From the IMG/VR virus record IMGVR_UViG_3300012000_002412, positions 62,001-126,000 of that record: a stretch of DNA of 64,000 nucleotides. One strand, written 5' to 3'. Below, piece after piece: positions 1 through 64,000 of this stretch (the first letter of the stretch is position 1; each line of letters opens with the position of its first letter). The stretch is from a virus. The notes under the pieces are model-generated. The model saw nothing but the letters and a program-made list of their open reading frames with translations. It was not told where the DNA came from and did no database searches. A program made the position numbers and the translations under genes.

Positions 1-810
1 AATATAAAAATAGGTGATAATATTCCTTATATAGAAACTGATAATGTATTTAATGATGATGTTATATATAATGACTTTCTAATATATGGATTAATATGGG
101 GTGATGGTACTTTCGTGAATAATACGCCTTTATTATATGTTGATAAAAAAGAATCTGATTTTATAAAGGAGATACAAAGTATTTTAAGCGATAAGTTCGT
201 ATCAATAATTGATCATAAAATTGATCATTCTTGTAAAATTAATGATTTATATGATGAGTATAATACTGAAATGATTAAAATTAACTTTGGTACGGAAATA
301 GGTAAGAAAATGATAAGTATCTTACCAAAAACAAGAGCTAAGAATAGAAGATTAAATATAAATGTTTTTAAATCAAACTCTGATATATTTAACTTTTTCA
401 ATGGTTGGATATCAACAGATGGTAGTATATCAGGTGGTAAGATAAGTCTATACAATACGAGTTATAATTGTTTAAGAGATGCTCAATTATTATTATCTAG
501 AGTTGGTATAAGGTCTAATATATCAGATATTAGTCATAAAGAAATTTTGGTTAGAGGTAAAAAACATCAAAGAACATCTTGTTTAGTGATATCAGACCAA
601 AAATCTGTTAAGATATTTAGTGATAATATAAAATTATTGAATATTAAAAAAAGATTAAAATTAAGTGAATATTCTAATTTAGAAAGAAGGGTTTTAAAAC
701 ATCAATATTCAAAAGTAAAATCTATTAAAGAGATTGGATATAAACCAGTTTATGATATAGAGGTTTCAAATTCACATCAATTTAACTGCGAGGGTATAAA
801 TATTCATAAT
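1..810 (+). other. LAGLIDADG homing-endonuclease intein (C-terminal part)
   Basis: This is the protein-splicing element inside the flavoprotein gene. It keeps both acidic LAGLIDADG motifs (WGDG and STDG), a C-terminal 'VYDIEVSNSHQF' block and the terminal His-Asn at nt 805-810, directly before Cys+1. The N-terminal splicing block lies outside the window. The endonuclease and splicing residues visible here look intact, so the element is probably active. Confidence 0.88.
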
Positions 811-1428
811 TGTTCATGTTATTTTAAAGGAGATACCCAAAAACCAGACCTTTTAAAAGAAGAGGGTGTTTATCAACTTCTTCAACAATGTGACGCTTTT
901 ATTGTTTTTTCACCTATTCATTGGCACGCCCTTTCTTCTCAAATTAAGGCCTTATTTGACCGATTAGTTTGTGTCAATCTAACTTTGACAATTGATGATG
1001 CTAAAAAACTGATGGGTGATGGTAATATAAAAAATCCAGAAATTACTGGTAAATTTGCTAAATCTGGACAATTTGATGATATGTTAAGAAATCATCTTGA
1101 AGGAAAAGTGGCCGCATTTTATGTTCACGGTGACGACGGAGCTGATGATTATAGCGAAAAAGAATTACCGCAGTCTTATAGTGACGTTTTAGATGATGGA
1201 TTTTCAAATAATCCAAAGGCAACGGTGATGCCTTATGTCATGCAATTGAAATATTCTGGAGTTTTTGTTCCTGATAACTTGATAGAGGCCTTTTATACCA
1301 ATAGGGGAATCAATTATTATGTGGCGAATCAGACACTTTTTAAAAATTCTGAATTTTTCGAAAGAGCTGATAACCTGATAGAAAATCTCTTAGACTATTT
1401 AGAAGGTGGTGACGAAGAGACTATATGA
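1..1428 (+). CDS. NADPH-dependent FMN reductase-like flavoprotein interrupted by a LAGLIDADG intein (5' end outside window)
   Basis: The reading frame is open from base 1, so the gene starts upstream; GTG at 115 is only an internal codon. Bases 1-810 encode most of an intein with two LAGLIDADG-type helices, 'LIYGLIWGDGT' (nt 79-111) and 'FFNGWISTDGS' (nt 394-426). The intein ends in a block-F-like region finishing 'GINIHN', followed by Cys+1 (nt 811), as class 1 splicing requires. The C-extein (nt 811-1428, about 205 aa) has 'FIVFSPIHWHALSSQIKALF', the flavodoxin-fold FMN/NADPH-binding segment of the NADPH-dependent FMN reductase (WrbA/iron-sulfur flavoprotein-like) family. The intein sits in the Cys-rich loop just before that segment. 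The physiological substrate is unknown. The family call is firm; the redox role is inferred. Confidence 0.85.
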   Translation, partial: NIKIGDNIPYIETDNVFNDDVIYNDFLIYGLIWGDGTFVNNTPLLYVDKKESDFIKEIQSILSDKFVSIIDHKIDHSCKINDLYDEYNTEMIKINFGTEIGKKMISILPKTRAKNRRLNINVFKSNSDIFNFFNGWISTDGSISGGKISLYNTSYNCLRDAQLLLSRVGIRSNISDISHKEILVRGKKHQRTSCLVISDQKSVKIFSDNIKLLNIKKRLKLSEYSNLERRVLKHQYSKVKSIKEIGYKPVYDIEVSNSHQFNCEGINIHNCSCYFKGDTQKPDLLKEEGVYQLLQQCDAFIVFSPIHWHALSSQIKALFDRLVCVNLTLTIDDAKKLMGDGNIKNPEITGKFAKSGQFDDMLRNHLEGKVAAFYVHGDDGADDYSEKELPQSYSDVLDDGFSNNPKATVMPYVMQLKYSGVFVPDNLIEAFYTNRGINYYVANQTLFKNSEFFERADNLIENLLDYLEGGDEETI

Positions 1429-1471
1429 AGATTTTTTTTGATATTATTTTTTTTATTTTAAATCTTTTTGT

Positions 1472-1488
1472 TAAGTTTGTGATATAAT
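1472..1488 (+). promoter_or_regulatory. Candidate promoter of the tRNA cluster
   Basis: TAAGTTTG at 1472-1479 fits the Bacteroidota -7 consensus TAnnTTTG, and TATAAT at 1483-1488 fits a sigma70-type -10. Either lies 12-29 nt before the first tRNA. No good -33 TTTG is visible upstream, so the assignment is tentative. Confidence 0.35.
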
Positions 1489-1500
1489 TAAAGTTCTTAC

Positions 1501-1585
1501 AGAGAAGTGTCAGAGCGGTCGAATGAGGCGGTCTTGAAAACCGTTGATCTTTACGGATCCGGGGGTTCGAATCCCTCCTTCTCTG
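1501..1585 (+). tRNA. tRNA-Ser (anticodon TGA)
   Basis: An 85-nt class II tRNA. The acceptor stem AGAGAAG/CTTCTCT is perfect, with discriminator G. The anticodon arm is GCGGT-CTTGAAA-ACCGT, a long variable arm follows, and the T arm has the TTCGAAT loop. CCA is not encoded (the sequence continues GCTT). The next tRNA follows after 10 nt, so both are probably cut from one precursor that ends at the terminator at 1743-1770. Confidence 0.95.
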
Positions 1586-1595
1586 CTTAATATAT

Positions 1596-1668
<73 letters not shown>

Positions 1669-1669
1669 C

Positions 1670-1740
1670 AAAGTTTTCGTAGTGGTTAACTTTCCCTTGA
1701 TAGGGGGTCTGATTTTATCAGTGTGAATACCCAAATTCAC
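1670..1740 (+). ncRNA. Tandem hairpin array after the tRNAs; possible degenerate tRNA or small structured RNA
   Basis: Four hairpins follow one another: AAAGTT/AACTTT (1670-1693), CCCT/AGGG (1694-1705), CTGAT/ATCAG (1709-1721) and GTGAAT/ATTCAC (1723-1740). A terminator hairpin comes directly after. The stretch TCGTAGTGGTTAA looks like a tRNA D arm, and the layout (D-like, anticodon-like, variable-like, T-like) resembles a class II tRNA. However, there is no proper acceptor stem or TTCRANY loop. It could be a decayed tRNA or a processed leader/trailer RNA. No function can be read from the sequence. Confidence 0.45.
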
Positions 1741-1742
1741 TT

Positions 1743-1770
1743 AAACCTACAATTTTTGTAGGTTTTTTTA
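1743..1770 (+). terminator. Rho-independent terminator of the tRNA operon
   Basis: Perfect 8-bp stem AAACCTAC/GTAGGTTT with loop AATTTTT, followed by a T-rich tract. It lies directly downstream of the two tRNAs and the hairpin array. Confidence 0.85.
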
Positions 1771-1834
1771 TTTTTAAAACTTTTTATTGAAGAAGGAGTA
1801 TAAAAGATACTTTAACAATTTAACTTTTTTATTG

Positions 1835-2350
1835 ATGGGTTTAGAAATCGAAAGAAAATTCCTACTAAAATCTCTTCCAAATAGAGAACCGGTCGAAAAA
1901 ATCGACATATTTCAATGGTATCTTAAAAATAGCGACAATGTCTGGGAAAGAGCCAGGTGTTGCTACTCTGATGTCAGAGGTTCTTTTTTTGTTCACACAA
2001 TTAAAAAATCAATTGATGTGGGTATCAATGATGAACAAGAAAAACCGCTATCACAGCAACAATACAACCAATTTGTTGATGATTGTAAAACCAATCAATC
2101 AAAATTTATAACAAAGACTAGATATATTTATGACCATGGTAATTTATTCTGGGAAGTCGACCTGTTTACCGGAGGTCACCATTTGATAATAGCCGAAATT
2201 GAAATTCCAACTATCGATTTTAATTTCGAAATACCAAAATTTATAAATGATAAATTAATTATGGAAGTCACTGGTTTCAAGCAGTTTAGTAATAGGAGTC
2301 TTTCAAATAAATACACAAAAAAATCAAAATTGAACCAAGTGGTTTTATAA
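1835..2350 (+). CDS. CYTH-domain protein (triphosphate-binding; adenylate cyclase IV/triphosphatase family)
   Basis: The protein begins MGLEIERKFLL, the ExExK signature that opens CYTH triphosphate tunnel enzymes. Later acidic/basic strands (RARCCYSDVRG, FITKTRYIY, WEVDLFTGG, AEIEIPT) match the alternating metal- and phosphate-binding strands of the tunnel. The family hydrolyses or cyclises triphosphorylated substrates (tripolyphosphate, thiamine triphosphate, ATP). Length (171 aa) is normal. I chose ATG 1835 because ExExK should lie at the extreme N-terminus; an upstream TTG at 1787 would add 16 residues unlike the family. The exact substrate is unknown. Confidence 0.8.
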   Translation: MGLEIERKFLLKSLPNREPVEKIDIFQWYLKNSDNVWERARCCYSDVRGSFFVHTIKKSIDVGINDEQEKPLSQQQYNQFVDDCKTNQSKFITKTRYIYDHGNLFWEVDLFTGGHHLIIAEIEIPTIDFNFEIPKFINDKLIMEVTGFKQFSNRSLSNKYTKKSKLNQVVL

Positions 2351-2394
2351 ACCAGAACAAAAAATTAGATATAATAAAAAATATAATTTAAACA

Positions 2395-4494
2395 ATGAAC
2401 AATCAAAAACAAGTTTACCCAGATATCAAAGCCGCTTTGCATGATGATGACGATGATGATAAATTTGGTTCACAGAAGAAAAGTGAGTCAAAGTCTAAGA
2501 CACCGGTGTTGGACACATATAGCCGTGATTTAACAAAAATGGCTGAGGAAAATAAATTAGATCCTATTGTCGGTCGTGAAAAAGAAATCGAAAGAGTTTC
2601 CCAGATTTTATCTAGAAGAAAAAAGAATAACCCGGTTTTAATTGGTGAGCCTGGTGTTGGAAAATCTTCAATTGCCGAGGGATTGGCACTTAGAATTATT
2701 CAAAGAAAAGTTAGTCGTCTACTTTTTAATAAAAGAGTTGTTATGTTAGACTTGGCCTCAATGGTTGCTGGGACTAAATACCGTGGTCAATTTGAAGAAA
2801 GAATTAAAGCCCTTATGGCAGAAGTAGAAAAAGAACCAGATGTCATACTTTTTATTGATGAAATCCATACTATCATTGGTGCAGGTGGGGCTTCCGGTTC
2901 ACTTGATGCTTCAAATATGTTAAAACCAGCGCTTGCTAGAGGTGAGATTCAAATCATTGGGGCTACAACTTTAGATGAGTATCGAAAACATATCGAAAAA
3001 GATGGTGCTTTGGAAAGAAGGTTTCAAAAAGTTCAAGTTGAACCAGCTTCTAATGAAGAAACTTTTCAGATTCTAAATAACATAAAAGATAGATACGAGC
3101 ACCACCACAATGTGATTTACACCGAAGATGCTATTAAGGCTTGTGTTGATTTAACTGAAAGATATTTAACAGATAGATTTCTACCAGATAAGGCAATCGA
3201 TGCCTTAGATGAAGTTGGAGCCCGTGTCCATATTTCAAATATTGTAGTTCCCAAAGAAATTACAGATGTTGAGAAAAAATTGTCTGAAATCAAAGACAAG
3301 AAAAATGATGTTATCCGGGGTCAAAGATACGAAGAAGCCGCTAAATTGCGAGATGTCGAAAAACAACTTAATCTTCAACTTGAAGAAGCAAGAGTTAACT
3401 GGGAAAATGACCAAAAGAATAATCGAGTCGAAGTAGATGAAAACTCAGTGGCTGAAGTTGTTGCTATGATGTCGGGTATTCCGGTAACTAAGGTAAGTCA
3501 AAATGAAAATGAAAAATTATCTAAAATGTTGGAATCTATTTCCGGTAAGGTGATTGGCCAAGACGACGCTGTGAAGAAAATTGTTAAAGCTATTCAAAGA
3601 GGTCGAGTTGGCTTAAAGGATCCAAATAGACCGATTGGTTCATTTATGTTTTTAGGTCCAACCGGAGTTGGAAAAACTCAACTGGCTAAAGTGTTGGCTA
3701 AATACCTTTTTGATTCAGAAGACTCTTTAATTAGAATTGACATGTCTGAATTTATGGAAAAATTTGCCGTATCTCGACTTGTTGGAGCACCTCCGGGATA
3801 TGTCGGTCACGATGAGGGTGGTCAGTTGACAGAAAAAGTCAGAAGAAAACCTTATTCAGTTGTCTTATTAGATGAAATTGAAAAGGCACACCCTGAAGTT
3901 TTCAATCTACTTCTTCAGGTTTTAGATGACGGTCAACTAACTGATTCACTGGGTCGTAAAGTTAATTTTAAGAACACGATTATTATTATGACATCAAATA
4001 CCGGTTCTAGACAAGTTAAAGATTTTGGAGCAGGAGTCGGATTTTCTACTAAAACTAAACAGGCACAAGCAGAAGATGACACTAAGGCGGTGATAGAAAA
4101 AGAATTGAAAAAGAAATTTTCACCTGAATTTCTGAATCGTGTAGATGATGTTGTTATGTTTAACTCACTTTCAAAAGAAAACATTGATGAGATTATCAAA
4201 ATTGAGTTGTCTAAGTTAACTGATAGAGTTCAGAAAATGGAATTTACACTAAATATCACACAATCGGCTATTGACCATATTGCAAAAGAAGGATTTGATC
4301 CACAGTATGGTGCTAGACCACTTAAAAGGTCCATACAGCGAAATGTCGAAGATGTCTTAACAGAAGAAATCATACAATCTAATCCTGAAAAAGGTTCTTT
4401 ATTGAATCTTGATTTTGATCCATCAACTGAATCAATCAAAGTTACCATTGAAGGTGAGAAAAAGAAAAAAGTTAGAAAGAAAAAAGGTGAATAA
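2395..4494 (+). CDS. clpC: ClpC/ClpA-like AAA+ protein unfoldase lacking the Clp N-domain
   Basis: A 699-aa double-AAA+ ATPase. The first module has Walker A GEPGVGKS (84-91) and Walker B ILFIDE (151-156). A short middle domain with a UVR-like motif (RYEEAAKLRD, 311-320) follows. The second module has Walker A GPTGVGKT (421-428), Walker B VVLLDEIE (489-496) and a C-terminal D2 region. The usual N-terminal double Clp repeat is replaced by a 40-residue acidic/basic linker. The short middle domain indicates ClpC rather than ClpB. A VGF tripeptide (548-550) sits where ClpC/ClpA carry the ClpP-docking loop, so it may feed host ClpP. No clpP is seen in the window. The stop overlaps the next start (TAATG). 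Confidence 0.92.
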   Translation: MNNQKQVYPDIKAALHDDDDDDKFGSQKKSESKSKTPVLDTYSRDLTKMAEENKLDPIVGREKEIERVSQILSRRKKNNPVLIGEPGVGKSSIAEGLALRIIQRKVSRLLFNKRVVMLDLASMVAGTKYRGQFEERIKALMAEVEKEPDVILFIDEIHTIIGAGGASGSLDASNMLKPALARGEIQIIGATTLDEYRKHIEKDGALERRFQKVQVEPASNEETFQILNNIKDRYEHHHNVIYTEDAIKACVDLTERYLTDRFLPDKAIDALDEVGARVHISNIVVPKEITDVEKKLSEIKDKKNDVIRGQRYEEAAKLRDVEKQLNLQLEEARVNWENDQKNNRVEVDENSVAEVVAMMSGIPVTKVSQNENEKLSKMLESISGKVIGQDDAVKKIVKAIQRGRVGLKDPNRPIGSFMFLGPTGVGKTQLAKVLAKYLFDSEDSLIRIDMSEFMEKFAVSRLVGAPPGYVGHDEGGQLTEKVRRKPYSVVLLDEIEKAHPEVFNLLLQVLDDGQLTDSLGRKVNFKNTIIIMTSNTGSRQVKDFGAGVGFSTKTKQAQAEDDTKAVIEKELKKKFSPEFLNRVDDVVMFNSLSKENIDEIIKIELSKLTDRVQKMEFTLNITQSAIDHIAKEGFDPQYGARPLKRSIQRNVEDVLTEEIIQSNPEKGSLLNLDFDPSTESIKVTIEGEKKKKVRKKKGE

Positions 4495-5246
4495 TGAAGT
4501 TATTTGAATTTACAGGATTGGCCAGATCTGGACACCACGCAATCATCAATTGGGTAATTAAAAATTATTGTGGAAAAGAATTACCTATGCAGGGTAAGTT
4601 TCAAGAAATTGAAGATAAATATTTATATTATATAAATGAAGCAAATTTTGACCAGCACGAAATCCATCCTTATCTCACCCAACGACGAAAAAGAATACAA
4701 CACCTGTTTGTTGGATATGAAAATGTAGAACCTAATTTTTCACTTTTTTCACCTGACAAAAACTGGCAGACACCTTATGACTTTTGTTATGATGGCTTAG
4801 ACTACCCAATTGAAAGACATAAGATTATTTTAATTAGGGATTTCTATGATAATTTGGCCTCCAGAGTTAAAAAAAATTTAGGTGGAATTTTTGATAATCA
4901 AGGAAAAGAGATACAATTCGATATTTCTAATCACTTTATTCAAATCTGGAAACAACAAGCTTATGAGATAATTAATAGAAAATGTCACCACTTGAAATTT
5001 GAAGATTGGATTAATTCTCCAAAGATAAGACAACAATTTCTTTTTGAGAACTTTAAGACATTTGAAATTTGGGACCATACACAAGTTAAGGGAACTGTTA
5101 GTTCTTTTGAAGATCTTGATAAATCGAAAATAAATGACAGAGTGTCGCAAGTAGAATTTACTGACCAAACAAAATCATTAGTCAATTCTGATAATGAATT
5201 AAAAGACCTTATCTTAGAGTTAGGATATCCTCTAAAACAATTATAA
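4494..5246 (+). CDS. Sulfotransferase-family protein (P-loop, PAPS-type)
   Basis: The 250-aa protein opens with a beta-strand and '[15 protein letters not shown]', which matches the 5'-phosphosulfate loop (xGxxRSGxxxL/I) of the PAPS sulfotransferase superfamily. A later '[16 protein letters not shown]' corresponds to the 3'-phosphate-binding strand/helix (RDPxxxxxS-like). The predicted reaction is transfer of sulfate from PAPS to a glycan or other acceptor. It is the first gene of the glycan island and is followed by the GDP-fucose genes. It differs from the second sulfotransferase at 30.5 kb, so they are not recent duplicates. Confidence 0.72.
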
Positions 5247-5250
5247 TATA

Positions 5251-6171
5251 ATGGACTTATCGTCAAAAATTTGGGTGGCTGGTCACCGTGGAATGGTGGG
5301 GTCTGCTATTGTTAGAAAATTAAAAGATTTAGGTTACACAAATTTAGTTCTCAAATCTAAATCTGAACTAGATTTAACTAATCAATCTGAGGTGGTCAAT
5401 TTCTTCAAAAACGAAAAACCAGAATATGTTTTTTTAGCCGCTGCTAAAGTTGGTGGGATATTGGCTAACGATAAATACCGAGCTGATTTTATCTATCAAA
5501 ATTTAATGATACAAACCAATGTTATCAAATCTTGTTTTGATTTTGGGGTAAAAAAACTATTATTTTTAGGCTCATCGTGTATCTATCCAAAAAATTGCCC
5601 ACAGCCAATTAAAGAAGAGTATCTCTTATCAGGTCTACTCGAAAAGACAAATGACGCCTATGCAATTGCTAAAATTGCGGGTATAAAAATGTGCCAGGAT
5701 TTCAATAAGCAATACCAGACAAATTTTATTTCAGTTATGCCGACTAATTTGTATGGTCCTCAAGACAACTACGACTTAAACAATTCGCACGTACTTCCTG
5801 CCCTGATTCGTAAATTTCACGAGGCTAAAATAACTAATAAAGGTTCGGTTGAAATATGGGGATCGGGAACTCCTATGAGGGAGTTTCTCTATGTTGATGA
5901 CTTAGCAGATGCTTGCCTACATTTGGTGAAAACTTACAATGGGTCAGAAATTGTAAATATCGGAACAGGTGTTGATATATCTATAAAAGACTTGGCCTAT
6001 TTAATACGAGATATTGTCGGATTTTCTGGTGAAGTCCACTTTAATTTAGATATGCCAGATGGAACATTGAGAAAACTTTTAGATGTTTCAAAACTAAAAG
6101 GTTTAGGTTGGCAACATTCAACAACATTAAAAGAAGGAATTAAAAAAACTTATCATGACTACATCACCTAA
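5251..6171 (+). CDS. fcl: GDP-L-fucose synthase
   Basis: An SDR-fold epimerase/reductase of 306 aa. It has the NAD(P)-binding motif [14 protein letters not shown] near the N-terminus, the 'LGSSCIYPK' strand and the catalytic YAIAK (Y-x3-K). Length and motifs match WcaG/Fcl, which epimerises and reduces GDP-4-keto-6-deoxy-mannose to GDP-L-fucose. It overlaps the next gene, gmd, by 17 nt, so the two steps are translated together. It probably supplies fucose donor for the glycosyltransferases downstream. Confidence 0.95.
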
Positions 6172-7195
6172 AAAGGCGCTTATTACAGGAATAACCGGTC
6201 AATCGGGAAGTCACCTTGCGGACTTACTTTTAGAAAAAGGTTACCAAGTTCATGGTATTATTAGAAGAACGTCTTCTTTTAACACTGAAAGAATCGATCA
6301 CATTTTTGATAAATTAAAATTACATTATGGAGATGTCACCGATCCGCTTGTTATATCAAATTTAATTTCAGAAATACAACCAGATGAAGTTTATAATTTA
6401 GCCGCCCAGTCACATGTTAAAGTTAGCTTTGAAATTCCCTATTACACGGCACAAGTTGACGCGCTGGGAACTCTAACTATTTTAGAGGCCGTTAAAAACC
6501 ACTGCCCACAAGCCAGAGTTTACCAAGCTTCTACATCAGAATTATATGGTGGGGTCGGTTATAATATGCCCCAGACTGGATATAATGAGGAGTCTAAAAT
6601 GCACCCCAGAAGCCCGTATGGTGTTGCAAAGTTGTATGGTCTTTGGATTTGTAAAAATTATAGAGAATCTTATGGTATGTATATTTGTAATGGTATACTC
6701 TTTAATCACGAAGGTGAACGCAGAGGTGAGACTTTTGTGACAAGAAAAATCACAAAAGGATTAGCTAAGATTAAAAAAGCAATAGAATCCGGTCATAATT
6801 TTGACGCCATTAAATTAGGAAATCTTGATTCTAAAAGAGACTGGGGTTATGCTAAAGACTTTGTTAGAGGAATGTGGATGATGTTACAACAAGATAGACC
6901 TAACGACTTTGTACTTGCAACCGGTGAAACGCATTCGATTAGAGAATTTGTCGAATTGGCTTGTCACAATTGTGATTTAAGGATTAAATGGATTGGAAGT
7001 GGTAGTGATGAAAAGGCAGTTTTAGAAGATGGAACCCCAATAATTGAAGTTAGTCAAAAATACTATCGACCAAGTGAAGTAGATTTACTCTTAGGAGACT
7101 ATTCTAAAGCAAAAGATGTGTTAGGGTGGACTCCACAGGTGAAATTCAACCAACTTGTTGAAATTATGACAAAACACGATATAGAAAATAACTAA
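6155..7195 (+). CDS. gmd: GDP-mannose 4,6-dehydratase
   Basis: A 346-aa SDR-family enzyme with [18 protein letters not shown] (dinucleotide-binding), [14 protein letters not shown], the substrate region STSELYG, catalytic YGVAK and the family signature [15 protein letters not shown]. It dehydrates GDP-D-mannose to GDP-4-keto-6-deoxy-mannose, the substrate of the preceding fcl gene. The start lies inside fcl in another frame, a usual translational-coupling arrangement. Confidence 0.96.
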
Positions 7196-7201
7196 GCAGA
7201 T

Positions 7202-7903
7202 ATGATACATATTTTATGGGCCACAATTCGTCCAGAGCAATTTAAAGACGCACACTCTGAGTGGATTCGGCGGTCTGATGCGCCAGACAATATAAAAACA
7301 TATGTCGCCGTTAATTGGGTGGAACATGCTGATAATTTAAGAGATTATTTGAAAAACGATTATATAATAACTCTAAACACCAATAAGATTGGTGTTTGTT
7401 ATCCTTCTTATCAACTTTCTTCTAATTTAGGAATTAAAATGGGTGTAGTAGATGAAAGTGATATTGTTATTTTTGCCTCTGATGATTTTTTAGCTCCTCA
7501 AAATTGGGACACCTATTTAATAAATAAATTTGAAAAAATGGGAGATGTTGGTCTTATGGTTAGAGATGGTTATCAATTACCGGATTCTTCTAATATGTTA
7601 CATCCGGCTATTACAATTCCTATTATGACTTGGGGTTGTTTAAAAAAGTTAAACTCCGTAATTTACCACCCCTCTTACAATCATATGTTCTCAGATTGTG
7701 AGTTATATAATAACTTAAAAGATTTGGGCTTACTTTATGATGATAGATTAAACGACGAGACGGTTTTCGAACATCTTCACTATGCAGCTGGTAAAAGAAA
7801 CTCAGATGAAGCAGATAGGGCTTATAATCAAAAGTGGAAAGAAGATGAAATAACTTGGAATAGGAGAAAATTATTACCGGTAGAAGAAAGAATTAAAATA
7901 TGA
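7202..7903 (+). CDS. Glycosyltransferase-like protein (GT-A type)
   Basis: A 233-aa protein beginning 'IHILWATIRPEQF' with a central 'IVIFASDDFLAPQNWD', which resembles the metal/nucleotide-sugar-binding acidic strand of GT-A enzymes (GT2-like). A later 'CELYNNLKDLGLLYDDRL' fits the C-terminal part of such folds. Donor and acceptor are unknown. It lies 6 nt after gmd, within the glycan island, so a role in using or decorating fucosylated glycans is plausible. Confidence 0.6.
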   Translation: MIHILWATIRPEQFKDAHSEWIRRSDAPDNIKTYVAVNWVEHADNLRDYLKNDYIITLNTNKIGVCYPSYQLSSNLGIKMGVVDESDIVIFASDDFLAPQNWDTYLINKFEKMGDVGLMVRDGYQLPDSSNMLHPAITIPIMTWGCLKKLNSVIYHPSYNHMFSDCELYNNLKDLGLLYDDRLNDETVFEHLHYAAGKRNSDEADRAYNQKWKEDEITWNRRKLLPVEERIKI

Positions 7904-7951
7904 CTTAGTCTTGTACCTTATTAAAATTAAAATATAAAAAACAAAAAAAGA

Positions 7952-8545
7952 GTGGCACATAAAGAACAAAAAGATTATTTAGACAGAATAAAAAAAGAAT
8001 TCCCATCTGCATTTACAAACTGTAAAGTTTTAGACATTGGATCATTTGATGTTAATGGAAACGAAAAACCTTGGTTTGATAATTGCGACTTTACTGGATT
8101 GGACATAGGTCCAGGAAAAGGAGTTGATGTTGTTTGTCCTGCAAACGAATACGATGCACCGGATGAAACATTTGATACTATTATATCTTGTGAGTGTTGG
8201 GAGCACAATCCGTTTTATAAAGAAAGTATACAGAACGCTGTTAGAATGTTAAAACCCGGTGGGTATTTAATATTTACTTGCGCAACTACAGGTAGACCTA
8301 TTCACGGGACTAAAACACAGGATAAGATAGATAGAGAAAAACTTGTAACATCACAAGGTAACTCTGCTGAAAATTGGATAACTATGCCAAATGTTTTCAG
8401 AGAAGACTGGGATTCTGAGTATTATAGAAACGTAACAGAAGAAGATGTCAGAAATTGCATTGATGTTGATGCAATATTTTCTTCCTATAGATTCGAAGTT
8501 GAGACGAAACACTGTGATTTATATTTCTGGGGTATAAAAAAATAA
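7952..8545 (+). CDS. Class I SAM-dependent methyltransferase
   Basis: A 197-aa protein starting at GTG. SAM motif I is 'VLDIGSFDVNG', an acidic end of strand 2 is 'TGLDIGPG', post-I 'FDTIISCECWEHN' matches motif II, and 'MLKPGGYLIFT' is motif III. This is the usual Methyltransf_11 order. In a run of glycosyltransferase genes it most likely O- or N-methylates a sugar, but the substrate cannot be read. It is separated from the previous gene by 48 nt and from the next by 8 nt. Confidence 0.82.
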   Translation: MAHKEQKDYLDRIKKEFPSAFTNCKVLDIGSFDVNGNEKPWFDNCDFTGLDIGPGKGVDVVCPANEYDAPDETFDTIISCECWEHNPFYKESIQNAVRMLKPGGYLIFTCATTGRPIHGTKTQDKIDREKLVTSQGNSAENWITMPNVFREDWDSEYYRNVTEEDVRNCIDVDAIFSSYRFEVETKHCDLYFWGIKK

Positions 8546-8553
8546 AAAATTAA

Positions 8554-9294
8554 ATGAAGATAGTATTTTTCACCACCTCCACATTTTCTGATATACAGGA
8601 GCTTCAGTCAGCTTGTATTAGAAAATTTTTCCGAGAATCACATATAGTCAAATTTGATGGTAGATCTGGTTGGTTTACTGTTTGGTATCAATGGTTAGAT
8701 TTTGCTAAAAGTTATGAAGCCGATTGGTATGTTCATATTGATGAAGATTGCTTTATCACATCAGCAGATGAAATTCACAATTTGATTCAATATATGACCG
8801 ATAACAACTATGATATAGCCGGACCACCAGACGGCCATTTTGAGTATAGAAGTGGAAATCACATGGCTCTTAATTCATTTTTTATGATAATGAATAGAAA
8901 ATGTATTGACTCTTGGAACAACCGAACAGCAGTTTGTCAATTCAAAAGTGAGTGGATCGAAGAATACCCGTATGAAAAAAAGAACCATTCGCACTATGAA
9001 TGGGATATGGAGTTCGGATCTTCTGGAAAACCCCTTGGGTTGATTTGGAAGCCTGAAACTGAACCGTATTATGATTTTATGTGGGTGTTAAAAGAAGCCG
9101 GGTGTAGGTTTCATTATTTAGAGCCAGTTTTTGGCGAGGAGTTTCAAACAACAAATTTGTTAAACAACACTATAATTCATATGTGGCACCAAAGAGAAAG
9201 ATGGGTAGACCGGGTAGTATCACCACTGCATAAAATGACAAACAAGTCTAGATTTGATGGTGTGGTTCAGAAAATTAAATCAATTTTAGAGTGA
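8554..9294 (+). CDS. Glycosyltransferase-like protein with DED motif
   Basis: A 246-aa protein. 'YEADWYVHIDEDCFIT' is an N-terminal-half strand ending in Asp-Glu-Asp, like the DxD metal site of GT-A enzymes. 'FFMIMNRKCIDSW' and 'IIHMWHQRERW' follow, as expected for acceptor-site and late catalytic regions. The stop overlaps the next gene's GTG start. No closer family can be named. Confidence 0.55.
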   Translation: MKIVFFTTSTFSDIQELQSACIRKFFRESHIVKFDGRSGWFTVWYQWLDFAKSYEADWYVHIDEDCFITSADEIHNLIQYMTDNNYDIAGPPDGHFEYRSGNHMALNSFFMIMNRKCIDSWNNRTAVCQFKSEWIEEYPYEKKNHSHYEWDMEFGSSGKPLGLIWKPETEPYYDFMWVLKEAGCRFHYLEPVFGEEFQTTNLLNNTIIHMWHQRERWVDRVVSPLHKMTNKSRFDGVVQKIKSILE

Positions 9295-9965
9295 AAAATG
9301 TCGTAGCCTATTCTCTATGGGGAGATCACCCAATGTATTGGGTTGGTGCAATCAGAAATATTGAAGGTGTTAAAAAATACTTTCCAGATTGGATTTGCAG
9401 ATTTTATATAGATAAAAATTGCAATCAAGAACTCATTGAAACGATTAAAGGTGATGGTGTTGAAGTTGTGTTAGTGGATTCTAAAGATTCTTTTCACGGC
9501 ATGTTTTGGAGATTCTGGGCTGTAGAAGATCCAGAAGTTGATATTTTTCTTTCAAGAGATTGTGATAGTAGATTTACAGACAGGGAGTTTTTTGCCATAG
9601 ATGAGTGGTTAAAGTCCGATAAAGACATTCATATTATGAGAGACCACCCTTATCATACAGTTCCTATATTAGGTGGAATGTGGGGTTGTCGAAGGGGTAT
9701 CTTAAGGGAATCAAATTTGTCTAATTCAATAGCGGAATGGAATAGATATTCGAAGAAAGGATGTGACCAAGATTTTTTATCACAGATATACCCTTCTTTA
9801 AAAGAATACGCTTTTGAGCACTCAGAGTTTGGTCTTAACTATGGTGGCGAAACTAAACCGTTTCCAACCGACAGAATTGATTATCAATTTGTAGGTGAAA
9901 TTTATGATGAAAATGACCAAAGACATCCAGATCACTGGAAATTAATTAAAAATATAATAGGATAA
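9291..9965 (+). CDS. Glycosyltransferase-like protein with DCD motif
   Basis: A 224-aa protein starting at GTG, overlapping the previous gene by 4 nt. It has 'FWRFWAVEDPEVDIFLSRDCDS', typical of phage and bacterial GT-A relatives in which the DxD is preceded by 'LSRD'. 'PILGGMWGCRRGIL' resembles the acceptor loop. Part of the island; sugar specificity is unknown. Confidence 0.6.
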   Translation: MKNVVAYSLWGDHPMYWVGAIRNIEGVKKYFPDWICRFYIDKNCNQELIETIKGDGVEVVLVDSKDSFHGMFWRFWAVEDPEVDIFLSRDCDSRFTDREFFAIDEWLKSDKDIHIMRDHPYHTVPILGGMWGCRRGILRESNLSNSIAEWNRYSKKGCDQDFLSQIYPSLKEYAFEHSEFGLNYGGETKPFPTDRIDYQFVGEIYDENDQRHPDHWKLIKNIIG

Positions 9966-10522
9966 TGAGTAAAATATTTAGATTTGATGATGTTTGTATT
10001 AACGCAGATATGAAATTAGTAAACGACATGACGGATTTTCTATTCGATAGATTTCCGGATTGTAAAGTTCTCTGGGGAGTTTCTCCTTTGGTAAATGATA
10101 TGTCTAATGAGAAAAGTGATATTTCAAAACAAAGAATTTTCCCTAAAATATACAACGCGCATTCTGATTACAGAATATTTTATCGAGTTGATAAAGCCGG
10201 TATACCAAAGTTGCATGATAAGGCTATTATGGCTTCACATGGATTAATTCATGTGGATCATAGATTACTCACAAAGGAAGCTCAGGAGCTTAGTATATTA
10301 ACAAGTGCTAGTTTGGTAAATGCTAAAGTATTTATCCCTCCGTTTAATAAGTGGAATAAAGACACCGAGTCTATATGTGACGAACATGGTATAGAGTTAA
10401 TCAAATTTGAAGATGGTTGGTTATGTATGGAATATAACAATTATAATGATGGTCAACAAAGGTGGTATTTACATGCTAGGGAATTCGATTTCGAGTCCTT
10501 TAAAAATTGGTTTAATATTTAA
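9965..10522 (+). CDS. Polysaccharide-deacetylase-like protein
   Basis: A 185-aa protein. 'IFRFDDVC' at the N-terminus resembles the NodB motif 1 Asp pair, 'ASHGLIHVDH' gives a possible metal-binding His pair, and 'VFIPPFNKWN' resembles motif 3 (RxPY/F). The order fits a divergent carbohydrate esterase 4/DUF2334-like fold, which removes acetyl groups from glycans. The match is by motif order only. The start overlaps the upstream stop by one base (TAATG). Confidence 0.5.
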   Translation: MSKIFRFDDVCINADMKLVNDMTDFLFDRFPDCKVLWGVSPLVNDMSNEKSDISKQRIFPKIYNAHSDYRIFYRVDKAGIPKLHDKAIMASHGLIHVDHRLLTKEAQELSILTSASLVNAKVFIPPFNKWNKDTESICDEHGIELIKFEDGWLCMEYNNYNDGQQRWYLHAREFDFESFKNWFNI

Positions 10523-10524
10523 TT

Positions 10525-11283
10525 ATGAAATTACAAGAATTTTACATCATAAAAGAAGAAATAATCGAATGGGATAGATTTCTAATGCTTTTATCACAGA
10601 TAAATGTTCCCTGGATTAAAGTAGACGATATAGTTTACAATAGATATGATAAAGATTATGAAAAAGTTTTTATTGGGGGTGGTGATTGGGAAATAAATGA
10701 ATCTAATTTTTTAATTAAAGACGAGTTAAAACTTATGATAGGTCAGAATCTAAATATGATTTCTGATAGAATATTAGCCATGCCAATAGGAATGCCTTCG
10801 TTCTCACATGATAAAATCATAGGAAATTTAGACCGAATAATTGAAAAGAATCAAGATAAAAAAATTATTAAAAATTTATGCTATATTGGTTTTCGTGACG
10901 AGACTTATCTATCTGAAAGAAGCATGGTTAGAAAAATGTTTTCCGAAGAAATCTGGACCACTACAACTGTCTATGATAGAACAAATGAAGGTCACTCAAG
11001 TTATATAGATAATATATACAATCACAAATTTACTCTTTGTCCTCGTGGAAACGGAATAGATACACATAGAATATGGGAGAGTTTGTATTTGAGAACAATT
11101 CCGATAGTAAAAAGGTGTGTTGCTATGAAAGATTTTGAAAACCTACCTATTCTTTGGATTGATGATTGGCAACAAGTAAATTCAAATTTTTTAGAGGAAA
11201 AATATTTTGAAATCATTAATAAAGAATATGATTTCGAAAAGTTGACTTTATCATACTACATAAATAAATTTTTAGAGGCTTAA
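10525..11283 (+). CDS. Exostosin-like glycosyltransferase (GT47-like)
   Basis: A 252-aa protein whose C-terminal third carries 'FTLCPRGNGIDTHRIWESL' followed by 'IPIVKRC'. This is the donor-binding signature of exostosin/GT47-type GT-B enzymes in bacteria and phages (FxLCPRGxGxDxHRxWEAL). The N-terminal half is poorly conserved, as is usual. Spacing to both neighbours is 2 nt, so it is in the same operon. Confidence 0.72.
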   Translation: MKLQEFYIIKEEIIEWDRFLMLLSQINVPWIKVDDIVYNRYDKDYEKVFIGGGDWEINESNFLIKDELKLMIGQNLNMISDRILAMPIGMPSFSHDKIIGNLDRIIEKNQDKKIIKNLCYIGFRDETYLSERSMVRKMFSEEIWTTTTVYDRTNEGHSSYIDNIYNHKFTLCPRGNGIDTHRIWESLYLRTIPIVKRCVAMKDFENLPILWIDDWQQVNSNFLEEKYFEIINKEYDFEKLTLSYYINKFLEA

Positions 11284-11285
11284 AA

Positions 11286-12116
11286 ATGAAAAAAGCATTT
11301 TTTTTATTTACTGGGGAATTTGGATACGAGATAATTTCATTCCAGGGTATTTTAAGAAAATTAAGAAGTAATTTCGAAACCTTATATGTTTGTTCGTATA
11401 AAGAAAGTAAAATTTTTTATGAGGATTTTGTAGACAAATTTGTTGAAATTCCAGAGTGGTTCCTTTCTAAATTCGATAGAAGTGATAGTCTTAACACAAT
11501 GTCAGATGAGGATATAAATAAATTAGTAGGTGAATATGAAAATGATGGTTTCAATGTTTACCATAGAAGAAAAATTTTCAATGATTATCCACTTGATATT
11601 AAACTAGATTTGACTGGTGATTTCGGAAAATATCCGCCTTTGAATACAAAAAAGAATCAAAATGAAAATATTATTACATTGTTTCCAAGAATACACACTA
11701 CTCATGAGCACAGAAACTACAACATAAATAAATTTAATATTTTTTTGGAAAAAATAATTAAACAGTTTGTTGGATTTGAAATAAATGTGGTTTTATTTAA
11801 TGATAATTTTCAATCTGATTTAACCAAAGTCAATTATATAATCAGACCGGATATTAAGACACAATTGAATCTTCAAGCTGTTTCGAAATTTGTAATTTAC
11901 AATGTAAGTGGTTCAGTTTTTTTAAACGTGATGAATTCTGAGAAGACTCCTATTTTTATGTATGGTATAAAATCAGATTTAGAGAAATTTCCAGAAAATA
12001 ATATTTTTACAAAAAAGGGTATAAATTACAAATATGTATTTGAAACTGATAACGTTTCTGATATAGAACCTGAGTATCTATTTGATAGTTTAATTGATTT
12101 TTATAAGACAGTTTAA
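11286..12116 (+). CDS. Uncharacterised glycan-island protein, possible GT-B glycosyltransferase
   Basis: A 276-aa protein opening 'AFFLFTGEFGYEIISFQGIL'. It has an internal 'IITLFPRIHTTHEHRNYN' and a late 'KFVIYNVSGSVFLNV' segment, reminiscent of GT-B folds in which the second Rossmann domain selects the nucleotide sugar. I do not recognise a named family. It lies 2 nt after the exostosin-like gene and 4 nt before the WbqC-like gene, so a role in the same glycan pathway is likely. Confidence 0.45.
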   Translation: MKKAFFLFTGEFGYEIISFQGILRKLRSNFETLYVCSYKESKIFYEDFVDKFVEIPEWFLSKFDRSDSLNTMSDEDINKLVGEYENDGFNVYHRRKIFNDYPLDIKLDLTGDFGKYPPLNTKKNQNENIITLFPRIHTTHEHRNYNINKFNIFLEKIIKQFVGFEINVVLFNDNFQSDLTKVNYIIRPDIKTQLNLQAVSKFVIYNVSGSVFLNVMNSEKTPIFMYGIKSDLEKFPENNIFTKKGINYKYVFETDNVSDIEPEYLFDSLIDFYKTV

Positions 12117-12120
12117 ATAT

Positions 12121-12687
12121 ATGACAATCTCTATACATCAGCCTAATTTTTTTCCTTATTATCCATTTTTTCAAAAAATGGAAGATTCTGATACTTTTGT
12201 TATTCTTAAACATTGTCAATTTGAAAAAAATAATTATCAAAATAGATTTAATATAGGTGATAAATGGTATACTATGTCTGTCAATAAAGGTCTTCAACCA
12301 ATCACTGAAAAGTTATATTTGAACTACGAAAAAGATTGGTTAAGAATTAAAAATATGTTACCTGGATATAGAAATGTTTTGGATTTGTTTGACGATTGCG
12401 TCGGTGATAACTTGTCAGAAACTAACTCTAAAATTATTCTCAAAATAAGAGATATTCTACAAATAAAAACTAATATAGTATTTGATGAGCCAACTATTTT
12501 AAAGTCCTCGGATAGACTAGTTGATATATGTTTGAAAAACGGAGCAACAACTTACATATCCGGTATTTCCGGTAGAAAGTATTTAGAATTAGAAAAATTT
12601 TATATTAATAATATAAAAGTCGAATTTCAACAAGAAACCAAAATGATAAAAAAACCTATAATTGATATAATAAAAAATAAAATTTAA
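12121..12687 (+). CDS. WbqC-like family protein
   Basis: A 188-aa protein starting 'MTISIHQPNFFPYYPFFQKM', then 'SDTFVILKHCQFEKNNYQNR'. This is the N-terminal signature of the WbqC family (HQPxxFPxxGFFxKI...SDxFVxxDxVQ...NR), found in O-antigen clusters. Members are thought to help make unusual acylamino sugars, but the reaction is not well defined. The start is ATG 12121; longer upstream codons do not match the family. Confidence 0.82.
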   Translation: MTISIHQPNFFPYYPFFQKMEDSDTFVILKHCQFEKNNYQNRFNIGDKWYTMSVNKGLQPITEKLYLNYEKDWLRIKNMLPGYRNVLDLFDDCVGDNLSETNSKIILKIRDILQIKTNIVFDEPTILKSSDRLVDICLKNGATTYISGISGRKYLELEKFYINNIKVEFQQETKMIKKPIIDIIKNKI

Positions 12688-12688
12688 A

Positions 12689-13525
12689 ATGTTTGACAGA
12701 GTGATAGTAAGTTCTGATGATTCGCACTTCATCGACTTTTGGCCCATAGTTTGTAAATCTTGGGAGAAATATTTTCCGAAAGTAAAAATTTCTTTAGCTT
12801 TTGTTACCGATAGAATCGAAGATGATGATTTAATAAAAAGGATAAAAAAATACGGAGATGTGCATTTATTTCCTATTGTTGATGGAATTCCTACTCCAAA
12901 TCTTGCTAAAATGGCAAGACACATCTTAGCTGGTAGATTTGGACAAGAAATTTGTATGATTGAGGATATCGATACTATACCTTTGCAGCAAAACTTTGTA
13001 ATTGATAGGTTATCCAAAAGAGAAGTTGGTAAGCTATTGTTTATTGGAAGAGAAGTGTATAAAGGCAACGGGACAGATGAAGGTAAATTTCCGATAAGTA
13101 ATATCACCGGTGAATCTTTTCTGTTTCAAAAAATTGTAAATCCACATAATCTATCTGATGAGGATTTATTTAAATCTTGGTGTGGAATTAAAGTCTTTGA
13201 TCATAAAGAATCAATTGATAATATACCCGATTTATCCGGCTGGAAAGGATTTTCAGATGAGTCATTATGGCGTGTATTATTACATAATCATGGTTTAGAC
13301 GAAGAACAATATTGCTTTATTGAAAGAGGTGTCGATATTCATAAATATTGGATTGATAGATCTTGGTGGGCAATAGATCAAAATATGTTGGTAAATGACA
13401 AATATGTATTATGTAATTTTCTTAGACCATTTGGTGATAACTACCATTTAATTGAGCCTATTGTTAAATATATTTTCAATGATGATGGTGTCAAGAAAGA
13501 AGATGTATTGATTAATGGATTCTAA
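12689..13525 (+). CDS. Glycosyltransferase-like protein with DID motif
   Basis: A 278-aa protein. 'KMARHILAGRFGQEICMIEDIDTIPL' places an Asp-Ile-Asp metal-type motif at the end of a hydrophobic strand, after the helix expected in GT-A enzymes. 'SDESLWRVLLHNHG' resembles the downstream acceptor region. It overlaps the following methyltransferase by 11 nt. Donor and acceptor are unknown. Confidence 0.58.
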   Translation: MFDRVIVSSDDSHFIDFWPIVCKSWEKYFPKVKISLAFVTDRIEDDDLIKRIKKYGDVHLFPIVDGIPTPNLAKMARHILAGRFGQEICMIEDIDTIPLQQNFVIDRLSKREVGKLLFIGREVYKGNGTDEGKFPISNITGESFLFQKIVNPHNLSDEDLFKSWCGIKVFDHKESIDNIPDLSGWKGFSDESLWRVLLHNHGLDEEQYCFIERGVDIHKYWIDRSWWAIDQNMLVNDKYVLCNFLRPFGDNYHLIEPIVKYIFNDDGVKKEDVLINGF

Positions 13526-14078
13526 TTTTTTAAATAACATTTATGAAAAAAAGTTTGGCAATACAGATGATGTCAAATCTTTGGGATGGGGTAGTTTATA
13601 CTCACAATCAAAAAGATTGGAAGTTTTATTGGAAATAGGTATTAAGGTCGAAGACTCTGTTTTAGATGTTGGTTGTGGATACGGAGACGCCTCTGTATTT
13701 ATAGAAAATTATACCGGTATAGATCTCAGAGAAAGTGCGATAACCATAGCTAGTAGAAAATACCCAGACAAAAAATTCTTTCAAAAAAGTTTGTTCGAGA
13801 TGAATGATAAATTTGATTGGATAATCGCTTCTGGTATTTTTTGCTTCCATGAAAATTGGAAACAAAATACCGACGATATTATAAGACAAATGTGGTGCAT
13901 GTGTGAAAGGGGTCTATCAATTAACTTTTTGTCAAATTTAACAACTGGTCTGAAAGATAGTGATATGAAGTATGTCTCAACAGGTGAGTTGATAGAAATA
14001 ATTGAACAATTATCTAATAAATTTGCCATAAGACATGACTATTTACCAAATGACGTGACTATATATCTTTATAAATGA
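13515..14078 (+). CDS. Class I SAM-dependent methyltransferase
   Basis: A 187-aa protein with SAM motif I 'VLDVGCGYGDASVFI', acidic motif 'YTGIDLRESAI' and the 'FDWIIASGIFCF' strand. It is a second, distinct methyltransferase in the glycan island, probably a sugar or small-molecule methylase. It starts inside the previous gene. Confidence 0.82.
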   Translation: MDSNFLNNIYEKKFGNTDDVKSLGWGSLYSQSKRLEVLLEIGIKVEDSVLDVGCGYGDASVFIENYTGIDLRESAITIASRKYPDKKFFQKSLFEMNDKFDWIIASGIFCFHENWKQNTDDIIRQMWCMCERGLSINFLSNLTTGLKDSDMKYVSTGELIEIIEQLSNKFAIRHDYLPNDVTIYLYK

Positions 14079-14084
14079 TTTAAA

Positions 14085-14951
14085 ATGAAAATAGTAATAA
14101 TACAGGAAGCCGGAAGGCATGAGAAAAATAAAAATTTTAGAGAATCTCTAAATCTACACAGGTCTCTATCTAAAATTGATGGCGTTGAGTCTAAAGTATG
14201 GGGTCTAAACTATGATGAATTCAACACACCATTTTTTGAGATAGAAAAATGGGCAGATGTTATCTTTATTATAGAAAACTACACCTCGAGTTGGATGCCA
14301 TTAAAAGAAATCTCAGAAAGTAAAAAAATAAAAATATTTTGGTCCATTGATAGCCATTGCGTCTTACAACAACATTTACAACTTTGCCAGCTGTTAAATA
14401 TAGATATACACCTCAATTCAACACAGCGGTATTTGCCGTATTTTGAAAATTTATGTAAAAAATCTTATTGGTTTCCTAATTCATATCCAGATGATTTGAT
14501 GTATCCGATGACCATCGAGAAAACAGTCGATGTTGGTTTCTGTGGCAACATTCTTAATAGAGGTCATGTTATTGATTCACTCGATAAATATAATATAAAA
14601 AAGGATATTTTTGTAATAGGTGATGATATGGTCCGGGCTATAAACTCTTATAAAATACATCTGAATTGTAATATAGCTGACGATATAAATTATAGGACAT
14701 TTGAAACTTGTGGATGTAAAACTTTACTTGTCACCAACTGGACTCCTGGTATTGAAAATCTTTTTGAGATAGACAAAGAAATAGTCGTTTATAGAAATTT
14801 GACAGAGCTAGATGAAAAAATTAAATACTATCTCTTAAATGATAATGAACGAATGATTATTGCCGAAGCTGGATATAATAGAGCCAAGAAAGATCATACC
14901 TATCTTAAAAGAGCGGAAAAATTAGTAGAAATCATCAAAGATTTTAATTAA
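14085..14951 (+). CDS. CgeB-like glycosyltransferase (GT-B)
   Basis: A 288-aa protein. 'IKIFWSIDSHC' and 'WFPNSYPDD' lie at the domain interface, then 'VDVGFCGNILNRGHVIDSL' and 'INYRTFETCGCKTLLVTNW', the CgeB/glycosyl-transferase-1-like donor site (NxRxFEaxacGxxLvt). It is the last gene of the glycan operon. Its stop overlaps the convergent stop of the virion gene at 14948. Confidence 0.75.
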   Translation: MKIVIIQEAGRHEKNKNFRESLNLHRSLSKIDGVESKVWGLNYDEFNTPFFEIEKWADVIFIIENYTSSWMPLKEISESKKIKIFWSIDSHCVLQQHLQLCQLLNIDIHLNSTQRYLPYFENLCKKSYWFPNSYPDDLMYPMTIEKTVDVGFCGNILNRGHVIDSLDKYNIKKDIFVIGDDMVRAINSYKIHLNCNIADDINYRTFETCGCKTLLVTNWTPGIENLFEIDKEIVVYRNLTELDEKIKYYLLNDNERMIIAEAGYNRAKKDHTYLKRAEKLVEIIKDFN

Positions 14952-15547
14952 ATCCTCTGAATTATAATCGGAGTTTCTTTTAGAGATATAACTTTGCTTT
15001 GATCTAGCAGGAATTCGATATCATAAAAATTAAAGTGAAAAGTGATGTTAAATTCCTTAGACGATATTTTTTGCATCGAGTAATTAAATGTGTTTTCAGA
15101 CATAGCTTTTAATATAATCTCATAAAATCTAATTACATAAATAGCATCTCGGTGAATATCCACGCAAGTGATAGAAAATGGATAGACAAATAAATTTACA
15201 ACATCTAAATAGTGTTTTGTGATAATATCAAACATCAACCAGTAATTCAAGTCAGAATCCACGCTTCTAAAAGTCACTGTTAGGTCGTGAGATGTTGTGA
15301 TGTCTTGAGGGTTTTTAGCCGGTTTATATTGCCTTTCTTTGCCTCTCATTAAAATTTGTTTTGGCATATCAAAAGAAAGACCTGGAAAATTGACACTTTT
15401 TATCGTCGAATTTAAATACGATATGATATCTTCATATTGAATCCAGTTCTTTTCAAGTATTGGATTGTAACTTTCTATTATTTCTCTTGGTAGAAAATCA
15501 CTTGGTAGGTTAAAAATGAACTGTGACGATTGACTATTTAATCTCAT
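14948..15547 (-). CDS. Putative virion protein, possibly tail-tube/baseplate-tube related
   Basis: A 199-aa protein. The segment 'VNFPGLSFDMPKQ' and a central 'HDLTVTFRSVDSDLNYWLMF' resemble the beta-barrel pattern of gp19/gp54-type tube proteins (preferred strand, then a bulky WxxMFD). The similarity is by eye only. It overlaps the upstream 713-aa gene by ATGA, consistent with co-translation of structural parts. Confidence 0.4.
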   Translation of the reverse strand: MRLNSQSSQFIFNLPSDFLPREIIESYNPILEKNWIQYEDIISYLNSTIKSVNFPGLSFDMPKQILMRGKERQYKPAKNPQDITTSHDLTVTFRSVDSDLNYWLMFDIITKHYLDVVNLFVYPFSITCVDIHRDAIYVIRFYEIILKAMSENTFNYSMQKISSKEFNITFHFNFYDIEFLLDQSKVISLKETPIIIQRI

Positions 15548-17685
15548 TGAACTTTATTTGATTTATCAAGATAATCTTTATTTCCGGTAGGTTTCGGAGT
15601 AGGTGCCTGTTCTTTTGCTGGCACTTTTGCGGTAGTTCCACTGGTATCGACTACGGTACTTGGGGCTGAAATACCCGGATCTAATGAAATCGTTCCAGCA
15701 GCTGTCGCAGTTTGACCAGACGCCGTTGAAGTTGGGTTATTTGAAATTTGTTGAGATGTTTGTTCTAGTTGTTGCTGTTGTTGTGGGCTATCAGAGACTT
15801 CATAAAGTCCTGAGTAAATAGAAAACCTACTACCTGCTGATTTTGCTGTTATGTAAAACATTTTGTTTCCTTGTGACCAGATTGATTTAATTTCCTGATA
15901 TCTAGATTCTGGAATCTTGAAAGTTATTTTACCTTGTTTAAGATTAACGGAATCTATTCCTAATTCTGTTGTTACTGGAATATTTACTTCTTTACTATCG
16001 TTTTTGATTACAAAACTTATATCAGTGAATCCTGATAAATTAAATATATCTACTTTTTGAGAATTTCCGCCCCCTCCGTTGACATCTCTTGCGATGTCAA
16101 ATTTAAGAATAGTGTCACCAACTGATCTGATTGTAATTTTAAGAGTGCCTTCTGGAAAATACTTTTCTGAACCACTGGTCAGTGGACCTGTTCCTGATTT
16201 TGTTACAATATTGGCTCTATCATATAGAATTGGTCTATCAACTTGAATTTGTTGTATAGTTGTTCCAGAGGCCGGTGTTGTATTTTGTAAGTCAATCATG
16301 GTTGAGGCTAATTCAGATTGACCAACTGAAAGACCGGGATTTGCAGTGAGAGTTGTTGGTGATATCATTGACGTAGCGTTTGTAATTAGACCGGTAGAAG
16401 TATCAACTGGGTTACTTACCAATTGACTATTACCCGATAATACAGAGTTTGTTGTTACCGGTAACGACATAGGTATTGGTGGTAGCCTTCTACTAAGATT
16501 TAATTTACCCATTGAGTTTGAAAATCCTACTAAACTTGGGTCAATAGCGTTTTTGATATTATAGATTTTAGGTTTGTTTGCATTTTTAAGGTTGATTTTA
16601 ATAAGCTTTAAGGCGTATCTTGAAACTTCGTCTTGTAGCATTCCATAAGTCGCCCTACGAGTGATATAACTATCATCAACTGAGTCAATTAACCTCATTT
16701 CTACATCAATAATCGCTGTAGTCGTGGAAAATTTAATTATTGGTCTAAAATCAACAGTTTCGTTAAAGCTTTCTTTAACTTCAACTGTCAGTGTTTTTCC
16801 CCTGATGTTTTGTTCAAATGTCGTTATTTGATAGATTACATAATATCGGTGGCCGGTATAGACAGAATCGTCAATAAATTGCTTGAATTCGGCAATATTT
16901 CCGTTATAAGTTCCAAAAATTTCAAAGTAATCACCGTTAGATGAGTGTTGTATTTTAAGGCCTAAATTTTCAAATTCTGGGGTTTGTGGTATTGAAACGG
17001 TTGTTGGGGCAGAAAGCGTATAGGTAGTGACCGCGTTTATAGTCTGTAAGTTAAGAATAAAGTGAAAATCTATAAATACCGGTGATGTTAAACTCACACC
17101 TGAACCTGATGTCAAATTGGCATTTATTGAATTTACTTTTGGTAGACTACCTGTTCTTTGTTGTGATAATGCCGAGGCTGCTGGAAAATCTATTGTGAGG
17201 CTTTTGCCCCAAAGTTTTTCTTGAAAAAGCAGAGGAGGTGATGTAAAGTTTAACAGATATGCCTGAGCCGAGTCACTCATATCGAAATAATAGTTACTTA
17301 AATCATAGGTTTTCTGATTTAGTGTATCAAATGTATAAATTCTGACATAGCATCCAAGATACTCACCAAATGTCCAATTGATAGGTAAGTGTATCACCAG
17401 CCTATCATGTCTGATAGGAGCGGTTGATGAGTAATTTTTTATTTGTAAAAAACTATATTGAGAGGTGTTTATTTTTCCGAATTTATTAGACAATTTATCT
17501 AATGCAAAAAGGGAATTGCCCTGAATATTATTTGTTGCTGAATTAGGATTGGCTAAATACGATTGTCTTCTTTCTTTTGAGTTGACTAAAATCTCATAAG
17601 ACTCACTTATATTATTATCTTCGTCATAAACGAATTCTAACAGGACGTTTTTATCAACTTTAACAAATTTTGATAATTTAGCCAT
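15544..17685 (-). CDS. Large putative virion structural protein
   Basis: A 713-aa, beta-rich, Ser/Thr/Asn-rich protein. It has no signal peptide or catalytic motif. Residues from about 640 on are low complexity (poly-Gln, then Ser/Thr/Ala/Pro and a Lys/Pro-rich tail). Position beside the tube-like gene and the overlap at the stop suggest a tail or baseplate part. A TATATATAA-type box lies about 15 nt before the start. No family recognised. Confidence 0.55.
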   Translation of the reverse strand: MAKLSKFVKVDKNVLLEFVYDEDNNISESYEILVNSKERRQSYLANPNSATNNIQGNSLFALDKLSNKFGKINTSQYSFLQIKNYSSTAPIRHDRLVIHLPINWTFGEYLGCYVRIYTFDTLNQKTYDLSNYYFDMSDSAQAYLLNFTSPPLLFQEKLWGKSLTIDFPAASALSQQRTGSLPKVNSINANLTSGSGVSLTSPVFIDFHFILNLQTINAVTTYTLSAPTTVSIPQTPEFENLGLKIQHSSNGDYFEIFGTYNGNIAEFKQFIDDSVYTGHRYYVIYQITTFEQNIRGKTLTVEVKESFNETVDFRPIIKFSTTTAIIDVEMRLIDSVDDSYITRRATYGMLQDEVSRYALKLIKINLKNANKPKIYNIKNAIDPSLVGFSNSMGKLNLSRRLPPIPMSLPVTTNSVLSGNSQLVSNPVDTSTGLITNATSMISPTTLTANPGLSVGQSELASTMIDLQNTTPASGTTIQQIQVDRPILYDRANIVTKSGTGPLTSGSEKYFPEGTLKITIRSVGDTILKFDIARDVNGGGGNSQKVDIFNLSGFTDISFVIKNDSKEVNIPVTTELGIDSVNLKQGKITFKIPESRYQEIKSIWSQGNKMFYITAKSAGSRFSIYSGLYEVSDSPQQQQQLEQTSQQISNNPTSTASGQTATAAGTISLDPGISAPSTVVDTSGTTAKVPAKEQAPTPKPTGNKDYLDKSNKVQ

Positions 17686-17728
17686 TAATAGATTTTTATT
17701 TTATATATAAAATTTGAATCCGTTTCTA

Positions 17729-18121
17729 TTATTGAAGATTTTGCTCAGCAAGTCGCAATTTTACATACTCAATAATTTGATTATCTGATATATTTGAGTG
17801 TTTTTCTTTGATTTTGTTCCAAAGCTCTTTTTCTTCAATGGCTAATTTTTCAATTTCTGTGTTGAGAGGGTCAATTAATTGATTTACTTGATTTCCTTCT
17901 TTTTCAAGATCTTTAAGTACTTCAACTAATTTTGCTGACGTGGCTTCTGAATTTGGGTCCGAATCAACATTTTTTGATATGTTTTCTAATTTTTCAATTA
18001 TATCCTGTAGATTAGAAAGCACTTTATTTGCTTGTGTTTTATAAAAATTTAGGTTATTAATAAGTTTTAGATATTGTCTTCTTATTTTTATAGCAGCTTG
18101 AATAAAATTCTCATCAATCAT
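17729..18121 (-). CDS. Small coiled-coil protein
   Basis: A 130-aa, almost wholly alpha-helical protein with heptad-like spacing of Leu/Ile and many Lys/Glu. No cysteines and no recognised domain. It overlaps the upstream 297-aa gene by 8 nt and precedes the 713-aa virion gene, so a structural or assembly role is the simplest guess. Confidence 0.6.
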   Translation of the reverse strand: MIDENFIQAAIKIRRQYLKLINNLNFYKTQANKVLSNLQDIIEKLENISKNVDSDPNSEATSAKLVEVLKDLEKEGNQVNQLIDPLNTEIEKLAIEEKELWNKIKEKHSNISDNQIIEYVKLRLAEQNLQ

Positions 18122-19007
18122 TTGACACCGGTTGTTTTTTTGCCCTTGTAGTTCTAGGCTTTGGGGTAGGTTTTTTTTCTGTGTTGGTATTTACAGTAGT
18201 CACCGAATCTGTGATTTGTGAATTTACTACATTTTCATAAGAAGTAGTGACTGAGTCTGTAATTTGTGAATCTGATTTTGGTTTACTATAAACCATTTCT
18301 GTGATTTTATTTTTAATTTGTTGTTGAATGAACTTAGGATCAAGTAAGATTTCTTTTGTAAACTCATCGGCTAAAAAATCAATCATAGAGATATCATAAG
18401 AATCCTCCATCATTTCAATAAAATCAAGTCTTGGTATTTTATTTTCAATACTTATCGACATACTAAACTCAACACTCTTTTTTGCCCTTTTAAACATTGA
18501 AATAATAGGGTCTTCTGTTTGTTGTAAAACCGGTGGTTGATATTTGACCGGTTCTGATTTTATGTCGGATTGTCTGTCTTCTTCTAATATTTTTTGAAAT
18601 ACTTCATTTTGTCTATTAACTTGTTGTGTGGAACCTTCTTTAAGACTGTATTTTCTAATTAGTTCTTCTTTTTCATCTTCTTCAGAAGAATAGATAATTG
18701 CGCTTTCATTAGTTAGTGGTTTGAAGTTATCATCGTAAATATTTGTTGAAATTGGAGTCGTTCCGTCTTCATCTTTTATCATATCAGTTGGTATATTTTT
18801 TATCTTATCGGCCAAAAGGTTATACGAATTTTGATTGTTGAAAAAGTTGTTAGGATCAATTTCTTCTGTAAAAAGATTTGAGTTTATCAGTTCTGTGACG
18901 CTCATCTTTTTTTTATTTTCAAGAATTGCTATATCTTCAAAAGAATCTATAACTTTGATAACTTCACCAGTTTTGATGTTCTTAAAAGTCTTATTTGCTA
19001 AATTCAT
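18114..19007 (-). CDS. Uncharacterised protein with duplicated C-terminal segment
   Basis: A 297-aa protein. The C-terminal quarter contains the decapeptide SQITDSVTTx twice about 17 residues apart, then a Pro/Lys/Arg-rich tail that may bind nucleic acid or another virion part. The rest is charged and has no recognised motif. It is first in a minus-strand run that continues to the tube-like gene. Confidence 0.6.
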   Translation of the reverse strand: MNLANKTFKNIKTGEVIKVIDSFEDIAILENKKKMSVTELINSNLFTEEIDPNNFFNNQNSYNLLADKIKNIPTDMIKDEDGTTPISTNIYDDNFKPLTNESAIIYSSEEDEKEELIRKYSLKEGSTQQVNRQNEVFQKILEEDRQSDIKSEPVKYQPPVLQQTEDPIISMFKRAKKSVEFSMSISIENKIPRLDFIEMMEDSYDISMIDFLADEFTKEILLDPKFIQQQIKNKITEMVYSKPKSDSQITDSVTTSYENVVNSQITDSVTTVNTNTEKKPTPKPRTTRAKKQPVSND

Positions 19008-19065
19008 TTTCTTTGGAAATTATTTATAGGTTATATTATATAAACCCGATTTGTTGTTTATTAAC

Positions 19066-19095
19066 AAAAAATCCCACAAAAAATTTGTGGGATTT
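19066..19095 (-). terminator. Rho-independent terminator of the ssDNA-binding protein gene
   Basis: Perfect 12-bp inverted repeat AAATCCCACAAA/TTTGTGGGATTT with a 3-nt loop. Read on the minus strand it ends in a T run. It lies 27 nt after the gp32-like stop. Confidence 0.9.
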
Positions 19096-19121
19096 CGTCG
19101 ATGTTGTTTTTTTTTGGCTAA

Positions 19122-20093
19122 TTAAAAGTCACCAAAAAAGTCATCTTCTTCACTTTCTACAGCCGGATTTTGATTAGAAGATGAGAAATTGTCTTCAAAA
19201 TCAAAATCATCTTGAGTTGGTTTAGATTCAGATTTTGAACCTGAAAAAGACGAAGAAGCTTTACCGGTCAAATAGTTTGTAATCTCGGTAATTTTAGCTT
19301 GTTGTTCTTCGGTAAGTTTTTTAGCTGAAAATTCTTCTAAATCGTGGTCTCTATCAAGTAAAAATTCTTTGATTTTAGCCTGAACAGAAGATTCAATTTT
19401 TCCATCTACAAGTGGTGCATTTTTGAAAACTGACTTTTCTTTAAAGTAGATAGGAAGTGAAGAAGTTTCTGGCTTAAACATACTCATTTTATAGTCTGGG
19501 TAAGTCTCGTCACCGGTTTGAATTTCTTTAACTACAAGAACAAAATCTTTACCAGCTGAAAGATCAAATACATTACAAGGAACTCCAGAGATTTCTCCGT
19601 TTTTCTCAGCCATGATTTTGTCTTTGATAGTTTTTCCATATTGGAAAATCATAATTTTACCGACTAATTCTGGTTGTTGTTCGTCTTCCAAAACCAAAAC
19701 ATAAGAGTAGTATTTTTTAGAATACTTCAACATTTTTGACTTTTCCATAAGAATTGCATTTTTAGAATTCTGCATAGTGTAGTAAAGGTCTGTAAGTGGA
19801 CATTTTTCGTTGAAGTTTTTAGGACTATCAAACCATCCGCTCAACTCTTTAGAGTTTTTGATATCGACATAGTGTGTCACTTTCTCGATTGCGCTTTCTC
19901 CTACTTTGCCCTCTTTTGTTAGATTTGGTAATAATCTTACCACAGATCTCCAACCTCTTTTTTTATCCTTACATTTTGAAAGGTCAACTCGGTAGATACC
20001 GTCGTTGTTTGTTGTTGTTTTTTGTTCGTTCAAAAAACTCATTTTGCTGTCTAAGCCGCCATTAAATAGGTCATCCATTTCATCATTTGCCAT
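19122..20093 (-). CDS. 32: ssDNA-binding protein, T4 gp32-like
   Basis: A 323-aa protein of the gp32 type: a basic N-terminal region, an OB core with 'YSYVLVLEDEQQPELVGK', 'FQYGKTIKDKI' and 'NVFDLSAGKDFVLVVK', and an acidic, flexible C-terminus ending 'ESEEDDFFGDF', the protein-recruiting tip. In T4 the core binds zinc through His and three Cys. Here only one His (KVTHYVD) and one Cys (EKCPLTD) remain in that region, so the zinc site is probably lost. It coats single-stranded DNA during replication and recombination. It is a single-gene unit with its own terminator. Confidence 0.88.
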   Translation of the reverse strand: MANDEMDDLFNGGLDSKMSFLNEQKTTTNNDGIYRVDLSKCKDKKRGWRSVVRLLPNLTKEGKVGESAIEKVTHYVDIKNSKELSGWFDSPKNFNEKCPLTDLYYTMQNSKNAILMEKSKMLKYSKKYYSYVLVLEDEQQPELVGKIMIFQYGKTIKDKIMAEKNGEISGVPCNVFDLSAGKDFVLVVKEIQTGDETYPDYKMSMFKPETSSLPIYFKEKSVFKNAPLVDGKIESSVQAKIKEFLLDRDHDLEEFSAKKLTEEQQAKITEITNYLTGKASSSFSGSKSESKPTQDDFDFEDNFSSSNQNPAVESEEDDFFGDF

Positions 20094-20250
20094 AATTGCT
20101 TTTTATTTTTTAATATTCAGTCATTTAACTGATAAAGATTATATTCGTTTATATTAATAAAGTTGTTTATATTTAAGATAATTATTGTAGAAATTCACTA
20201 TAATTAAAGGTAATTCTTCTTTCTCTATTGGTATAAATATAGAGATTACA

Positions 20251-20991
20251 TCATTGATTTAAAAAATGTTTCGTTACTTGTTTATCAACATTATGATCAT
20301 CAAATATCTTAATAAGATTTTTATATTCTTCATCCGAAACATTTACCAAACACAAGTTTGAGTTTATAAAAGTGACCACACCATCGTTATTTTCATCTAC
20401 ATAATCTTCTTCCCAGAATCCATAAAGTGGTCTAAAACCAGTTGATTCATAAACCATTTCTAGTCTTTCTATAACCCTGTCTAAATGTTTTGGTAGAAAT
20501 ATATCAAATGTCATATAAATAAAAGGATAAGCTTTTATATTACCTTTTTCAATTTCTTCTATAAATAATTCTTTGAAGGTTTTTTCTTTTCGGCCTAGCT
20601 GTTTTACATTTGTCACACTTTGTTCTACATCGTCCAAATGTATACATTCAGTTCTTCTTCTAAGGAATTTTTTATCGGGAAAAGTCAGAGGATCCAAAAA
20701 AAATTCACTCCAAGTTTCACCCATTAGTTCTTTTGGTTTATGATTTAAATAGTCTTCTCTAAAAGACATATCAAAGTAGAGTTGTGATTGAATAGTTCTA
20801 TCCCATCTTTGTGGAAAGAAAAGATATCCACCGTCAATGAATTTGCTGAGCGATTCGGCACTACTATTATAGTTAAATTTAGTTATCTCATCATCTTCTA
20901 ACTCTATAAAGAAATCATGTAACTCTGTATATGTTGGAAACTGTATTTTACTAACAGATTCAAATAATTTATATGACTTTATATACTTCAT
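20251..20991 (-). CDS. Uncharacterised protein with capsid-targeting-like N-terminal tag
   Basis: Starts MKYIKSYKLFE-S, the shared tag described in the findings, ending in Leu-Phe-Glu. The remaining ~235 aa are mixed alpha/beta with several Trp/Arg-rich stretches and no recognised domain. The upstream gene's TGA overlaps this ATG (TGATG), so I start at 20991 rather than at the in-frame GTG one codon earlier. It is second in a two-gene tagged operon. Confidence 0.65.
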   Translation of the reverse strand: MKYIKSYKLFESVSKIQFPTYTELHDFFIELEDDEITKFNYNSSAESLSKFIDGGYLFFPQRWDRTIQSQLYFDMSFREDYLNHKPKELMGETWSEFFLDPLTFPDKKFLRRRTECIHLDDVEQSVTNVKQLGRKEKTFKELFIEEIEKGNIKAYPFIYMTFDIFLPKHLDRVIERLEMVYESTGFRPLYGFWEEDYVDENNDGVVTFINSNLCLVNVSDEEYKNLIKIFDDHNVDKQVTKHFLNQ

Positions 20992-21851
20992 CACATTTTA
21001 AGTAATATTTTTAAATCATATTCATATATAGGTTTTGATGTGTCATAATGTCTCTCACCTCTTGTATATGGCCAAATAACTTCTTCGTAATCAACCTCTG
21101 ATTCTACAACCTCAATTACCGCGTCTAGTGCAGCTTCTAAATCATCTAAATACATTTCACCAGTGTATCTTGAATCAGAACCCCATCCACCAATGTTTAT
21201 AACTATACCTGGTCTATACATTGAAAGGACATTTTTAGGTGAATACTTTTGAACTTTACTAAATTCATAGTCTCTAAGATGTCCTGTTTTATGAAATTGT
21301 TCAAAGTCAAAATTCTGACATTGCCATCTCTGGTCAGTTACATATTCACTTTCTTTAGTATCTCTTAATACCGCATCTTCTTTGAAACGAGAATAGTAAA
21401 GGGTTGGATGGACCATTGATATTAGAATACTTATGATTACATAATCTTTTCTATTTTTATCATTTAAATCCATAATTGGCATAGTGCCGTTGAATTTAAA
21501 ATTATTAGAATCATCAATTCTTTCATAGTCTCCATTTAAAATGGCGGTATAAATATTTCTACTTTTTTGTTCTGGTAGAGTATCAAAAACTTCTAGCATA
21601 GCATCTTTGATGTGTCTAATATTTACTTCTGATAAAGCTTTAAATATTTTATCAACATGTGATGTGATTTTATCCCACCAACCCTCGCCAATAAAATGTT
21701 CAGTCCATATTTTATGTCTTTCAATATTTGAAGCATTCCAATTATCTCTTTTCAAATCCTCAAACCAATCAAATATAGAATATTCACGCGAAACTGCTGT
21801 GTCTTTTCGAAAAGACTCTAGAAATATGCTATATTTTTTTAGTTTCTTCAT
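20991..21851 (-). CDS. Uncharacterised protein with capsid-targeting-like N-terminal tag
   Basis: Starts MKKLKKYSIFLE-S, the tag, followed by ~270 aa. The body contains 'IVINIGGWGSDSRYTGEMYLDD' and several aromatic clusters but no motif I can name. It is coupled to the next tagged gene (TGATG). A 70-nt AT-rich leader separates it from the tagged gene at 21934, which is on the same strand but downstream of it. Confidence 0.65.
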   Translation of the reverse strand: MKKLKKYSIFLESFRKDTAVSREYSIFDWFEDLKRDNWNASNIERHKIWTEHFIGEGWWDKITSHVDKIFKALSEVNIRHIKDAMLEVFDTLPEQKSRNIYTAILNGDYERIDDSNNFKFNGTMPIMDLNDKNRKDYVIISILISMVHPTLYYSRFKEDAVLRDTKESEYVTDQRWQCQNFDFEQFHKTGHLRDYEFSKVQKYSPKNVLSMYRPGIVINIGGWGSDSRYTGEMYLDDLEAALDAVIEVVESEVDYEEVIWPYTRGERHYDTSKPIYEYDLKILLKM

Positions 21852-21933
21852 CTATACCTTTTTTTTCTAACCAGGATAAATACCTATGCGAATTCCAACT
21901 CTTCTCTACTCTGACTAAGCATCTTTAATTCCT

Positions 21934-22338
21934 TCACATTTTCTCTAATTTTATAGATATCCACATAACTTTATCTTCGACTTTTACCCTTTCTGGTTGA
22001 AAAGGTGGACCATACACACTTTTGACAAAAAAAGCCCCATCTGAAATGGTGACGTCTCTTGAACTTTGTTTATGATAGGGATGATTTATTGAAATGTTAG
22101 AAATTTTGAATCCTTGCTCCTCTGCGAAACTTTCCAAAGTTAAAATAGAACTGATGATTTCAGAGTCTATCAAAAATGGTCTTAAGTAACCTTCAAACTT
22201 TTTTATTCCAATTAGATATTGGTCAATATTTTTAAAATCGTGAATATCAATAGTAAATCCATTGTCTTTTAAGTCCCAAAAGATAGATTCTATCTCTGAT
22301 GTAGTAAGAAAATTCTCAAATATTTTAATGTATTTCAC
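21934..22338 (-). CDS. Uncharacterised protein with tag-like N-terminus
   Basis: A 134-aa protein starting at GTG: MKYIKIFENFLTT. The body of the tag is present, but the usual Glu at the cleavage position is Thr, though FEN upstream could serve. The start lies 4 nt after a TTTAATATATA box (22343-22353). Mixed alpha/beta; no domain recognised. Confidence 0.6.
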   Translation of the reverse strand: MKYIKIFENFLTTSEIESIFWDLKDNGFTIDIHDFKNIDQYLIGIKKFEGYLRPFLIDSEIISSILTLESFAEEQGFKISNISINHPYHKQSSRDVTISDGAFFVKSVYGPPFQPERVKVEDKVMWISIKLEKM

Positions 22339-22342
22339 TTAG

Positions 22343-22353
22343 TATATATTAAA
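22343..22353 (-). promoter_or_regulatory. TTTAATATATA box, 4 nt before a tagged gene
   Basis: Read on the minus strand, TTTAATATATA ends 4 nt before the GTG of the tagged gene at 22338. The same box with the same spacing precedes other tagged genes (see findings). It is T4-late-promoter-like (TATAAATA). Confidence 0.5.
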
Positions 22354-22377
22354 TCAATCGGAATTATTTATATCTTT

Positions 22378-22665
22378 TTATGACTTCTTTTTCCCTTCAC
22401 CAGAAAACGGAGACAACATTCCTTTTAAGTTCCAACTTGGAACAAACTTTTTATTATGCTCTTCATAATCTTCATATGATTCAATCCCAGTATCTACTGG
22501 ATTCTGATAATATTGGATATTTGCTCCCTGTTTGTTTAAGTCAGATATACGGTCACCTATATCGACACCTTTTGTCATCCTTCTAAGTTTATTCCACTGA
22601 TCGACAGTCTTTTTACGTGGTAAAGACTCGTTTAATTCAAACTCTGCAAATTTTAATATCTTCAT
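22378..22665 (-). CDS. Small uncharacterised tagged protein
   Basis: A 95-aa, highly charged protein starting MKILKFAEFELNE-S, tag with Leu-Asn-Glu before Ser. I use ATG 22665; an upstream in-frame ATG would add nine hydrophobic residues and hide the tag and the box. Pro- and Lys-rich C-terminus, probably disordered. Confidence 0.6.
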   Translation of the reverse strand: MKILKFAEFELNESLPRKKTVDQWNKLRRMTKGVDIGDRISDLNKQGANIQYYQNPVDTGIESYEDYEEHNKKFVPSWNLKGMLSPFSGEGKKKS

Positions 22666-22669
22666 ATCG

Positions 22670-22680
22670 TATATATTAAA
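22670..22680 (-). promoter_or_regulatory. TTTAATATATA box, 4 nt before a tagged gene
   Basis: Minus-strand TTTAATATATA ending 4 nt before ATG 22665. It overlaps the region just downstream of the nrdB terminator, so it gives the small gene its own start. Confidence 0.5.
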
Positions 22681-22685
22681 TAAAA

Positions 22686-22709
22686 AACCCACTTAAAATT
22701 AAGTGGGTT
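22686..22709 (-). terminator. Terminator after nrdB (could act on both strands)
   Basis: An 11-bp inverted repeat AACCCACTTAA/TTAAGTGGGTT with flanking A and T runs. It lies 25 nt after the nrdB stop on the minus strand. Confidence 0.85.
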
Positions 22710-22733
22710 AAACAAAAAAAAAGAAAAAAACAG

Positions 22734-23693
22734 TTAAAAATCCTCATCGAGATTTTCAAAATCAATTGTTCTATCTGATGTTTTTTGATATTCAGAGGTC
22801 CTCTTTTCAAAAAAGTTTGATTTATTTTGTAAAGATAGCATTTCCATAAAATCAAATGGATTTTCAACTCCGTAAACTTTTTGACAACCAAGTTCGGTAA
22901 GCCAAAAATCTGCAACATATTCAATGTATTGTTGCATAAGTTTTGCATTCATTCCAATCAGTGCGACTGGAAGAGAATCTGTGATGAATTCTTTTTCAAT
23001 TTCTACAGCTTCGCAGATAATCTCTTTGATTCTTTCTTCGGTGACTTTAGCTTGAATGTGTTTGTTGTGTAGTAAACAGGCAAACATACAATGAAGACCC
23101 TCATCTCTTGAAATTAACTCATTAGAGAATGTAAGACCCGGCATCAGACCTCTTTTCTTTAACCAGAAAATCGCACAGAAAGAACCAGAAAAGAAAATTC
23201 CTTCCACTGCCGCAAAAGCAATTATTCTTTCAGCAAAAGATTCTGAACTAATCCATTTAAGAGCCCACTGTGCTTTTTTAGTGACAGCTGGAACTGTTTG
23301 AATAGCATTAAAAAGATAGTCCCTCTCAGATGAATCTTTGATATAAGTATCAATTAAAAGAGAATAGGTTTCAGAGTGGATATTTTCAATAGCTATTTGA
23401 AAACCATAAAAACATTTTGCCTCGGGATATTGGACTTCTTTTAGAAAATTTTCGGCTAAGTTTTCGTTAACTATTCCATCTGAGGCCGCGAAGAAAGCCA
23501 AAACATGTTTAATATAATGTCTTTCATCGTCATTTAATTTTTCATTCCAGTCTGTTAAATCCTGAACTAAATCAATTTCCTCGGCAGTCCAAAATGAATG
23601 CTCAGCAGTTTTATAAAGTTCCCAGATATCATTATATTTTAGTGGAAAAAGTACAAAACGATTTGGATTTTCAGTTAGTATGTGTTCTTTCAT
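22734..23693 (-). CDS. nrdB: Ribonucleotide reductase small subunit, class Ia
   Basis: A 319-aa di-iron/tyrosyl-radical subunit of the eukaryote-like subtype. '[17 protein letters not shown]', '[19 protein letters not shown]' (iron ligands Glu103 and His106, radical Tyr110) and 'ISRDEGLHC' (late Glu and His ligands) are all intact. The C-terminus 'FENLDEDF' is the large-subunit-binding tail. It makes dNTPs with NrdA, which is not in this window. The neighbour at 23795 is a homing endonuclease, a common companion of phage nrd genes. Confidence 0.96.
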
Positions 23694-23794
23694 TTATTAT
23701 TTTTATTTAGGTTATATATTATATAAATACTGTTTTGTTTTATACTCTTTTTCAATTTCTTCGCGGGTAGAGATGTTATTATAATATATATATT

Positions 23795-25474
23795 ATGAAT
23801 GATGTTACAAAGGAAGAATATCTGATTTATTTGGAAAAGATAAACCTACACTCCGTTAAAGAGTCGTGGGTAATTTTTAATCTACCAAATCTTTATAATT
23901 TTCTAGAAAATAGACCAGGAAGTAGCATATCTGAAAAAATATATTTGTTGAGTGCCAACGAGGGTATTTGTAAAGTTTGTAAATCAAAAGTAAAATTTTT
24001 ATCCTATAAAAGGGGCTATAGAATTTATTGCTCAAAAAAATGCTCAAATAGTGACTCAGAACTGGTGTCTCAAAAATTAGAAAATTATAAAGAAACTTGT
24101 TTACACAAATGGGGCGTAGATAATGCATCTAAGGCAGAGATAGTAATAGAAAAAATAAAAAAATCAAAAAAATATTTAGATTATGAACTTATTAATAAAA
24201 AGTTTAAGGAGACATTTCTAAATAAATGGGGCGTTGATAACCCATCAAAGTTACAACAGGTCAAAGATAAAAAAGAAAAAGTCAATAAATCCAGACTGGG
24301 TGTGGCAAATCCTTTTCAGGCCGAGATAATCAAAGATAAAATCAGAAAAACAAACTTAGAAAGATGGGGATACACACACCCAGTTATGTCCAGTGAAATA
24401 CAAAATAAAATTAAAAAAACAAATATAGAGAGATGGGGAGTAGACAACTATAAATCATCTGGTGTTGATAAAGAAAATACTCTGATATTGAAAGATCCAA
24501 ATTTTATAAAGTATATTTCAAATTCTCTTTACTTATTGAAATGTGACGTGGGGCATAACTTCGAGATAAAATATGACAACTATTATCATCGTTATAAATT
24601 AAATCTTCCACTCTGTACAATTTGTAACCCAATATCTGGATTGATTTCATTAAGAGAATCTGAATTGTTGAATTTTATTAAGTCAGTCTATTGTGGTGAG
24701 GTTATTAGAAACTATAGAGATGGTTTAGAAATAGATATCTATCTACCAGAATTAGGTATAGGATTTGAATTTAATGGAATCTATTGGCATTCTGAGGTCT
24801 TTAAGGGTAAGTGGTATCATATAAATAAAACTAATCACTTTAGGAACAGAGGTATTCAAATTATACACATATGGGAAGATGATTGGGTTTATAAGAGAGA
24901 CATATTGGAATCACAGATTACAAATTTTATAGGATTGATAAAAAATAAAATATTTGCTAGAAAATGTGAAGTAAAGGAAATTTTAGACAGTAAATTATCT
25001 AATAAGTTTTTAGAAAAAAATCATTTACAGGGCGGTGATAAATCTATTATTAGAATTGGTCTATTCTATGGTGGTGAATTGGTATCGATAATGACTTTTG
25101 ATTATTTTGAGGGTCGTAATAAAATGGAAGAAGGAGGTTGGAATTTATCTAGATTTTGCAATAAGTTAAACCACAACGTCATTGGCGGAGCCTCTAAATT
25201 ATTGTCTTATTTCATATCAACTAGACAACCAAAAAGAATTATCAGTTACGCTGACAATTCCTGGTCAAACGGCTCTTTATATAATAAATTGAAATTTATG
25301 GTTGTTCATAACTCAAATCCTGATTATAAGTATGTTGTTGGTGATAAAAAAATACATAAATCCAGATATAGAAAATCAAGAACTGGTATATCAGAGTCTA
25401 AGTTAGATATAAATAAAATATGGGATTGTGGTAAAATCAAATTCGAAATGATATTACAAAATCAAACTTTTTAG
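23795..25474 (+). CDS. Free-standing homing endonuclease with KWGVDN repeats and Vsr/PD-(D/E)XK-like nuclease region
   Basis: A 559-aa protein. Residues ~40-85 contain two Cys pairs (CKVC, CSKKCS), a possible zinc ribbon. Residues ~95-215 hold at least four copies of a 'KWGVDNxSK...' repeat, typical of DNA-binding modules in phage homing endonucleases. Then 'EIDIYLPELGIGFEFNGIYWHSE' and 'GIQIIHIWEDDW' match the nuclease core of the Vsr-like/EDxHD-type family. The last ~170 aa ('LEKNHLQGG', 'SIMTFDYFEG', 'ISYADNSWSNG') form a separate domain often attached to such proteins. It is inserted between nrdB and a methyltransferase and presumably drives its own spread. Confidence 0.8.
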   Translation: MNDVTKEEYLIYLEKINLHSVKESWVIFNLPNLYNFLENRPGSSISEKIYLLSANEGICKVCKSKVKFLSYKRGYRIYCSKKCSNSDSELVSQKLENYKETCLHKWGVDNASKAEIVIEKIKKSKKYLDYELINKKFKETFLNKWGVDNPSKLQQVKDKKEKVNKSRLGVANPFQAEIIKDKIRKTNLERWGYTHPVMSSEIQNKIKKTNIERWGVDNYKSSGVDKENTLILKDPNFIKYISNSLYLLKCDVGHNFEIKYDNYYHRYKLNLPLCTICNPISGLISLRESELLNFIKSVYCGEVIRNYRDGLEIDIYLPELGIGFEFNGIYWHSEVFKGKWYHINKTNHFRNRGIQIIHIWEDDWVYKRDILESQITNFIGLIKNKIFARKCEVKEILDSKLSNKFLEKNHLQGGDKSIIRIGLFYGGELVSIMTFDYFEGRNKMEEGGWNLSRFCNKLNHNVIGGASKLLSYFISTRQPKRIISYADNSWSNGSLYNKLKFMVVHNSNPDYKYVVGDKKIHKSRYRKSRTGISESKLDINKIWDCGKIKFEMILQNQTF

Positions 25475-25574
25475 GGTGTATAAAAGCGAAAAAGGGGAGT
25501 AGCGAATTCCCCTTTTTCTATAGCCAAAACTATACCGGTCCTAAATAGGGACTTTTGTCCACCGGTTACACTCT
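25473..25574. ncRNA. Multibranched structured-RNA candidate, includes a terminator-like hairpin
   Basis: The two ends pair in an 8-bp stem (AGGGTGTA 25473-25480 with TACACTCT 25567-25574, one G-T). Three hairpins are enclosed: AAAAAGGGGA/TCCCCTTTTT (25489-25517), TATAG/CTATA with loop CCAAAA (25519-25534), and a self-complementary ACCGGT at both 25534-25539 and 25561-25566 closing a GGAC-TTTT-GTCC tip. The first hairpin may end transcription of the homing endonuclease, but the closed four-way shape is more than a terminator. The strand and function are unknown. Confidence 0.5.
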
Positions 25575-26433
25575 ATATATTAAAATTGGACCGTGTCAAT
25601 TCATTTTGCATTCTTGTTTTTAACATTTCAATGCAGTTTTTATTGACATCAAAAACAATTGAGTTTCTACCTAATTCTTCTGAAGCAATGGCTGTGGTTC
25701 CGCTTCCAGAGAAATAATCACATACTAAGTCTCCTGGGTTAGAAGAAGCTAAAATAGCCCTTTTAACTAAGTCTTTTGGTTTTTGTGTATTGTGTTTTAT
25801 CAGTGTATTTTGTGGGGTTTTTTTGGTCTTTGCATATGACTTTACTTCTATCATACTCCAATACGGAACACAAAATTCATCCCACAGGTTTCCAGGATAA
25901 GTTAAACGAACTTTATTTCCGTCTTCATCTTCCCACCAGTCCTTTGGTGTGCCATCAGCATTTCGGTATGGAGCTACAACATTCTTTTTAATTTTAACAT
26001 TATCTATGTTAAAAGTCCAACTATTTTTATCTTTTGTAGCAAAGAAAATATCTTCGTGCATGGATTTCCAGTTTTTATTAGCACCTCTGCCTTTATCTCT
26101 TTTCCAGGTAATTCTATTAATAACATTAAATCCTACTTCTTGTAGAGTCTGGTGAATGATAGGTGAATGTTGCCAACTAATACAAACATAGATTGAACCT
26201 GTCTGTTTTAACTGATTGTAGGCTAATTGTAGGTATGATTTAGTCCAGGTTTTATATTCATCGACACTTTTCCACTGACAGTCCCAATCTTGCCTAATTC
26301 CGGTTTCTAAATCTGGATTTTTTGACCTACCACTTATAAAGTAAGGTGGATCTAAGAAAAAAAGGTCTACTGATTCTGGTGTAATATATTTTTGAGAACC
26401 TTCGAAAGACTCGTTGTAGTATGTAATAGACAT
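25573..26433 (-). CDS. DNA adenine/cytosine-N4 methyltransferase (beta class)
   Basis: A 286-aa enzyme. The catalytic DPPY is at residues 28-31, and the SAM motif 'YFSGSGTTAIA' is near residue 250. This catalytic-before-SAM order defines the beta class (N6_N4_Mtase; M.HinfI/CcrM type). 'HNTQKPKDLVKRAI' is the typical late motif. No cognate restriction gene is visible, so it is likely an orphan that protects phage DNA or changes expression. Target sequence unknown. It is divergent from the gene at 26517, with a perfect palindrome between them. Confidence 0.93.
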   Translation of the reverse strand: MSITYYNESFEGSQKYITPESVDLFFLDPPYFISGRSKNPDLETGIRQDWDCQWKSVDEYKTWTKSYLQLAYNQLKQTGSIYVCISWQHSPIIHQTLQEVGFNVINRITWKRDKGRGANKNWKSMHEDIFFATKDKNSWTFNIDNVKIKKNVVAPYRNADGTPKDWWEDEDGNKVRLTYPGNLWDEFCVPYWSMIEVKSYAKTKKTPQNTLIKHNTQKPKDLVKRAILASSNPGDLVCDYFSGSGTTAIASEELGRNSIVFDVNKNCIEMLKTRMQNELTRSNFNI

Positions 26434-26456
26434 AGATGTTTTACAAATTTATGTCT

Positions 26457-26474
26457 AAAAGTTTATAAACTTTT
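26457..26474. promoter_or_regulatory. Perfect 18-bp palindrome between divergent genes
   Basis: AAAAGTTTATAAACTTTT is exactly self-complementary. It lies 24 nt before the methyltransferase start and 43 nt before the start at 26517, a position suited to an operator for a dimeric regulator. Confidence 0.4.
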
Positions 26475-26516
26475 TAATCATAGGGTATAGAACATAAGAT
26501 TATAAACTTAATTAAA

Positions 26517-26831
26517 ATGGTAAAATACGAAATCAAAGTAGAGCTATCAAAAACTGAAGAAATCCAAACACTTATCGAAGAGGCTTATTTTAGAGATGGT
26601 TTTGGTGGTAAAATAATTGGTAAACAACACTTTTTATCCATCACACCAGAAGATGATATCAATTGGTCAATTTTCAGTGGTCTAAACAACACAACTTGTA
26701 AAATTTTGAATGACGAGGTGATTGACGGAACTTTAAGAGTTCTAATTGATGAACAAAACCAAAATGAAATCAGACTTTATCCTATATCTGTATATTGTAT
26801 TAAAGAATCCGATAGATATATTTTTTATTAA
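26517..26831 (+). CDS. Small uncharacterised protein
   Basis: A 104-aa protein of alternating beta-strands with acidic loops and no cysteine cluster or known motif. It is 15 nt before the IMPDH/GMPR-family gene and probably co-transcribed with it. No function proposed. Confidence 0.6.
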   Translation: MVKYEIKVELSKTEEIQTLIEEAYFRDGFGGKIIGKQHFLSITPEDDINWSIFSGLNNTTCKILNDEVIDGTLRVLIDEQNQNEIRLYPISVYCIKESDRYIFY

Positions 26832-26846
26832 AAGTCTAATAATTTT

Positions 26847-27863
26847 ATGAAATTCGACTGGAACGACATCTCAATTGTCCCTGAATCACTAAGTAGCATT
26901 TCTTCAAGAAAAGAAATTGAACCAACTTATAGTGGAATGCTTCCTCTATTCACAGCACCTATGGACAAAGTAATTGACGATACTAATATTCAACATTTTC
27001 AAAGTAATAATATTAATATCTGTCTTCCTCGTCATATAAAGTTTTCAGATTTAAGAAATGAAAACTACTTTTATTCATATGGATTAGATGAAATAATTGA
27101 ACTTATGGATAAAAAATCCACACTGCCTAAAAAGGTTCTGATTGATGTCGCAAATGGACATATGCAAAAGCTTTATGATACTGCTAAATTAATTAAAGAA
27201 ACTTGGGGTGACAAAATTGAGTTAATGGTAGGGAATATCGCCAACCCGGATACTTATCTTAAGTATTGTCAAATAGGCGTCGATTATATAAGAGCGGGTA
27301 TTGGTGGAGGTTCGGCTTGTACGACCTCTGCCAATGTTTCCATACATTATCCGATGGCATCTCTTATAGAAGAATGTGCTTACTTCAAAACCGCTTATGA
27401 TAGTCCAACAAAAATTATCGCAGATGGTGGTTTTAGGAACTATTCAGAGATTATCAAAGCCTTGGCTCTTGGTGCCGACTATGTAATGCTTGGTGGTATC
27501 TTTAATAAATGTTTAGAAAGTTGTGGTGAGAATTTTATGAAAGACTCACAAGATCAATATTATCAAGTCGATTCTGCAAAAGCGCTCCAGGCTTTTGATG
27601 CTGGAATGCCAGTCTATAAATATTACAGAGGGATGTCTACTAAAGAAGTTCAAAAATCTTGGAACAGAGCTGAGTTAAAAACCGGAGAAGGAATCACTAA
27701 ATATAATAAAGTTGATTCTAAACTATCTGGTTGGACTGAAAACTTTACCGATTATTTGCGTTCTGCCATGTCATATACAGATAGTAGAACCTTAAAAGAT
27801 TTTGTTGGAGAAGTAAGATTTGAAGTAATTTCTCAAAATGCTTTTTCAAGATTTAACAAATAA
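26847..27863 (+). CDS. IMP dehydrogenase/GMP reductase-family enzyme
   Basis: A 338-aa TIM-barrel enzyme. 'IRAGIGGGSACTTSAN' is the catalytic-Cys loop (GIGPGSxCTT in IMPDH/GMPR). 'IIADGGFRNYSEIIKALALGADYVMLGGIF' is the phosphate/substrate-binding region, and 'YYRGMSTKEVQ' matches the flap start. The CBS pair of IMPDH is absent, and 'GADYVMLGG' is closer to GMP reductase. It would interconvert IMP, XMP or GMP and adjust the guanine pool for phage DNA. GMPR versus IMPDH activity cannot be decided here. Confidence 0.85.
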   Translation: MKFDWNDISIVPESLSSISSRKEIEPTYSGMLPLFTAPMDKVIDDTNIQHFQSNNINICLPRHIKFSDLRNENYFYSYGLDEIIELMDKKSTLPKKVLIDVANGHMQKLYDTAKLIKETWGDKIELMVGNIANPDTYLKYCQIGVDYIRAGIGGGSACTTSANVSIHYPMASLIEECAYFKTAYDSPTKIIADGGFRNYSEIIKALALGADYVMLGGIFNKCLESCGENFMKDSQDQYYQVDSAKALQAFDAGMPVYKYYRGMSTKEVQKSWNRAELKTGEGITKYNKVDSKLSGWTENFTDYLRSAMSYTDSRTLKDFVGEVRFEVISQNAFSRFNK

Positions 27864-27893
27864 AAAAACCCAGTCATTTGACTGGGTTTTTTG
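27862..27893. terminator. Bidirectional terminator between convergent genes
   Basis: Stem CCCAGTCA/TGACTGGG flanked by A and T runs, between the IMPDH/GMPR gene (+) and the fibre gene (-). Nearly identical to the terminator after dnaK at 49882-49914. Confidence 0.9.
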
Positions 27894-27908
27894 TTATATT
27901 TTTATCTA

Positions 27909-30416
27909 TTAAGATACTACTCCTAACTTATAAACGATACCATTTATCTCTACTTCTATGTATTGATTTGCATCCAAACTAACAGCCCCAGAAGCTGTTT
28001 TTCCAAGTTTCCACTTATCAAAATTACCGGAAGAGAAAGTAGCTGTAGTCAATGTAGGAATTAAGATAACATTATCAGTATTAACAATAGCATTACAGCT
28101 ACCACCAAATATCATAGAACCTGTTGAACCACAAATGCAAGAGTCAACCGCTCCAAACACTGATGACCATTGTGAGTCGCTAATTGTATTGTTTCTACCA
28201 CCTATGATACCTGCGCAATTAGAGCCATAAGTAATTATATGACTACCACCACCTATAATTGATGAACAGTTTGAAAAGTCTTTAATTTGATTGTTTTGAC
28301 CACCTATAATTGATGAGTAAGAAGAATTATTACATATACTGTTAGAACTACCTCCAACTATTGAAGATTTATTAGAGTAATTTTTTATCCTATTATTTCT
28401 ACCACCTAAAATTGAAGAGTCATTTGAATTACAACATATGTGGTTACCATAACCCCCAATAACACTTGAGTTGTAAGTATTTACTAAAATATTGTATGTT
28501 CCGCCTAAAATTGATGTATTGTTAGAATTATTGATACATCCATCATATCCACCTAATATAGCAGATCTACTTGAATTGTTGATACATCCTTCATTAGCAG
28601 CGATTATTGCAACTGAATTACCATCACAAATACAAGTATAATCTGATGTCGATATTACAGATGCTTGATTTGAATTAATTACTCTGGACAGATATGATGA
28701 CATTATTGTAGACCTGTCAGATCCTCCAATGTATGAACAGTTGTAGTAATATCCTTTTGAACTTATAACTGATGAATAATTAGAACAAAGTATAGCCCCT
28801 TCACTTGTTGCTATTATACTACTATTACAAGAGTTGTGAATTAATGTAGATTTTGAACCAATAATTGTTGAATTACATGTTTGACAAGTATAACTAGTAC
28901 ATTGGTCATATTGACAAACTGTTCCACAGATGTCGTTATTTCTACCGCCTATTATCGCAGAGTTTCTTACTTCATTTGTGATTCTATTATCACAACCTGC
29001 TAACATTGAACTAGCACATACAAATCCTGTAGTGCAATACTGTGTGTATGGTGCAGTTACTAATGTGAAATAAGAAAAACCACCTCTCATACAATGATCG
29101 TCACCTGATATAATTGAAGAACCTTGAACATTTAAACACATACAACTATCATAGCTACCTATTATAGCCGAGTTACAAGAATTACAAGTTATACAGTTAT
29201 CATAACCTCCTAATATTGTAGAGTTGCAACTATAATCTTGAATACAAGCATCTCTACCCGCAATAATTGATGAATTTTGACTATTGTTATAAATACGATT
29301 GTAAGATCCACCCACTAATGTAGATTGGTCTGAATTACTATAGATTCGGTTTGCACAACCAGCTAAAATTGCAGAAGCATCATTATTCCCACAAATACAG
29401 TTGTAGCAACCCGCTACAATAGCACTATTACAAGAGTCGTTTTCAATTGTGTTGCAACATCCAGCTAGAATTCCACTGTAATCACTATTATCCAATAAAC
29501 GGTTACAAGCACCTCCTAATATAACACCATATTCTGAGTAACAGTTTTGGTTGTAACAACCTGCTAAAATAGCTGAGTAATCAGCATCAGCATCACCGTA
29601 AATTACGTTACAAGCACCTGCTACGATAGCTGAATAATCAACACCTCCGCAAATTCTATTATAACATCCAGCTATAATTGCATTATAATTATCACTTGTG
29701 CATATTTCATTATCACATCCACCAATAATTACAGATTGTTCCGAGTCACAGATGGTGTTATTACGTCCTCCGAAAATTCCACTGTCACAGACAGAATTAT
29801 AGTAACTTCCTAATATTTCATTATTACTACCACCGATTATTGTGGAATTGCACGAACAACAAATAGTGTTATATTCACCACCTTTTGTATTAGAATAAGT
29901 TGAGTCGACTACAGAATTGTTGTTTTCTTCAAAGCCAGAACCAGTTCCTACTACTAATTCAATTGCTGAAATAACTGGTCCATTAACTTCACCAAATTGG
30001 AAATTACCTCCAGAAACTTGGATTGCTTCTAATGTATAAGTAAATGTTCCAGTTCCTGGTTCATCGACATAAGAAATCGAATAGGGAACATTTTCATTTG
30101 CTGCAGATGATTCACATTGAACTACATTTCCAATTGGACCACCATCTCTATAAAGCTGTAATCTACAGAAAGAAGCTGCTGCAAGATTATTAGCATCTCC
30201 TGTTACGGTTACTAATACTGGGTGGTTGTTTACAGTTATAGATACACTAACAACTGTACCTGTATCACCGTCTGATATAACTTGCTGAGTTCCTACGGTT
30301 TGTGCGTAATTGCTTCCGCTATTTGAAAGAGCTAAACTTTCTAAGTAGGTGAGATTGTCGTCCATTTCAGGAATGGTCAATTTACTACCTTTTACTTGCC
30401 TTAATATTAGTGACAT
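27909..30416 (-). CDS. Long repetitive Cys-rich fibre/adhesin-like virion protein
   Basis: An 835-aa protein. The N-terminus 'LRQVKGSKLTIPEMDDNLTY' is a conserved anchor of phage fibre/structural proteins. Residues ~30-165 form a beta-sandwich-like region. Residues ~175-782 consist of about thirty imperfect ~20-aa repeats, S-x-I-[IV]-x-G-[GC]-x-x-N-x-I, like the stacked head repeats of trimeric adhesins. The C-terminal ~50 aa are a separate cap. The repeats are unusually rich in Cys. The likely role is receptor contact at the tail. A TTTAATATATA box precedes it by 19 nt. Confidence 0.85.
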   Translation of the reverse strand: MSLILRQVKGSKLTIPEMDDNLTYLESLALSNSGSNYAQTVGTQQVISDGDTGTVVSVSITVNNHPVLVTVTGDANNLAAASFCRLQLYRDGGPIGNVVQCESSAANENVPYSISYVDEPGTGTFTYTLEAIQVSGGNFQFGEVNGPVISAIELVVGTGSGFEENNNSVVDSTYSNTKGGEYNTICCSCNSTIIGGSNNEILGSYYNSVCDSGIFGGRNNTICDSEQSVIIGGCDNEICTSDNYNAIIAGCYNRICGGVDYSAIVAGACNVIYGDADADYSAILAGCYNQNCYSEYGVILGGACNRLLDNSDYSGILAGCCNTIENDSCNSAIVAGCYNCICGNNDASAILAGCANRIYSNSDQSTLVGGSYNRIYNNSQNSSIIAGRDACIQDYSCNSTILGGYDNCITCNSCNSAIIGSYDSCMCLNVQGSSIISGDDHCMRGGFSYFTLVTAPYTQYCTTGFVCASSMLAGCDNRITNEVRNSAIIGGRNNDICGTVCQYDQCTSYTCQTCNSTIIGSKSTLIHNSCNSSIIATSEGAILCSNYSSVISSKGYYYNCSYIGGSDRSTIMSSYLSRVINSNQASVISTSDYTCICDGNSVAIIAANEGCINNSSRSAILGGYDGCINNSNNTSILGGTYNILVNTYNSSVIGGYGNHICCNSNDSSILGGRNNRIKNYSNKSSIVGGSSNSICNNSSYSSIIGGQNNQIKDFSNCSSIIGGGSHIITYGSNCAGIIGGRNNTISDSQWSSVFGAVDSCICGSTGSMIFGGSCNAIVNTDNVILIPTLTTATFSSGNFDKWKLGKTASGAVSLDANQYIEVEINGIVYKLGVVS
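28070..29895 (-). repeat. Tandem ~20-aa adhesin-like repeats
   Basis: About thirty imperfect ~60-nt units coding for SxIxGGxxNxI-type repeats, many with C-x-S-x-N or IC. The repeats have diverged at the DNA level, so they are old rather than recent tandem copies. Confidence 0.85.
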
Positions 30417-30435
30417 AATTTTATTTAATTTTTTT

Positions 30436-30446
30436 TATATATTAAA
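30436..30446 (-). promoter_or_regulatory. TTTAATATATA box, 19 nt before the fibre gene
   Basis: Same box as before other minus-strand virion genes (33037-33047, 36062-36072), each 19 nt from the start codon. Late-promoter candidate. Confidence 0.5.
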
Positions 30447-30474
30447 AGTCTAATTTCAAAAAAAATAAAAAATA

Positions 30475-30506
30475 AAAAAATCCTAACTTTGGGTTAGGAT
30501 TTTTTC
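30475..30506 (-). terminator. Terminator overlapping the sulfotransferase stop codon
   Basis: Inverted repeat AAAAATCCTAAC/GTTAGGATTTTT with a 5-nt loop. The TAA stop of the sulfotransferase lies inside the stem. Confidence 0.85.
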
Positions 30507-31300
30507 ATTTTTTTCCAAAATTCGGTATTATGTAGTTTTTTTGGCCAAATATCTCCTAATATTTTTGTGGCGTCAGATTTTAAATATTCTAATTTACCGG
30601 TTCTTAATTCATGGAGATTTTCTCCCCAGCCATAACCAGCGTCATTTTCTCTAATGGTTTGAACTATATTATTAAAATCATGTTGAAAATAATCTTCTCC
30701 AATAAAATCATACAATTTTCTAAACCACATCTCGGGATTAGCTGTCCATTCTTCGTATGGAAAAATTAAAATTCTATCACCCAGTCCGCGTTGCAGAGTA
30801 TCGAGTAATGAAACATACGGTCTTCCTATAACACCTTCGTCAGCAACCCAAACTTCAACCCTACCATCGATGGTTTTCATTTTTGGATTTGAAAATTCAC
30901 CATGTATCTCACCATCGGCTCTATTTCTTCTAAACAATTTCTCAAAAGATGAACATATATCTTCTAAGTTTCTTACACACGCGATAATTTTTGGTTTTTT
31001 ACCAGTAACTTTTTCTACAAACTCAATATGTGTAGTCCATCCACGGTTTTTATCAAAAATAATATTCTTATCCGTTTTATGATAATTTTGCATTATTGAT
31101 CTAATGACTGACCATTTATCTTGTCCATCTGGATAAACTTTATGTCCTTCTAATTTATTCCAATTGTCTCTAATTTGAAGAAGAAATTCTAAAAGAGAAG
31201 AAGTTGCTGTTGTCGCAAATTTTGGATTTTGTAAAAGAACATTTGTTAGTAATGTAGAGCCACTTCTTGGTAGTCCACTAATGAAATGAATTTCTCTCAT
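30494..31300 (-). CDS. PAPS-dependent sulfotransferase
   Basis: A 268-aa protein. 'ISGLPRSGSTLL' is the 5'-phosphosulfate-binding loop of sulfotransferases, and 'IIACVRNLEDICSSF' is the 3'-phosphate-binding motif (RxxxDxxxS). 'ILIFPYEEW' and the 'YGWGENLHELRTGK' region fit the later core. It transfers sulfate from PAPS to an unknown acceptor, perhaps glycans. It overlaps the glycosyltransferase-like gene (ATGA) and lies 2.7 kb from an APS kinase, which supports a sulfation pathway. Confidence 0.9.
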   Translation of the reverse strand: MREIHFISGLPRSGSTLLTNVLLQNPKFATTATSSLLEFLLQIRDNWNKLEGHKVYPDGQDKWSVIRSIMQNYHKTDKNIIFDKNRGWTTHIEFVEKVTGKKPKIIACVRNLEDICSSFEKLFRRNRADGEIHGEFSNPKMKTIDGRVEVWVADEGVIGRPYVSLLDTLQRGLGDRILIFPYEEWTANPEMWFRKLYDFIGEDYFQHDFNNIVQTIRENDAGYGWGENLHELRTGKLEYLKSDATKILGDIWPKKLHNTEFWKKMKKS

Positions 31301-32172
31301 AGTTCTATTAATTTATTTATTATCTCATTTGAATCAAAGATTTTGAGTCTATCGTATGGAAATTGAATTGGATTTCCTGAGATATCAGCGTCATCTAGAT
31401 ACGAAGAGTGTAGCGTATCAAATTTTGGCTCAATGTTTGGAACCACATTAATATGTGATGCGTAACCTAATACTTCTGGTTTATTTCCAACCCAACACAC
31501 AACTGATTTTTGACCCAACGCAGCAGCAGCGTGTTGAGAAAAGGAATCAATCAGTAATCTTTTTCTACAAAATATAACACTTGCTAAAATTTCTCTAGTG
31601 TCTAATGTTAATCTGTGACACCCTTCTATCATTAGTTGATTTTCATATCCAATTTGATAAATATGGTAATCGTTTTTAAAGTATTCTACAATATCTTGTA
31701 AATTTTGAATTGGAATATCTCTGTACCAAGAGTAAGGTCTACCACTTTGGCCTCCGCCATTTGAGTGTAGTAAGAATATTGGTTTTTGAGCACCGCTTAA
31801 CATTTTTAATTGAACACTTTGTAATTCAAGTGGTGAGAAGTGTAAATTTGGACCTTGTGATTTATTTTCTACCCCAATCAAATCACACCAGATATTTATT
31901 AAGTGTTTTCTATTTAGAATATAGTCTTCTGTGTGATAGGGGTCTTGTCTAAATACTTTAACATCTTGATTCTTAATAAATTTTTTATAAAAGTTAGCCA
32001 CTTGACCAAGTGGATAAATTTGAGAGATATTTGGATTGTTGAACCAAACAGCAGGCCAGGCCGTTACTACGATAATTTCTCTTTCTGGATCTGATTTTTT
32101 GAGTGATTCTATTACAGAGGTTGCTAAGATATTTTTTCCTATACCTCCTTCTACATGGAAGATTGAATACAT
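31297..32172 (-). CDS. GT9/heptosyltransferase-like glycosyltransferase
   Basis: A 291-aa protein starting 'MYSIFHVEGGIGKNILATSVI'. The Gly-rich turn and 'ATSVIESLKK' match the N-terminal domain of ADP-heptose:LPS heptosyltransferase-like GT-B enzymes. 'KPIFLLHSNGGGQSGRPYSW' and 'LLIDSFSQHAAAALGQKSVVCW' match the donor domain. I start at ATG 32172; longer frames upstream code for unrelated residues and run through a terminator. Coupled to the sulfotransferase, so both may act on one glycan. Confidence 0.68.
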   Translation of the reverse strand: MYSIFHVEGGIGKNILATSVIESLKKSDPEREIIVVTAWPAVWFNNPNISQIYPLGQVANFYKKFIKNQDVKVFRQDPYHTEDYILNRKHLINIWCDLIGVENKSQGPNLHFSPLELQSVQLKMLSGAQKPIFLLHSNGGGQSGRPYSWYRDIPIQNLQDIVEYFKNDYHIYQIGYENQLMIEGCHRLTLDTREILASVIFCRKRLLIDSFSQHAAAALGQKSVVCWVGNKPEVLGYASHINVVPNIEPKFDTLHSSYLDDADISGNPIQFPYDRLKIFDSNEIINKLIEL

Positions 32173-32223
32173 TAAATTAATTTTTTTATTATTATATAAG
32201 TGAATATTTATTTGTTTAAAACA

Positions 32224-32257
32224 AAAAAAGGGTCTCATAAAAATGAGACCCTTTTTT
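32224..32257 (-). terminator. Terminator after the 77-aa gene
   Basis: GGGTCTCAT/ATGAGACCC stem with flanking A6/T6, 16 nt past the stop at 32273 on the minus strand. Confidence 0.9.
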
Positions 32258-32272
32258 GAAAGTGCTTCAATA

Positions 32273-32506
32273 TTAAGAGTACAATTGAGTAAGTCTAGCT
32301 TGAACATCAGAATCAGTCCACTGGCCAGCTGCATCATAAGCTGCGCCTTCCCAAAGTGTAATAGGACCTTCGATTTCTTCTACGAATGCTCTTACAATTT
32401 TCTTCTTCGGTAAGTCAACCACTCTTGTAACTGTTAGTGTTGAAACTGTTTTACTCTTTTCTTCTTGTAAAACAACTTTCTTCGGATTTTGTAAAGTAAT
32501 TTTCAT
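32273..32506 (-). CDS. Small uncharacterised protein, possible virion component
   Basis: A 77-aa beta-rich protein with a Lys/Val-rich N-terminal half and 'LWEGAAYDAAGQWTDSDVQARL' near the C-terminus. That pattern is seen in small phage structural proteins, but no family is certain. Own terminator downstream. Confidence 0.6.
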   Translation of the reverse strand: MKITLQNPKKVVLQEEKSKTVSTLTVTRVVDLPKKKIVRAFVEEIEGPITLWEGAAYDAAGQWTDSDVQARLTQLYS

Positions 32507-32549
32507 TTTTACTATTTATTTTTAATTCACCAAAACTTTGGTAATGAGT

Positions 32550-33017
32550 TTATACAAGGTAATTATCGACGTAATCATCGACTACATAAGTATTAGTTGA
32601 TGGGTCAACGGTAATGACTAATCGGCCTCCACCCGCACCAGCCGAAGATGATGCCGCAGCAGCGGCGGCCGAAGGATTGAATGCTGTAAATTCCAACATT
32701 CTCATTCTGTTTCTCCATTCTTTTCTAGCAACTTCCCTTAGATCGTTGATTAATTTTAATTCCTCTTCAATTTTTTGATTTCTTAGTTGTTCTTTTTCAT
32801 CAAGCTTTGTTTTTTCCCAAAGCCAATCAATAAGAGGTTGGTTATTAATAACAATGCTGGTATCTATTAACGCTGAATATGATTCGTTTAAGATAAGGTT
32901 AACTTGTTCTTCTAAAGAAATTTTTTCAACCGGTCTAACTTTTTTTGGACGAGGTTTCGGTTTTTGTGTATTTGCCTTATTTATTGCTTCGTAAAAAGAC
33001 GATCTTATATCAGACAT
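32550..33017 (-). CDS. Uncharacterised helical protein, likely virion-associated
   Basis: A 155-aa protein: a Pro/Lys-rich linker (20-32), a long charged helix (35-115), an Ala/Ser/Gly low-complexity stretch (A-rich, ~120-132), then a short beta tail 'RLVITVDPSTNTYVVDDYVD'. Preceded at 19 nt by the TTTAATATATA box used by virion genes. Confidence 0.6.
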   Translation of the reverse strand: MSDIRSSFYEAINKANTQKPKPRPKKVRPVEKISLEEQVNLILNESYSALIDTSIVINNQPLIDWLWEKTKLDEKEQLRNQKIEEELKLINDLREVARKEWRNRMRMLEFTAFNPSAAAAAASSSAGAGGGRLVITVDPSTNTYVVDDYVDNYLV

Positions 33018-33036
33018 GGTATAATTTAATTTTTTT

Positions 33037-33047
33037 TATATATTAAA
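33037..33047 (-). promoter_or_regulatory. TTTAATATATA box, 19 nt before 33017
   Basis: Minus-strand TTTAATATATA at the same 19-nt spacing as the boxes at 30436 and 36062. Confidence 0.5.
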
Positions 33048-33056
33048 TTATATTTT

Positions 33057-33503
33057 TTACTTTTTCTTTATTGAAAGGTATTTATACCAAACTCTTTCGT
33101 GTAAAAAATAAAGGACCGGCTTTAGAACTAATTCACCAACTCCTAAAAGCGAAGACATTTCAATAGAAGCCCCAAGTGAGTAGGCAACAGAAACAGTGGT
33201 GATTGTTCCAACAAATCTATAAGAAATTGTTTTTAAGATATGCCTAACAATGGTTGATTCTTGTTTTATCGTTGTGATATGTGCCACATTATTTTTTATC
33301 ACACAATTACCAACGCATGAAATATGCCACTTCCAATCACCAATTTCTTCGATCCAATCCTTAGTCGTTTTAGTATGACCATCAACTATGATATCACCGA
33401 CTATAATTTCTTTTCCATTTTCAATTAAACGCCATCTCGATGAATCGTCTTTTGAATTAGTGTTAAACCTAATTTGATATGTTTTGTTCTCTTTTTTAGA
33501 CAT
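33057..33503 (-). CDS. DUF2061 membrane protein
   Basis: A 148-aa protein. The first ~75 aa are a soluble beta region. The C-terminal half, 'KTISYRFVGTITTVSVAYSL' then 'GVGELVLKPVLYFLHERVW', is the two-helix membrane domain of DUF2061, a family often next to sulfate-activation genes. It directly follows the APS-kinase/nucleotidyltransferase pair, so a link with sulfate or PAPS handling is plausible but unproven. Confidence 0.78.
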   Translation of the reverse strand: MSKKENKTYQIRFNTNSKDDSSRWRLIENGKEIIVGDIIVDGHTKTTKDWIEEIGDWKWHISCVGNCVIKNNVAHITTIKQESTIVRHILKTISYRFVGTITTVSVAYSLGASIEMSSLLGVGELVLKPVLYFLHERVWYKYLSIKKK

Positions 33504-33527
33504 TGATTTAAGGTGGTAAAAAAATTA

Positions 33528-33998
33528 TTAAATAGTTTGACTTTCAGAAGACATTAAGTAATTCACAATGTCCCCCTGTATTGAATCATCAACCATTTGC
33601 TTCCAATTGTCATCTCCTAATTTTATCGAGTCTCTAATTTTAGTGGCAGGGATAAATCCAATATTGTCTGGTGGTGTGAATTCATTAATTTCATAACCAA
33701 CTCCTCTGCCATAATTAACTGATTCTATATCAGGAATTATCATAACTTCAACATCATCTCCTTTTGATTTGTGATACTTTTTAATCATATCACAAGTTTG
33801 TTGAGTTGTGAACGGATTTTTTTCATCTGGTTCAATGTCTCTTACCATAATTAAAACCGCAACTCCAGCATTTAATTTTTGATTTACTAGTTCGATATGA
33901 CCCCAGTGATAAGGTTGGTATCTACCAATAAAAATTGCTCTTTTTTTATCTGGGTTGTTAGTGGGCTGACCACCGTGATTAATTTTAGACCATTCCAT
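33528..33998 (-). CDS. Nucleotidyltransferase (HxGH family), possible ATP-sulfurylase-like partner of CysC
   Basis: A 156-aa protein with '[19 protein letters not shown]', the HxGH nucleotidyltransferase motif, and a late '[10 protein letters not shown]', the ISxTxxR motif. These enzymes adenylylate or cytidylylate small molecules (NMN, pantetheine phosphate, glycerol phosphate) and are related to ATP sulfurylase. It overlaps cysC by 14 nt, and a coupled adenylyltransferase supplying APS to the kinase would make sense. NadM-like activity is the main alternative. Confidence 0.75.
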
Positions 33999-34608
33999 TT
34001 TCTGTAATTTTTAAATTTTTGATTATTTTTTGATTAACTAAGTATTCGATAACTAAATCAACTGATTGTTCAATTGTTAGGGTGTCTGTATCTATAACAA
34101 TCTCCGGTGAATCGGGTGCCTGATACGGTGAGTCAATTCCGGTAAAGTTTTTAATTTCACCAAGTCGAGCTTTTTTATAGAGCCCTTTTGGGTCTCTTGA
34201 CTCGCAGCTTTGAAGTGAGGCGCTAACATATATTTCAATAAAATTAGTTCCAATAATTTCTCTGGCTTGATCCCTATCTTCGATAAATGGTGAAATAAAG
34301 GCAGTTAGAGTTAGTGTTCCAGAATCTGAAAAAAGCTGTGCGACTTCTGAAATTCTTCTAATATTTTCTTTTCGGTCTTCATTTGAAAATCCAAGATCTT
34401 TATTAAGACCCATTCTAATGTTGTCTCCGTCGAGTACATAAGTTTTATAACCCAATTCAAAAAGTTTTGACTCTACTCCATTGGCTATTGTTGATTTACC
34501 TGAGCCTGATAGTCCGGTAAACCATAACACAGGTGAAAGTTGACCGTATTTATTTTGCCTTTCTTTTTTACTAACCCTATATTGATATTTGTGTAAATTT
34601 TTTTCCAT
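33985..34608 (-). CDS. cysC: Adenylylsulfate (APS) kinase
   Basis: A 207-aa P-loop kinase. '[18 protein letters not shown]' contains the Walker A, followed by '[19 protein letters not shown]' (APS-binding DGDNxR and GLN-LGFS), '[10 protein letters not shown]', 'FISPF' and 'KGLYKKAR'. All CysC family blocks are present. It makes PAPS from APS and ATP, the sulfate donor used by the two sulfotransferases in this window. Confidence 0.96.
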
Positions 34609-34638
34609 AAATCTTATATAAAATTATCGTAAATTGTT

Positions 34639-35214
34639 TTAGTAATAACCCAAGACAACTATATTTATTGCTACAGACAGTTGATTTTTTCCCTCTCGTT
34701 TTATTGAACAGGAAATAAGTGCCGGATTTCCGTAGTGGTCTAATAATTTCAATCTAAAAATATCTAAGTAATTGATATGTGATAAAAGTTGATTTACAAT
34801 CCATTCGTCAGATATCTTGGCCGCAGTCGGTGATTTTAACAGCAGAATCATTTCATAATGTCGATCAATAAAAACATCAGTTATTTCTGAAAATAGCGGA
34901 TTCTTTTTTACCGAGTTTTGGAGTTCAGTTAATAGTAGATTATTGACGCTGTCATTTATTCCATTTATCAAAAAGTATTTATTGACGCCATATCTGATGT
35001 TGTAATCAGTTATTGAATCTGATATCCACTGCTTTAATGTTTTAGAAAAAACAAAATTAGACAAATTATTTTGACTTCTAAGCTGATTTAACTCCTTAAC
35101 AACTGCAATTTCTAAGATTGAGTCTTCTGTCTTTAATGAATCTGGTGGCTTAGAAAAAACCTGGGACACACAAAGTGTCGCTATCAATATTATGAATAAA
35201 TATCTCATCGACAT
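34639..35214 (-). CDS. Exported uncharacterised protein with signal peptide
   Basis: A 191-aa protein. The N-terminus 'MRYLFIILIATLCVSQVFS' is a signal peptide with a cleavage site after VFS. The mature part starts with 'ELNQLRSQNNLSNFVFSKTL', which recalls the first helix of CAP/SCP domains, but the His-Glu site is not evident. Secretion to the periplasm or surface is inferred. Confidence 0.65.
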   Translation of the reverse strand: MSMRYLFIILIATLCVSQVFSKPPDSLKTEDSILEIAVVKELNQLRSQNNLSNFVFSKTLKQWISDSITDYNIRYGVNKYFLINGINDSVNNLLLTELQNSVKKNPLFSEITDVFIDRHYEMILLLKSPTAAKISDEWIVNQLLSHINYLDIFRLKLLDHYGNPALISCSIKREGKNQLSVAINIVVLGYY

Positions 35215-35241
35215 TTATTTTATTTTAGATGTTGATAATGT

Positions 35242-36042
35242 TTATTTTTTCACTAAATAGAACCAAGCCGAATCTGATTGGCCTTTTATTTCATCTTCAA
35301 CTGCCTGAACATCTTCTTTTCCTTGAGTTACTAAATCAGCCGCATTTATCTTCACCGAACCGGGAAGCGTGAAGTCATATCTGCCTACTAAGTTCCCTAA
35401 CATAATTTTTGAATTTCCTAAAACATGTCTGTAAAAAAGATCATCTTTGAATAAATTCTCTCTTGGTATATTAGCGTAAGCCTCCATAATTACATCATAG
35501 TTTACATTTGTTAAAATATGAATCCTGTGATTTAGCTGATTAAAGTGATGCTTCAGTGTATATTTGTTTAACTGGTTTAACATATCTGACATATTGTCTA
35601 ATAAGGTTTTATAAACCCCTAATTCTCCAATTGTTGTCACATAAGATGATAGGTAAGGTTGGTTTGTTACCCCCAAGTTTACCGAAAGATTTGGCGTGTT
35701 TATACCCAATTGAAACAAAGAAGCCCCTCTGACTTCATAGAGATAGATGACTGATTGTATCTCACATGGGACATTAACATAATTATATCTGGTGAACTCT
35801 TCGGTGAAAAAGGCTTCCTTTTGAATTAAAAAATACATTTTTTGAACCGCATATTGATATCTGCGATAAAAATAAGGTAAGCATTTATTTTCGATGATTT
35901 GTCTTATTGATGCGTCTGGTAGTGTCTTTGGAAGTGCACAAGCAATAGTTAACTCAGTTTGAATTTGGTCTATAAATTCTTCGATTGTGTAGCCTCCTTG
36001 ATAAGGTACATACACGTCATCATATCCATTGGTATCTGCCAT
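35242..36042 (-). CDS. Putative virion protein (neck/tail region)
   Basis: A 266-aa protein. 'YTIEEFIDQIQTELTIACALPK' begins a helical N-terminal half. The C-terminus has 'YDFTLPGSVKINAADLVTQGKEDVQAVEDEI', a pattern I associate with conserved structural genes of T4-like phages. No exact gp number can be given. Preceded at 19 nt by the virion-type box. Confidence 0.5.
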   Translation of the reverse strand: MADTNGYDDVYVPYQGGYTIEEFIDQIQTELTIACALPKTLPDASIRQIIENKCLPYFYRRYQYAVQKMYFLIQKEAFFTEEFTRYNYVNVPCEIQSVIYLYEVRGASLFQLGINTPNLSVNLGVTNQPYLSSYVTTIGELGVYKTLLDNMSDMLNQLNKYTLKHHFNQLNHRIHILTNVNYDVIMEAYANIPRENLFKDDLFYRHVLGNSKIMLGNLVGRYDFTLPGSVKINAADLVTQGKEDVQAVEDEIKGQSDSAWFYLVKK

Positions 36043-36061
36043 GACTTTAATATATTTAATC

Positions 36062-36072
36062 TATATATTAAA
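36062..36072 (-). promoter_or_regulatory. TTTAATATATA box, 19 nt before 36042
   Basis: Third virion-class box at 19-nt spacing. Confidence 0.5.
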
Positions 36073-36093
36073 TCTAGCAATAGAAAATTTCAG

Positions 36094-37164
36094 TTATTCG
36101 ACTACAAAATTTCTTGATGTTTGTAGTTTTTGTAGGAGGTATTTTTCTTCAAGTGTGATGTTGTTTGGGATGTGTATTTTAATATTAACAATTAAATCAC
36201 CTAATCCTAAGTTTATATCATTGACACCTTTTTGTCTAACTCGAATTGATTTACCGTGTGTGGTCCCTGGTTCAATTGTAATTGGTATCATTCCGTGTGG
36301 TGTTTTGACTTTAATATGTGACCCAACGATTGCGTCTATTACTGATATCTCTTTTTCGACTATTAAATTGCCACCGTCTCTCTGAAACCAAAATTCTCTT
36401 AGCTCCTCTATAATCACTTGCAGATCACCCGGTATTCCACCCTTAATGTCGTTTCCATATCCACGCATTGAAAGTGCCATACCACTTGAAACTCCTGCTG
36501 GTATGTCAATATCTACTACTTGTTCGACTGATCTTGTACCTTCGCCTTGACATTGTTGACAAATTTTGGCAACTTTTTTTCCATTGCCTCCGCAATCCGG
36601 ACAAGTGCTTTCGTGTCTCATTTGACCAAACGGTGTATTTTGAATTACAATTCTAGTTCCCCTACCTGAACAGGGTAAGCAATCTCTAACATCAGATCCG
36701 CCATTTCCGTTACAAGACTCACAATTTTTTTGCCTTCTATATTTAACTTTCTTTTTACAACCTGTCAAAATTTCAGAAATTGTCAAATTTACCTTTAATC
36801 TTAAATCACCACCTCTTCTGGTCTTTTTTTGTCTTGAATTTCCAAATCCACCACCGAATATATCACCAAATTGTGAAAAGATATCATCCATTGAAAAGCC
36901 GTGGCCAAATCCGCCAAATGGATTACCGCCTGCGCCAAATGGATTTGGATCAGCAGTTCCAAATTTGTCGTAGTTTGATTTCTTTTCTGGATTTGAAAGA
37001 ACATCATACGCTTCGGCTGCTTCTTTAAATTTTGATTCGGCTTCAGGATTATCTGGATTACGGTCTGGGTGGTATTGAAGCGCTGATTTTCTGTAAGCCT
37101 TTTTGATTTCTTCTTCAGTAGCACCTCGATCAACTCCTAAAATGTTATAATAGTCTTTATTCAT
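36094..37164 (-). CDS. dnaJ: DnaJ co-chaperone (type A Hsp40)
   Basis: A 356-aa full-length DnaJ. It has a J domain with HPD ('[10 protein letters not shown]', ~32-41), a Gly/Phe-rich region (~72-105), a zinc domain with four C-x-x-C-x-G-x-G repeats ([32 protein letters not shown]) and a C-terminal substrate-binding region ending '[10 protein letters not shown]'. It stimulates DnaK ATP hydrolysis. It shares a minus-strand run with grpE, and dnaK is at 48 kb. Confidence 0.97.
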
Positions 37165-37185
37165 AATTTATTAATTTGTCAATTT

Positions 37186-37500
37186 TTATGCCAATATTTG
37201 TTTTATTTTGGAATCTCTATATATCTGTTGAGTGGTTTCAGTTAGTCTAATTGTAACCCACTTATTGTAATTAATCCAAAATTCATTTTCAGAAATTGTC
37301 GAGCTCATAATTGGCATTTCTTCTATAATCTCTTTAAATATTCTATGTGCTTCTTCTAATTTCCAATCACTTAACTCTGTTAACCTTTCACAAAAGTAAT
37401 CCATAAATGGTTTAGCTGTGTCTATCACCCCTGCTAGATAATCATCGCTCTTAAAGTTTAGAGGAGCCGATTCAGATATTTCAATATACCAATCTGTCAC
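37186..37500 (-). CDS. Uncharacterised protein between grpE and dnaJ
   Basis: A 104-aa helical, acidic, Trp-rich protein. It overlaps the 194-aa gene by 4 nt and precedes dnaJ by 22 nt. No family recognised; co-transcription with the chaperone genes is the only functional hint. Confidence 0.6.
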   Translation of the reverse strand: MTDWYIEISESAPLNFKSDDYLAGVIDTAKPFMDYFCERLTELSDWKLEEAHRIFKEIIEEMPIMSSTISENEFWINYNKWVTIRLTETTQQIYRDSKIKQILA

Positions 37501-38081
37501 TGCTTTATGGTTCTTTTTAACTTTAAGTCTCTGATTTCTTCTGAGATATTTTCAGATTCTGATACCAACTTTACTAATTTTCCAATGTAATTATCAACAA
37601 TAATTTCTAATGTTGTCGAGGTCTTGTCTATATTTTCAAATTTACTAAGACAATTTTTGTTTTCTAATAATTTTTCTATTAAATAGTCAATAAATTCATC
37701 AATGTCATAGTGTAATCTAAAAAGTTCCAGTCTTGCGTCGGATTTATAATCTTTAGAATTATTTTCTTGACCCGTATTACCCATCAGTGAAAGTATAGTC
37801 TCATGTGAGCTAAAAATTCCTGGTGGACTTACAAAAACTTTTGCAAAAACTCTTCTAATTGTGGGTAGAATTAAGTCCAGAGTTTCATCTTCATCTTCGT
37901 AGAATGAGCCTAAAAATTCTTTCCTATTAAAAAGATGATACTTTTCAGAAATGACATAATTTAAGGTCATTTCAAAATAATCCATCCACTGGTCGGTAAT
38001 TCCGCCAGTCAATGAATCAATTAGGGCATTTTTATAAGATTCGTTTTTGTGAATCTCAAAGAAACTTGGTTTACTGTTCAC
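37497..38081 (-). CDS. Uncharacterised protein downstream of grpE
   Basis: A 194-aa helical, acidic protein. It overlaps grpE by 11 nt and the next gene by 4 nt. The N-terminal 'SFFEIHKNESYKNAL' and a long helical C-terminus give no family. Possibly an assembly factor served by the chaperones, but this is a guess. Confidence 0.6.
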   Translation of the reverse strand: MNSKPSFFEIHKNESYKNALIDSLTGGITDQWMDYFEMTLNYVISEKYHLFNRKEFLGSFYEDEDETLDLILPTIRRVFAKVFVSPPGIFSSHETILSLMGNTGQENNSKDYKSDARLELFRLHYDIDEFIDYLIEKLLENKNCLSKFENIDKTSTTLEIIVDNYIGKLVKLVSESENISEEIRDLKLKRTIKQ

Positions 38082-38556
38082 CTTGAGATAAAATTATTTT
38101 AGGATATCTAAAAGGTTTACCGTTTAAGGTGTAGCCTTTGCTTACCACATCTACTATTCCTGATTTATCGCTTTTTATAATAGAAAGAACTTCATGTAAT
38201 TCTTCGTCATAAGTTTCGGTTTGAATAGGTTCTATACCTTGAGATTTTAAAAAGGTGTCTAACTTGGTGATAATTAATTTTAGACCACTTCCTACCTCTT
38301 TAGAAGATTTTACGGCATAACTTAAATCATTATCCATATCAAGAATTGATTGCAGCATTTTAACCTTTGTGCCATTGACTAACTCTTCTTTTTCTTTTTG
38401 AACCCTTTTTTTATAGTTTTCAAATTCGGCAGAAAGCCGTAAATATTTCTCGGTAGATTCTCTTAAACTTGATTCTAAGGTTGATATTGTTTCAGATGAG
38501 TCAGTGGTCTGAGTGATGTTTTCGGTTTTAGATTTTTTATTTTTCTTTTCAGTCAT
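38071..38556 (-). CDS. grpE: GrpE nucleotide-exchange factor
   Basis: A 161-aa protein: a charged N-terminal tail, a long dimerising helix with 'YLRLSAEFENYKKRVQKEKE', and a C-terminal beta-wing 'IEPIQTETYDEELHEVLS...VVSKGYTLNGKPFRYPKI', exactly the GrpE head. It releases ADP from DnaK. Upstream of dnaJ on the same strand. Confidence 0.95.
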   Translation of the reverse strand: MTEKKNKKSKTENITQTTDSSETISTLESSLRESTEKYLRLSAEFENYKKRVQKEKEELVNGTKVKMLQSILDMDNDLSYAVKSSKEVGSGLKLIITKLDTFLKSQGIEPIQTETYDEELHEVLSIIKSDKSGIVDVVSKGYTLNGKPFRYPKIILSQGEQ

Positions 38557-38558
38557 GA

Positions 38559-39050
38559 TTAGTAATTAAATTTGAGTAGTTTTTTTATATTGTTAGAGTT
38601 ATAAAATTCATAGGTTATGTTTTTATCAACAATTTTGTGAATTTCTAATTTTTCTAATTCATTTTTTATTTCATCTATACAGATTTTAAGTTCTTTAAGT
38701 GCGATACTCCAAGAAGTTGTAGGTTGCCAATAGCTTGGAAATTTATCTAAAAATTTATCCACCGCTGCATCAAAAGTTTTTTTTCTAATTAAAAGATACT
38801 CTTTTTGAGGTGATTGTATCGATTTATTGGATAGAATTTCAACTACGTAGGTATTGAACTTATGAATTAAATTATCGGTTTCAATTACTTTAAGTAAACC
38901 TATAACGAGCGCATCTCTTTCAGAGAGTTTGATGATTTGATTTTCTTTTAGTATTTTTTCCGATTCCTTTTCTGATCCAACAACGTAATATACATAGTTG
39001 TCCCAGACGCACCTTTTTATCAGCTCGTCGGCCTGTAGAGTTATTTCCAT
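38559..39050 (-). CDS. Uncharacterised protein upstream of grpE
   Basis: A 163-aa, Lys/Glu-rich alpha-helical protein, first in the grpE-dnaJ run. No signal peptide or known motif. A 112-nt divergent region separates it from the plus-strand gene at 39163, which has a Bacteroidota-type promoter. Confidence 0.6.
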   Translation of the reverse strand: MEITLQADELIKRCVWDNYVYYVVGSEKESEKILKENQIIKLSERDALVIGLLKVIETDNLIHKFNTYVVEILSNKSIQSPQKEYLLIRKKTFDAAVDKFLDKFPSYWQPTTSWSIALKELKICIDEIKNELEKLEIHKIVDKNITYEFYNSNNIKKLLKFNY

Positions 39051-39114
39051 ATCTATTTAATATTTTTTTTTATTTTATATGATAATTTGGGGATAAAGTT
39101 TTTTTGATTAAAAT

Positions 39115-39145
39115 TTGAAAATTACTGATAATAACATTATATTTG
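39115..39145 (+). promoter_or_regulatory. Bacteroidota-type promoter
   Basis: TTTG (39114-39117), 20 nt, then TATATTTG (39138-39145), which fits TTTG-N19/20-TAnnTTTG. It ends 17 nt before ATG 39163. With the similar site at 53.7 kb it is the best direct hint to the host group. Confidence 0.7.
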
Positions 39146-39162
39146 TAGAAAGTTAATTTAAT

Positions 39163-39351
39163 ATGGACATCACAGAGAAAATCGAACTCAACAAAAAACT
39201 AAGAGCATATACTGGGGATAATACTTTTCTTCTTTCCTTAAAAAAACAACTCAAAACCTCAAAATACTTAGAAAAAGTAGAGGTCGCTGGCCGCAGTCTT
39301 AAATTTCTTTCAGAAAAACAATATCAAGCAGCTAAAGATTCACTAGATTAA
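39163..39351 (+). CDS. Small uncharacterised protein
   Basis: A 62-aa, Lys-rich alpha/beta protein with a well-placed promoter and a neighbour 7 nt downstream. No family recognised. The clear promoter and short intergenic gaps support it as a real (probably early) gene. Confidence 0.65.
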   Translation: MDITEKIELNKKLRAYTGDNTFLLSLKKQLKTSKYLEKVEVAGRSLKFLSEKQYQAAKDSLD

Positions 39352-39358
39352 AATAACT

Positions 39359-39775
39359 ATGATAACAAGAGATAAAGTGCTTAGAATTCAAGAAAAGATT
39401 AAAGCGGCAGTTGCTCATATTGAGACGGAAGAAAATGTCAAATTTGAATTCGGTTCTATTTCCTTTACGGCTCAAAGATATCAAAATTCCTTTGTTGTAA
39501 AGACTTTAGAAAAGAATGATAAAATTGACGGTATTATGGAAAGGACTTGTAAATCTATTGGGTTTACGCAAAATGTTATCGGAATGGAATTTACATATCG
39601 AGGTAGCAAATACGAAATTACTGACATTAAAACAAAAAATAGAAAATACCCAGTAATTGCAATCGACCTGAATTCAAAAACAACATATAAGTTCGGAGTG
39701 GAATCTGTAAAGAAACTACTTGGTGGCGACAACATTATAAATAGAAATAAAAATTTAGATAAATTAGTCGGATAG
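39359..39775 (+). CDS. Uncharacterised protein
   Basis: A 138-aa protein with 'RDKVLRIQEKIKAAVAHIETEENVKFEFGSISF', a helix-then-strand start seen in several phage hypothetical proteins. A Gly/Lys-rich C-terminus follows. Spacing of 1 nt to the next gene indicates one operon. Confidence 0.65.
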   Translation: MITRDKVLRIQEKIKAAVAHIETEENVKFEFGSISFTAQRYQNSFVVKTLEKNDKIDGIMERTCKSIGFTQNVIGMEFTYRGSKYEITDIKTKNRKYPVIAIDLNSKTTYKFGVESVKKLLGGDNIINRNKNLDKLVG

Positions 39776-39776
39776 A

Positions 39777-40175
39777 ATGGATGTATATTTAGATGATAAA
39801 AAAATTGGATTAAATTGGGGGTTTCCTGAAAAAATCTCTCAATTAAAAAAAAGAGATACAATTACTTTGGATCTCTGTTATTATATTTATGATAACATTG
39901 AAAAATTCGGAGATGACTTAGAATTTCTACAACATATTAAAGAAGTCCCGGAAAATATATACGTTTCAAAATCTAATTACTATTGGTGGGTTTTTGAAGG
40001 TTGTAAATTGATTGATAAAAAAATAGAAAAGGATAAAGACTTTCTTGGGTATAATGTAAGAAACGTGGATAAATGGGACTGTAAATTAACATTTTCTTAT
40101 AAAGGGGTTTATGGTTCTAATAAAAAATCGGTAGTTGAAAGAGATATTAAATTAAAGAAATTATTCAGTGAATAG
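39777..40175 (+). CDS. Uncharacterised protein
   Basis: A 132-aa protein rich in Lys, Asp and aromatic residues. It overlaps the next gene by 8 nt. No recognised motif, signal peptide or membrane segment. Confidence 0.6.
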   Translation: MDVYLDDKKIGLNWGFPEKISQLKKRDTITLDLCYYIYDNIEKFGDDLEFLQHIKEVPENIYVSKSNYYWWVFEGCKLIDKKIEKDKDFLGYNVRNVDKWDCKLTFSYKGVYGSNKKSVVERDIKLKKLFSE

Positions 40176-41130
40176 AGATTTAATTTTTGTAACGGCTTAT
40201 TGTCCAACGAAAGAACAACTGGATAGGTTATCAGAATGCGTTGATAGTCTACCCCGAGACAATTTTGATATTGCCTTAATAAGTCATAGCCATATACCAC
40301 TTGAAATACAACAAAAATGTCATTATTATATTTTTGACCACTTAAATGAACTTTCAGATGACATTGAGCTTAAACATTTTGAATACCATGTCTCTAAAAC
40401 TCATCTTCTTAAAACAAAATTATTAAAGAAAACACCATTTTATGGGTTTTCTATCTATAGAATGTTTTCTGCTATTTCTAACTTAGCAAAGATATATAAT
40501 TATGAAAGAATCTATCATGTTGAATATGACTACGTTATCAAAGATAATTCTATTTTTTACAATCATAAAATATTTTTAGAGAATTATGACTCTGTTTTTT
40601 ATACTCTAAAACACAATTCAGATATGATATTAGGTGGTCTTAAATCGTTTAGAGTGCATAGTCTACCCTATTTATTTGCAAATTACAATAGGTCGGTGAT
40701 GACAAAATTAATCAAAGAAAATAATCTGAACCCTTTAGAAATATTTACTAAATATATTTTTCAAAAAGCAGGAAAGCCCCTTTTTATCGATAGTAGTATC
40801 GTCAAAGAGAAAGTAGAAACAAAAAAATTTCCTTCACAAAATTTGAACTGGTGTTTTTGTTATAATCAATCAGATAATAAAATTTATTTTTTCTATCTAA
40901 ATTTATTTAATAGTTCTCGAGAGATAAAATTAAAATTCAATCAGTTTATTATTAGAGAAATTGTTGAGGTTAACGAATATCGGATAGTTGAAATTGGTGA
41001 TATTGAAAGTATTCAGAATTTGAGTTTAACTATTGACACAACTACTCCTACTGATTTTGATATAACAGAAGATTTTAAAAATTCAATAAAAAAATATTCA
41101 CTAATTGAGTTCTTCGGCGAAAATAATTAA
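40168..41130 (+). CDS. Glycosyltransferase-like protein
   Basis: A 320-aa protein with GTG start inside the previous gene. 'LIFVTAYCPTKEQLDRLSECVDSL' and 'FDIALISHSHIP' resemble the first strands of GT2-like folds, and 'YERIYHVEYDYVIKDN' has an acidic DxD-like motif. The C-terminal third is beta-rich. Grouped with a BKACE-type lyase and a NeuD-like acyltransferase, so part of a second sugar cluster. Confidence 0.5.
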   Translation: MNRDLIFVTAYCPTKEQLDRLSECVDSLPRDNFDIALISHSHIPLEIQQKCHYYIFDHLNELSDDIELKHFEYHVSKTHLLKTKLLKKTPFYGFSIYRMFSAISNLAKIYNYERIYHVEYDYVIKDNSIFYNHKIFLENYDSVFYTLKHNSDMILGGLKSFRVHSLPYLFANYNRSVMTKLIKENNLNPLEIFTKYIFQKAGKPLFIDSSIVKEKVETKKFPSQNLNWCFCYNQSDNKIYFFYLNLFNSSREIKLKFNQFIIREIVEVNEYRIVEIGDIESIQNLSLTIDTTTPTDFDITEDFKNSIKKYSLIEFFGENN

Positions 41131-41938
41131 TTTCACTCCTACTGGTACACAAACAACCAGACAAAACTCGCTTGCTCCGTTATCTTCAACCGAAATTATA
41201 GAATCTGTTGTGGAGGCAAATGAATTAGGTATAACTTTAGTTCATCTCCATGCAAGAGATGAGAATCTACAAAATACTTACAAAGTGGAACATTTTTCAA
41301 AAATTGTAGAAGGTATTAGAAAATTTTGCCCAGAACTTGTAATTTGTGTTTCATTATCTGGTAGGAATTTTCCTGAATTAGAAAAAAGGTCTGAAGTTTT
41401 ACAACTAAGGCCTGATATGGCATCGCTTACACTATCATCTTTGAATTTTCAAACTGGTGCATCGATCAATCAACCGGAAATGATTTTGTCACTTATTGAA
41501 CAAATGAATAAGTGGGGTGTGATTGCTGAACTTGAATGTTTTGATACTGGGATGATTAATATGGCAAACAACCTAATTAAAAGGGGGTTGGTAAAGCCCC
41601 CTTATTATTTTAACGTAATTTTGGGAAATCTCTACAACTGTCAGTCAGACATTTTCTCAGTTGCTAATATAAAAAGTTCTTTACCTACAAATTGTATAAC
41701 AACTGTTGGTGGTATCGCAAGTCAACAATTAAGGAGTAATATTTACGGCCTAATTGATTTTGATGGAATTAGAATAGGTTTAGAAGATAATCTTCTTTTT
41801 AGACGGGGTGAAAAAGCAACTAATTCAGATTTAATTAAAAGAATTCATATAATTATGAAACAATTGGATTTATCAACAATGACCTCGAAAGAATTTAGAA
41901 ATTTAGGATATGAAAACAGATTTACTCATATTAGGTAA
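41105..41938 (+). CDS. Beta-keto acid cleavage enzyme family protein (DUF849/BKACE)
   Basis: A 277-aa TIM barrel, TTG start. 'IINFTPTGTQTTRQNSLAPL' and 'GITLVHLHARDE' (zinc His-x-His) match the BKACE N-terminal signature. 'VIAELECFDTGMI' provides the catalytic/metal Glu, and 'PTNCITTVGG' the late loop. These enzymes condense or cleave beta-keto acids with acetyl-CoA. Genes of this family are rare in phages. It overlaps its neighbours by 26 and 29 nt, so a sugar-acid role in this cluster is plausible. Confidence 0.82.
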   Translation: MSSSAKIINFTPTGTQTTRQNSLAPLSSTEIIESVVEANELGITLVHLHARDENLQNTYKVEHFSKIVEGIRKFCPELVICVSLSGRNFPELEKRSEVLQLRPDMASLTLSSLNFQTGASINQPEMILSLIEQMNKWGVIAELECFDTGMINMANNLIKRGLVKPPYYFNVILGNLYNCQSDIFSVANIKSSLPTNCITTVGGIASQQLRSNIYGLIDFDGIRIGLEDNLLFRRGEKATNSDLIKRIHIIMKQLDLSTMTSKEFRNLGYENRFTHIR

Positions 41939-42542
41939 AGGAGAAGATATCATCACAATGATATTGGACAACTTGAGCTCTTCTGGAATTTCTGAAGACA
42001 TTACTATATTTAACAATTTAGACTTGCCAATAATATCTAAAGTAGAACATCCTGATTTTAGATTAAATTTTCTAAGTAAACTTAATATTTTTGATTATAA
42101 TAGTTGGATTCTTGGTCTTTATAAGCCAGAGTTTAAAAAAAAGATTATTGAAAGTTTACAAATTTATGATAGCGATAGATTTATCAGCGTTATACACAAC
42201 GGATTCAACATTTCTAAAACATCGCAATTAGGTAAGGGTTGTCTTATAAATTGCGGAGTTTCAATTGCTGCTCAAACAACTTTAGGTAATTTTGTTTCAG
42301 TCAATAGAAATTCTTCAATTGGTCACCACACTCAAATTTCTGACTATGTTTCTATCAACCCCGGATGTAATATAGCAGGTCATTGTTACATCGGTGAATC
42401 AACCACTATCGGAATGGGTAGTCAAATATTAAATGGTGTAACTATCGGCAAAAACGTAGTTATCGGAGCCGGTTCAATAGTCACAAGGGATATACCAGAT
42501 GGTGTTGTTGCTTGGGGTAGTCCTTGTAAAATCAAAAAATAA
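41910..42542 (+). CDS. NeuD/PglD-like left-handed beta-helix acyltransferase
   Basis: A 210-aa protein. The N-terminal ~80 aa resemble a nucleotide-binding Rossmann start ('LLILGKGEDIITMIL'). Residues ~100-200 are hexapeptide repeats ('GKGCLINCGVSIAAQTTLG', 'IGHHTQI', 'IAGHCYIGESTTIGMGSQI') ending 'GVVAWGSPCKIKK', typical of sugar O/N-acetyltransferases such as NeuD and PglD. His in 'IGHHTQ' is the likely catalytic base. Acts on an amino or sialic-type sugar, inferred. Confidence 0.85.
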   Translation: MKTDLLILGKGEDIITMILDNLSSSGISEDITIFNNLDLPIISKVEHPDFRLNFLSKLNIFDYNSWILGLYKPEFKKKIIESLQIYDSDRFISVIHNGFNISKTSQLGKGCLINCGVSIAAQTTLGNFVSVNRNSSIGHHTQISDYVSINPGCNIAGHCYIGESTTIGMGSQILNGVTIGKNVVIGAGSIVTRDIPDGVVAWGSPCKIKK

Positions 42543-42571
42543 TCACTAAATTTGTTGGCATCTTCCCAAAA

Positions 42572-43855
42572 TTGAAAAAGAGTTATCACATACCGTCTTA
42601 TCAACAGGCCGTCGCATTATGTCAATATGTCGATAGTCCTTTCTATGAAACAAAAATTGAAGTAAATGGTTTTGGTGTTTCTATTTTCAATTATAGACTT
42701 GCTCAGTATTCGGATTTTAAAGCACCTATTTTCGAACAGCCAAAACTTAAAGGTTTTGAAATGAGAGGTCTTACTTTTGTCTTCAATAAAGATGGTAGTC
42801 TTTATAATAGATACGTGCTACTTGAAAAGTTCTTTAACTTAAATCAGGTCGCTGATTCAATGTATTCTGTTGTTAAAGACTATAAAATAAGATATGTTAA
42901 TGGTAAAGAAGATGGATCAATTGCGACATTTATAAAGTTACCTAATGGTGAAATATTAGGTAAATCAAAAATGGGATTTGATAATACCCAAGCAAATGGA
43001 ATTAATAGAATTTACAAAACAAATCCTGATGTTAGGGCATTCGTGAATTTTTGTTTAGATGGTGATATAGTCCCTATTTTTGAATATGTATCTCCTCAAA
43101 ACCGTATAGTTCTGAGATACCCAAAAGAAGAACTTATACTTCTTCGACTTAGGGATAATAAGACTGGAAAACATATTGATATAAAAGACCACTTAGATAA
43201 AATTGGTTCAATTAAGATTGCTCAATTCGAAGATGTGTGCACACTAGAAGATTTGATTGAAAAATCTAAATCAGAAGTTGATAAAGAAGGTTGGGTTGTT
43301 CAATTTGAAAATGGTCAAATGATTAAGATTAAAACCGACTGGTATAGAAATCTACATTCTATTTATACAAATGATATTTATAGAGAACATATTATTATTG
43401 GATATATCTTAGATGATGTAATTGATGATGTAGTTTCTCAAATTACAGAAGATGAAAAAGAAACACATTTGAGAATTCAAAAGATAATCTCTATTGTGAA
43501 AAAGACATTAAAAGATAAAGTAGATGAAATACAATTGACATATCAAGAATATGTTGAATCTGGTTTGTCTAAAAAAGACTACGCTTCTGGTAATAAAACA
43601 AATTCTAATTTTCGATTTGTTATGAATATGGATAAAGCCCAAAAACTTAAATCAATGTCCAAAGAAGAGATATTGGATATTTATGAAGATATTGAATTCT
43701 ATGAAAGGTCTCTAAAAAGATGTCAGCCTTATGAAATGGTAGTTGAGTGGTTAAGGGATAAGACAAAGAGGTTAGAAATAGCCAGAGCATGGTTAAAGAG
43801 TAAAGACTCGACGCTATTTTTTAGAGAACCGCAGGATTTTGAAGAGGATAATTAA
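42572..43855 (+). CDS. rnlA: RNA ligase 1, T4 Rnl1-like
   Basis: A 427-aa nucleotidyltransferase. Motif I K-x-D-G is 'GKEDGSIATF' (Lys112 is the adenylated residue), motif IIIa-like 'EMRGLTFVF' precedes it, motif IV is 'EGWVVQF', and motif V is 'MIKIKTDWY'. A helical Rnl1-type C-terminal domain follows. It repairs tRNAs or RNAs cut by host anticodon nucleases. Start TTG 42572 is used because no ATG lies nearby and the family begins close to this point. The phage's own tRNAs fit this defence role. Confidence 0.92.
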   Translation: MKKSYHIPSYQQAVALCQYVDSPFYETKIEVNGFGVSIFNYRLAQYSDFKAPIFEQPKLKGFEMRGLTFVFNKDGSLYNRYVLLEKFFNLNQVADSMYSVVKDYKIRYVNGKEDGSIATFIKLPNGEILGKSKMGFDNTQANGINRIYKTNPDVRAFVNFCLDGDIVPIFEYVSPQNRIVLRYPKEELILLRLRDNKTGKHIDIKDHLDKIGSIKIAQFEDVCTLEDLIEKSKSEVDKEGWVVQFENGQMIKIKTDWYRNLHSIYTNDIYREHIIIGYILDDVIDDVVSQITEDEKETHLRIQKIISIVKKTLKDKVDEIQLTYQEYVESGLSKKDYASGNKTNSNFRFVMNMDKAQKLKSMSKEEILDIYEDIEFYERSLKRCQPYEMVVEWLRDKTKRLEIARAWLKSKDSTLFFREPQDFEEDN

Positions 43856-43876
43856 GATAAGTTTTTAACTCTTTTT

Positions 43877-43886
43877 TTTATATATA
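43877..43886 (+). promoter_or_regulatory. TTTATATATA box before a tagged gene
   Basis: Box ending 5 nt before ATG 43892. Same module as before the minus-strand tagged genes. Confidence 0.5.
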
Positions 43887-43891
43887 GAGTT

Positions 43892-44704
43892 ATGAAGATT
43901 AAAAATTATTCAGAATTTATCTTAGAAGAAATTATTAATATGCCAAGTTGGCCATCGTTAGGTAATTCCGATAAAAACGGATATGTACTTCCTATGTTGT
44001 TGTGGGTTTATGATGTCTGTGAAGGTTCTTTTAGGGAAGGTGATTATGAGTCAGAAATTTCAGCAACTGGTGTTAAGTTAGTTAAGAAGTGGAATTTAGA
44101 AGGTGGTTTATCTGGATCTTATTTTAGATTTGAAAGTGAAAGAAGAGGAATTATTTTTACACACTTGAATGGGGTGAATTTAGAATTCTGTGATTCCAAA
44201 CCATCAGGATATCAATTACCAGAAGATATTGAGAGTAGAGCTACTGGTTTATTTGAAAAATATAATTTAGGAAGTCCTATTTTTGCAATAGTTGTTAAAG
44301 ATTTTGAAGATGGTGTCAAAGTAGCCACAACTGGTTCTAACTGGCATCTGATAAAAAAGTTAGGTATTAAAAGATTAGGTATATCAACATATAAAGGTTT
44401 TGTTAGAGAATTGAATATTCCGCTTTATAGTGATGATACACAAACACCTGAATCAAAAGAGGCTATTTGGAAAAAACTTATACAAGATGAAACCTGTGAA
44501 ATAGTAGGTTGGTCTCAGAATCAAAAAGTTGAATTACCCATTGAAATGATAAATGGTAATCCTTATTATAAAGGGGGTATTCCAATTTATTTTGGTGATG
44601 CAGAAATAAATAGACAAACATTAGACTTGGTCGGTGAAGATGAAGATAAATATCTTAAAATGAAATCTTTGACAAAAAACTTGAAACTTAAATCTGTAAA
44701 ATGA
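43892..44704 (+). CDS. Uncharacterised tagged protein
   Basis: A 270-aa protein starting MKIKNYSEFILE-E, tag with Ile-Leu-Glu. The body (alpha/beta, 'TGSNWHLIKKLGIKRLG', 'YKGGIPIYFGDAEI') gives no family. It overlaps the next tagged gene (ATGA), starting a four- to five-gene operon of tagged proteins. Confidence 0.65.
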   Translation: MKIKNYSEFILEEIINMPSWPSLGNSDKNGYVLPMLLWVYDVCEGSFREGDYESEISATGVKLVKKWNLEGGLSGSYFRFESERRGIIFTHLNGVNLEFCDSKPSGYQLPEDIESRATGLFEKYNLGSPIFAIVVKDFEDGVKVATTGSNWHLIKKLGIKRLGISTYKGFVRELNIPLYSDDTQTPESKEAIWKKLIQDETCEIVGWSQNQKVELPIEMINGNPYYKGGIPIYFGDAEINRQTLDLVGEDEDKYLKMKSLTKNLKLKSVK

Positions 44705-45477
44705 GACACTTAAAAACATATAAATTATTTGAATTCAAAAATTTAGATTCTTTAGCAAATCAATTCTTAGATGAATATTCCTATCAATATGACCTGAGAT
44801 TAGGTAAGCCTTTTGATAAAGAAAAGGCAAATTGTTCTTGGTTTACAAAAGAATTTTATAACTGGTCTAAGTCAAAATCAATAGATGTCGAAATAGTTTA
44901 TTTTGATTCAGATAGAGAAGCTCACATTGCTCCTATGATTGATGGACAAATTATTGACTTCTCGGTGAAACAATTTACTAAGAATACAGAAGATGATTAT
45001 TTAATTCTAACACCAGAAGATTATTCTAAATGGGGATATTTGGAATATGAAATATTAGATGAATTTCCTCATTGGGCAACGGTTAGAGCCGCAGACAAAA
45101 GAGTAGAGTTTATTAAATGGGTGGATTTCAAAAAGACCGAAATGTATGACTGTTTAAAAAAAGCATATTTTAGTTTTGACAGCAAAGAAGATGAAATGGA
45201 ATGGGGTGTATCAGATATTAATCAATATGATGTTGATAGGGGTTCATATTTTTGCACAACAGATAATTGCATCACACATTATAGAGATAATCCTGGATAC
45301 AGTGGAGAAGATGATTTCCAGTTAGATGATATGACAATTATTGCACTGTCTGATGATTACGCTATGTATGATGAAGGGGTGAGAGATTTTATTTTACAAA
45401 GAGCAGATGGTTTTTATTGTCCAGAATTTGATACCTATGGTTTGGTTATTTGGAATAAAAATTTAATAAAAAGATGA
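44701..45477 (+). CDS. Tagged protein with papain/transglutaminase-like Cys-His-Asp pattern
   Basis: A 258-aa protein starting MRHLKTYKLFE-F (tag). 'ANCSWFTKEFYNWSKSK' (Cys at a helix N-terminus), 'REAHIAPMIDGQIIDFSVKQF' (His then Asp in a beta-hairpin) follow the Cys, His, Asp order of papain-like and transglutaminase-like enzymes. If real it would be a protease, amidase or transferase. The match is to the triad pattern only. The rest (~120-258) has no recognised domain. Confidence 0.6.
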   Translation: MRHLKTYKLFEFKNLDSLANQFLDEYSYQYDLRLGKPFDKEKANCSWFTKEFYNWSKSKSIDVEIVYFDSDREAHIAPMIDGQIIDFSVKQFTKNTEDDYLILTPEDYSKWGYLEYEILDEFPHWATVRAADKRVEFIKWVDFKKTEMYDCLKKAYFSFDSKEDEMEWGVSDINQYDVDRGSYFCTTDNCITHYRDNPGYSGEDDFQLDDMTIIALSDDYAMYDEGVRDFILQRADGFYCPEFDTYGLVIWNKNLIKR

Positions 45478-45887
45478 AGAGTTTAAGGACATTTGTAAAA
45501 TTTAATGAGAATTTGTCAAATCAGAAACTTCAACAATTTAGAGAAGACGAGGTTTTTATTTTACAAACATTTTTAGATCTACAGTATGACGGATATCGGG
45601 TAAGAGTGGCTGATGATGTAATTGCAAAATCTTTTTTAATAACCGAGCCGATGCCTGGTTTTGTTATACAGCGTCAAAGAACAGGATATTCAAGTCCATA
45701 TTTTAAATTATCGGACGTAAAACATGAACTTCTACAAATCAAATCTTACTTAGATGATAGATGGTTCAAGTGTGGAGTCGTTTTTGTTGGTGACCCTGAA
45801 AGAATCGAGGTTGAAATAGACGAAGAAGATTATGATTTGTTGGGTGAACAGGAAATTGTAAATTTAGTTGTATTTTTTAATATATAA
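45474..45887 (+). CDS. Uncharacterised tagged protein
   Basis: A 137-aa protein starting MKSLRTFVKFNE-N (tag; Phe-Asn-Glu). The remaining sequence is acidic and beta-rich with no known motif. ATGA overlap upstream, and a box-linked GTG start follows. Confidence 0.62.
   Translation: MKSLRTFVKFNENLSNQKLQQFREDEVFILQTFLDLQYDGYRVRVADDVIAKSFLITEPMPGFVIQRQRTGYSSPYFKLSDVKHELLQIKSYLDDRWFKCGVVFVGDPERIEVEIDEEDYDLLGEQEIVNLVVFFNI
45876..45886 (+). promoter_or_regulatory. TTTAATATATA box, 4 nt before the PCD-like gene
   Basis: TTTAATATATA ends 4 nt before GTG 45891, inside the last codons of the previous gene. Box and spacing equal those of the minus-strand tagged genes. Confidence 0.55.
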
Positions 45888-45890
45888 TTA

Positions 45891-46163
45891 GTGAATCACC
45901 TAACACCTTATAAATTATTTGAATCAAACCAAACCTGGTCAGAAATCAATGGAAAACTCCAAAGGGAATTTGGATTTAGTGATTTTCAGCAAGCATTAGA
46001 ATTCATAAATGAAATTGCAAAAATATGTGAATCCGAAAATCACCATCCTGAAATAAACTGGGCTTATAACAAAGTAATACTTAAATTATCTACTCACGAT
46101 GCTGGTGATATTATTACCCAAAAAGATATAAAATTGGCAGAACTAATAGATGAAGTGGCTTAA
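45891..46163 (+). CDS. Tagged pterin-4a-carbinolamine dehydratase-like protein
   Basis: A 90-aa protein starting at GTG: MNHLTPYKLFE-S (tag), then 'FGFSDFQQALEFINEIAKIC', 'ESENHHPEINWAYNKVILKL' and 'STHDAGDIITQKDIKLAELID'. These are the conserved blocks of pterin carbinolamine dehydratase/DCoH, including the catalytic HHP and the THDAG motif. The family dehydrates 4a-hydroxytetrahydropterin or acts as a protein dimerisation factor. Length is normal after removing the tag. Phage copies with such a tag are unexpected. Confidence 0.85.
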   Translation: MNHLTPYKLFESNQTWSEINGKLQREFGFSDFQQALEFINEIAKICESENHHPEINWAYNKVILKLSTHDAGDIITQKDIKLAELIDEVA

Positions 46164-46914
46164 GAAATAAAAAGTATTTGAAAATTATAGTAGATTTGGA
46201 TCCAGAACTATTACTGAGTCGGAATTTGATAAAATCAGAAAAGAAAATTGTAAAAATTGGACTCGTGTCGAAAGTGAACTTTTTCGTGGTATGCCTGACT
46301 TAGGAGACTTTGTTTTTGTGGATCCAAAACTGGGTGATTTTAGAAGTTCAATTGAAGATACAAATTTACACTTGGAGTTAATGTCTAATCTTCCGAGTTG
46401 GAAAGATTATCCAAGATACGATAGATGTGTTATTGGTGGTTCACCAGGAGCCGTTGGTTCTTACGGAGATGCTATTTATGAAGTCATTCCATTCGACGGG
46501 GTAAAAATTGCAATTTGCCCCTATAGAACTATTTGGGAATCTTTTGGAAATGATGATGATGACTGGGGTGGAGATGTTTATTTAGTTGAACATTTTTTAG
46601 ATGCTATTGGACTATTCCCTGCCTGGATACAAGTCGGTGGTGACACACTACAAAATAGATTAAATAAAATTTCAAAATTCAATTTAGAAAAAAAAGACGT
46701 CAGGTCGTTTATTGAAAGATGTGGTGATGATCTGAAAAAAAGTCCGGATTCAATAACTGGTGAAGATTGTTTTAATTTTATTAATAATTATATCTTTAAT
46801 CCCCAAGTTAGGGGCTTTAAGGTGTTAAACTATGATGAGGACTTTAGAATAGAAAATAAAAAACAATTTTGGACAGAAGGGCCAGTTTTGTTACTTCGGG
46901 GTAGTTTATCTTAA
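46150..46914 (+). pseudogene. Tagged gene broken by an in-frame TAA at codon 7; possible ADP-ribosyltransferase-like protein
   Basis: From ATG 46150 the frame reads MKWLKK, then TAA (46168-46170), then KVFE-NYSRFGS..., continuing open to 46914. The stop replaces the expected aromatic residue of the tag (MKWLKK-Y-KVFE), a single base change from TAT. Downstream, 'LFRGMPD' and 'YDRCVIGGSPG...YEVIPFDGVKIAICP' loosely resemble the Arg and Ser elements of ADP-ribosyltransferases. If translation starts only at the next ATG (46291) the tag is lost. It overlaps the PCD-like gene by 14 nt. Confidence 0.6.
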
Positions 46915-46922
46915 AAAGATAA

Positions 46923-46932
46923 TTAATATATA
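46923..46932 (+). promoter_or_regulatory. TTAATATATA box before a tagged gene
   Basis: Box 6 nt before ATG 46939. Confidence 0.45.
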
Positions 46933-46938
46933 AAAATT

Positions 46939-47385
46939 ATGAGACATATAAATAACTTCAGACTATTTGAGAATCTGTCAGCAAATGAAGATTATATCAC
47001 ACTATCACATTTTCTGTATGATTTATTCGATAAATGGGATATAGTAAAATGCACCGGTGAAACTTTCAGCGAAGAAGTTCACCCATATGGATATGATAGC
47101 CCCGGTTATCCGGTTCACAAATTCTGGACATTTCGGTCAAAAAATTGGGACCCGGTTCTTGATCCAGTCATGGATTCTACAGATATCGAAAAAATAAAGG
47201 ATTTAGTGATTTATAACATAAAACAAAATGAAATAGGACAATTTAAGTTAGAATTAGACCAGATTTTAGACGACGTTAGAGCAGTTATTGATAAGGGAAT
47301 TTTAGTATCCGCTGAGAACAGCTACGAATTTGTTGACTACATTTTAAAAATTCAGAACTACCCAGCATTGACTTCTAATTCATAA
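46939..47385 (+). CDS. Uncharacterised tagged protein
   Basis: A 148-aa protein starting MRHINNFRLFE-N (tag). The middle has a Trp/Pro-rich segment ('PGYPVHKFWTFRSKNWDPVL') and the C-terminal half is helical and acidic. No family recognised. It ends 15 nt before the convergent gene at 47400. Confidence 0.62.
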   Translation: MRHINNFRLFENLSANEDYITLSHFLYDLFDKWDIVKCTGETFSEEVHPYGYDSPGYPVHKFWTFRSKNWDPVLDPVMDSTDIEKIKDLVIYNIKQNEIGQFKLELDQILDDVRAVIDKGILVSAENSYEFVDYILKIQNYPALTSNS

Positions 47386-47399
47386 CGCGGATACCGGGT

Positions 47400-47684
47400 T
47401 TAAAAACTCCTAAAATCTCTAACACCTCCTATATTTTGTAGAATAGGGTATGCATTTTTTAAGCCTATTTTTGATTGTGGTATTGTTATTTTTTTTAAAT
47501 CAGTTGTATCATTCATTAAATCTGGATACTCGGTAAATAAGTTTATTAAAAATTGCATATTTTCTTCTTCAGATTTATCTTTATCCCAAAGATGTAAAAG
47601 ATGTGTTTTATTTTTTTCAATAAATTCTACAACGTCTTTATTAATGATTGGATTCCAAAGAGAAAATTCTTTTAAAAATTTCAT
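47400..47684 (-). CDS. Small uncharacterised protein with partial tag
   Basis: A 94-aa protein starting MKFLKEFSLWNPIINKD. The basic/aromatic half of the tag is present, but the Glu site is Asn. The remaining sequence is mostly helical and charged. It follows the 41-aa gene on the same strand. Confidence 0.55.
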   Translation of the reverse strand: MKFLKEFSLWNPIINKDVVEFIEKNKTHLLHLWDKDKSEEENMQFLINLFTEYPDLMNDTTDLKKITIPQSKIGLKNAYPILQNIGGVRDFRSF

Positions 47685-47729
47685 AATTATTTTAATTTGA
47701 AAACTCTAATCTAAAGAAGTATTTTTATT

Positions 47730-47855
47730 TTAATCAAAAACCAATGGATTAGCCTTAAAAGCTCCTTTCTTTAAATAATTAAGTGTATTTATAATAAAAT
47801 CCGATTCTAAAATAGCTTTAGCTTCAAAATCTTCATATAATTTTAAATATCTCAT
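47730..47855 (-). CDS. 41-aa tagged microprotein
   Basis: A 41-aa frame starting MRYLKLYE-DFE, an exact tag, followed by 'AILESDFIINTLNYLKKGAF' and stop. It lies 15 nt after a TTTAATATATA box and 45 nt before the next tagged gene on the same strand. Short, but the tag and box together support it. It may be a trimmed remnant or a genuine microprotein. Confidence 0.5.
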   Translation of the reverse strand: MRYLKLYEDFEAKAILESDFIINTLNYLKKGAFKANPLVFD

Positions 47856-47870
47856 AAATATTTTTATTTT

Positions 47871-47881
47871 TATATATTAAA
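47871..47881 (-). promoter_or_regulatory. TTTAATATATA box, 15 nt before the 41-aa gene
   Basis: Minus-strand TTTAATATATA. Confidence 0.45.
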
Positions 47882-47905
47882 TTTGAATAAACCTTTTTTA
47901 ATAGA

Positions 47906-47978
47906 ATACTATAAATGTAGTATGTGTCAATAACACTGTCATAATGTCAGTAAAATATTAATGGCACGTCATTTGACA
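47906..47978 (+). promoter_or_regulatory. Complex upstream region of dnaK
   Basis: It contains an inverted repeat ATACTA/TAGTAT (47906-47923), three direct TGTCA copies (47925, 47937, 47945), and TGGCAC-N5-TTGACA (47962-47978). The last resembles a sigma54 -24/-12 pair except for A instead of C at -12. The last element ends 25 nt before dnaK. It suggests regulation distinct from the neighbours. Confidence 0.4.
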
Positions 47979-48003
47979 ATAGCATAATAAAAAATAAAAA
48001 AAT

Positions 48004-49866
48004 ATGAACGAAAAAATTATTGGTATTGACCTTGGGAGTTACAACTCCGCCGTATCTGTTTATGAGGGAACAGAAGTAAAAATTATTCCTAATTCAGAAG
48101 GTGCCCTTACCACACCTTCTTATGTTGCTTTTACAAAAGATGGTATCAAAGTAGGGGATCCAGCTAAAAGACAAGCAACGATTAATCCTGAAAAAACAAT
48201 TTTTAACATTAAGCGTTTGATGGGTAAAACTTATGAGCAAGTTAAACACCTTAAAAGACCTTACAAAATTGTTGACCAGAAAGGAAGACCTGGAATACAA
48301 ATCGATGACAAGACCTACTCACCTGAAGAAATTTCAGCTATGATTATTCAGAAAATGAAAAAAACCGCTGAAGATTTCCTTGGGCATGAGGTGAAAAGAG
48401 CCATCATCACGGTTCCTGCTCACTTTAACTCAGAAGAAAGACAAGCAACAAAATTAGCTGGTGAAATTGCTGGTCTTACGGTAGAAAGAGTTATTGCTGA
48501 ACCAACGGCAGCTATTTTGAATGTCGATTCAAAATCCGAAAACAAATATGCTGTCTTTGATTTTGGTGGGTGTACAATGGACCTTTCTATTGTTGATGTC
48601 GCAGATGGAGTATTTGAAATCTTATCAACAGACGGAGACTTAGATTTAGGTGGATCCCTAATCGACGAAGAAGTAGTAAATTGGATGGCTGAAGAATTTT
48701 TGAAAGACGAAGGTATGGATCTTAGAAAAGACCCAATGGCTCATCAAAGATTGTTCGAGGCTGCTGAAAAGGCAAAAATTGAATTATCTGGTTCATCACA
48801 GGCTGATATCAATCTACCTTACATCACCTCGGTTGATGGTATACCAAAACACTTGGTTAGACAGTTGTCAAAGTCCAAGTTCGAACAGTTGATTGATCCT
48901 ATCATTGAAAGAACAATCAACAAATCTAAATCAGCTTTGAAGAGTTCTGGGTTAAAAACTTCACAAATCAATGAAGTTCTCCTTGTCGGTGGGTCTTCTA
49001 GAATCCCACTTGTTCAAGAAAAACTTGAAAAACTTTTTGGAAAAAAACCCTCTAAATCCCTAAATCCTGATACTTGTGTTTCTACTGGCGCAACTATCCA
49101 GGGTGGTGTAATGACTGGAAACGTTACTGACGTTTTGTTACTTGATGTGCTTCCACTTTCAATTGGTATTGAAACTATGGGACAGGTCATGACTAAATTA
49201 ATCGAAAGTAACACCACAATCCCTACTCGAAAATCTGAAACATTTTCAACTGCGTCTGACAATCAGTCTTCAGTTGAAATCCATGTTATTCAGGGAGAAA
49301 GACCGATGGCTCGGGATAATAAATCTCTTGGTAGATTTCACTTAGGGGGAATTATGCCAGCGCCGAGAGGTGTTCCGCAAATCGAGGTAACGATCGATAT
49401 CGATGCAAATGGAATTCTTTCTGTTTCTGCTAAAGATAAAGCTACCGGAAAAGAGAATAATATCAGAATTGAAGGTAACTCACAATTATCTAAAGAAGAA
49501 ATTGAAAGAATGAAACAGGAAGCTGAGGCAAATGCTGAGGCAGATGCTAAAGAAAAAGAAAGAGCCGAAAAGCTAAATGCGGCCGACTCTTTAATATTCC
49601 AAACAGAGAAACAACTTAAAGAGTTCTCTGAGCAACTGACTGAAGATGATAAATCTCATCTTACTACGAAATTAGACCAACTAAAGTCTGCTTTCTCTGA
49701 AAAAGATTTAGAAAAAATAGACACAGCTCAATCTGAACTTAATCAAACTTGGTCTGAAATTAGCACTCGTCTTTATCAACAAACAAAAAATCAATCTGAA
49801 ACTACTCAGAATACCAGCACTGGAAATGATGAAGTTCAAGATGCTGATTTTGAAGAAGTCAATTGA
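48004..49866 (+). CDS. dnaK: DnaK (Hsp70) chaperone
   Basis: A 620-aa full-length Hsp70. The N-terminal phosphate loop is '[16 protein letters not shown]' (usual GIDLGTTNS), the second is '[15 protein letters not shown]' (usual FDLGGGTFDVS), and '[14 protein letters not shown]' binds adenosine. The substrate domain ('[20 protein letters not shown]') and helical lid are intact, and the tail 'DADFEEVN' matches bacterial DnaK. It is a single-gene plus-strand unit with its own control region and terminator. Substitutions in both phosphate loops are odd but conservative. It should work with DnaJ and GrpE at 36-38.6 kb. Confidence 0.97.
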
Positions 49867-49881
49867 TTTTAACTTTGTAAT

Positions 49882-49914
49882 AAAAAAACCCAGTCTTTCG
49901 ACTGGGTTTTTTTT
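49882..49914. terminator. Bidirectional terminator after dnaK
   Basis: Stem CCCAGTC/GACTGGG with TTTC loop and A7/T8 flanks, between dnaK (+) and the tagged gene (-). Confidence 0.9.
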
Positions 49915-49941
49915 ATCTGGGTGGCGTGTGTTTACTTTTAA

Positions 49942-51180
49942 TTAAGGTTCGTCATAATATTCACCATCGGTTGTTCTAAGCACTCTTACATCACGGTTTT
50001 GGTCATATACATTTGAAATTATCTTATAACGTGGGTACAAGTAACACAATGTGTCACAATATGGATAAAAATCCAAATCTACATAGTCTAGTTCTGCTGT
50101 TATTTCTGCTTTAACCGGTGACTGGCCTCTGGTAATTTTTTCATTTGGCTCCATTGTTTGGGCCTCTTTGTAGTACCATTTATTTTTTTGAGCAAACTGT
50201 TTGAAAAGTTCAATATCTGAATCTTGAACTGTGTAGATTCTGTCCATAAATTTTTCATTACCGCCTAAAATAGTACAATCCCAAAGAATAGCACGTCCTT
50301 TAATTTTTTTTGATACATATTTATCCCCTACCATTTCACCTTTATCAGAATAAAGTATTACCAATGAAACTTGTGGATTTTTTGCATATATATCCATTAA
50401 CTCACTGGAAACATGGCTCATACAAGAGTTATTCATTGACCCTCCACCTTCTTGGTAATTTTCATACCAATACCACTTTTTAATATCATCACCTTGTACA
50501 ATATCAAATTGATTTAGGGCATTTGATGCAAAATCATAAGTAGCTTTCCATTGGTTAACAAATTCTTCAAGTTCTTGGTCCGTAACAGAGACACCAGCGG
50601 CTCTTAAGAGGGGCCTTACTAGTCTACCAACTCTTATTGGATTTCGAGAAGTGTTCCAGATATGTGAATCATTTGGTTCCAACACTGATAGTGAATCCTT
50701 GTTTAGCACTGCCAATCTCTTTTCTTCACTGTCAGTTAGTTCTTCAAAAAGCACAAACACTTTATTAGATTGTTGACTAACAGTTTCGGCCTTTATTAGA
50801 CCTTTTTGTCCACTTTCGGGTCTCCAAATATCTTGGTATCTATCGTATCCTAAGATGTCAAATATCGCATCGTTTGTATCACTATGCGTTAATTGCCTTC
50901 TTGTTCCTACCACATAAACAACTGGTTTATTTCCAATTAGTTCCTGAACTTTTCTATCAGGTGTAAATGATAATTCTTCTTTATTGTCTGTTACGTCAAT
51001 ATAGTTATGCTGAGTGGCAAAGTCTTTTGAATTGACATCAATTAGCTGCTGAGCTACTTTATTTGAAGACATTCTTGATAGAAGATTAATAAATCTATCT
51101 GATAAAACTACTTTTGACTCTAAAACTAATTCTTCAATTTTGCTTTCGGTTAAGAAATCAATAAATTTTTTTAATTTCAT
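49942..51180 (-). CDS. Large uncharacterised tagged protein
   Basis: A 412-aa protein starting MKLKKFIDFLTE-S, a very T4-like targeting sequence (Leu-Thr-Glu before Ser). The middle has 'GGGSMNNSCMSHVSSELMDIY' and 'VSLVILYSDKGEMVG', which suggest a globular enzyme-like core, but no family can be named. It has a TTTATATATA box 4 nt before ATG. It is the largest tagged protein and a good candidate for an internal virion protein. Confidence 0.65.
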   Translation of the reverse strand: MKLKKFIDFLTESKIEELVLESKVVLSDRFINLLSRMSSNKVAQQLIDVNSKDFATQHNYIDVTDNKEELSFTPDRKVQELIGNKPVVYVVGTRRQLTHSDTNDAIFDILGYDRYQDIWRPESGQKGLIKAETVSQQSNKVFVLFEELTDSEEKRLAVLNKDSLSVLEPNDSHIWNTSRNPIRVGRLVRPLLRAAGVSVTDQELEEFVNQWKATYDFASNALNQFDIVQGDDIKKWYWYENYQEGGGSMNNSCMSHVSSELMDIYAKNPQVSLVILYSDKGEMVGDKYVSKKIKGRAILWDCTILGGNEKFMDRIYTVQDSDIELFKQFAQKNKWYYKEAQTMEPNEKITRGQSPVKAEITAELDYVDLDFYPYCDTLCYLYPRYKIISNVYDQNRDVRVLRTTDGEYYDEP

Positions 51181-51184
51181 AGTC

Positions 51185-51194
51185 TATATATAAA
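51185..51194 (-). promoter_or_regulatory. TTTATATATA box, 4 nt before a tagged gene
   Basis: Minus-strand box, exact 4-nt spacing to ATG 51180. Confidence 0.5.
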
Positions 51195-51223
51195 AAATCT
51201 TTTTTTAGAAACATTTAAAATTT

Positions 51224-51508
51224 ATGCTATTTATCTCTAAAAATATATATAGAGTGGAAATATTATTTGACAAAGTGCTTAAAAGAAAGATAAAATCTTT
51301 AATCATAGAGCTATGCTGTGGTCAAAATGACGAATTATTAATAGATTTTCCGCTTTCAATTGGTGTCTATCAAACAATTGAAATAGATGATGATTTAGGT
51401 GATATTATTCTACACTTATTTGATTCCGACTTTGATTACCCTTTTCTTTTTGATGACTTATCATCTGATGATAAACTTAGAGTTTATCAAATCTTAAAGG
51501 GAATTTAA
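51224..51508 (+). CDS. Small uncharacterised protein
   Basis: A 94-aa acidic protein, lying alone on the plus strand between two minus genes and overlapping the endolysin 3' end by 15 nt. 'IGVYQTIEIDDDLGDIILHL' gives a beta-rich acidic C-terminus. No tag and no family. It could be spurious, but codon use is normal. Confidence 0.45.
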   Translation: MLFISKNIYRVEILFDKVLKRKIKSLIIELCCGQNDELLIDFPLSIGVYQTIEIDDDLGDIILHLFDSDFDYPFLFDDLSSDDKLRVYQILKGI

Positions 51509-52510
51509 CATTTTAATCAGTTCTGGTTGAGGAAACACATCAAATTTATCCGTTCTGACTTGGGTGTGACTTCTAAGACCACCAGAAGAAAACCACTTCT
51601 CGTCATACTCAAACCACTCTTCATTATAAATGCCTTTGTCTATGGTGATATTCCAAACAGATTGGATATAAATTATCAACTTTCGCAGACTTTCAATTTG
51701 ATTATCGGTGTATTTTTCCCAAAATTTATAACCCCTGAACGGTTTTTCTAATTCTATGACATCTTCAGCTTTTACCACTTTGTTGACATAATTAAAAAAC
51801 TGACCGGATCTAAAAGTTAGTGGTCCATAATTGCAAATTTCAATCGATACCGATTCTGAATTTAATTTCTTACTCATTTTTGATATTCCTAAGTGATAAG
51901 CCCAATATCTTTCATCTATTGCTTTTAAGATTTTTCCATCCCATAGAGTGTCATCGGTAGATGAAGATCTTCTACCAATCACAAAATGTGTTGCAACTTT
52001 AAGAGGCAGGGGATTTCCTAATTCATCAAGTTTTGTATTTCCTGAGTCATCTTTTTGAAAATCTTTTTCCCAACCACCAATAGTCCAGTCAGGTCTCGAT
52101 CCGCCTGCTGTGTGGTGTAACCAAATCGTATTCTTTTTAGTTTCTTCTTTGTAATACTCATCTTCACTTAGTAGATTGTTATAGATAATAAGACCGCCTT
52201 CGCCTACATATGAAATTTTATTTGGTATATCATTTTTTACTCTATTACTTTCTTTTTCAACAAATTTTGGTCTATTTAAGTCAATTACTTTTTTGGCATA
52301 GAGTTCGAGTTGATTCCAGGTCAAATTACCCACAATTCCATCGGCTTTTATATTAACTTCTTTTTGAAAATTACTGACCGATACAAGTAGGTTTTGACCA
52401 AAAATGCCATCTAATCTGCCGGTATAGAATCCAAAGTCTTTTAGTTTAGTCTGTAATAATTTAATGTCATCTCCTGACATATTTAACATCATAATCCTTT
52501 TTATCGTCAT
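51494..52510 (-). CDS. Endolysin: peptidoglycan-binding domain plus N-acetylmuramoyl-L-alanine amidase
   Basis: A 338-aa protein. Residues ~5-70 form a PG_binding_1 domain ('DIKLLQTKLKDFGFYTG', 'ADGIVGNLTWNQL'). From ~120 an Amidase_2 domain has 'IWLHHTAGG' (first zinc His), 'SVSIEICNYG' (Glu) and 'LRSHTQVRTDKFDVFPQPEL' (second His and Asp in the Cys/Asp position). No signal peptide, so release through a holin is expected (candidate at 57534-57740). Confidence 0.88.
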   Translation of the reverse strand: MTIKRIMMLNMSGDDIKLLQTKLKDFGFYTGRLDGIFGQNLLVSVSNFQKEVNIKADGIVGNLTWNQLELYAKKVIDLNRPKFVEKESNRVKNDIPNKISYVGEGGLIIYNNLLSEDEYYKEETKKNTIWLHHTAGGSRPDWTIGGWEKDFQKDDSGNTKLDELGNPLPLKVATHFVIGRRSSSTDDTLWDGKILKAIDERYWAYHLGISKMSKKLNSESVSIEICNYGPLTFRSGQFFNYVNKVVKAEDVIELEKPFRGYKFWEKYTDNQIESLRKLIIYIQSVWNITIDKGIYNEEWFEYDEKWFSSGGLRSHTQVRTDKFDVFPQPELIKMLNSL

Positions 52511-53022
52511 AAATTTAAATTCTTTTTATACCTTTCTGCCTGTTGTTTTTCTAAATAAGCCTTTAAGTCTTCATAGGTAACTTGGCCAGGATTTAGCGAT
52601 ATTTTATCAGCATCGCCTTTTTTAATTTCTATTTTTTTCAATTCGTCATTTTTCTTTTTATCTTCATAGGCTTCTTCTGCTGATTTAAGCAGGTGTCCGA
52701 TGTAAAAATCTATACCCTTTTTATCTACTAAATCAAAGTCATAAGTATTAACAAACTCTTCAAAATTATCCCCAACATAAACTGCAAAATTCCTATCTAA
52801 TATCATATGGTCGACATAAAATCTAATATCCCCAATATAACCCTGTGCAAATATTGTTGTGTTATACGAGCTATTATAAAATCTAGCAAATCGGTCCTTT
52901 TCATTGAAAATCCTAGTTCCGTTTTTATCGACTGTGGAGATTAAACCTAAACTTCTAACAAAATGTTTACAATTTTTGAAGTTATTTACTATCTGCTGAC
53001 TAGAAACAATATTTATTGACAT
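52507..53022 (-). CDS. Uncharacterised protein upstream of endolysin
   Basis: A 171-aa protein overlapping the endolysin start (ATGA). The N-terminal two thirds are beta-rich, and the C-terminal ~60 aa are a charged helix ('EEAYEDKKKNDELKKIEIKK'). Possibly a virion or lysis-associated protein. No family recognised. Confidence 0.6.
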   Translation of the reverse strand: MSINIVSSQQIVNNFKNCKHFVRSLGLISTVDKNGTRIFNEKDRFARFYNSSYNTTIFAQGYIGDIRFYVDHMILDRNFAVYVGDNFEEFVNTYDFDLVDKKGIDFYIGHLLKSAEEAYEDKKKNDELKKIEIKKGDADKISLNPGQVTYEDLKAYLEKQQAERYKKNLNL

Positions 53023-53051
53023 AAATTATTTATTAATCTATGGTGTTTCCC

Positions 53052-53648
53052 TTATTCGGTTTCTATTTGAAAACTTTTATCTTGGCCATCAATTTCGGAT
53101 TTTATAAAGGTTATGAAATCCTCTGTTGTAAGAGTTTGTTTCTTTTTTTCATCATCTTTGTTGACAGTCCAATTCCAACCCGATTTCTTCTCGATTTCAA
53201 CAGTCATGCTAAGCCAGTTTATTAAAGTATCGGTATCGGAATCGTATTTTCTAATTTTGATGGTGGCTTTTTTTATATCCTCCATTCTAAAATCTTTTTT
53301 TGGATCTTTTGGAGCCGCGTCCTTTAGGTCAATTAATATAATAACTGAATACCAGGAGCTTAAGTTATCTGAAAATTTTATTGTAAGTGAATCATATAAT
53401 CTAGAATATAAAGAAATCTCACTACTTTCAAGTGTAATTCCCTGATCTTTAAGAGTTTTTTTCTTTTTCTTTTTTGAATCTAATTTTGCCTGAGAAATTG
53501 TTTTTTCACCTGAGGGTATATTTTCTGATTCTTCTTCAAATATAGAATTGATCTCTTCTCTAATATTCATTAGCAACATCTTAATATAAGTTTCCTGTGG
53601 ATCATTTAACTCTTCGGTGATAAATTGCTTGAATTTTCTTATACTCAT
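53052..53648 (-). CDS. Uncharacterised tagged protein
   Basis: A 198-aa, very Lys-rich protein starting MSIRKFKQFITE-E, close to the T4 internal-protein start (MKTYQEFIAE). High net charge is typical of T4 internal proteins. A TTAATATATA box lies 4 nt before ATG. No catalytic motif. Confidence 0.65.
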   Translation of the reverse strand: MSIRKFKQFITEELNDPQETYIKMLLMNIREEINSIFEEESENIPSGEKTISQAKLDSKKKKKKTLKDQGITLESSEISLYSRLYDSLTIKFSDNLSSWYSVIILIDLKDAAPKDPKKDFRMEDIKKATIKIRKYDSDTDTLINWLSMTVEIEKKSGWNWTVNKDDEKKKQTLTTEDFITFIKSEIDGQDKSFQIETE

Positions 53649-53652
53649 AGTT

Positions 53653-53662
53653 TATATATTAA
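53653..53662 (-). promoter_or_regulatory. TTAATATATA box, 4 nt before a tagged gene
   Basis: Minus-strand box ending 4 nt from ATG 53648. Confidence 0.5.
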
Positions 53663-53677
53663 TTTTTATAATTGCAG

Positions 53678-53708
53678 TTTGATAATATAGATTTCTTTTG
53701 TATATTTG
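53678..53708 (+). promoter_or_regulatory. Bacteroidota-type promoter of uvdE
   Basis: TTTG (53678-53681), 19 nt, TATATTTG (53701-53708): an exact fit to the -33/-7 consensus of Bacteroidota. ATG 53713 follows only 4 nt later, so the transcript would be nearly leaderless. Confidence 0.75.
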
Positions 53709-53712
53709 AATT

Positions 53713-54621
53713 ATGGGTAATATAGGGTATTGTTGTATAAATCTCTCACTAAACGTGGGCAAAAGAAAAAAAGACCAAGTATTGGTAAATAGAGGAATGG
53801 TTCGAAAAACCTTTGATTTGAAAGGTTTAGATTATGTTTCTGAATTGATTATACTAAACCTTAAAGATACTTTGAAAGTAATCGACTGGAATATCAAAAA
53901 TAATATCTATGTCTATCGTATGTCTTCTGATTCTTTTCCTTGGATGTCTGAATATATTTTTGATAGTCTTCCAAACTTCAATACCATAAAGGATTTACTA
54001 AAACAAATAGGAGATAAAGCTAAGTCTTGTGGTATGAGACTTTCGTATCATCCTGGCCCTTTCAACGTGTTGCCGTCTGAAAGACAAGAAGTTATTTTTC
54101 GAGCAATTGCTGAACTAGACCAACATGCTTATCTTATGGACTTAATTGGTCTTGAACAAACAACATATTATCCTATCAATATTCACGTCGGTACCACTAA
54201 ACCAACGACTTACGACGCTGCTAAGAAATTCTGCCAAAGTTTTCAATTACTATCAAACTCTTGTAAGAAAAGGCTAACAATCGAGAATGATGATTCGCCT
54301 AATCAGTTTTCGGTAAAAATGCTATATGACTGGGTTCATAAAGAAATTGGAATTCCTATTGTATTTGACCAACACCATTTTAATTACGGACCACAAGATC
54401 AAACGATGGAAGAGGCTCTTAGACTTGCTATTTCTACTTGGGGTGATGTCAAACCTCTAACTCATATGAGTTCTCCAAAAACTTTAGAAGACATCACTTC
54501 AAAACAAACGGCTCATGCTGATTATATTTATGAAGAAATCCAAACATTCGGTCTTGATTTTGATACTGAAATTGAAGCAAAGGCTAAAGATCTGGCTGTA
54601 TTAAGATATAGGGGGACCTAA
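53713..54621 (+). CDS. uvsE: UV damage endonuclease (UvdE/UvsE)
   Basis: A 302-aa TIM-barrel enzyme. 'GNIGYCCINLSL' is the N-terminal family signature. 'YRMSSDSFPW', 'RLSYHPGPFNVLP', 'INIHVGTTKPTT', 'LTIENDDSPN', 'IVFDQHHFNYG' supply the His, Asp and Glu metal ligands of the three-metal site in order. It nicks DNA 5' to UV photoproducts, an alternative to T4 DenV. A strong promoter drives it alone. Confidence 0.95.
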   Translation: MGNIGYCCINLSLNVGKRKKDQVLVNRGMVRKTFDLKGLDYVSELIILNLKDTLKVIDWNIKNNIYVYRMSSDSFPWMSEYIFDSLPNFNTIKDLLKQIGDKAKSCGMRLSYHPGPFNVLPSERQEVIFRAIAELDQHAYLMDLIGLEQTTYYPINIHVGTTKPTTYDAAKKFCQSFQLLSNSCKKRLTIENDDSPNQFSVKMLYDWVHKEIGIPIVFDQHHFNYGPQDQTMEEALRLAISTWGDVKPLTHMSSPKTLEDITSKQTAHADYIYEEIQTFGLDFDTEIEAKAKDLAVLRYRGT

Positions 54622-54661
54622 TTTAATCTAACTGTATATTCAAATACTGATATATAGAGTG

Positions 54662-55321
54662 ATGAAATATTTAATTACTTTTACAGCTGTTTTGATTTCT
54701 GGATTATTTTTATCTCAAAAAATCACAGTAAAAAACTCGTTACAAATTCAACACGGAGACATTGTGTTGTATTTAGATGATGATACCTGCACTTTGGTTT
54801 CTAAACACACAATAACTTATCAAGAATTTCAAAAATTGGGAAACTGGTCAAGATCCGATAAGTGGTTCGATGATACCTGGACTGGTAAATACTTAAAAAA
54901 GTATTATACCAATACAAACTATGATAAAGGGCACTTAACACCATCTCATATCACAACATATGATTCTCTTCTAAACTCAAGATCATTTAGTATGTTTAAT
55001 CAAGCCCCACAGGCTAAATATTTTAATGAACACACTTGGCAAAAACTCGAATCAGATGTCGAAGACACCATTCAAAAAAATAAATCAGATGCTGTGATTA
55101 TAACTGGTGTTATTTACAATGAAAAGAATAAGACATATTTGGGTAATAGTAAGATTAAAATACCAACTCACTATTTTAAAGTTCTTTTTATATCAAAAAA
55201 ACAATGGGTTTGGATAGGTGAAAATGTTGAAGATAAAGCAAAATGCCAAGTTAAATTGATTAAATTATCGGATTTGAATCTTATCTTCAAAAAAAATTCA
55301 ATGAACTTGAATATTAAATAA
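54662..55321 (+). CDS. Exported DNA/RNA non-specific endonuclease
   Basis: A 219-aa protein. 'KYLITFTAVLISGLFLS' is a signal peptide. The mature part has 'YDKGHLTPSH' (the DRGH catalytic motif of NUC1/Serratia-type nucleases, with Lys for Arg) and 'MFNQAPQ' (metal Asn). 'ITGVIYNEKNKTYLG' fits the core. A secreted nuclease in a phage could degrade extracellular or periplasmic DNA, or exclude other phages. Start at ATG 54662; the GTG one codon earlier is less likely. A TATATA element lies just upstream. Confidence 0.85.
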   Translation: MKYLITFTAVLISGLFLSQKITVKNSLQIQHGDIVLYLDDDTCTLVSKHTITYQEFQKLGNWSRSDKWFDDTWTGKYLKKYYTNTNYDKGHLTPSHITTYDSLLNSRSFSMFNQAPQAKYFNEHTWQKLESDVEDTIQKNKSDAVIITGVIYNEKNKTYLGNSKIKIPTHYFKVLFISKKQWVWIGENVEDKAKCQVKLIKLSDLNLIFKKNSMNLNIK

Positions 55322-55338
55322 ACTTCATACGACCGGTA

Positions 55339-55812
55339 TTACTTATTTAATATATTTTCAATATCTTGAATTGATTCTTTATTTTTGATAGGATCTAAAT
55401 AGAGTTTAGATATTTTTAAGAAAGCTATTATATTTTTTGGTTGTTTAGATTTAATTTCTTTAAGTTTTTGAACTAAGTCAACACTGTCAGATTTTTCTTC
55501 TTTTTCATCATCCGCTCCGCCGGTGATTTCGGTTATATCTTTTTTAACAATACCTACTTTATCATTTTCTATTGATACCTCGACTGTGCCATCATCTGAA
55601 ACTTTGACATCTTTAATTTCACCCGTCGCTTCTCCTCCTGCTTTTTTACTATATTCAATTTCGAGTTCTTCGGTTTTCCCATTAATTATTTTTGCTAGAT
55701 TCTTGGGTGTCAGAGCTTCTTTTATTGTATTTAAAATATTTTCAACTACTGAGTCATATTTTTCACCCTTCAGTTCTGCTATTTTTTTCTCAAGAGTCGT
55801 GAGTTTTTTCAT
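55339..55812 (-). CDS. Charged helical protein, probably linked to the tagged gene upstream
   Basis: A 157-aa protein from ATG 55812, which overlaps the upstream stop as ATGA. The frame, however, is open 14 codons further upstream across an A10 run, so it may be the second half of one longer protein. Lys/Glu-rich, coiled-coil-like at both ends, with a beta segment 'DVKVSDDGTVEVSI' in the middle. No family recognised. Confidence 0.55.
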   Translation of the reverse strand: MKKLTTLEKKIAELKGEKYDSVVENILNTIKEALTPKNLAKIINGKTEELEIEYSKKAGGEATGEIKDVKVSDDGTVEVSIENDKVGIVKKDITEITGGADDEKEEKSDSVDLVQKLKEIKSKQPKNIIAFLKISKLYLDPIKNKESIQDIENILNK

Positions 55813-56066
55813 ACAAGATAGTGTGCCTTTAAGCTGCTTGAATGTCTTAACCACCCCATTTTTTTTTTGATCACTTTTCTTAACACATCTAAGGCCTGTT
55901 TAATTCCCTGGGCTTCTTCTAACTCATCAGCATACTCGCCTAAAAAATCATCCATTTTTTTGTCGAATTCATCATTTAGGACTCTTTTTTCATTCTCCAG
56001 CTTTAAAATCTCTTCATCGTTAGCCTCTGTTATTAAAAATAACTTGAAGTTCTTAAGATATTTCAT
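55809..56066 (-). CDS. Small tagged coiled-coil protein, possibly frameshifted
   Basis: An 85-aa protein starting MKYLKNFKLFLITE-A, the best match to T4 targeting sequences (Ile-Thr-Glu before Ala). The rest is a charged coiled coil. The last 15 residues ('GWLRHSSSLKAHYLV') lose coiled-coil character right after the A10 run. A one-base slip there would fuse it to the next frame. Box 4 nt before ATG. Confidence 0.6.
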   Translation of the reverse strand: MKYLKNFKLFLITEANDEEILKLENEKRVLNDEFDKKMDDFLGEYADELEEAQGIKQALDVLRKVIKKKMGWLRHSSSLKAHYLV

Positions 56067-56070
56067 ACCT

Positions 56071-56080
56071 TATATATAAA
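56071..56080 (-). promoter_or_regulatory. TTTATATATA box, 4 nt before a tagged gene
   Basis: Minus-strand box ending 4 nt from ATG 56066. Confidence 0.5.
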
Positions 56081-56167
56081 GTACTTAGATTATTTATTTT
56101 GAACTCGGAACCAGAATTACTAGGGAATTTATGATACAGAAAACAATTCCAATTCGAGAACATTTAA

Positions 56168-56638
56168 TTATTTATTGTTTATCGATGGATCTCCCATTTT
56201 TTGAATTAAGTCGTCTACTAATCTTGAAACAGCTTCTGGTCTATCATCTTTTTTAAACTTGACCTTAATTTTAGCCTTTCCTAAATTTGAATCTTTTTTA
56301 TTTTGAGAATCAAAATGGATAGAACCAATACTGTGATACCTATCTTTTCCTAAAAGAGCTTTTTTGACTTCTGAATCTTGTTTTTCGTGGTCCAGTAATA
56401 ATCTAGCTTCAAAATCAACTTCGAGTTCATCTAATCCAACTGATGAATGATCGGCCAAAACATAGAGTGGAATAACTATATCTTTATCGCCAACTTTGAA
56501 AGTTTTAGTAACAGGTGTGCCGTCTGATTTGAAGTAATTCTCTAAGTTATCAATATGCTGTCTCTCGGAAATTCTTCTAGCAACCAAAGCTGCTTCGTTT
56601 AGAGCACTTAGTAAATCATCAATGTTTAGTTTAGACAT
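56168..56638 (-). CDS. DUF2589-like protein (second of pair)
   Basis: A 156-aa protein beginning 'IDDLLSALNEAALVARRISE', with a middle beta region and a Lys-rich C-terminus. The 'LxxALxxAxxxA' helix start and its gene neighbour point to the DUF2589 group. That group occurs as pairs in bacterial genomes but has no known role. Confidence 0.5.
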   Translation of the reverse strand: MSKLNIDDLLSALNEAALVARRISERQHIDNLENYFKSDGTPVTKTFKVGDKDIVIPLYVLADHSSVGLDELEVDFEARLLLDHEKQDSEVKKALLGKDRYHSIGSIHFDSQNKKDSNLGKAKIKVKFKKDDRPEAVSRLVDDLIQKMGDPSINNK

Positions 56639-56640
56639 AA

Positions 56641-56665
56641 AAAAAGGGACTTATTGTCCCTTTTT
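56641..56665 (-). terminator. Terminator between the DUF2589-like genes
   Basis: AAAAAGGGAC/GTCCCTTTTT stem, TTATT loop, 24 nt past the stop at 56689 on the minus strand. Confidence 0.85.
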
Positions 56666-56688
56666 ATATCTAAAAAAAGTAGATTTGT

Positions 56689-57300
56689 TTATTCATTTTT
56701 GTTATCACCGGTCGCAACGACTGAAGGTTCCATCATCATTTGAAGCATATCTGATAATTTTAACATACCCTCAGTTGGTGGTAATTGTTCAGCATGAACC
56801 TTTACATTATACTTAGCAGAGTTATCTGTGCTCCTTGTATTTTCTTTATGAGTTGCAATTTTACCACTCATTGACACTTTATACTTCATGCCCCAAAAAC
56901 CACCTGAGACCTCAGCACTTGCTTCGGCTGAAGTATCTGTTGAATCTTTAGAAATATCTGTTTGTTTTACTTCCATAGAGAATTCGATATCAGCACTTGT
57001 AATTGAAAGAGCCGGTAGTGGAACTAGTGGTAGAAGTGGAACTTTAGAATTAATTTCTTGCAATTCTTGCTTTCCTGTGTCTGGGTTAGTTACATATCTG
57101 TTAAGAGTTACATCTAAACTAGTTGCTTGCTTTGGTGAATTTTCATCTCCGCCTTTTGGAGTGGTAAACGCTACTTGGGATATGTATTTCCAAGTAACAT
57201 CATTTAGTTGTGCTTGGCCTTTTGCCATGCCTACTAATGGTTGAACAATTAGGTCTTCGATTGGTAATCCAGCGAATTGTTGTGCGATATTATCTGCCAT
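56689..57300 (-). CDS. DUF2589-like protein (first of pair)
   Basis: A 203-aa protein. 'LPIEDLIVQPLVGMAKGQAQLNDVTWKYI' is the family-type start. The region 'LPLVPLPALSITSADIEFSMEV' and a beta-rich middle follow, then a variable tail. DUF2589 proteins often form paired genes, as here. No enzymatic motif. A virion or envelope function is possible but unknown. Confidence 0.65.
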   Translation of the reverse strand: MADNIAQQFAGLPIEDLIVQPLVGMAKGQAQLNDVTWKYISQVAFTTPKGGDENSPKQATSLDVTLNRYVTNPDTGKQELQEINSKVPLLPLVPLPALSITSADIEFSMEVKQTDISKDSTDTSAEASAEVSGGFWGMKYKVSMSGKIATHKENTRSTDNSAKYNVKVHAEQLPPTEGMLKLSDMLQMMMEPSVVATGDNKNE

Positions 57301-57333
57301 ATTTTTATTTTTATTTTTATATATTATAAAAAA

Positions 57334-57534
57334 TTATCTAAATTTTGCAATTTTTGACATTTTTTTCTTAATTTCTTCCATTTTTCTAAGTGTTTCCAAT
57401 GATTCTTGCTTCATTTCATCTGTCATTTTAAAATTAAAAATTAATCCACAACCTGGACATACCGATTCGGGTTGGCTAAGGATAAACTTTAAATCCATTG
57501 CAAGTTTTGTTCTACAGACCGGGCATCCAAACAT
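57334..57534 (-). CDS. Small zinc-ribbon protein
   Basis: A 66-aa protein with CPVC and CPGC pairs 25 residues apart, a rubredoxin-like zinc knuckle, then a charged helix. It starts at ATG 57534, overlapping the previous stop as TGATG. May bind DNA, RNA or a protein partner. Confidence 0.68.
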   Translation of the reverse strand: MFGCPVCRTKLAMDLKFILSQPESVCPGCGLIFNFKMTDEMKQESLETLRKMEEIKKKMSKIAKFR

Positions 57535-57740
57535 CAACTCTCTTTATTTCTTGAACCGAAATAAGTTCCAACTATGCCTATTAGCCCGGTGATGACTACT
57601 TGCAGAAGGTCTGTAATTTTTTCATCTACTGACCGGCCTTCTCTTAAAGCTACGGTAAAGTCACCTACAACTATAAATCCTAAAATCGACATTACACCGA
57701 TAATCATAATATAAACGACTTTGTCTTTGAATTGACTCAT
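57534..57740 (-). CDS. Small two-helix membrane protein, holin candidate
   Basis: A 68-aa protein with two membrane helices, 'VVYIMIIGVMSILGFIVVG' and 'LLQVVITGLIGIVGTYFGS', joined by a charged loop and ended by a Lys/Glu tail. Size and layout match small phage holins, which release the endolysin. It could equally be another membrane protein; no sequence family is certain. Confidence 0.55.
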   Translation of the reverse strand: MSQFKDKVVYIMIIGVMSILGFIVVGDFTVALREGRSVDEKITDLLQVVITGLIGIVGTYFGSRNKES

Positions 57741-57829
57741 TGTTTAAAATAAATTTTTTTGACTCATTGGTTATATATAATAAAATTAAATTAACTTATG
57801 GGTTTATATTCCAACAAAGAACCAATTGG

Positions 57830-58387
57830 TTATGATTGGTGTCTCTCAACTTGAAGCGTATTTAACTCCAAAAGATTATTTCTACCAAATATTTTAACTT
57901 CAACTTTAATCTTCTGGTCTTTACAACTTTCAACAGTTCCAATGAAACCTGAAAATGGACCATCTAAAATTTTTATTTCTTCACCGATTGTAAAACTATC
58001 AAAATTTTGAATACTTTCTTCTTTTTCTTTTTGAATACCAAGCATTCTATTTACTTCAGACTCTGATAATGATTGAATTTGTTTTTCTCGGTTAGTCAAA
58101 AACCCGGTAGCTCCATTTACTTCTTTAAGATAAAACTTTAATTCACCGACAGCATTTGTTTCAACAAAGATGTATCCAGGAAACATCACTTTTTCTTTTT
58201 GAACTTTTTTGCCATTTTTTACATGGAAAGACCTTTCGGTTGGAATTACAACTCTACCTATTTTGCCCATAAGGTCACCTTTTTCTCCTTCTTTGATTAT
58301 TCTTTCTGAAACAGATTTTTCCCTGTTAGATTGTGCTCTAACAATATACCATTTCATTTGAGATACATTTTCAGTGGTTGTGTTCAT
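57830..58387 (-). CDS. nusG: NusG-family transcription factor
   Basis: A 185-aa protein. The NGN domain is 'KWYIVRAQSNREKSVSERI' through 'VMFPGYIFVETNAV', and 'VNGATGFLTNREKQIQSLSE' leads to a KOW domain, 'GEEIKILDGPFSGFIGTVES'. This is the full NusG arrangement, so it could bind host RNA polymerase and alter pausing or termination. It may act on phage operons, many of which have strong terminators. Confidence 0.92.
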   Translation of the reverse strand: MNTTTENVSQMKWYIVRAQSNREKSVSERIIKEGEKGDLMGKIGRVVIPTERSFHVKNGKKVQKEKVMFPGYIFVETNAVGELKFYLKEVNGATGFLTNREKQIQSLSESEVNRMLGIQKEKEESIQNFDSFTIGEEIKILDGPFSGFIGTVESCKDQKIKVEVKIFGRNNLLELNTLQVERHQS

Positions 58388-58400
58388 AGTTATATTTATT

Positions 58401-58799
58401 TTATTGTTTTTCTAGTTTTTTATAATATTTAAGTCCGTCGTTTATAAAATCTGGGTGATTTTGTATCAAATAATCCAGGTCTGAATCTTTTATTTGTAGA
58501 TGTGTTAATAACAACATATAATCCTGTTCGGAAATATGTTGTGACACTTTTTCTGATTTTGACCAAATCCAAGAAGGATAAGGTGATTTTTTCAAAAATT
58601 GAAACCAAAGATCAAGTCCTACAGCTTTATTTATATTTTTATGATTCAAAAGTTGTGCCTTTTCTGCAAATCTTTTTGACAGCAATCTATTGATAATAAA
58701 AAAAAATTCTTCTTTCTGCTCATTAGATACCCACTTCCAATTTTGTCTATCTTTGAACATGGCATTTGTAATGGCCAACAAATTATTTTCAATCGTCAT
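58401..58799 (-). CDS. Uncharacterised protein, possible clamp-loader small subunit (gp62-like)
   Basis: A 132-aa helical protein. 'KEEFFFIINRLLSKRFAEKAQLLN' and 'LDLWFQFLKKSPYPSWIWSKS' form a pattern I recall from small replication-gene neighbours in T4-like phages of Bacteroidota. The start overlaps the RNase H stop (ATGA), which supports a replication role. The gp62 assignment is a guess; gp33 or gp59 analogues are alternatives. Confidence 0.4.
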   Translation of the reverse strand: MTIENNLLAITNAMFKDRQNWKWVSNEQKEEFFFIINRLLSKRFAEKAQLLNHKNINKAVGLDLWFQFLKKSPYPSWIWSKSEKVSQHISEQDYMLLLTHLQIKDSDLDYLIQNHPDFINDGLKYYKKLEKQ

Positions 58800-59767
58800 T
58801 TATTTTTGAATTTAGATTCCATTTTTTCTATAATCTCTACCGGTAGATTATCCAATCTAAGGTCAATTAGTTTTACATTACTTATAATGTTTTCGACGAT
58901 TTTTTCAATTTGAGTTTTTGATATGTTTTTCTTTTCACAAATTAAATCCGCGATATTTTCATATAAATCTGGGTCGAGTAGATTTACTTCACCAAACTCA
59001 GTCAAATAATTTTGATAAATTGACTTAGCTCCCTTAGAACCTATCCCTCTTTTTTTGCCATTTTTCACTTGCGACCAAACCGATGAAATGTTATCTGATT
59101 GGTCACCAGAAATAATTTTAACAACTAACGATTCTATCGGATCGATTTCGATAATCTCATACTTGTCTAAAAATCTATCAAGCAGTGTAAGAAAGTCACT
59201 GTTATCGTTGAGTGTAAAAATATCATCATTTGGTAAATTTTTAACATTTGAAATAAAAATTTGATAATTTTTTGGCATAAAAAGTTTTTCTTTATTATGC
59301 ATTTCATTGGTCATTATATTAATCCAAAGTGGGTCTAAGCTCCAGTTAACAATTTGCTTAATATCGTGGTCATTTGAAACAATTATGGTGCAGCGGCCTT
59401 CTTGATTTGATTTATGTGATAAGAATGAAATCCAATCATCTCCTTCAACATGTGGTGCTTCAAATATAGTCACCGGTCCCTTAATCGATTGTTTGAATTC
59501 ATCATAAGAGCTATAAACAAATCCCCAATCAATATCAGAGTCCTTTTTTCGATTAGACTTATAAGCTTTAGTCAATTTTTTTCTCCAAGATTTTTCTTTC
59601 GAATCAGACACCAAATAAATATTCGAAAATGGATACCATTTTCTGTAATTTGATATGGTATATTCTAAAGATTTAATAAGAGATCCATAGAGTATATTGT
59701 TTTTGTGAAGTGTGAAAACCAAACGGCTAAGTATGTAATTTCCATCTATGATTAAGTCGCAAATCAT
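58796..59767 (-). CDS. rnh: T4-type RNase H / 5'-3' exonuclease (FEN-1-like)
   Basis: A 323-aa PIN/FEN-fold nuclease. 'DLIIDGNYILSR' gives the first Asp, 'FEAPHVEGDDWISFL' the EGDD acidic cluster, 'TIIVSNDHDIKQIV' the SxDxD, and 'VVKIISGDQSDNI' the H3TH-adjacent acidic motif. 'GIGSKGAKSI' is the helix-hairpin-helix. It removes RNA primers in phage replication. Confidence 0.92.
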   Translation of the reverse strand: MICDLIIDGNYILSRLVFTLHKNNILYGSLIKSLEYTISNYRKWYPFSNIYLVSDSKEKSWRKKLTKAYKSNRKKDSDIDWGFVYSSYDEFKQSIKGPVTIFEAPHVEGDDWISFLSHKSNQEGRCTIIVSNDHDIKQIVNWSLDPLWINIMTNEMHNKEKLFMPKNYQIFISNVKNLPNDDIFTLNDNSDFLTLLDRFLDKYEIIEIDPIESLVVKIISGDQSDNISSVWSQVKNGKKRGIGSKGAKSIYQNYLTEFGEVNLLDPDLYENIADLICEKKNISKTQIEKIVENIISNVKLIDLRLDNLPVEIIEKMESKFKNK

Positions 59768-59808
59768 AAGAATTAATTATTTTTAATATTATATTAACAA
59801 TTAGTTAC

Positions 59809-60099
59809 TTAGTTTATTACCTGGTTTATTTTATCATCTCTTTCTAACTCTTTGAACTTTTTTACAAGAAAATCGTCTAATTCTTGTGGAAAATTATAAT
59901 TATTTTTTTTCAACTGGTCGTAGTAAGGTTTTCCAAGTACATTAATAGTTGAAATTAATTGTATAAGTATTGAATCTTCGAAACTTGCATTCAAATCTAC
60001 GTTCTCACCTAAGACGTGGTAAGTTTTTTTGCCACTATGTCCGTATTGAATATTGGTTCCATAAGTTGCCGTGCTGGTTGTTGTGTATTTATTTATCAT
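59809..60099 (-). CDS. Small uncharacterised protein
   Basis: A 96-aa protein with a Thr/Tyr/Gly-rich N-terminus and a helical C-terminus. It overlaps the methyltransferase by 11 nt and precedes RNase H by 41 nt. No family recognised. Confidence 0.55.
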   Translation of the reverse strand: MINKYTTTSTATYGTNIQYGHSGKKTYHVLGENVDLNASFEDSILIQLISTINVLGKPYYDQLKKNNYNFPQELDDFLVKKFKELERDDKINQVIN

Positions 60100-60886
60100 T
60101 TAGTATGGTATTTATAGATTTGTTTAATTCACCTTTTGATATAGATCTTGGTCCAATGGCTAAATCAGACCACTTTTGTTGATGTAAAGAGTCCATCACC
60201 GTTCTAATTTTAGATTTATCATCAAAGATCAAAAAGTAGTGAGATTGTTCTGATTTATTTAAGTCTGTAAATGCCCTACCGGCATAAACACCGACTCTTC
60301 TTACTGCTAAGTCAGCAATTGTTTTATCTTTTGTATATCTAAATCCAATATTAGAATCTTCTAAAATCTTATCTCTTTTTTTGTGGGATTTCTTCCAGAT
60401 TTGAAAAACACATTTAACCTGGTATGAAGCCCCATCTAATAAATACGAATCTTCAGGTAATACTTCTTCATACTCTAAATGAAAATATTCTGGAATTTTA
60501 TTTTTCTGACTTGGTTTTGCAAAACTTATCGGTAAGATAAAAGCAATGGTATCTGAAAATAGACTAGCCCTTTTAATGAAATTCATAGCAACTGACCCCT
60601 GTTTCCCAAAAGGTGGATTTGATAACACTAAAACTTTACTGGGGTCTTGTAGAATCATTTTATAATCCCATTGTAAAAAATCTGCTGTAATAACACCATC
60701 TATGTGTGGTAAGATATCAATTGCAATTTTATTGTGGTGTGGTATATTTTTGTAAAAAGCACCCGCTCCACAACACGGATCAATGACTAAATCATATTTA
60801 CTAAAATCAAACTTAGCCACTAAATCTTCGACTAATTGTTGCTTGGTGTAGAATTTATCTAAGTCGGATTTTAGAATTCTCTTCAT
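60089..60886 (-). CDS. N6-adenine DNA methyltransferase-like protein
   Basis: A 265-aa protein with 'VIDPCCGAGAFYKNI' (SAM motif I) followed by 'VLVLSNPPFGKQG' (NPPF catalytic motif), the order of gamma-class N6-adenine methylases. 'FYTKQQLVEDLVAKF' at the N-terminus is common in such proteins from large viruses. The late region (~170-250) is unusual and may bind nucleic acid. Substrate could be DNA or RNA. Confidence 0.82.
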   Translation of the reverse strand: MKRILKSDLDKFYTKQQLVEDLVAKFDFSKYDLVIDPCCGAGAFYKNIPHHNKIAIDILPHIDGVITADFLQWDYKMILQDPSKVLVLSNPPFGKQGSVAMNFIKRASLFSDTIAFILPISFAKPSQKNKIPEYFHLEYEEVLPEDSYLLDGASYQVKCVFQIWKKSHKKRDKILEDSNIGFRYTKDKTIADLAVRRVGVYAGRAFTDLNKSEQSHYFLIFDDKSKIRTVMDSLHQQKWSDLAIGPRSISKGELNKSINTILNDK

Positions 60887-60916
60887 AGACTTTTTAGATA
60901 CAATTTAACAAAAAGT

Positions 60917-62014
60917 TTATCCGATTCTGATGTGGGGTAATTTAAGAACCAAGTTAGTAAAGTTAGTAAATGACATAGCGCACTGTATTCTAAGTTGACC
61001 TTTGCTGTCTCTTTTAAATCTTAATTTAATTGGAGTATCACTGCATATTCCTTTATAGATTGAAGTGTAGTATTGCCAATTTTTTTCAGATTCTTCGGTT
61101 CTTTCACCTACTAATTTGTGTTGATCTAAATCATTATACATCATTGTGATATCCTCTAATTTAGTCTGTAAGTTAGGAAGAAATGTTTTCCAAATCGATA
61201 CCGGCATACAGATTATATACTCTACTAAAACTTTTTTATCTGCTGACCCGTCATGAAATCCAATTGCTATCATAAAATTTTGTTCATTTGAATGTAAAAT
61301 TTTAATCTTTTTTCCATCTTTTTCTAAACCTGAAATTCTTTTGAAGTCTCCAAATTCGATATCGGTCCTGTTTGCCATGCATTTAATGCTCCAGTTATGG
61401 TGGTCTTTAAACCCTTGTGGAACTAATTCCCAGTTACATTCTTTGAACCCCGATATCTCATCAATTTTAACAAGGTCTAAATAGGTTGACCCATTGAAAA
61501 ATTCTACCGACTTTTGTTGCTCGATTCTTCTGGTTAGATAGGATTTATCAAGACCACCTTCGGCGTCCCACTTATCTGTTTTTTTCAATTTAGCCAAACC
61601 GTTAAGATTTTTTACTTCTCCTTCATAGATAAAACCGTGTATTTGTCTTGCCCTATTTTGTAAATTCGAATTCTTTTTGAAAATATAAAGAAATACCTCC
61701 TGTTCATTGATTATTAGTTTTGAATCTTCTGGTAAATACCCGTCATATTTTTTTGTCGATGTGTTAAAATAATTAACATTTGAAATATCTCTTGAAGTGG
61801 TTTGTATTAAATACTTAACATCTGTGGTTTTTGTAATCGGAGATTTAGAAACCAATACACAATGTGCAAACTGGTCACAATCATACTCAGACATCCATTT
61901 TTTGACAAGTTTAAGTGGATATATCTTGGATTCAATAAGAGATGATATTCTAAACTTTCTGTTAAAAAGATAAAGTTTATTTTCGTTTATAAAATTTGAC
62001 CATTTTTTAATCAT
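60917..62014 (-). CDS. Large tagged protein, possible nuclease-like fold
   Basis: A 365-aa protein starting MIKKWSNFINE-N (tag with Ile-Asn-Glu) 4 nt after a TTAATATATA box. 'RQIHGFIYEGEVKNLNGLAK' followed by 'DKWDAEGG' loosely recalls a Glu-x-Lys/Asp pattern of PD-(D/E)XK enzymes, but the fold is not certain. No other domain recognised. Confidence 0.55.
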   Translation of the reverse strand: MIKKWSNFINENKLYLFNRKFRISSLIESKIYPLKLVKKWMSEYDCDQFAHCVLVSKSPITKTTDVKYLIQTTSRDISNVNYFNTSTKKYDGYLPEDSKLIINEQEVFLYIFKKNSNLQNRARQIHGFIYEGEVKNLNGLAKLKKTDKWDAEGGLDKSYLTRRIEQQKSVEFFNGSTYLDLVKIDEISGFKECNWELVPQGFKDHHNWSIKCMANRTDIEFGDFKRISGLEKDGKKIKILHSNEQNFMIAIGFHDGSADKKVLVEYIICMPVSIWKTFLPNLQTKLEDITMMYNDLDQHKLVGERTEESEKNWQYYTSIYKGICSDTPIKLRFKRDSKGQLRIQCAMSFTNFTNLVLKLPHIRIG

Positions 62015-62018
62015 TAGT

Positions 62019-62028
62019 TATATATTAA
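62019..62028 (-). promoter_or_regulatory. TTAATATATA box, 4 nt before a tagged gene
   Basis: Minus-strand box at the same spacing as before six other tagged genes. Confidence 0.5.
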
Positions 62029-62037
62029 TTTTTTTTT

Positions 62038-62760
62038 CTATTTCAATAGTTCTACTTTTCTTAAATCTGAGTTTTTTCCAAACCAAATTTCAAGTGATAG
62101 CTTCGTAGCCTCGTCTTTTGTAATTAAGGTCATTTTTGGGTTATTAATAATATCTTGATACTCGTCATCGACAAGTGCCGCTAAACCTTTTTTATACTTT
62201 ATTTCCCACTGTTTGACATCATTTGTTTTTTCCCATTCATTATACTCTGCTTGGGTATAAAAAAGTAATTTCTTTTTGGTTTTTGATTTTGGTATAGCAA
62301 CTACAATTGGAGTTTCTACTTTCCAAATCATTTTTCTATCAAACATATCCGGCCAATATTTGTAAAAAAAGTTAATGAGCAGACCAGCAATCGAGTTACC
62401 GTCTGCGTCAGCGTCAACGTAAAAAAGAATTCTACCGTATCTAAGGTCTTTGAGAGTAATTTCTTGGCCCAGTTTTAATCCAATCGATGCCATTAAATTA
62501 ACCACTTCGTCATTTCCGACCAGTTTTTGATTGGTCATCTCTGAAACATTCACGAATTTTCCTTTAAGTGCAAAAGCACCCATTGTTTCTGGTGTTCTGT
62601 ATTTTCTGAAAGCCGAAATTGCCGAATTATGAGATACGAGACCATTGCTTAACAGAAAAGATTGATCAACATCAACTGATATGTCAACCATGTTCACGTA
62701 CTCATTTGTGATATCAATTGAATCTATATCTATAAGTTCTAAAAAATTCTCTACTATCAT
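62038..62760 (-). CDS. Type II topoisomerase large-subunit C-terminal half, fused to a split-intein C-fragment
   Basis: A 240-aa protein. Residues 1-45 are an intein C-fragment ending 'LLSNGLVSHN', with Ser46 as the first extein residue. The extein begins 'SAISAFRKYRTPETMGAFALKGK' and contains 'FYVDADADGNSIAGLLIN', the TOPRIM DxDxDG metal motif (T4 gp39/GyrB type). The split point is right after the TOPRIM Glu-Gly motif (EGxSA). The N-terminal half must lie beyond the window. Its ATG overlaps the TGA of the homing endonuclease gene (AAATGATAG). Confidence 0.92.
   Translation of the reverse strand: MIVENFLELIDIDSIDITNEYVNMVDISVDVDQSFLLSNGLVSHNSAISAFRKYRTPETMGAFALKGKFVNVSEMTNQKLVGNDEVVNLMASIGLKLGQEITLKDLRYGRILFYVDADADGNSIAGLLINFFYKYWPDMFDRKMIWKVETPIVVAIPKSKTKKKLLFYTQAEYNEWEKTNDVKQWEIKYKKGLAALVDDEYQDIINNPKMTLITKDEATKLSLEIWFGKNSDLRKVELLK
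62626..62760 (-). other. Split-intein C-terminal fragment (IntC)
   Basis: A 45-aa stand-alone C-fragment at the start of the topoisomerase half gene. It carries the block-F pattern (VDISVDVDQSF), penultimate His and terminal Asn, followed by Ser+1. Length and start Met match naturally split phage inteins (gp41-1, gp41-8, NrdJ-1 types). Confidence 0.88.
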
Positions 62761-64000
62761 TTATCAATATTATTTTTTATAAATTCCAAACACTTCTCTA
62801 ATTTATTTTCCTCATCTGACCAAATCTCTAGAACCCTGAATCCATTTGCTTTTGCCGTTTCTATTTTATCTTGTTGTTTTTTAAACGCTATTTCAGGAGT
62901 AATACTTATATCAAATGGATTTGTCCAAGTTGAATTTTCATTTTTTGGATGATACAAAACTCCATTGTATTCAATGATGATTTTCTTACTTCTTATTGTA
63001 AAATCATAGAAATAAATTTTATCACTATCTTTTATGAAATATTCTTGTTTATTTGGTTTCCCTATACAGATATCAGAAATATCTATATTTAATTTACTGG
63101 TTAAAATATCTATAAGTGGATTAAAAATCTTTAATGACTCTTTGGATGCGACACAAAAAGGAACTGTTACTTTTTCTAACCATTGGTGATAAATTTTAGT
63201 TGCGGTTTCAATATCGCCGTATTTTTTCAATAAATTATCAATTGTAATAGCTCGTGATTTATTTATTTTTTCTTTTTGTGGATTTGAGTCAAAGGTTTTT
63301 CTATACTTATCAACTCTTATTTTATGTTTTTCCAATCCTACTTTTTCACCAAATTTATTAATCAAGTTACTAATTGAGTTATTTACTTTAGATAATCTAT
63401 ATTCATATTCGGTTATTGCTGATTCTAAATCACCATTATTTTTCTTAATGAAGAAATCCAAAGACATTGAATCTTTTTTATTTGATACTTCCTGGAATAA
63501 TTTAATTCCCAAATCTTCTCCATATTTTTGTATATATCCTTCTCTACTATTTGATAAAGAAATTTTAGATATGTGTTCTAAATATTTTTGTCTACCTAAT
63601 TCCTCTCCATATTTTTTTATATAGTTATCAACGGATCTAGATTGAAACTCTTTGTAAGAATTTTCAGAATTATGATTTTCTTTATAGAATGGACTTCCAT
63701 TATTATTTTTTAGTAATATTTTTGCCTCTTCCAATGATACTTTATTAACCAATGATATGAATTCAAATGAATTGGGATTCATTTTTATACCTTGACAATG
63801 TTCATTTTCTCCATAGCAATAAATTAGTTTTTTATATGAAAATCCTTTTATTTTAATTTGACTTTTGTTGTTTATTTCAACATGTATATTTACAGGTGGG
63901 TAACCAGAATTACAAACTCTACACTTTTCTATATCAAAACCCAGATAATCCAAATATTTTCCTATCGGGATTTTGAGTTTTCTTCTTATTGATACTTTTA
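62757..64000 (-). CDS. Vsr-like homing endonuclease between split topoisomerase halves (5' end outside window)
   Basis: The frame is open to base 64000, so the TTG at 63953 is not the real start. Visible parts: a zinc-ribbon-like N-terminus (CRVC ... CYGENEHC), at least five 'IKKYGEELGRQKY'-type repeats (~120-270) and a C-terminal nuclease core 'YFYDFTIRSKKIIIEYNGVLYHP' and 'GFRVLEIWSDEE'. This matches the Vsr-like (EDxHD) homing endonucleases of phage 'fractured genes'. The core resembles that of the free-standing enzyme at 23795. Confidence 0.85.
   Translation of the reverse strand, partial: KVSIRRKLKIPIGKYLDYLGFDIEKCRVCNSGYPPVNIHVEINNKSQIKIKGFSYKKLIYCYGENEHCQGIKMNPNSFEFISLVNKVSLEEAKILLKNNNGSPFYKENHNSENSYKEFQSRSVDNYIKKYGEELGRQKYLEHISKISLSNSREGYIQKYGEDLGIKLFQEVSNKKDSMSLDFFIKKNNGDLESAITEYEYRLSKVNNSISNLINKFGEKVGLEKHKIRVDKYRKTFDSNPQKEKINKSRAITIDNLLKKYGDIETATKIYHQWLEKVTVPFCVASKESLKIFNPLIDILTSKLNIDISDICIGKPNKQEYFIKDSDKIYFYDFTIRSKKIIIEYNGVLYHPKNENSTWTNPFDISITPEIAFKKQQDKIETAKANGFRVLEIWSDEENKLEKCLEFIKNNIDK

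What the first reader, a model, noticed from the sequence alone, without database searches (positions are those of the whole stretch)
62038..64000. Topoisomerase gene fractured by a split intein with a homing endonuclease lodged between the halves
The topoisomerase C-half begins with a 45-aa intein C-fragment, and the gene just upstream on the same strand is a Vsr-like homing endonuclease whose TGA overlaps the ATG of the half gene. This is the layout described for 'fractured genes' with split inteins and EDxHD endonucleases in environmental phages. The break is at the TOPRIM EGxSA motif, the most conserved catalytic site.
Basis: partly seen in the sequence, partly recalled or inferred. Interest (0 to 1): 0.85.

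Follow-up and report, generated by a model that had tools for sequence, protein, structure and literature searches.

The report
Phage topoisomerase broken by split intein
A phage gene for a DNA-untangling enzyme has been cut in two by a selfish DNA-cutting gene, and each half carries part of a self-removing protein splice that should weld the enzyme back together exactly at its active site; more than twenty other phages carry the same break at various stages, so it shows how such splits arise and persist.

Summary
The finding is right, and its central prediction is borne out by sequence beyond the window. The window is positions 62001-126000 of a 165,275-bp virus record. Just past its end lies the missing topoisomerase II large-subunit N-half. 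It ends ...LFEGD followed by a 162-aa intein N-fragment with Cys1. A 43-bp gap follows, then a complete 439-aa EDxHD/Vsr-type homing endonuclease, whose TGA overlaps the ATG of the C-half (45-aa intein C-fragment ...SHN|SAISAF). Splicing would restore FEGD|SAISAF exactly, as in uninterrupted relatives. A second contig is 100% identical over 7.8 kb. At least 22 other phage loci carry the same break at the same residue, up to 73% divergent in the topoisomerase. Their endonuclease may be intact, decayed, deleted, or swapped for another nuclease on the same DNA-binding chassis. Intein/extein comparison, one sharp co-conversion breakpoint and a filled allele nested among empty ones indicate horizontal homing. 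Two features look new: the intein N-fragment has a tandem duplication of its block-B module, and eight filled exteins have lost the invariant Asp of EGD. Trans-splicing and cleavage are inferred, not shown. It is a new variant of the known 'fractured gene' kind.

The parts
62038..62760 (-). Topoisomerase II large-subunit C-half: IntC, then TOPRIM C-extein; 240 aa
   Evidence: only copy in the record
62626..62760 (-). Intein C-fragment (IntC), 45 aa, ending SHN before the +1 Ser
   Evidence: TIGR01443 over cutoff; H44, N45 and +1 Ser-Ala invariant in 12 aligned loci; 80-82% identical to the nearest relatives
62041..62625 (-). C-extein, 195 aa, beginning SAISAFRKYR (second half of the TOPRIM EGDSA motif)
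   Evidence: phrog_543 and TOPRIM_C hits; uninterrupted relatives read FEGDSAISAF
62757..62760 (-). ATGA overlap: endonuclease stop TGA / C-half start ATG
   Evidence: sequence; same or near-identical overlap in most relatives that keep an endonuclease
62757..64000 (-). EDxHD/Vsr-type homing endonuclease ORF; complete ORF is 439 aa and continues past the window to record position 126076 (= window 64076)
   Evidence: alignment and fold evidence; purifying selection, dN/dS about 0.25-0.29
62760..63086 (-). Endonuclease catalytic domain (residues about 331-439; E345, D358, E369, H376)
   Evidence: invariant columns in alignment A9; Foldseek 3r3p I-Bth0305I and 1vsr
63795..63923 (-). Four invariant cysteines (C52, C55, C87, C94) of the endonuclease N-terminal region, probable zinc site (inferred)
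   Evidence: Beyond the window on the same strand (window coordinates would be): IntN 64123-64608 and topoisomerase N-half 64120-65865 = L002:4121-5866

Best explanation
It is a fractured phage topoisomerase II large-subunit gene (T4 gp39/GyrB type). The order is N-half + IntN (162 aa), EDxHD homing endonuclease, IntC (45 aa) + C-half. Shown: the anatomy, the exact insertion between Asp and Ser of EGD|SA, independent assembly, conserved intein catalytic residues, purifying selection, at least 22 further loci with the same break, and mobility signatures. Inferred: the two precursors associate through IntN and IntC and trans-splice (Cys1, block-B His66, penultimate His and Asn, +1 Ser) to give an unbroken TOPRIM domain. 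Inferred: the endonuclease cuts intein-less alleles at or near the EGDSA codons, and repair copies IntN-endonuclease-IntC plus flanks into them. The insertion sits in an essential catalytic motif, so imprecise loss would be lethal (inference). Once the endonuclease has decayed, the break can stay frozen as a split-intein gene without an endonuclease.
For: Both halves and the complete endonuclease lie in one record in the predicted order, and an identical second contig exists. 33 uninterrupted relatives read EGD[S/A]A at the site. TIGR01443 is over cutoff in G000, TIGR01445 matches 9 of 22 IntNs (best E 1.4e-7), and gp41-1 intein is the best PDB sequence hit (E 0.0046). C1 and H66 are invariant in 22 IntNs; H44, N45 and the +1 Ser-Ala are invariant in 12 IntCs. 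dN/dS is about 0.05-0.10 for IntN and 0.08-0.09 for IntC where computable (dS near saturation). Mobility: L036 and L035 are 79% identical in the intein but 47% in the extein. L036's extein switches from L090/L059-like to L035-like about 60 codons before the junction. Filled and empty alleles need at least 7 changes on the extein tree, and G000 falls with empty L004 and L009. The endonuclease is decayed in L035 and L060 and absent in L052, L081 and L084, with both intein halves intact.
Against: No experiment: neither splicing nor cleavage is shown. Asp at the -1 position is generally regarded as unfavourable for splicing (own knowledge), and 8 of 23 filled loci have replaced it. G000's IntN is only weakly recognised by Pfam Intein_splicing (E 0.0018, below cutoff). 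The IntN model has pTM 0.42 and its fold matches are weak (E >= 0.007). No near-identical filled/empty pair was found; the closest empty allele is about 80% identical in DNA.
Confidence: 0.9

Rival explanations
1. The gene is simply split by a free-standing endonuclease, like T4 genes 39/60 with mobA, and the halves work as separate subunits. The intein pieces are relics that do not splice.
For: T4 topoisomerase is thought to function in pieces after mobA insertion (PMC2988022). Three relatives (L053, L082, L084) have a second break in the C-half where no standard intein was recognised.
Against: Catalytic intein residues are invariant across the aligned loci and both fragments are under purifying selection. 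The T4 break lies about 31 residues downstream of this site (gp60-type phrog_7229 starts at C-half residue 76). This break bisects EGDSA itself. Relatives that have lost the endonuclease keep both intein fragments.
Confidence: 0.05
2. Sequencing or assembly error: a contiguous intein with its endonuclease, broken artificially by frameshifts.
For: Only metagenomic contigs are available for G000.
Against: A second contig is identical over 7.8 kb. The same three-ORF layout recurs in many divergent contigs with conserved stop/start overlaps. No contiguous intein was found among the loci returned at this site. The endonuclease has its own start, and in relatives its own ribosome-binding-site hairpin.
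Confidence: 0.01
3. The split intein is now mainly vertically inherited and conditional, for example gating topoisomerase assembly in time. The endonuclease is regulated cargo and homing is no longer the main reason for persistence.
For: Intein and extein distances are correlated overall (Mantel r 0.61). Five loci keep the split without a working endonuclease. Several relatives have hairpins that sequester the endonuclease ribosome-binding site, some with TATAAATA in the hairpin, as for T4 endonucleases (PMC2988022).
Against: Clear transfer in L036, and the filled G000 allele is nested among empty ones. In G000 the endonuclease is intact and under purifying selection. No regulatory role was tested.
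Confidence: 0.04

Closest known systems
Fractured genes with split inteins and Vsr-related (EDxHD) endonucleases (Dassa et al. 2009, NAR 37:2560; content from memory, paper not held; gp41-1, gp41-8, NrdJ-1, IMPDH-1 inteins)
   Same: Three-gene layout on one strand, split intein, EDxHD endonuclease in the middle, conserved DNA-metabolism enzyme, phage context. Closest solved intein sequence is gp41-1.
   Different: Host gene is topoisomerase II large subunit (whether it was among Dassa's eight gene types could not be checked). IntN is 154-172 aa with a duplicated block-B module in 21 of 22 aligned IntNs, longer than the gp41-1 IntN. Endonuclease states range from intact to swapped to absent.
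I-Bth0305I, the type EDxHD homing endonuclease (PDB 3r3p)
   Same: Vsr-like catalytic domain, Foldseek probability 0.98; elongated N-terminal DNA-binding region (inferred).
   Different: Lies between two intein fragments. Four invariant cysteines and a shared N-terminal chassis that in other loci carries HNH-like or other nuclease domains.
T4 topoisomerase genes 39/60 split by mobA (PMC2988022)
   Same: Same enzyme, also split by an endonuclease gene.
   Different: No intein, HNH endonuclease, break about 31 residues further downstream.
Bacterial GyrB inteins (e.g. Synechocystis; the 123-aa mini-intein of Desulfonema, PMC6390638)
   Same: Intein in the homologous cellular subunit.
   Different: Contiguous. 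A pattern for EGD|CFxGDT found no GyrB in the genome collection, consistent with a different insertion point (EGDSAGG|, recalled).

Membership tests
Fractured gene with split intein (Dassa-type) | Conserved enzyme encoded in two same-strand ORFs, one ending and one starting in an intein fragment | tested here: met
Fractured gene with split intein (Dassa-type) | Free-standing endonuclease ORF between the halves, not fused to the intein | tested here: met
Fractured gene with split intein (Dassa-type) | Precise insertion: joined exteins equal the uninterrupted protein | tested here: met
   FEGD|SAISAF against 26 close uninterrupted relatives; DNA junctions
Split intein, class 1 | Cys1, block-B [T/S]xxH, penultimate His, terminal Asn, +1 Ser/Thr/Cys | tested here: met
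   C1 and H66 invariant in 22 loci; HN|SA invariant in 12; TIGR01443 over cutoff
Split intein, class 1 | Protein trans-splicing activity | not testable with these tools
   needs expression of the two fragments
EDxHD (Vsr-like) homing endonuclease | Vsr/I-Bth0305I catalytic fold with conserved acidic and His residues | tested here: met
   Foldseek 3r3p probability 0.98, 1vsr 0.95, E about 0.1-0.2; E345, D358, E369, H376 invariant in 12; no curated family passes its cutoff for the G000 protein
EDxHD (Vsr-like) homing endonuclease | Site-specific cleavage of the intein-less allele and homing | not testable with these tools
   indirect only: transfer and co-conversion signatures
T4 39/60-type gene split | Break at the 39/60 position without intein | tested here: not met
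   break about 31 residues upstream, with intein
Bacterial GyrB intein | Contiguous intein at the same insertion point in cellular GyrB | tested here: not met
   no contiguous form among returned loci; no GyrB among genome hits for EGD|CFxGDT and none at all for EGDCLxEDT; other junction sequences were not searched

The most novel reading that the evidence does not exclude
One phage split-intein lineage, with an unusual N-fragment whose block-B module is tandemly duplicated, repeatedly homes into the same residue of topoisomerase II in very divergent phages. It carries exchangeable nuclease domains (EDxHD, HNH-like, a third type) on one DNA-binding chassis and then loses them, leaving permanently split, splicing-dependent topoisomerases. 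The whole path from mobile fractured gene to endonuclease-free split intein is thus visible at a single site.
Probability: 0.65. Interest if true: 0.75.

Novelty: new variant of a known kind. Interest (0 to 1): 0.66.

Why it matters
How natural split inteins arise is an open question, and fractured genes are a proposed intermediate. Here more than twenty loci at one residue span every stage: empty site, intact endonuclease, swapped nuclease, remnant, no endonuclease. The idea can be tested on one enzyme. The break bisects the topoisomerase's metal-binding motif, so splicing can be scored by topoisomerase activity. The duplicated block B and the natural 101-aa single-module variant (L085) give a direct experiment on what the extra module does, and the family adds many candidate split inteins.

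Tried and rejected
Assembly artefact or frameshifted contiguous intein: rejected (identical second contig, recurrent layout, no contiguous version among the returned loci). T4 39/60-type break: different site. Cellular GyrB inteins at the same site: the genome-collection pattern scan gave six hits, none GyrB, and EGDCLxEDT gave none in the 84,980-species collection. Copies of the target DNA between IntN and endonuclease as homing-site remnants: the similarity is real, mostly an inverted copy (combined p 7e-8 against shuffles, loci not independent). Folding shows that in L047, L053, L077, L079, L087 and, less cleanly, L068 this stretch belongs to a hairpin sequestering the endonuclease ribosome-binding site, so that reading is preferred; an I-TevI-like operator is not excluded. 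EGDSI at the end of the L046 IntN as a target copy: not above chance. Literature searches did not reveal a reported topoisomerase fractured gene, but the key paper is not held. A PDB sequence search with the endonuclease profile found nothing relevant; Foldseek did.

Full report
What is there. The window is bases 62001-126000 of a 165,275-bp virus record. The C-half at 62038-62760(-) starts with a 45-aa intein C-fragment and continues SAISAF... through TOPRIM. Fetching the adjoining DNA (L002) shows the rest: an endonuclease ORF of 439 aa starting at record 126076, a 43-bp gap, and the topoisomerase N-half (581 aa, GTG start, record 126120-127865). The N-half ends LFEGD|C plus a 162-aa intein N-fragment with its own stop. 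The endonuclease lies in a different frame from both halves, so there is no in-frame join. Each half occurs once in the record. A second IMG/VR contig is identical for 7761 bp.

Exact empty site. 26 topoisomerases closely related to this one, most 72-87% identical over the C-extein, are uninterrupted and read FEGDSA across the junction; more distant ones do too. The joined halves give the same sequence. The insertion is between D and S of the EGDSA motif, whose Glu is a metal ligand in type IIA topoisomerases (own knowledge).

Intein. The catalytic signature is complete: Cys1, block-B S63..H66, H44-N45 of IntC, and +1 Ser. Across the family C1 and H66 are the only invariant IntN columns in 22 loci, and HN|SA is invariant in 12. 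TIGR01445 matches 9 of 22 IntNs and TIGR01443 several IntCs. The nearest solved sequence is gp41-1, and Foldseek's best matches are Hint folds (hedgehog, gp41-1, Prp8 intein; probability 0.97-0.98, E 0.007-0.03). Selection is purifying (dS near saturation).

Unusual N-fragment. Residues 48-100 and 101-162 are homologous to each other (hhalign probability 98, E 1.8e-13; reversed control nothing), and AlphaFold gives both the same strand order (pLDDT 82.8, pTM 0.42). So block B is tandemly duplicated. The catalytic His is kept only in copy 1; copy 2 loses it in several loci (for example L047, L069, L072, L081, L084), and L085 lacks copy 2 altogether (IntN 101 aa). Copy 2 is therefore inferred to be structural or accessory.

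Endonuclease. The C-terminal domain has I-Bth0305I/Vsr fold similarity and invariant E345, D358, E369, H376. The N-terminal chassis has four invariant cysteines. In LR756500, L069 and L072 the same chassis (E 1e-61 to 1e-66) carries an HNH-like C-terminus (by motif only; Pfam does not call it). In L053, L077 and L079 (E 1e-39 to 1e-49) it carries a third type. EDxHD enzymes also sit free-standing just upstream of the topoisomerase gene in an intein-less phage (L004) and in L036.

Family and mobility. Scans gave at least 23 distinct fractured loci with both halves, this one included, all at the same residue, and no match for the commonest junction among prokaryote genomes. Endonuclease state: intact in most; remnant in L035 and L060; none in L052, L081 and L084. 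Intein similarity can far exceed extein similarity (L035/L036 79 vs 47%, G000/L036 74 vs 43%). L036's extein changes affinity sharply about 60 codons upstream of the junction, as expected for co-conversion. On the extein tree (quick method, some long branches) filled/empty needs at least 7 changes, and G000 lies with empty L004 and L009. These results support horizontal homing, though a vertical signal is also present (Mantel r 0.61).

Extein adaptation. Uninterrupted genes always have D before the site (33 of 33 scored); 8 of 23 filled genes have L, N, M or E there (Fisher p 0.0003, not corrected for phylogeny). Asp at -1 is known to promote side reactions of inteins, and the equivalent GyrB D426N is viable (both own knowledge), so the change may improve splicing at tolerable cost (inference).

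Expression. In L047, L053, L077, L079, L087 and L068 a hairpin before the endonuclease ATG buries its ribosome-binding site, in several with a TATAAATA or similar AT-rich late-promoter-like sequence inside. This is the arrangement described for T4 I-TevI and relatives (PMC2988022). In G000 the hairpin is degenerate. The ATGA overlap suggests translational coupling of endonuclease and C-half (inference).

Verdict. Splicing and cleavage remain to be shown. Novelty lies in the host gene and site (not confirmed against Dassa 2009, which is not held), the duplicated block B, the exchangeable nuclease, and the complete series of stages at one site.

Noticed in passing
L048/L061 (LR756500.1, 158000-172000): In this 462-kb uncultured phage both topoisomerase subunits are fractured: the large subunit at EGL|S with an HNH-like endonuclease, and the gp52 subunit at YHHGD|C...HN|SALNQ with a 301-aa EDxHD endonuclease between the halves.
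   Followed up: partly
L087:3497-4873: The topoisomerase C-half is broken a second time by another split intein at the DxDxD metal motif (ANDAD|CLYENT ... SHN|CDGAHI), so the subunit is encoded in three pieces needing two splices.
   Followed up: partly
L053/L083, L082, L084 (C-halves): A second break in the C-half ends with a shared tail (xGDxYxIxxDGxxxxxNENDxIxxxxxW...L); in L053 another EDxHD endonuclease follows. It may be an atypically split intein or an intein-free break.
   Followed up: no
L002 just before 4121 (window about 64077-64119, beyond the window end) and relatives: Short inverted copy of the FEGD target DNA directly after the IntN stop (e.g. ATCACCTTCAAA in L036/L037); L047 also has a direct copy reading IFVVEGDSA. 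Probably part of a ribosome-binding-site hairpin, possibly an I-TevI-like operator.
   Followed up: partly
L090 (LR756504.1): An uninterrupted allele reads EGDAA: Ala at the +1 position could not support this intein, so it might be a resistant target site.
   Followed up: no
L004:2615-3790, L036:2545-3690, L027/L028:3515-3775: Free-standing EDxHD endonuclease genes or remnants sit just upstream of the topoisomerase gene, in intein-less as well as fractured loci.
   Followed up: partly
L055/L059: The IntC-bearing C-half is fused in one ORF to the gp52 medium subunit (about 717 aa).
   Followed up: no
window 1-64000: TATAAATA (T4 late-promoter consensus) occurs 24 times in the window against 13.3 expected from shuffles. 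Topoisomerase relatives include 385-642-kb phages, so the 165-kb record may be a fragment of a larger phage.
   Followed up: no
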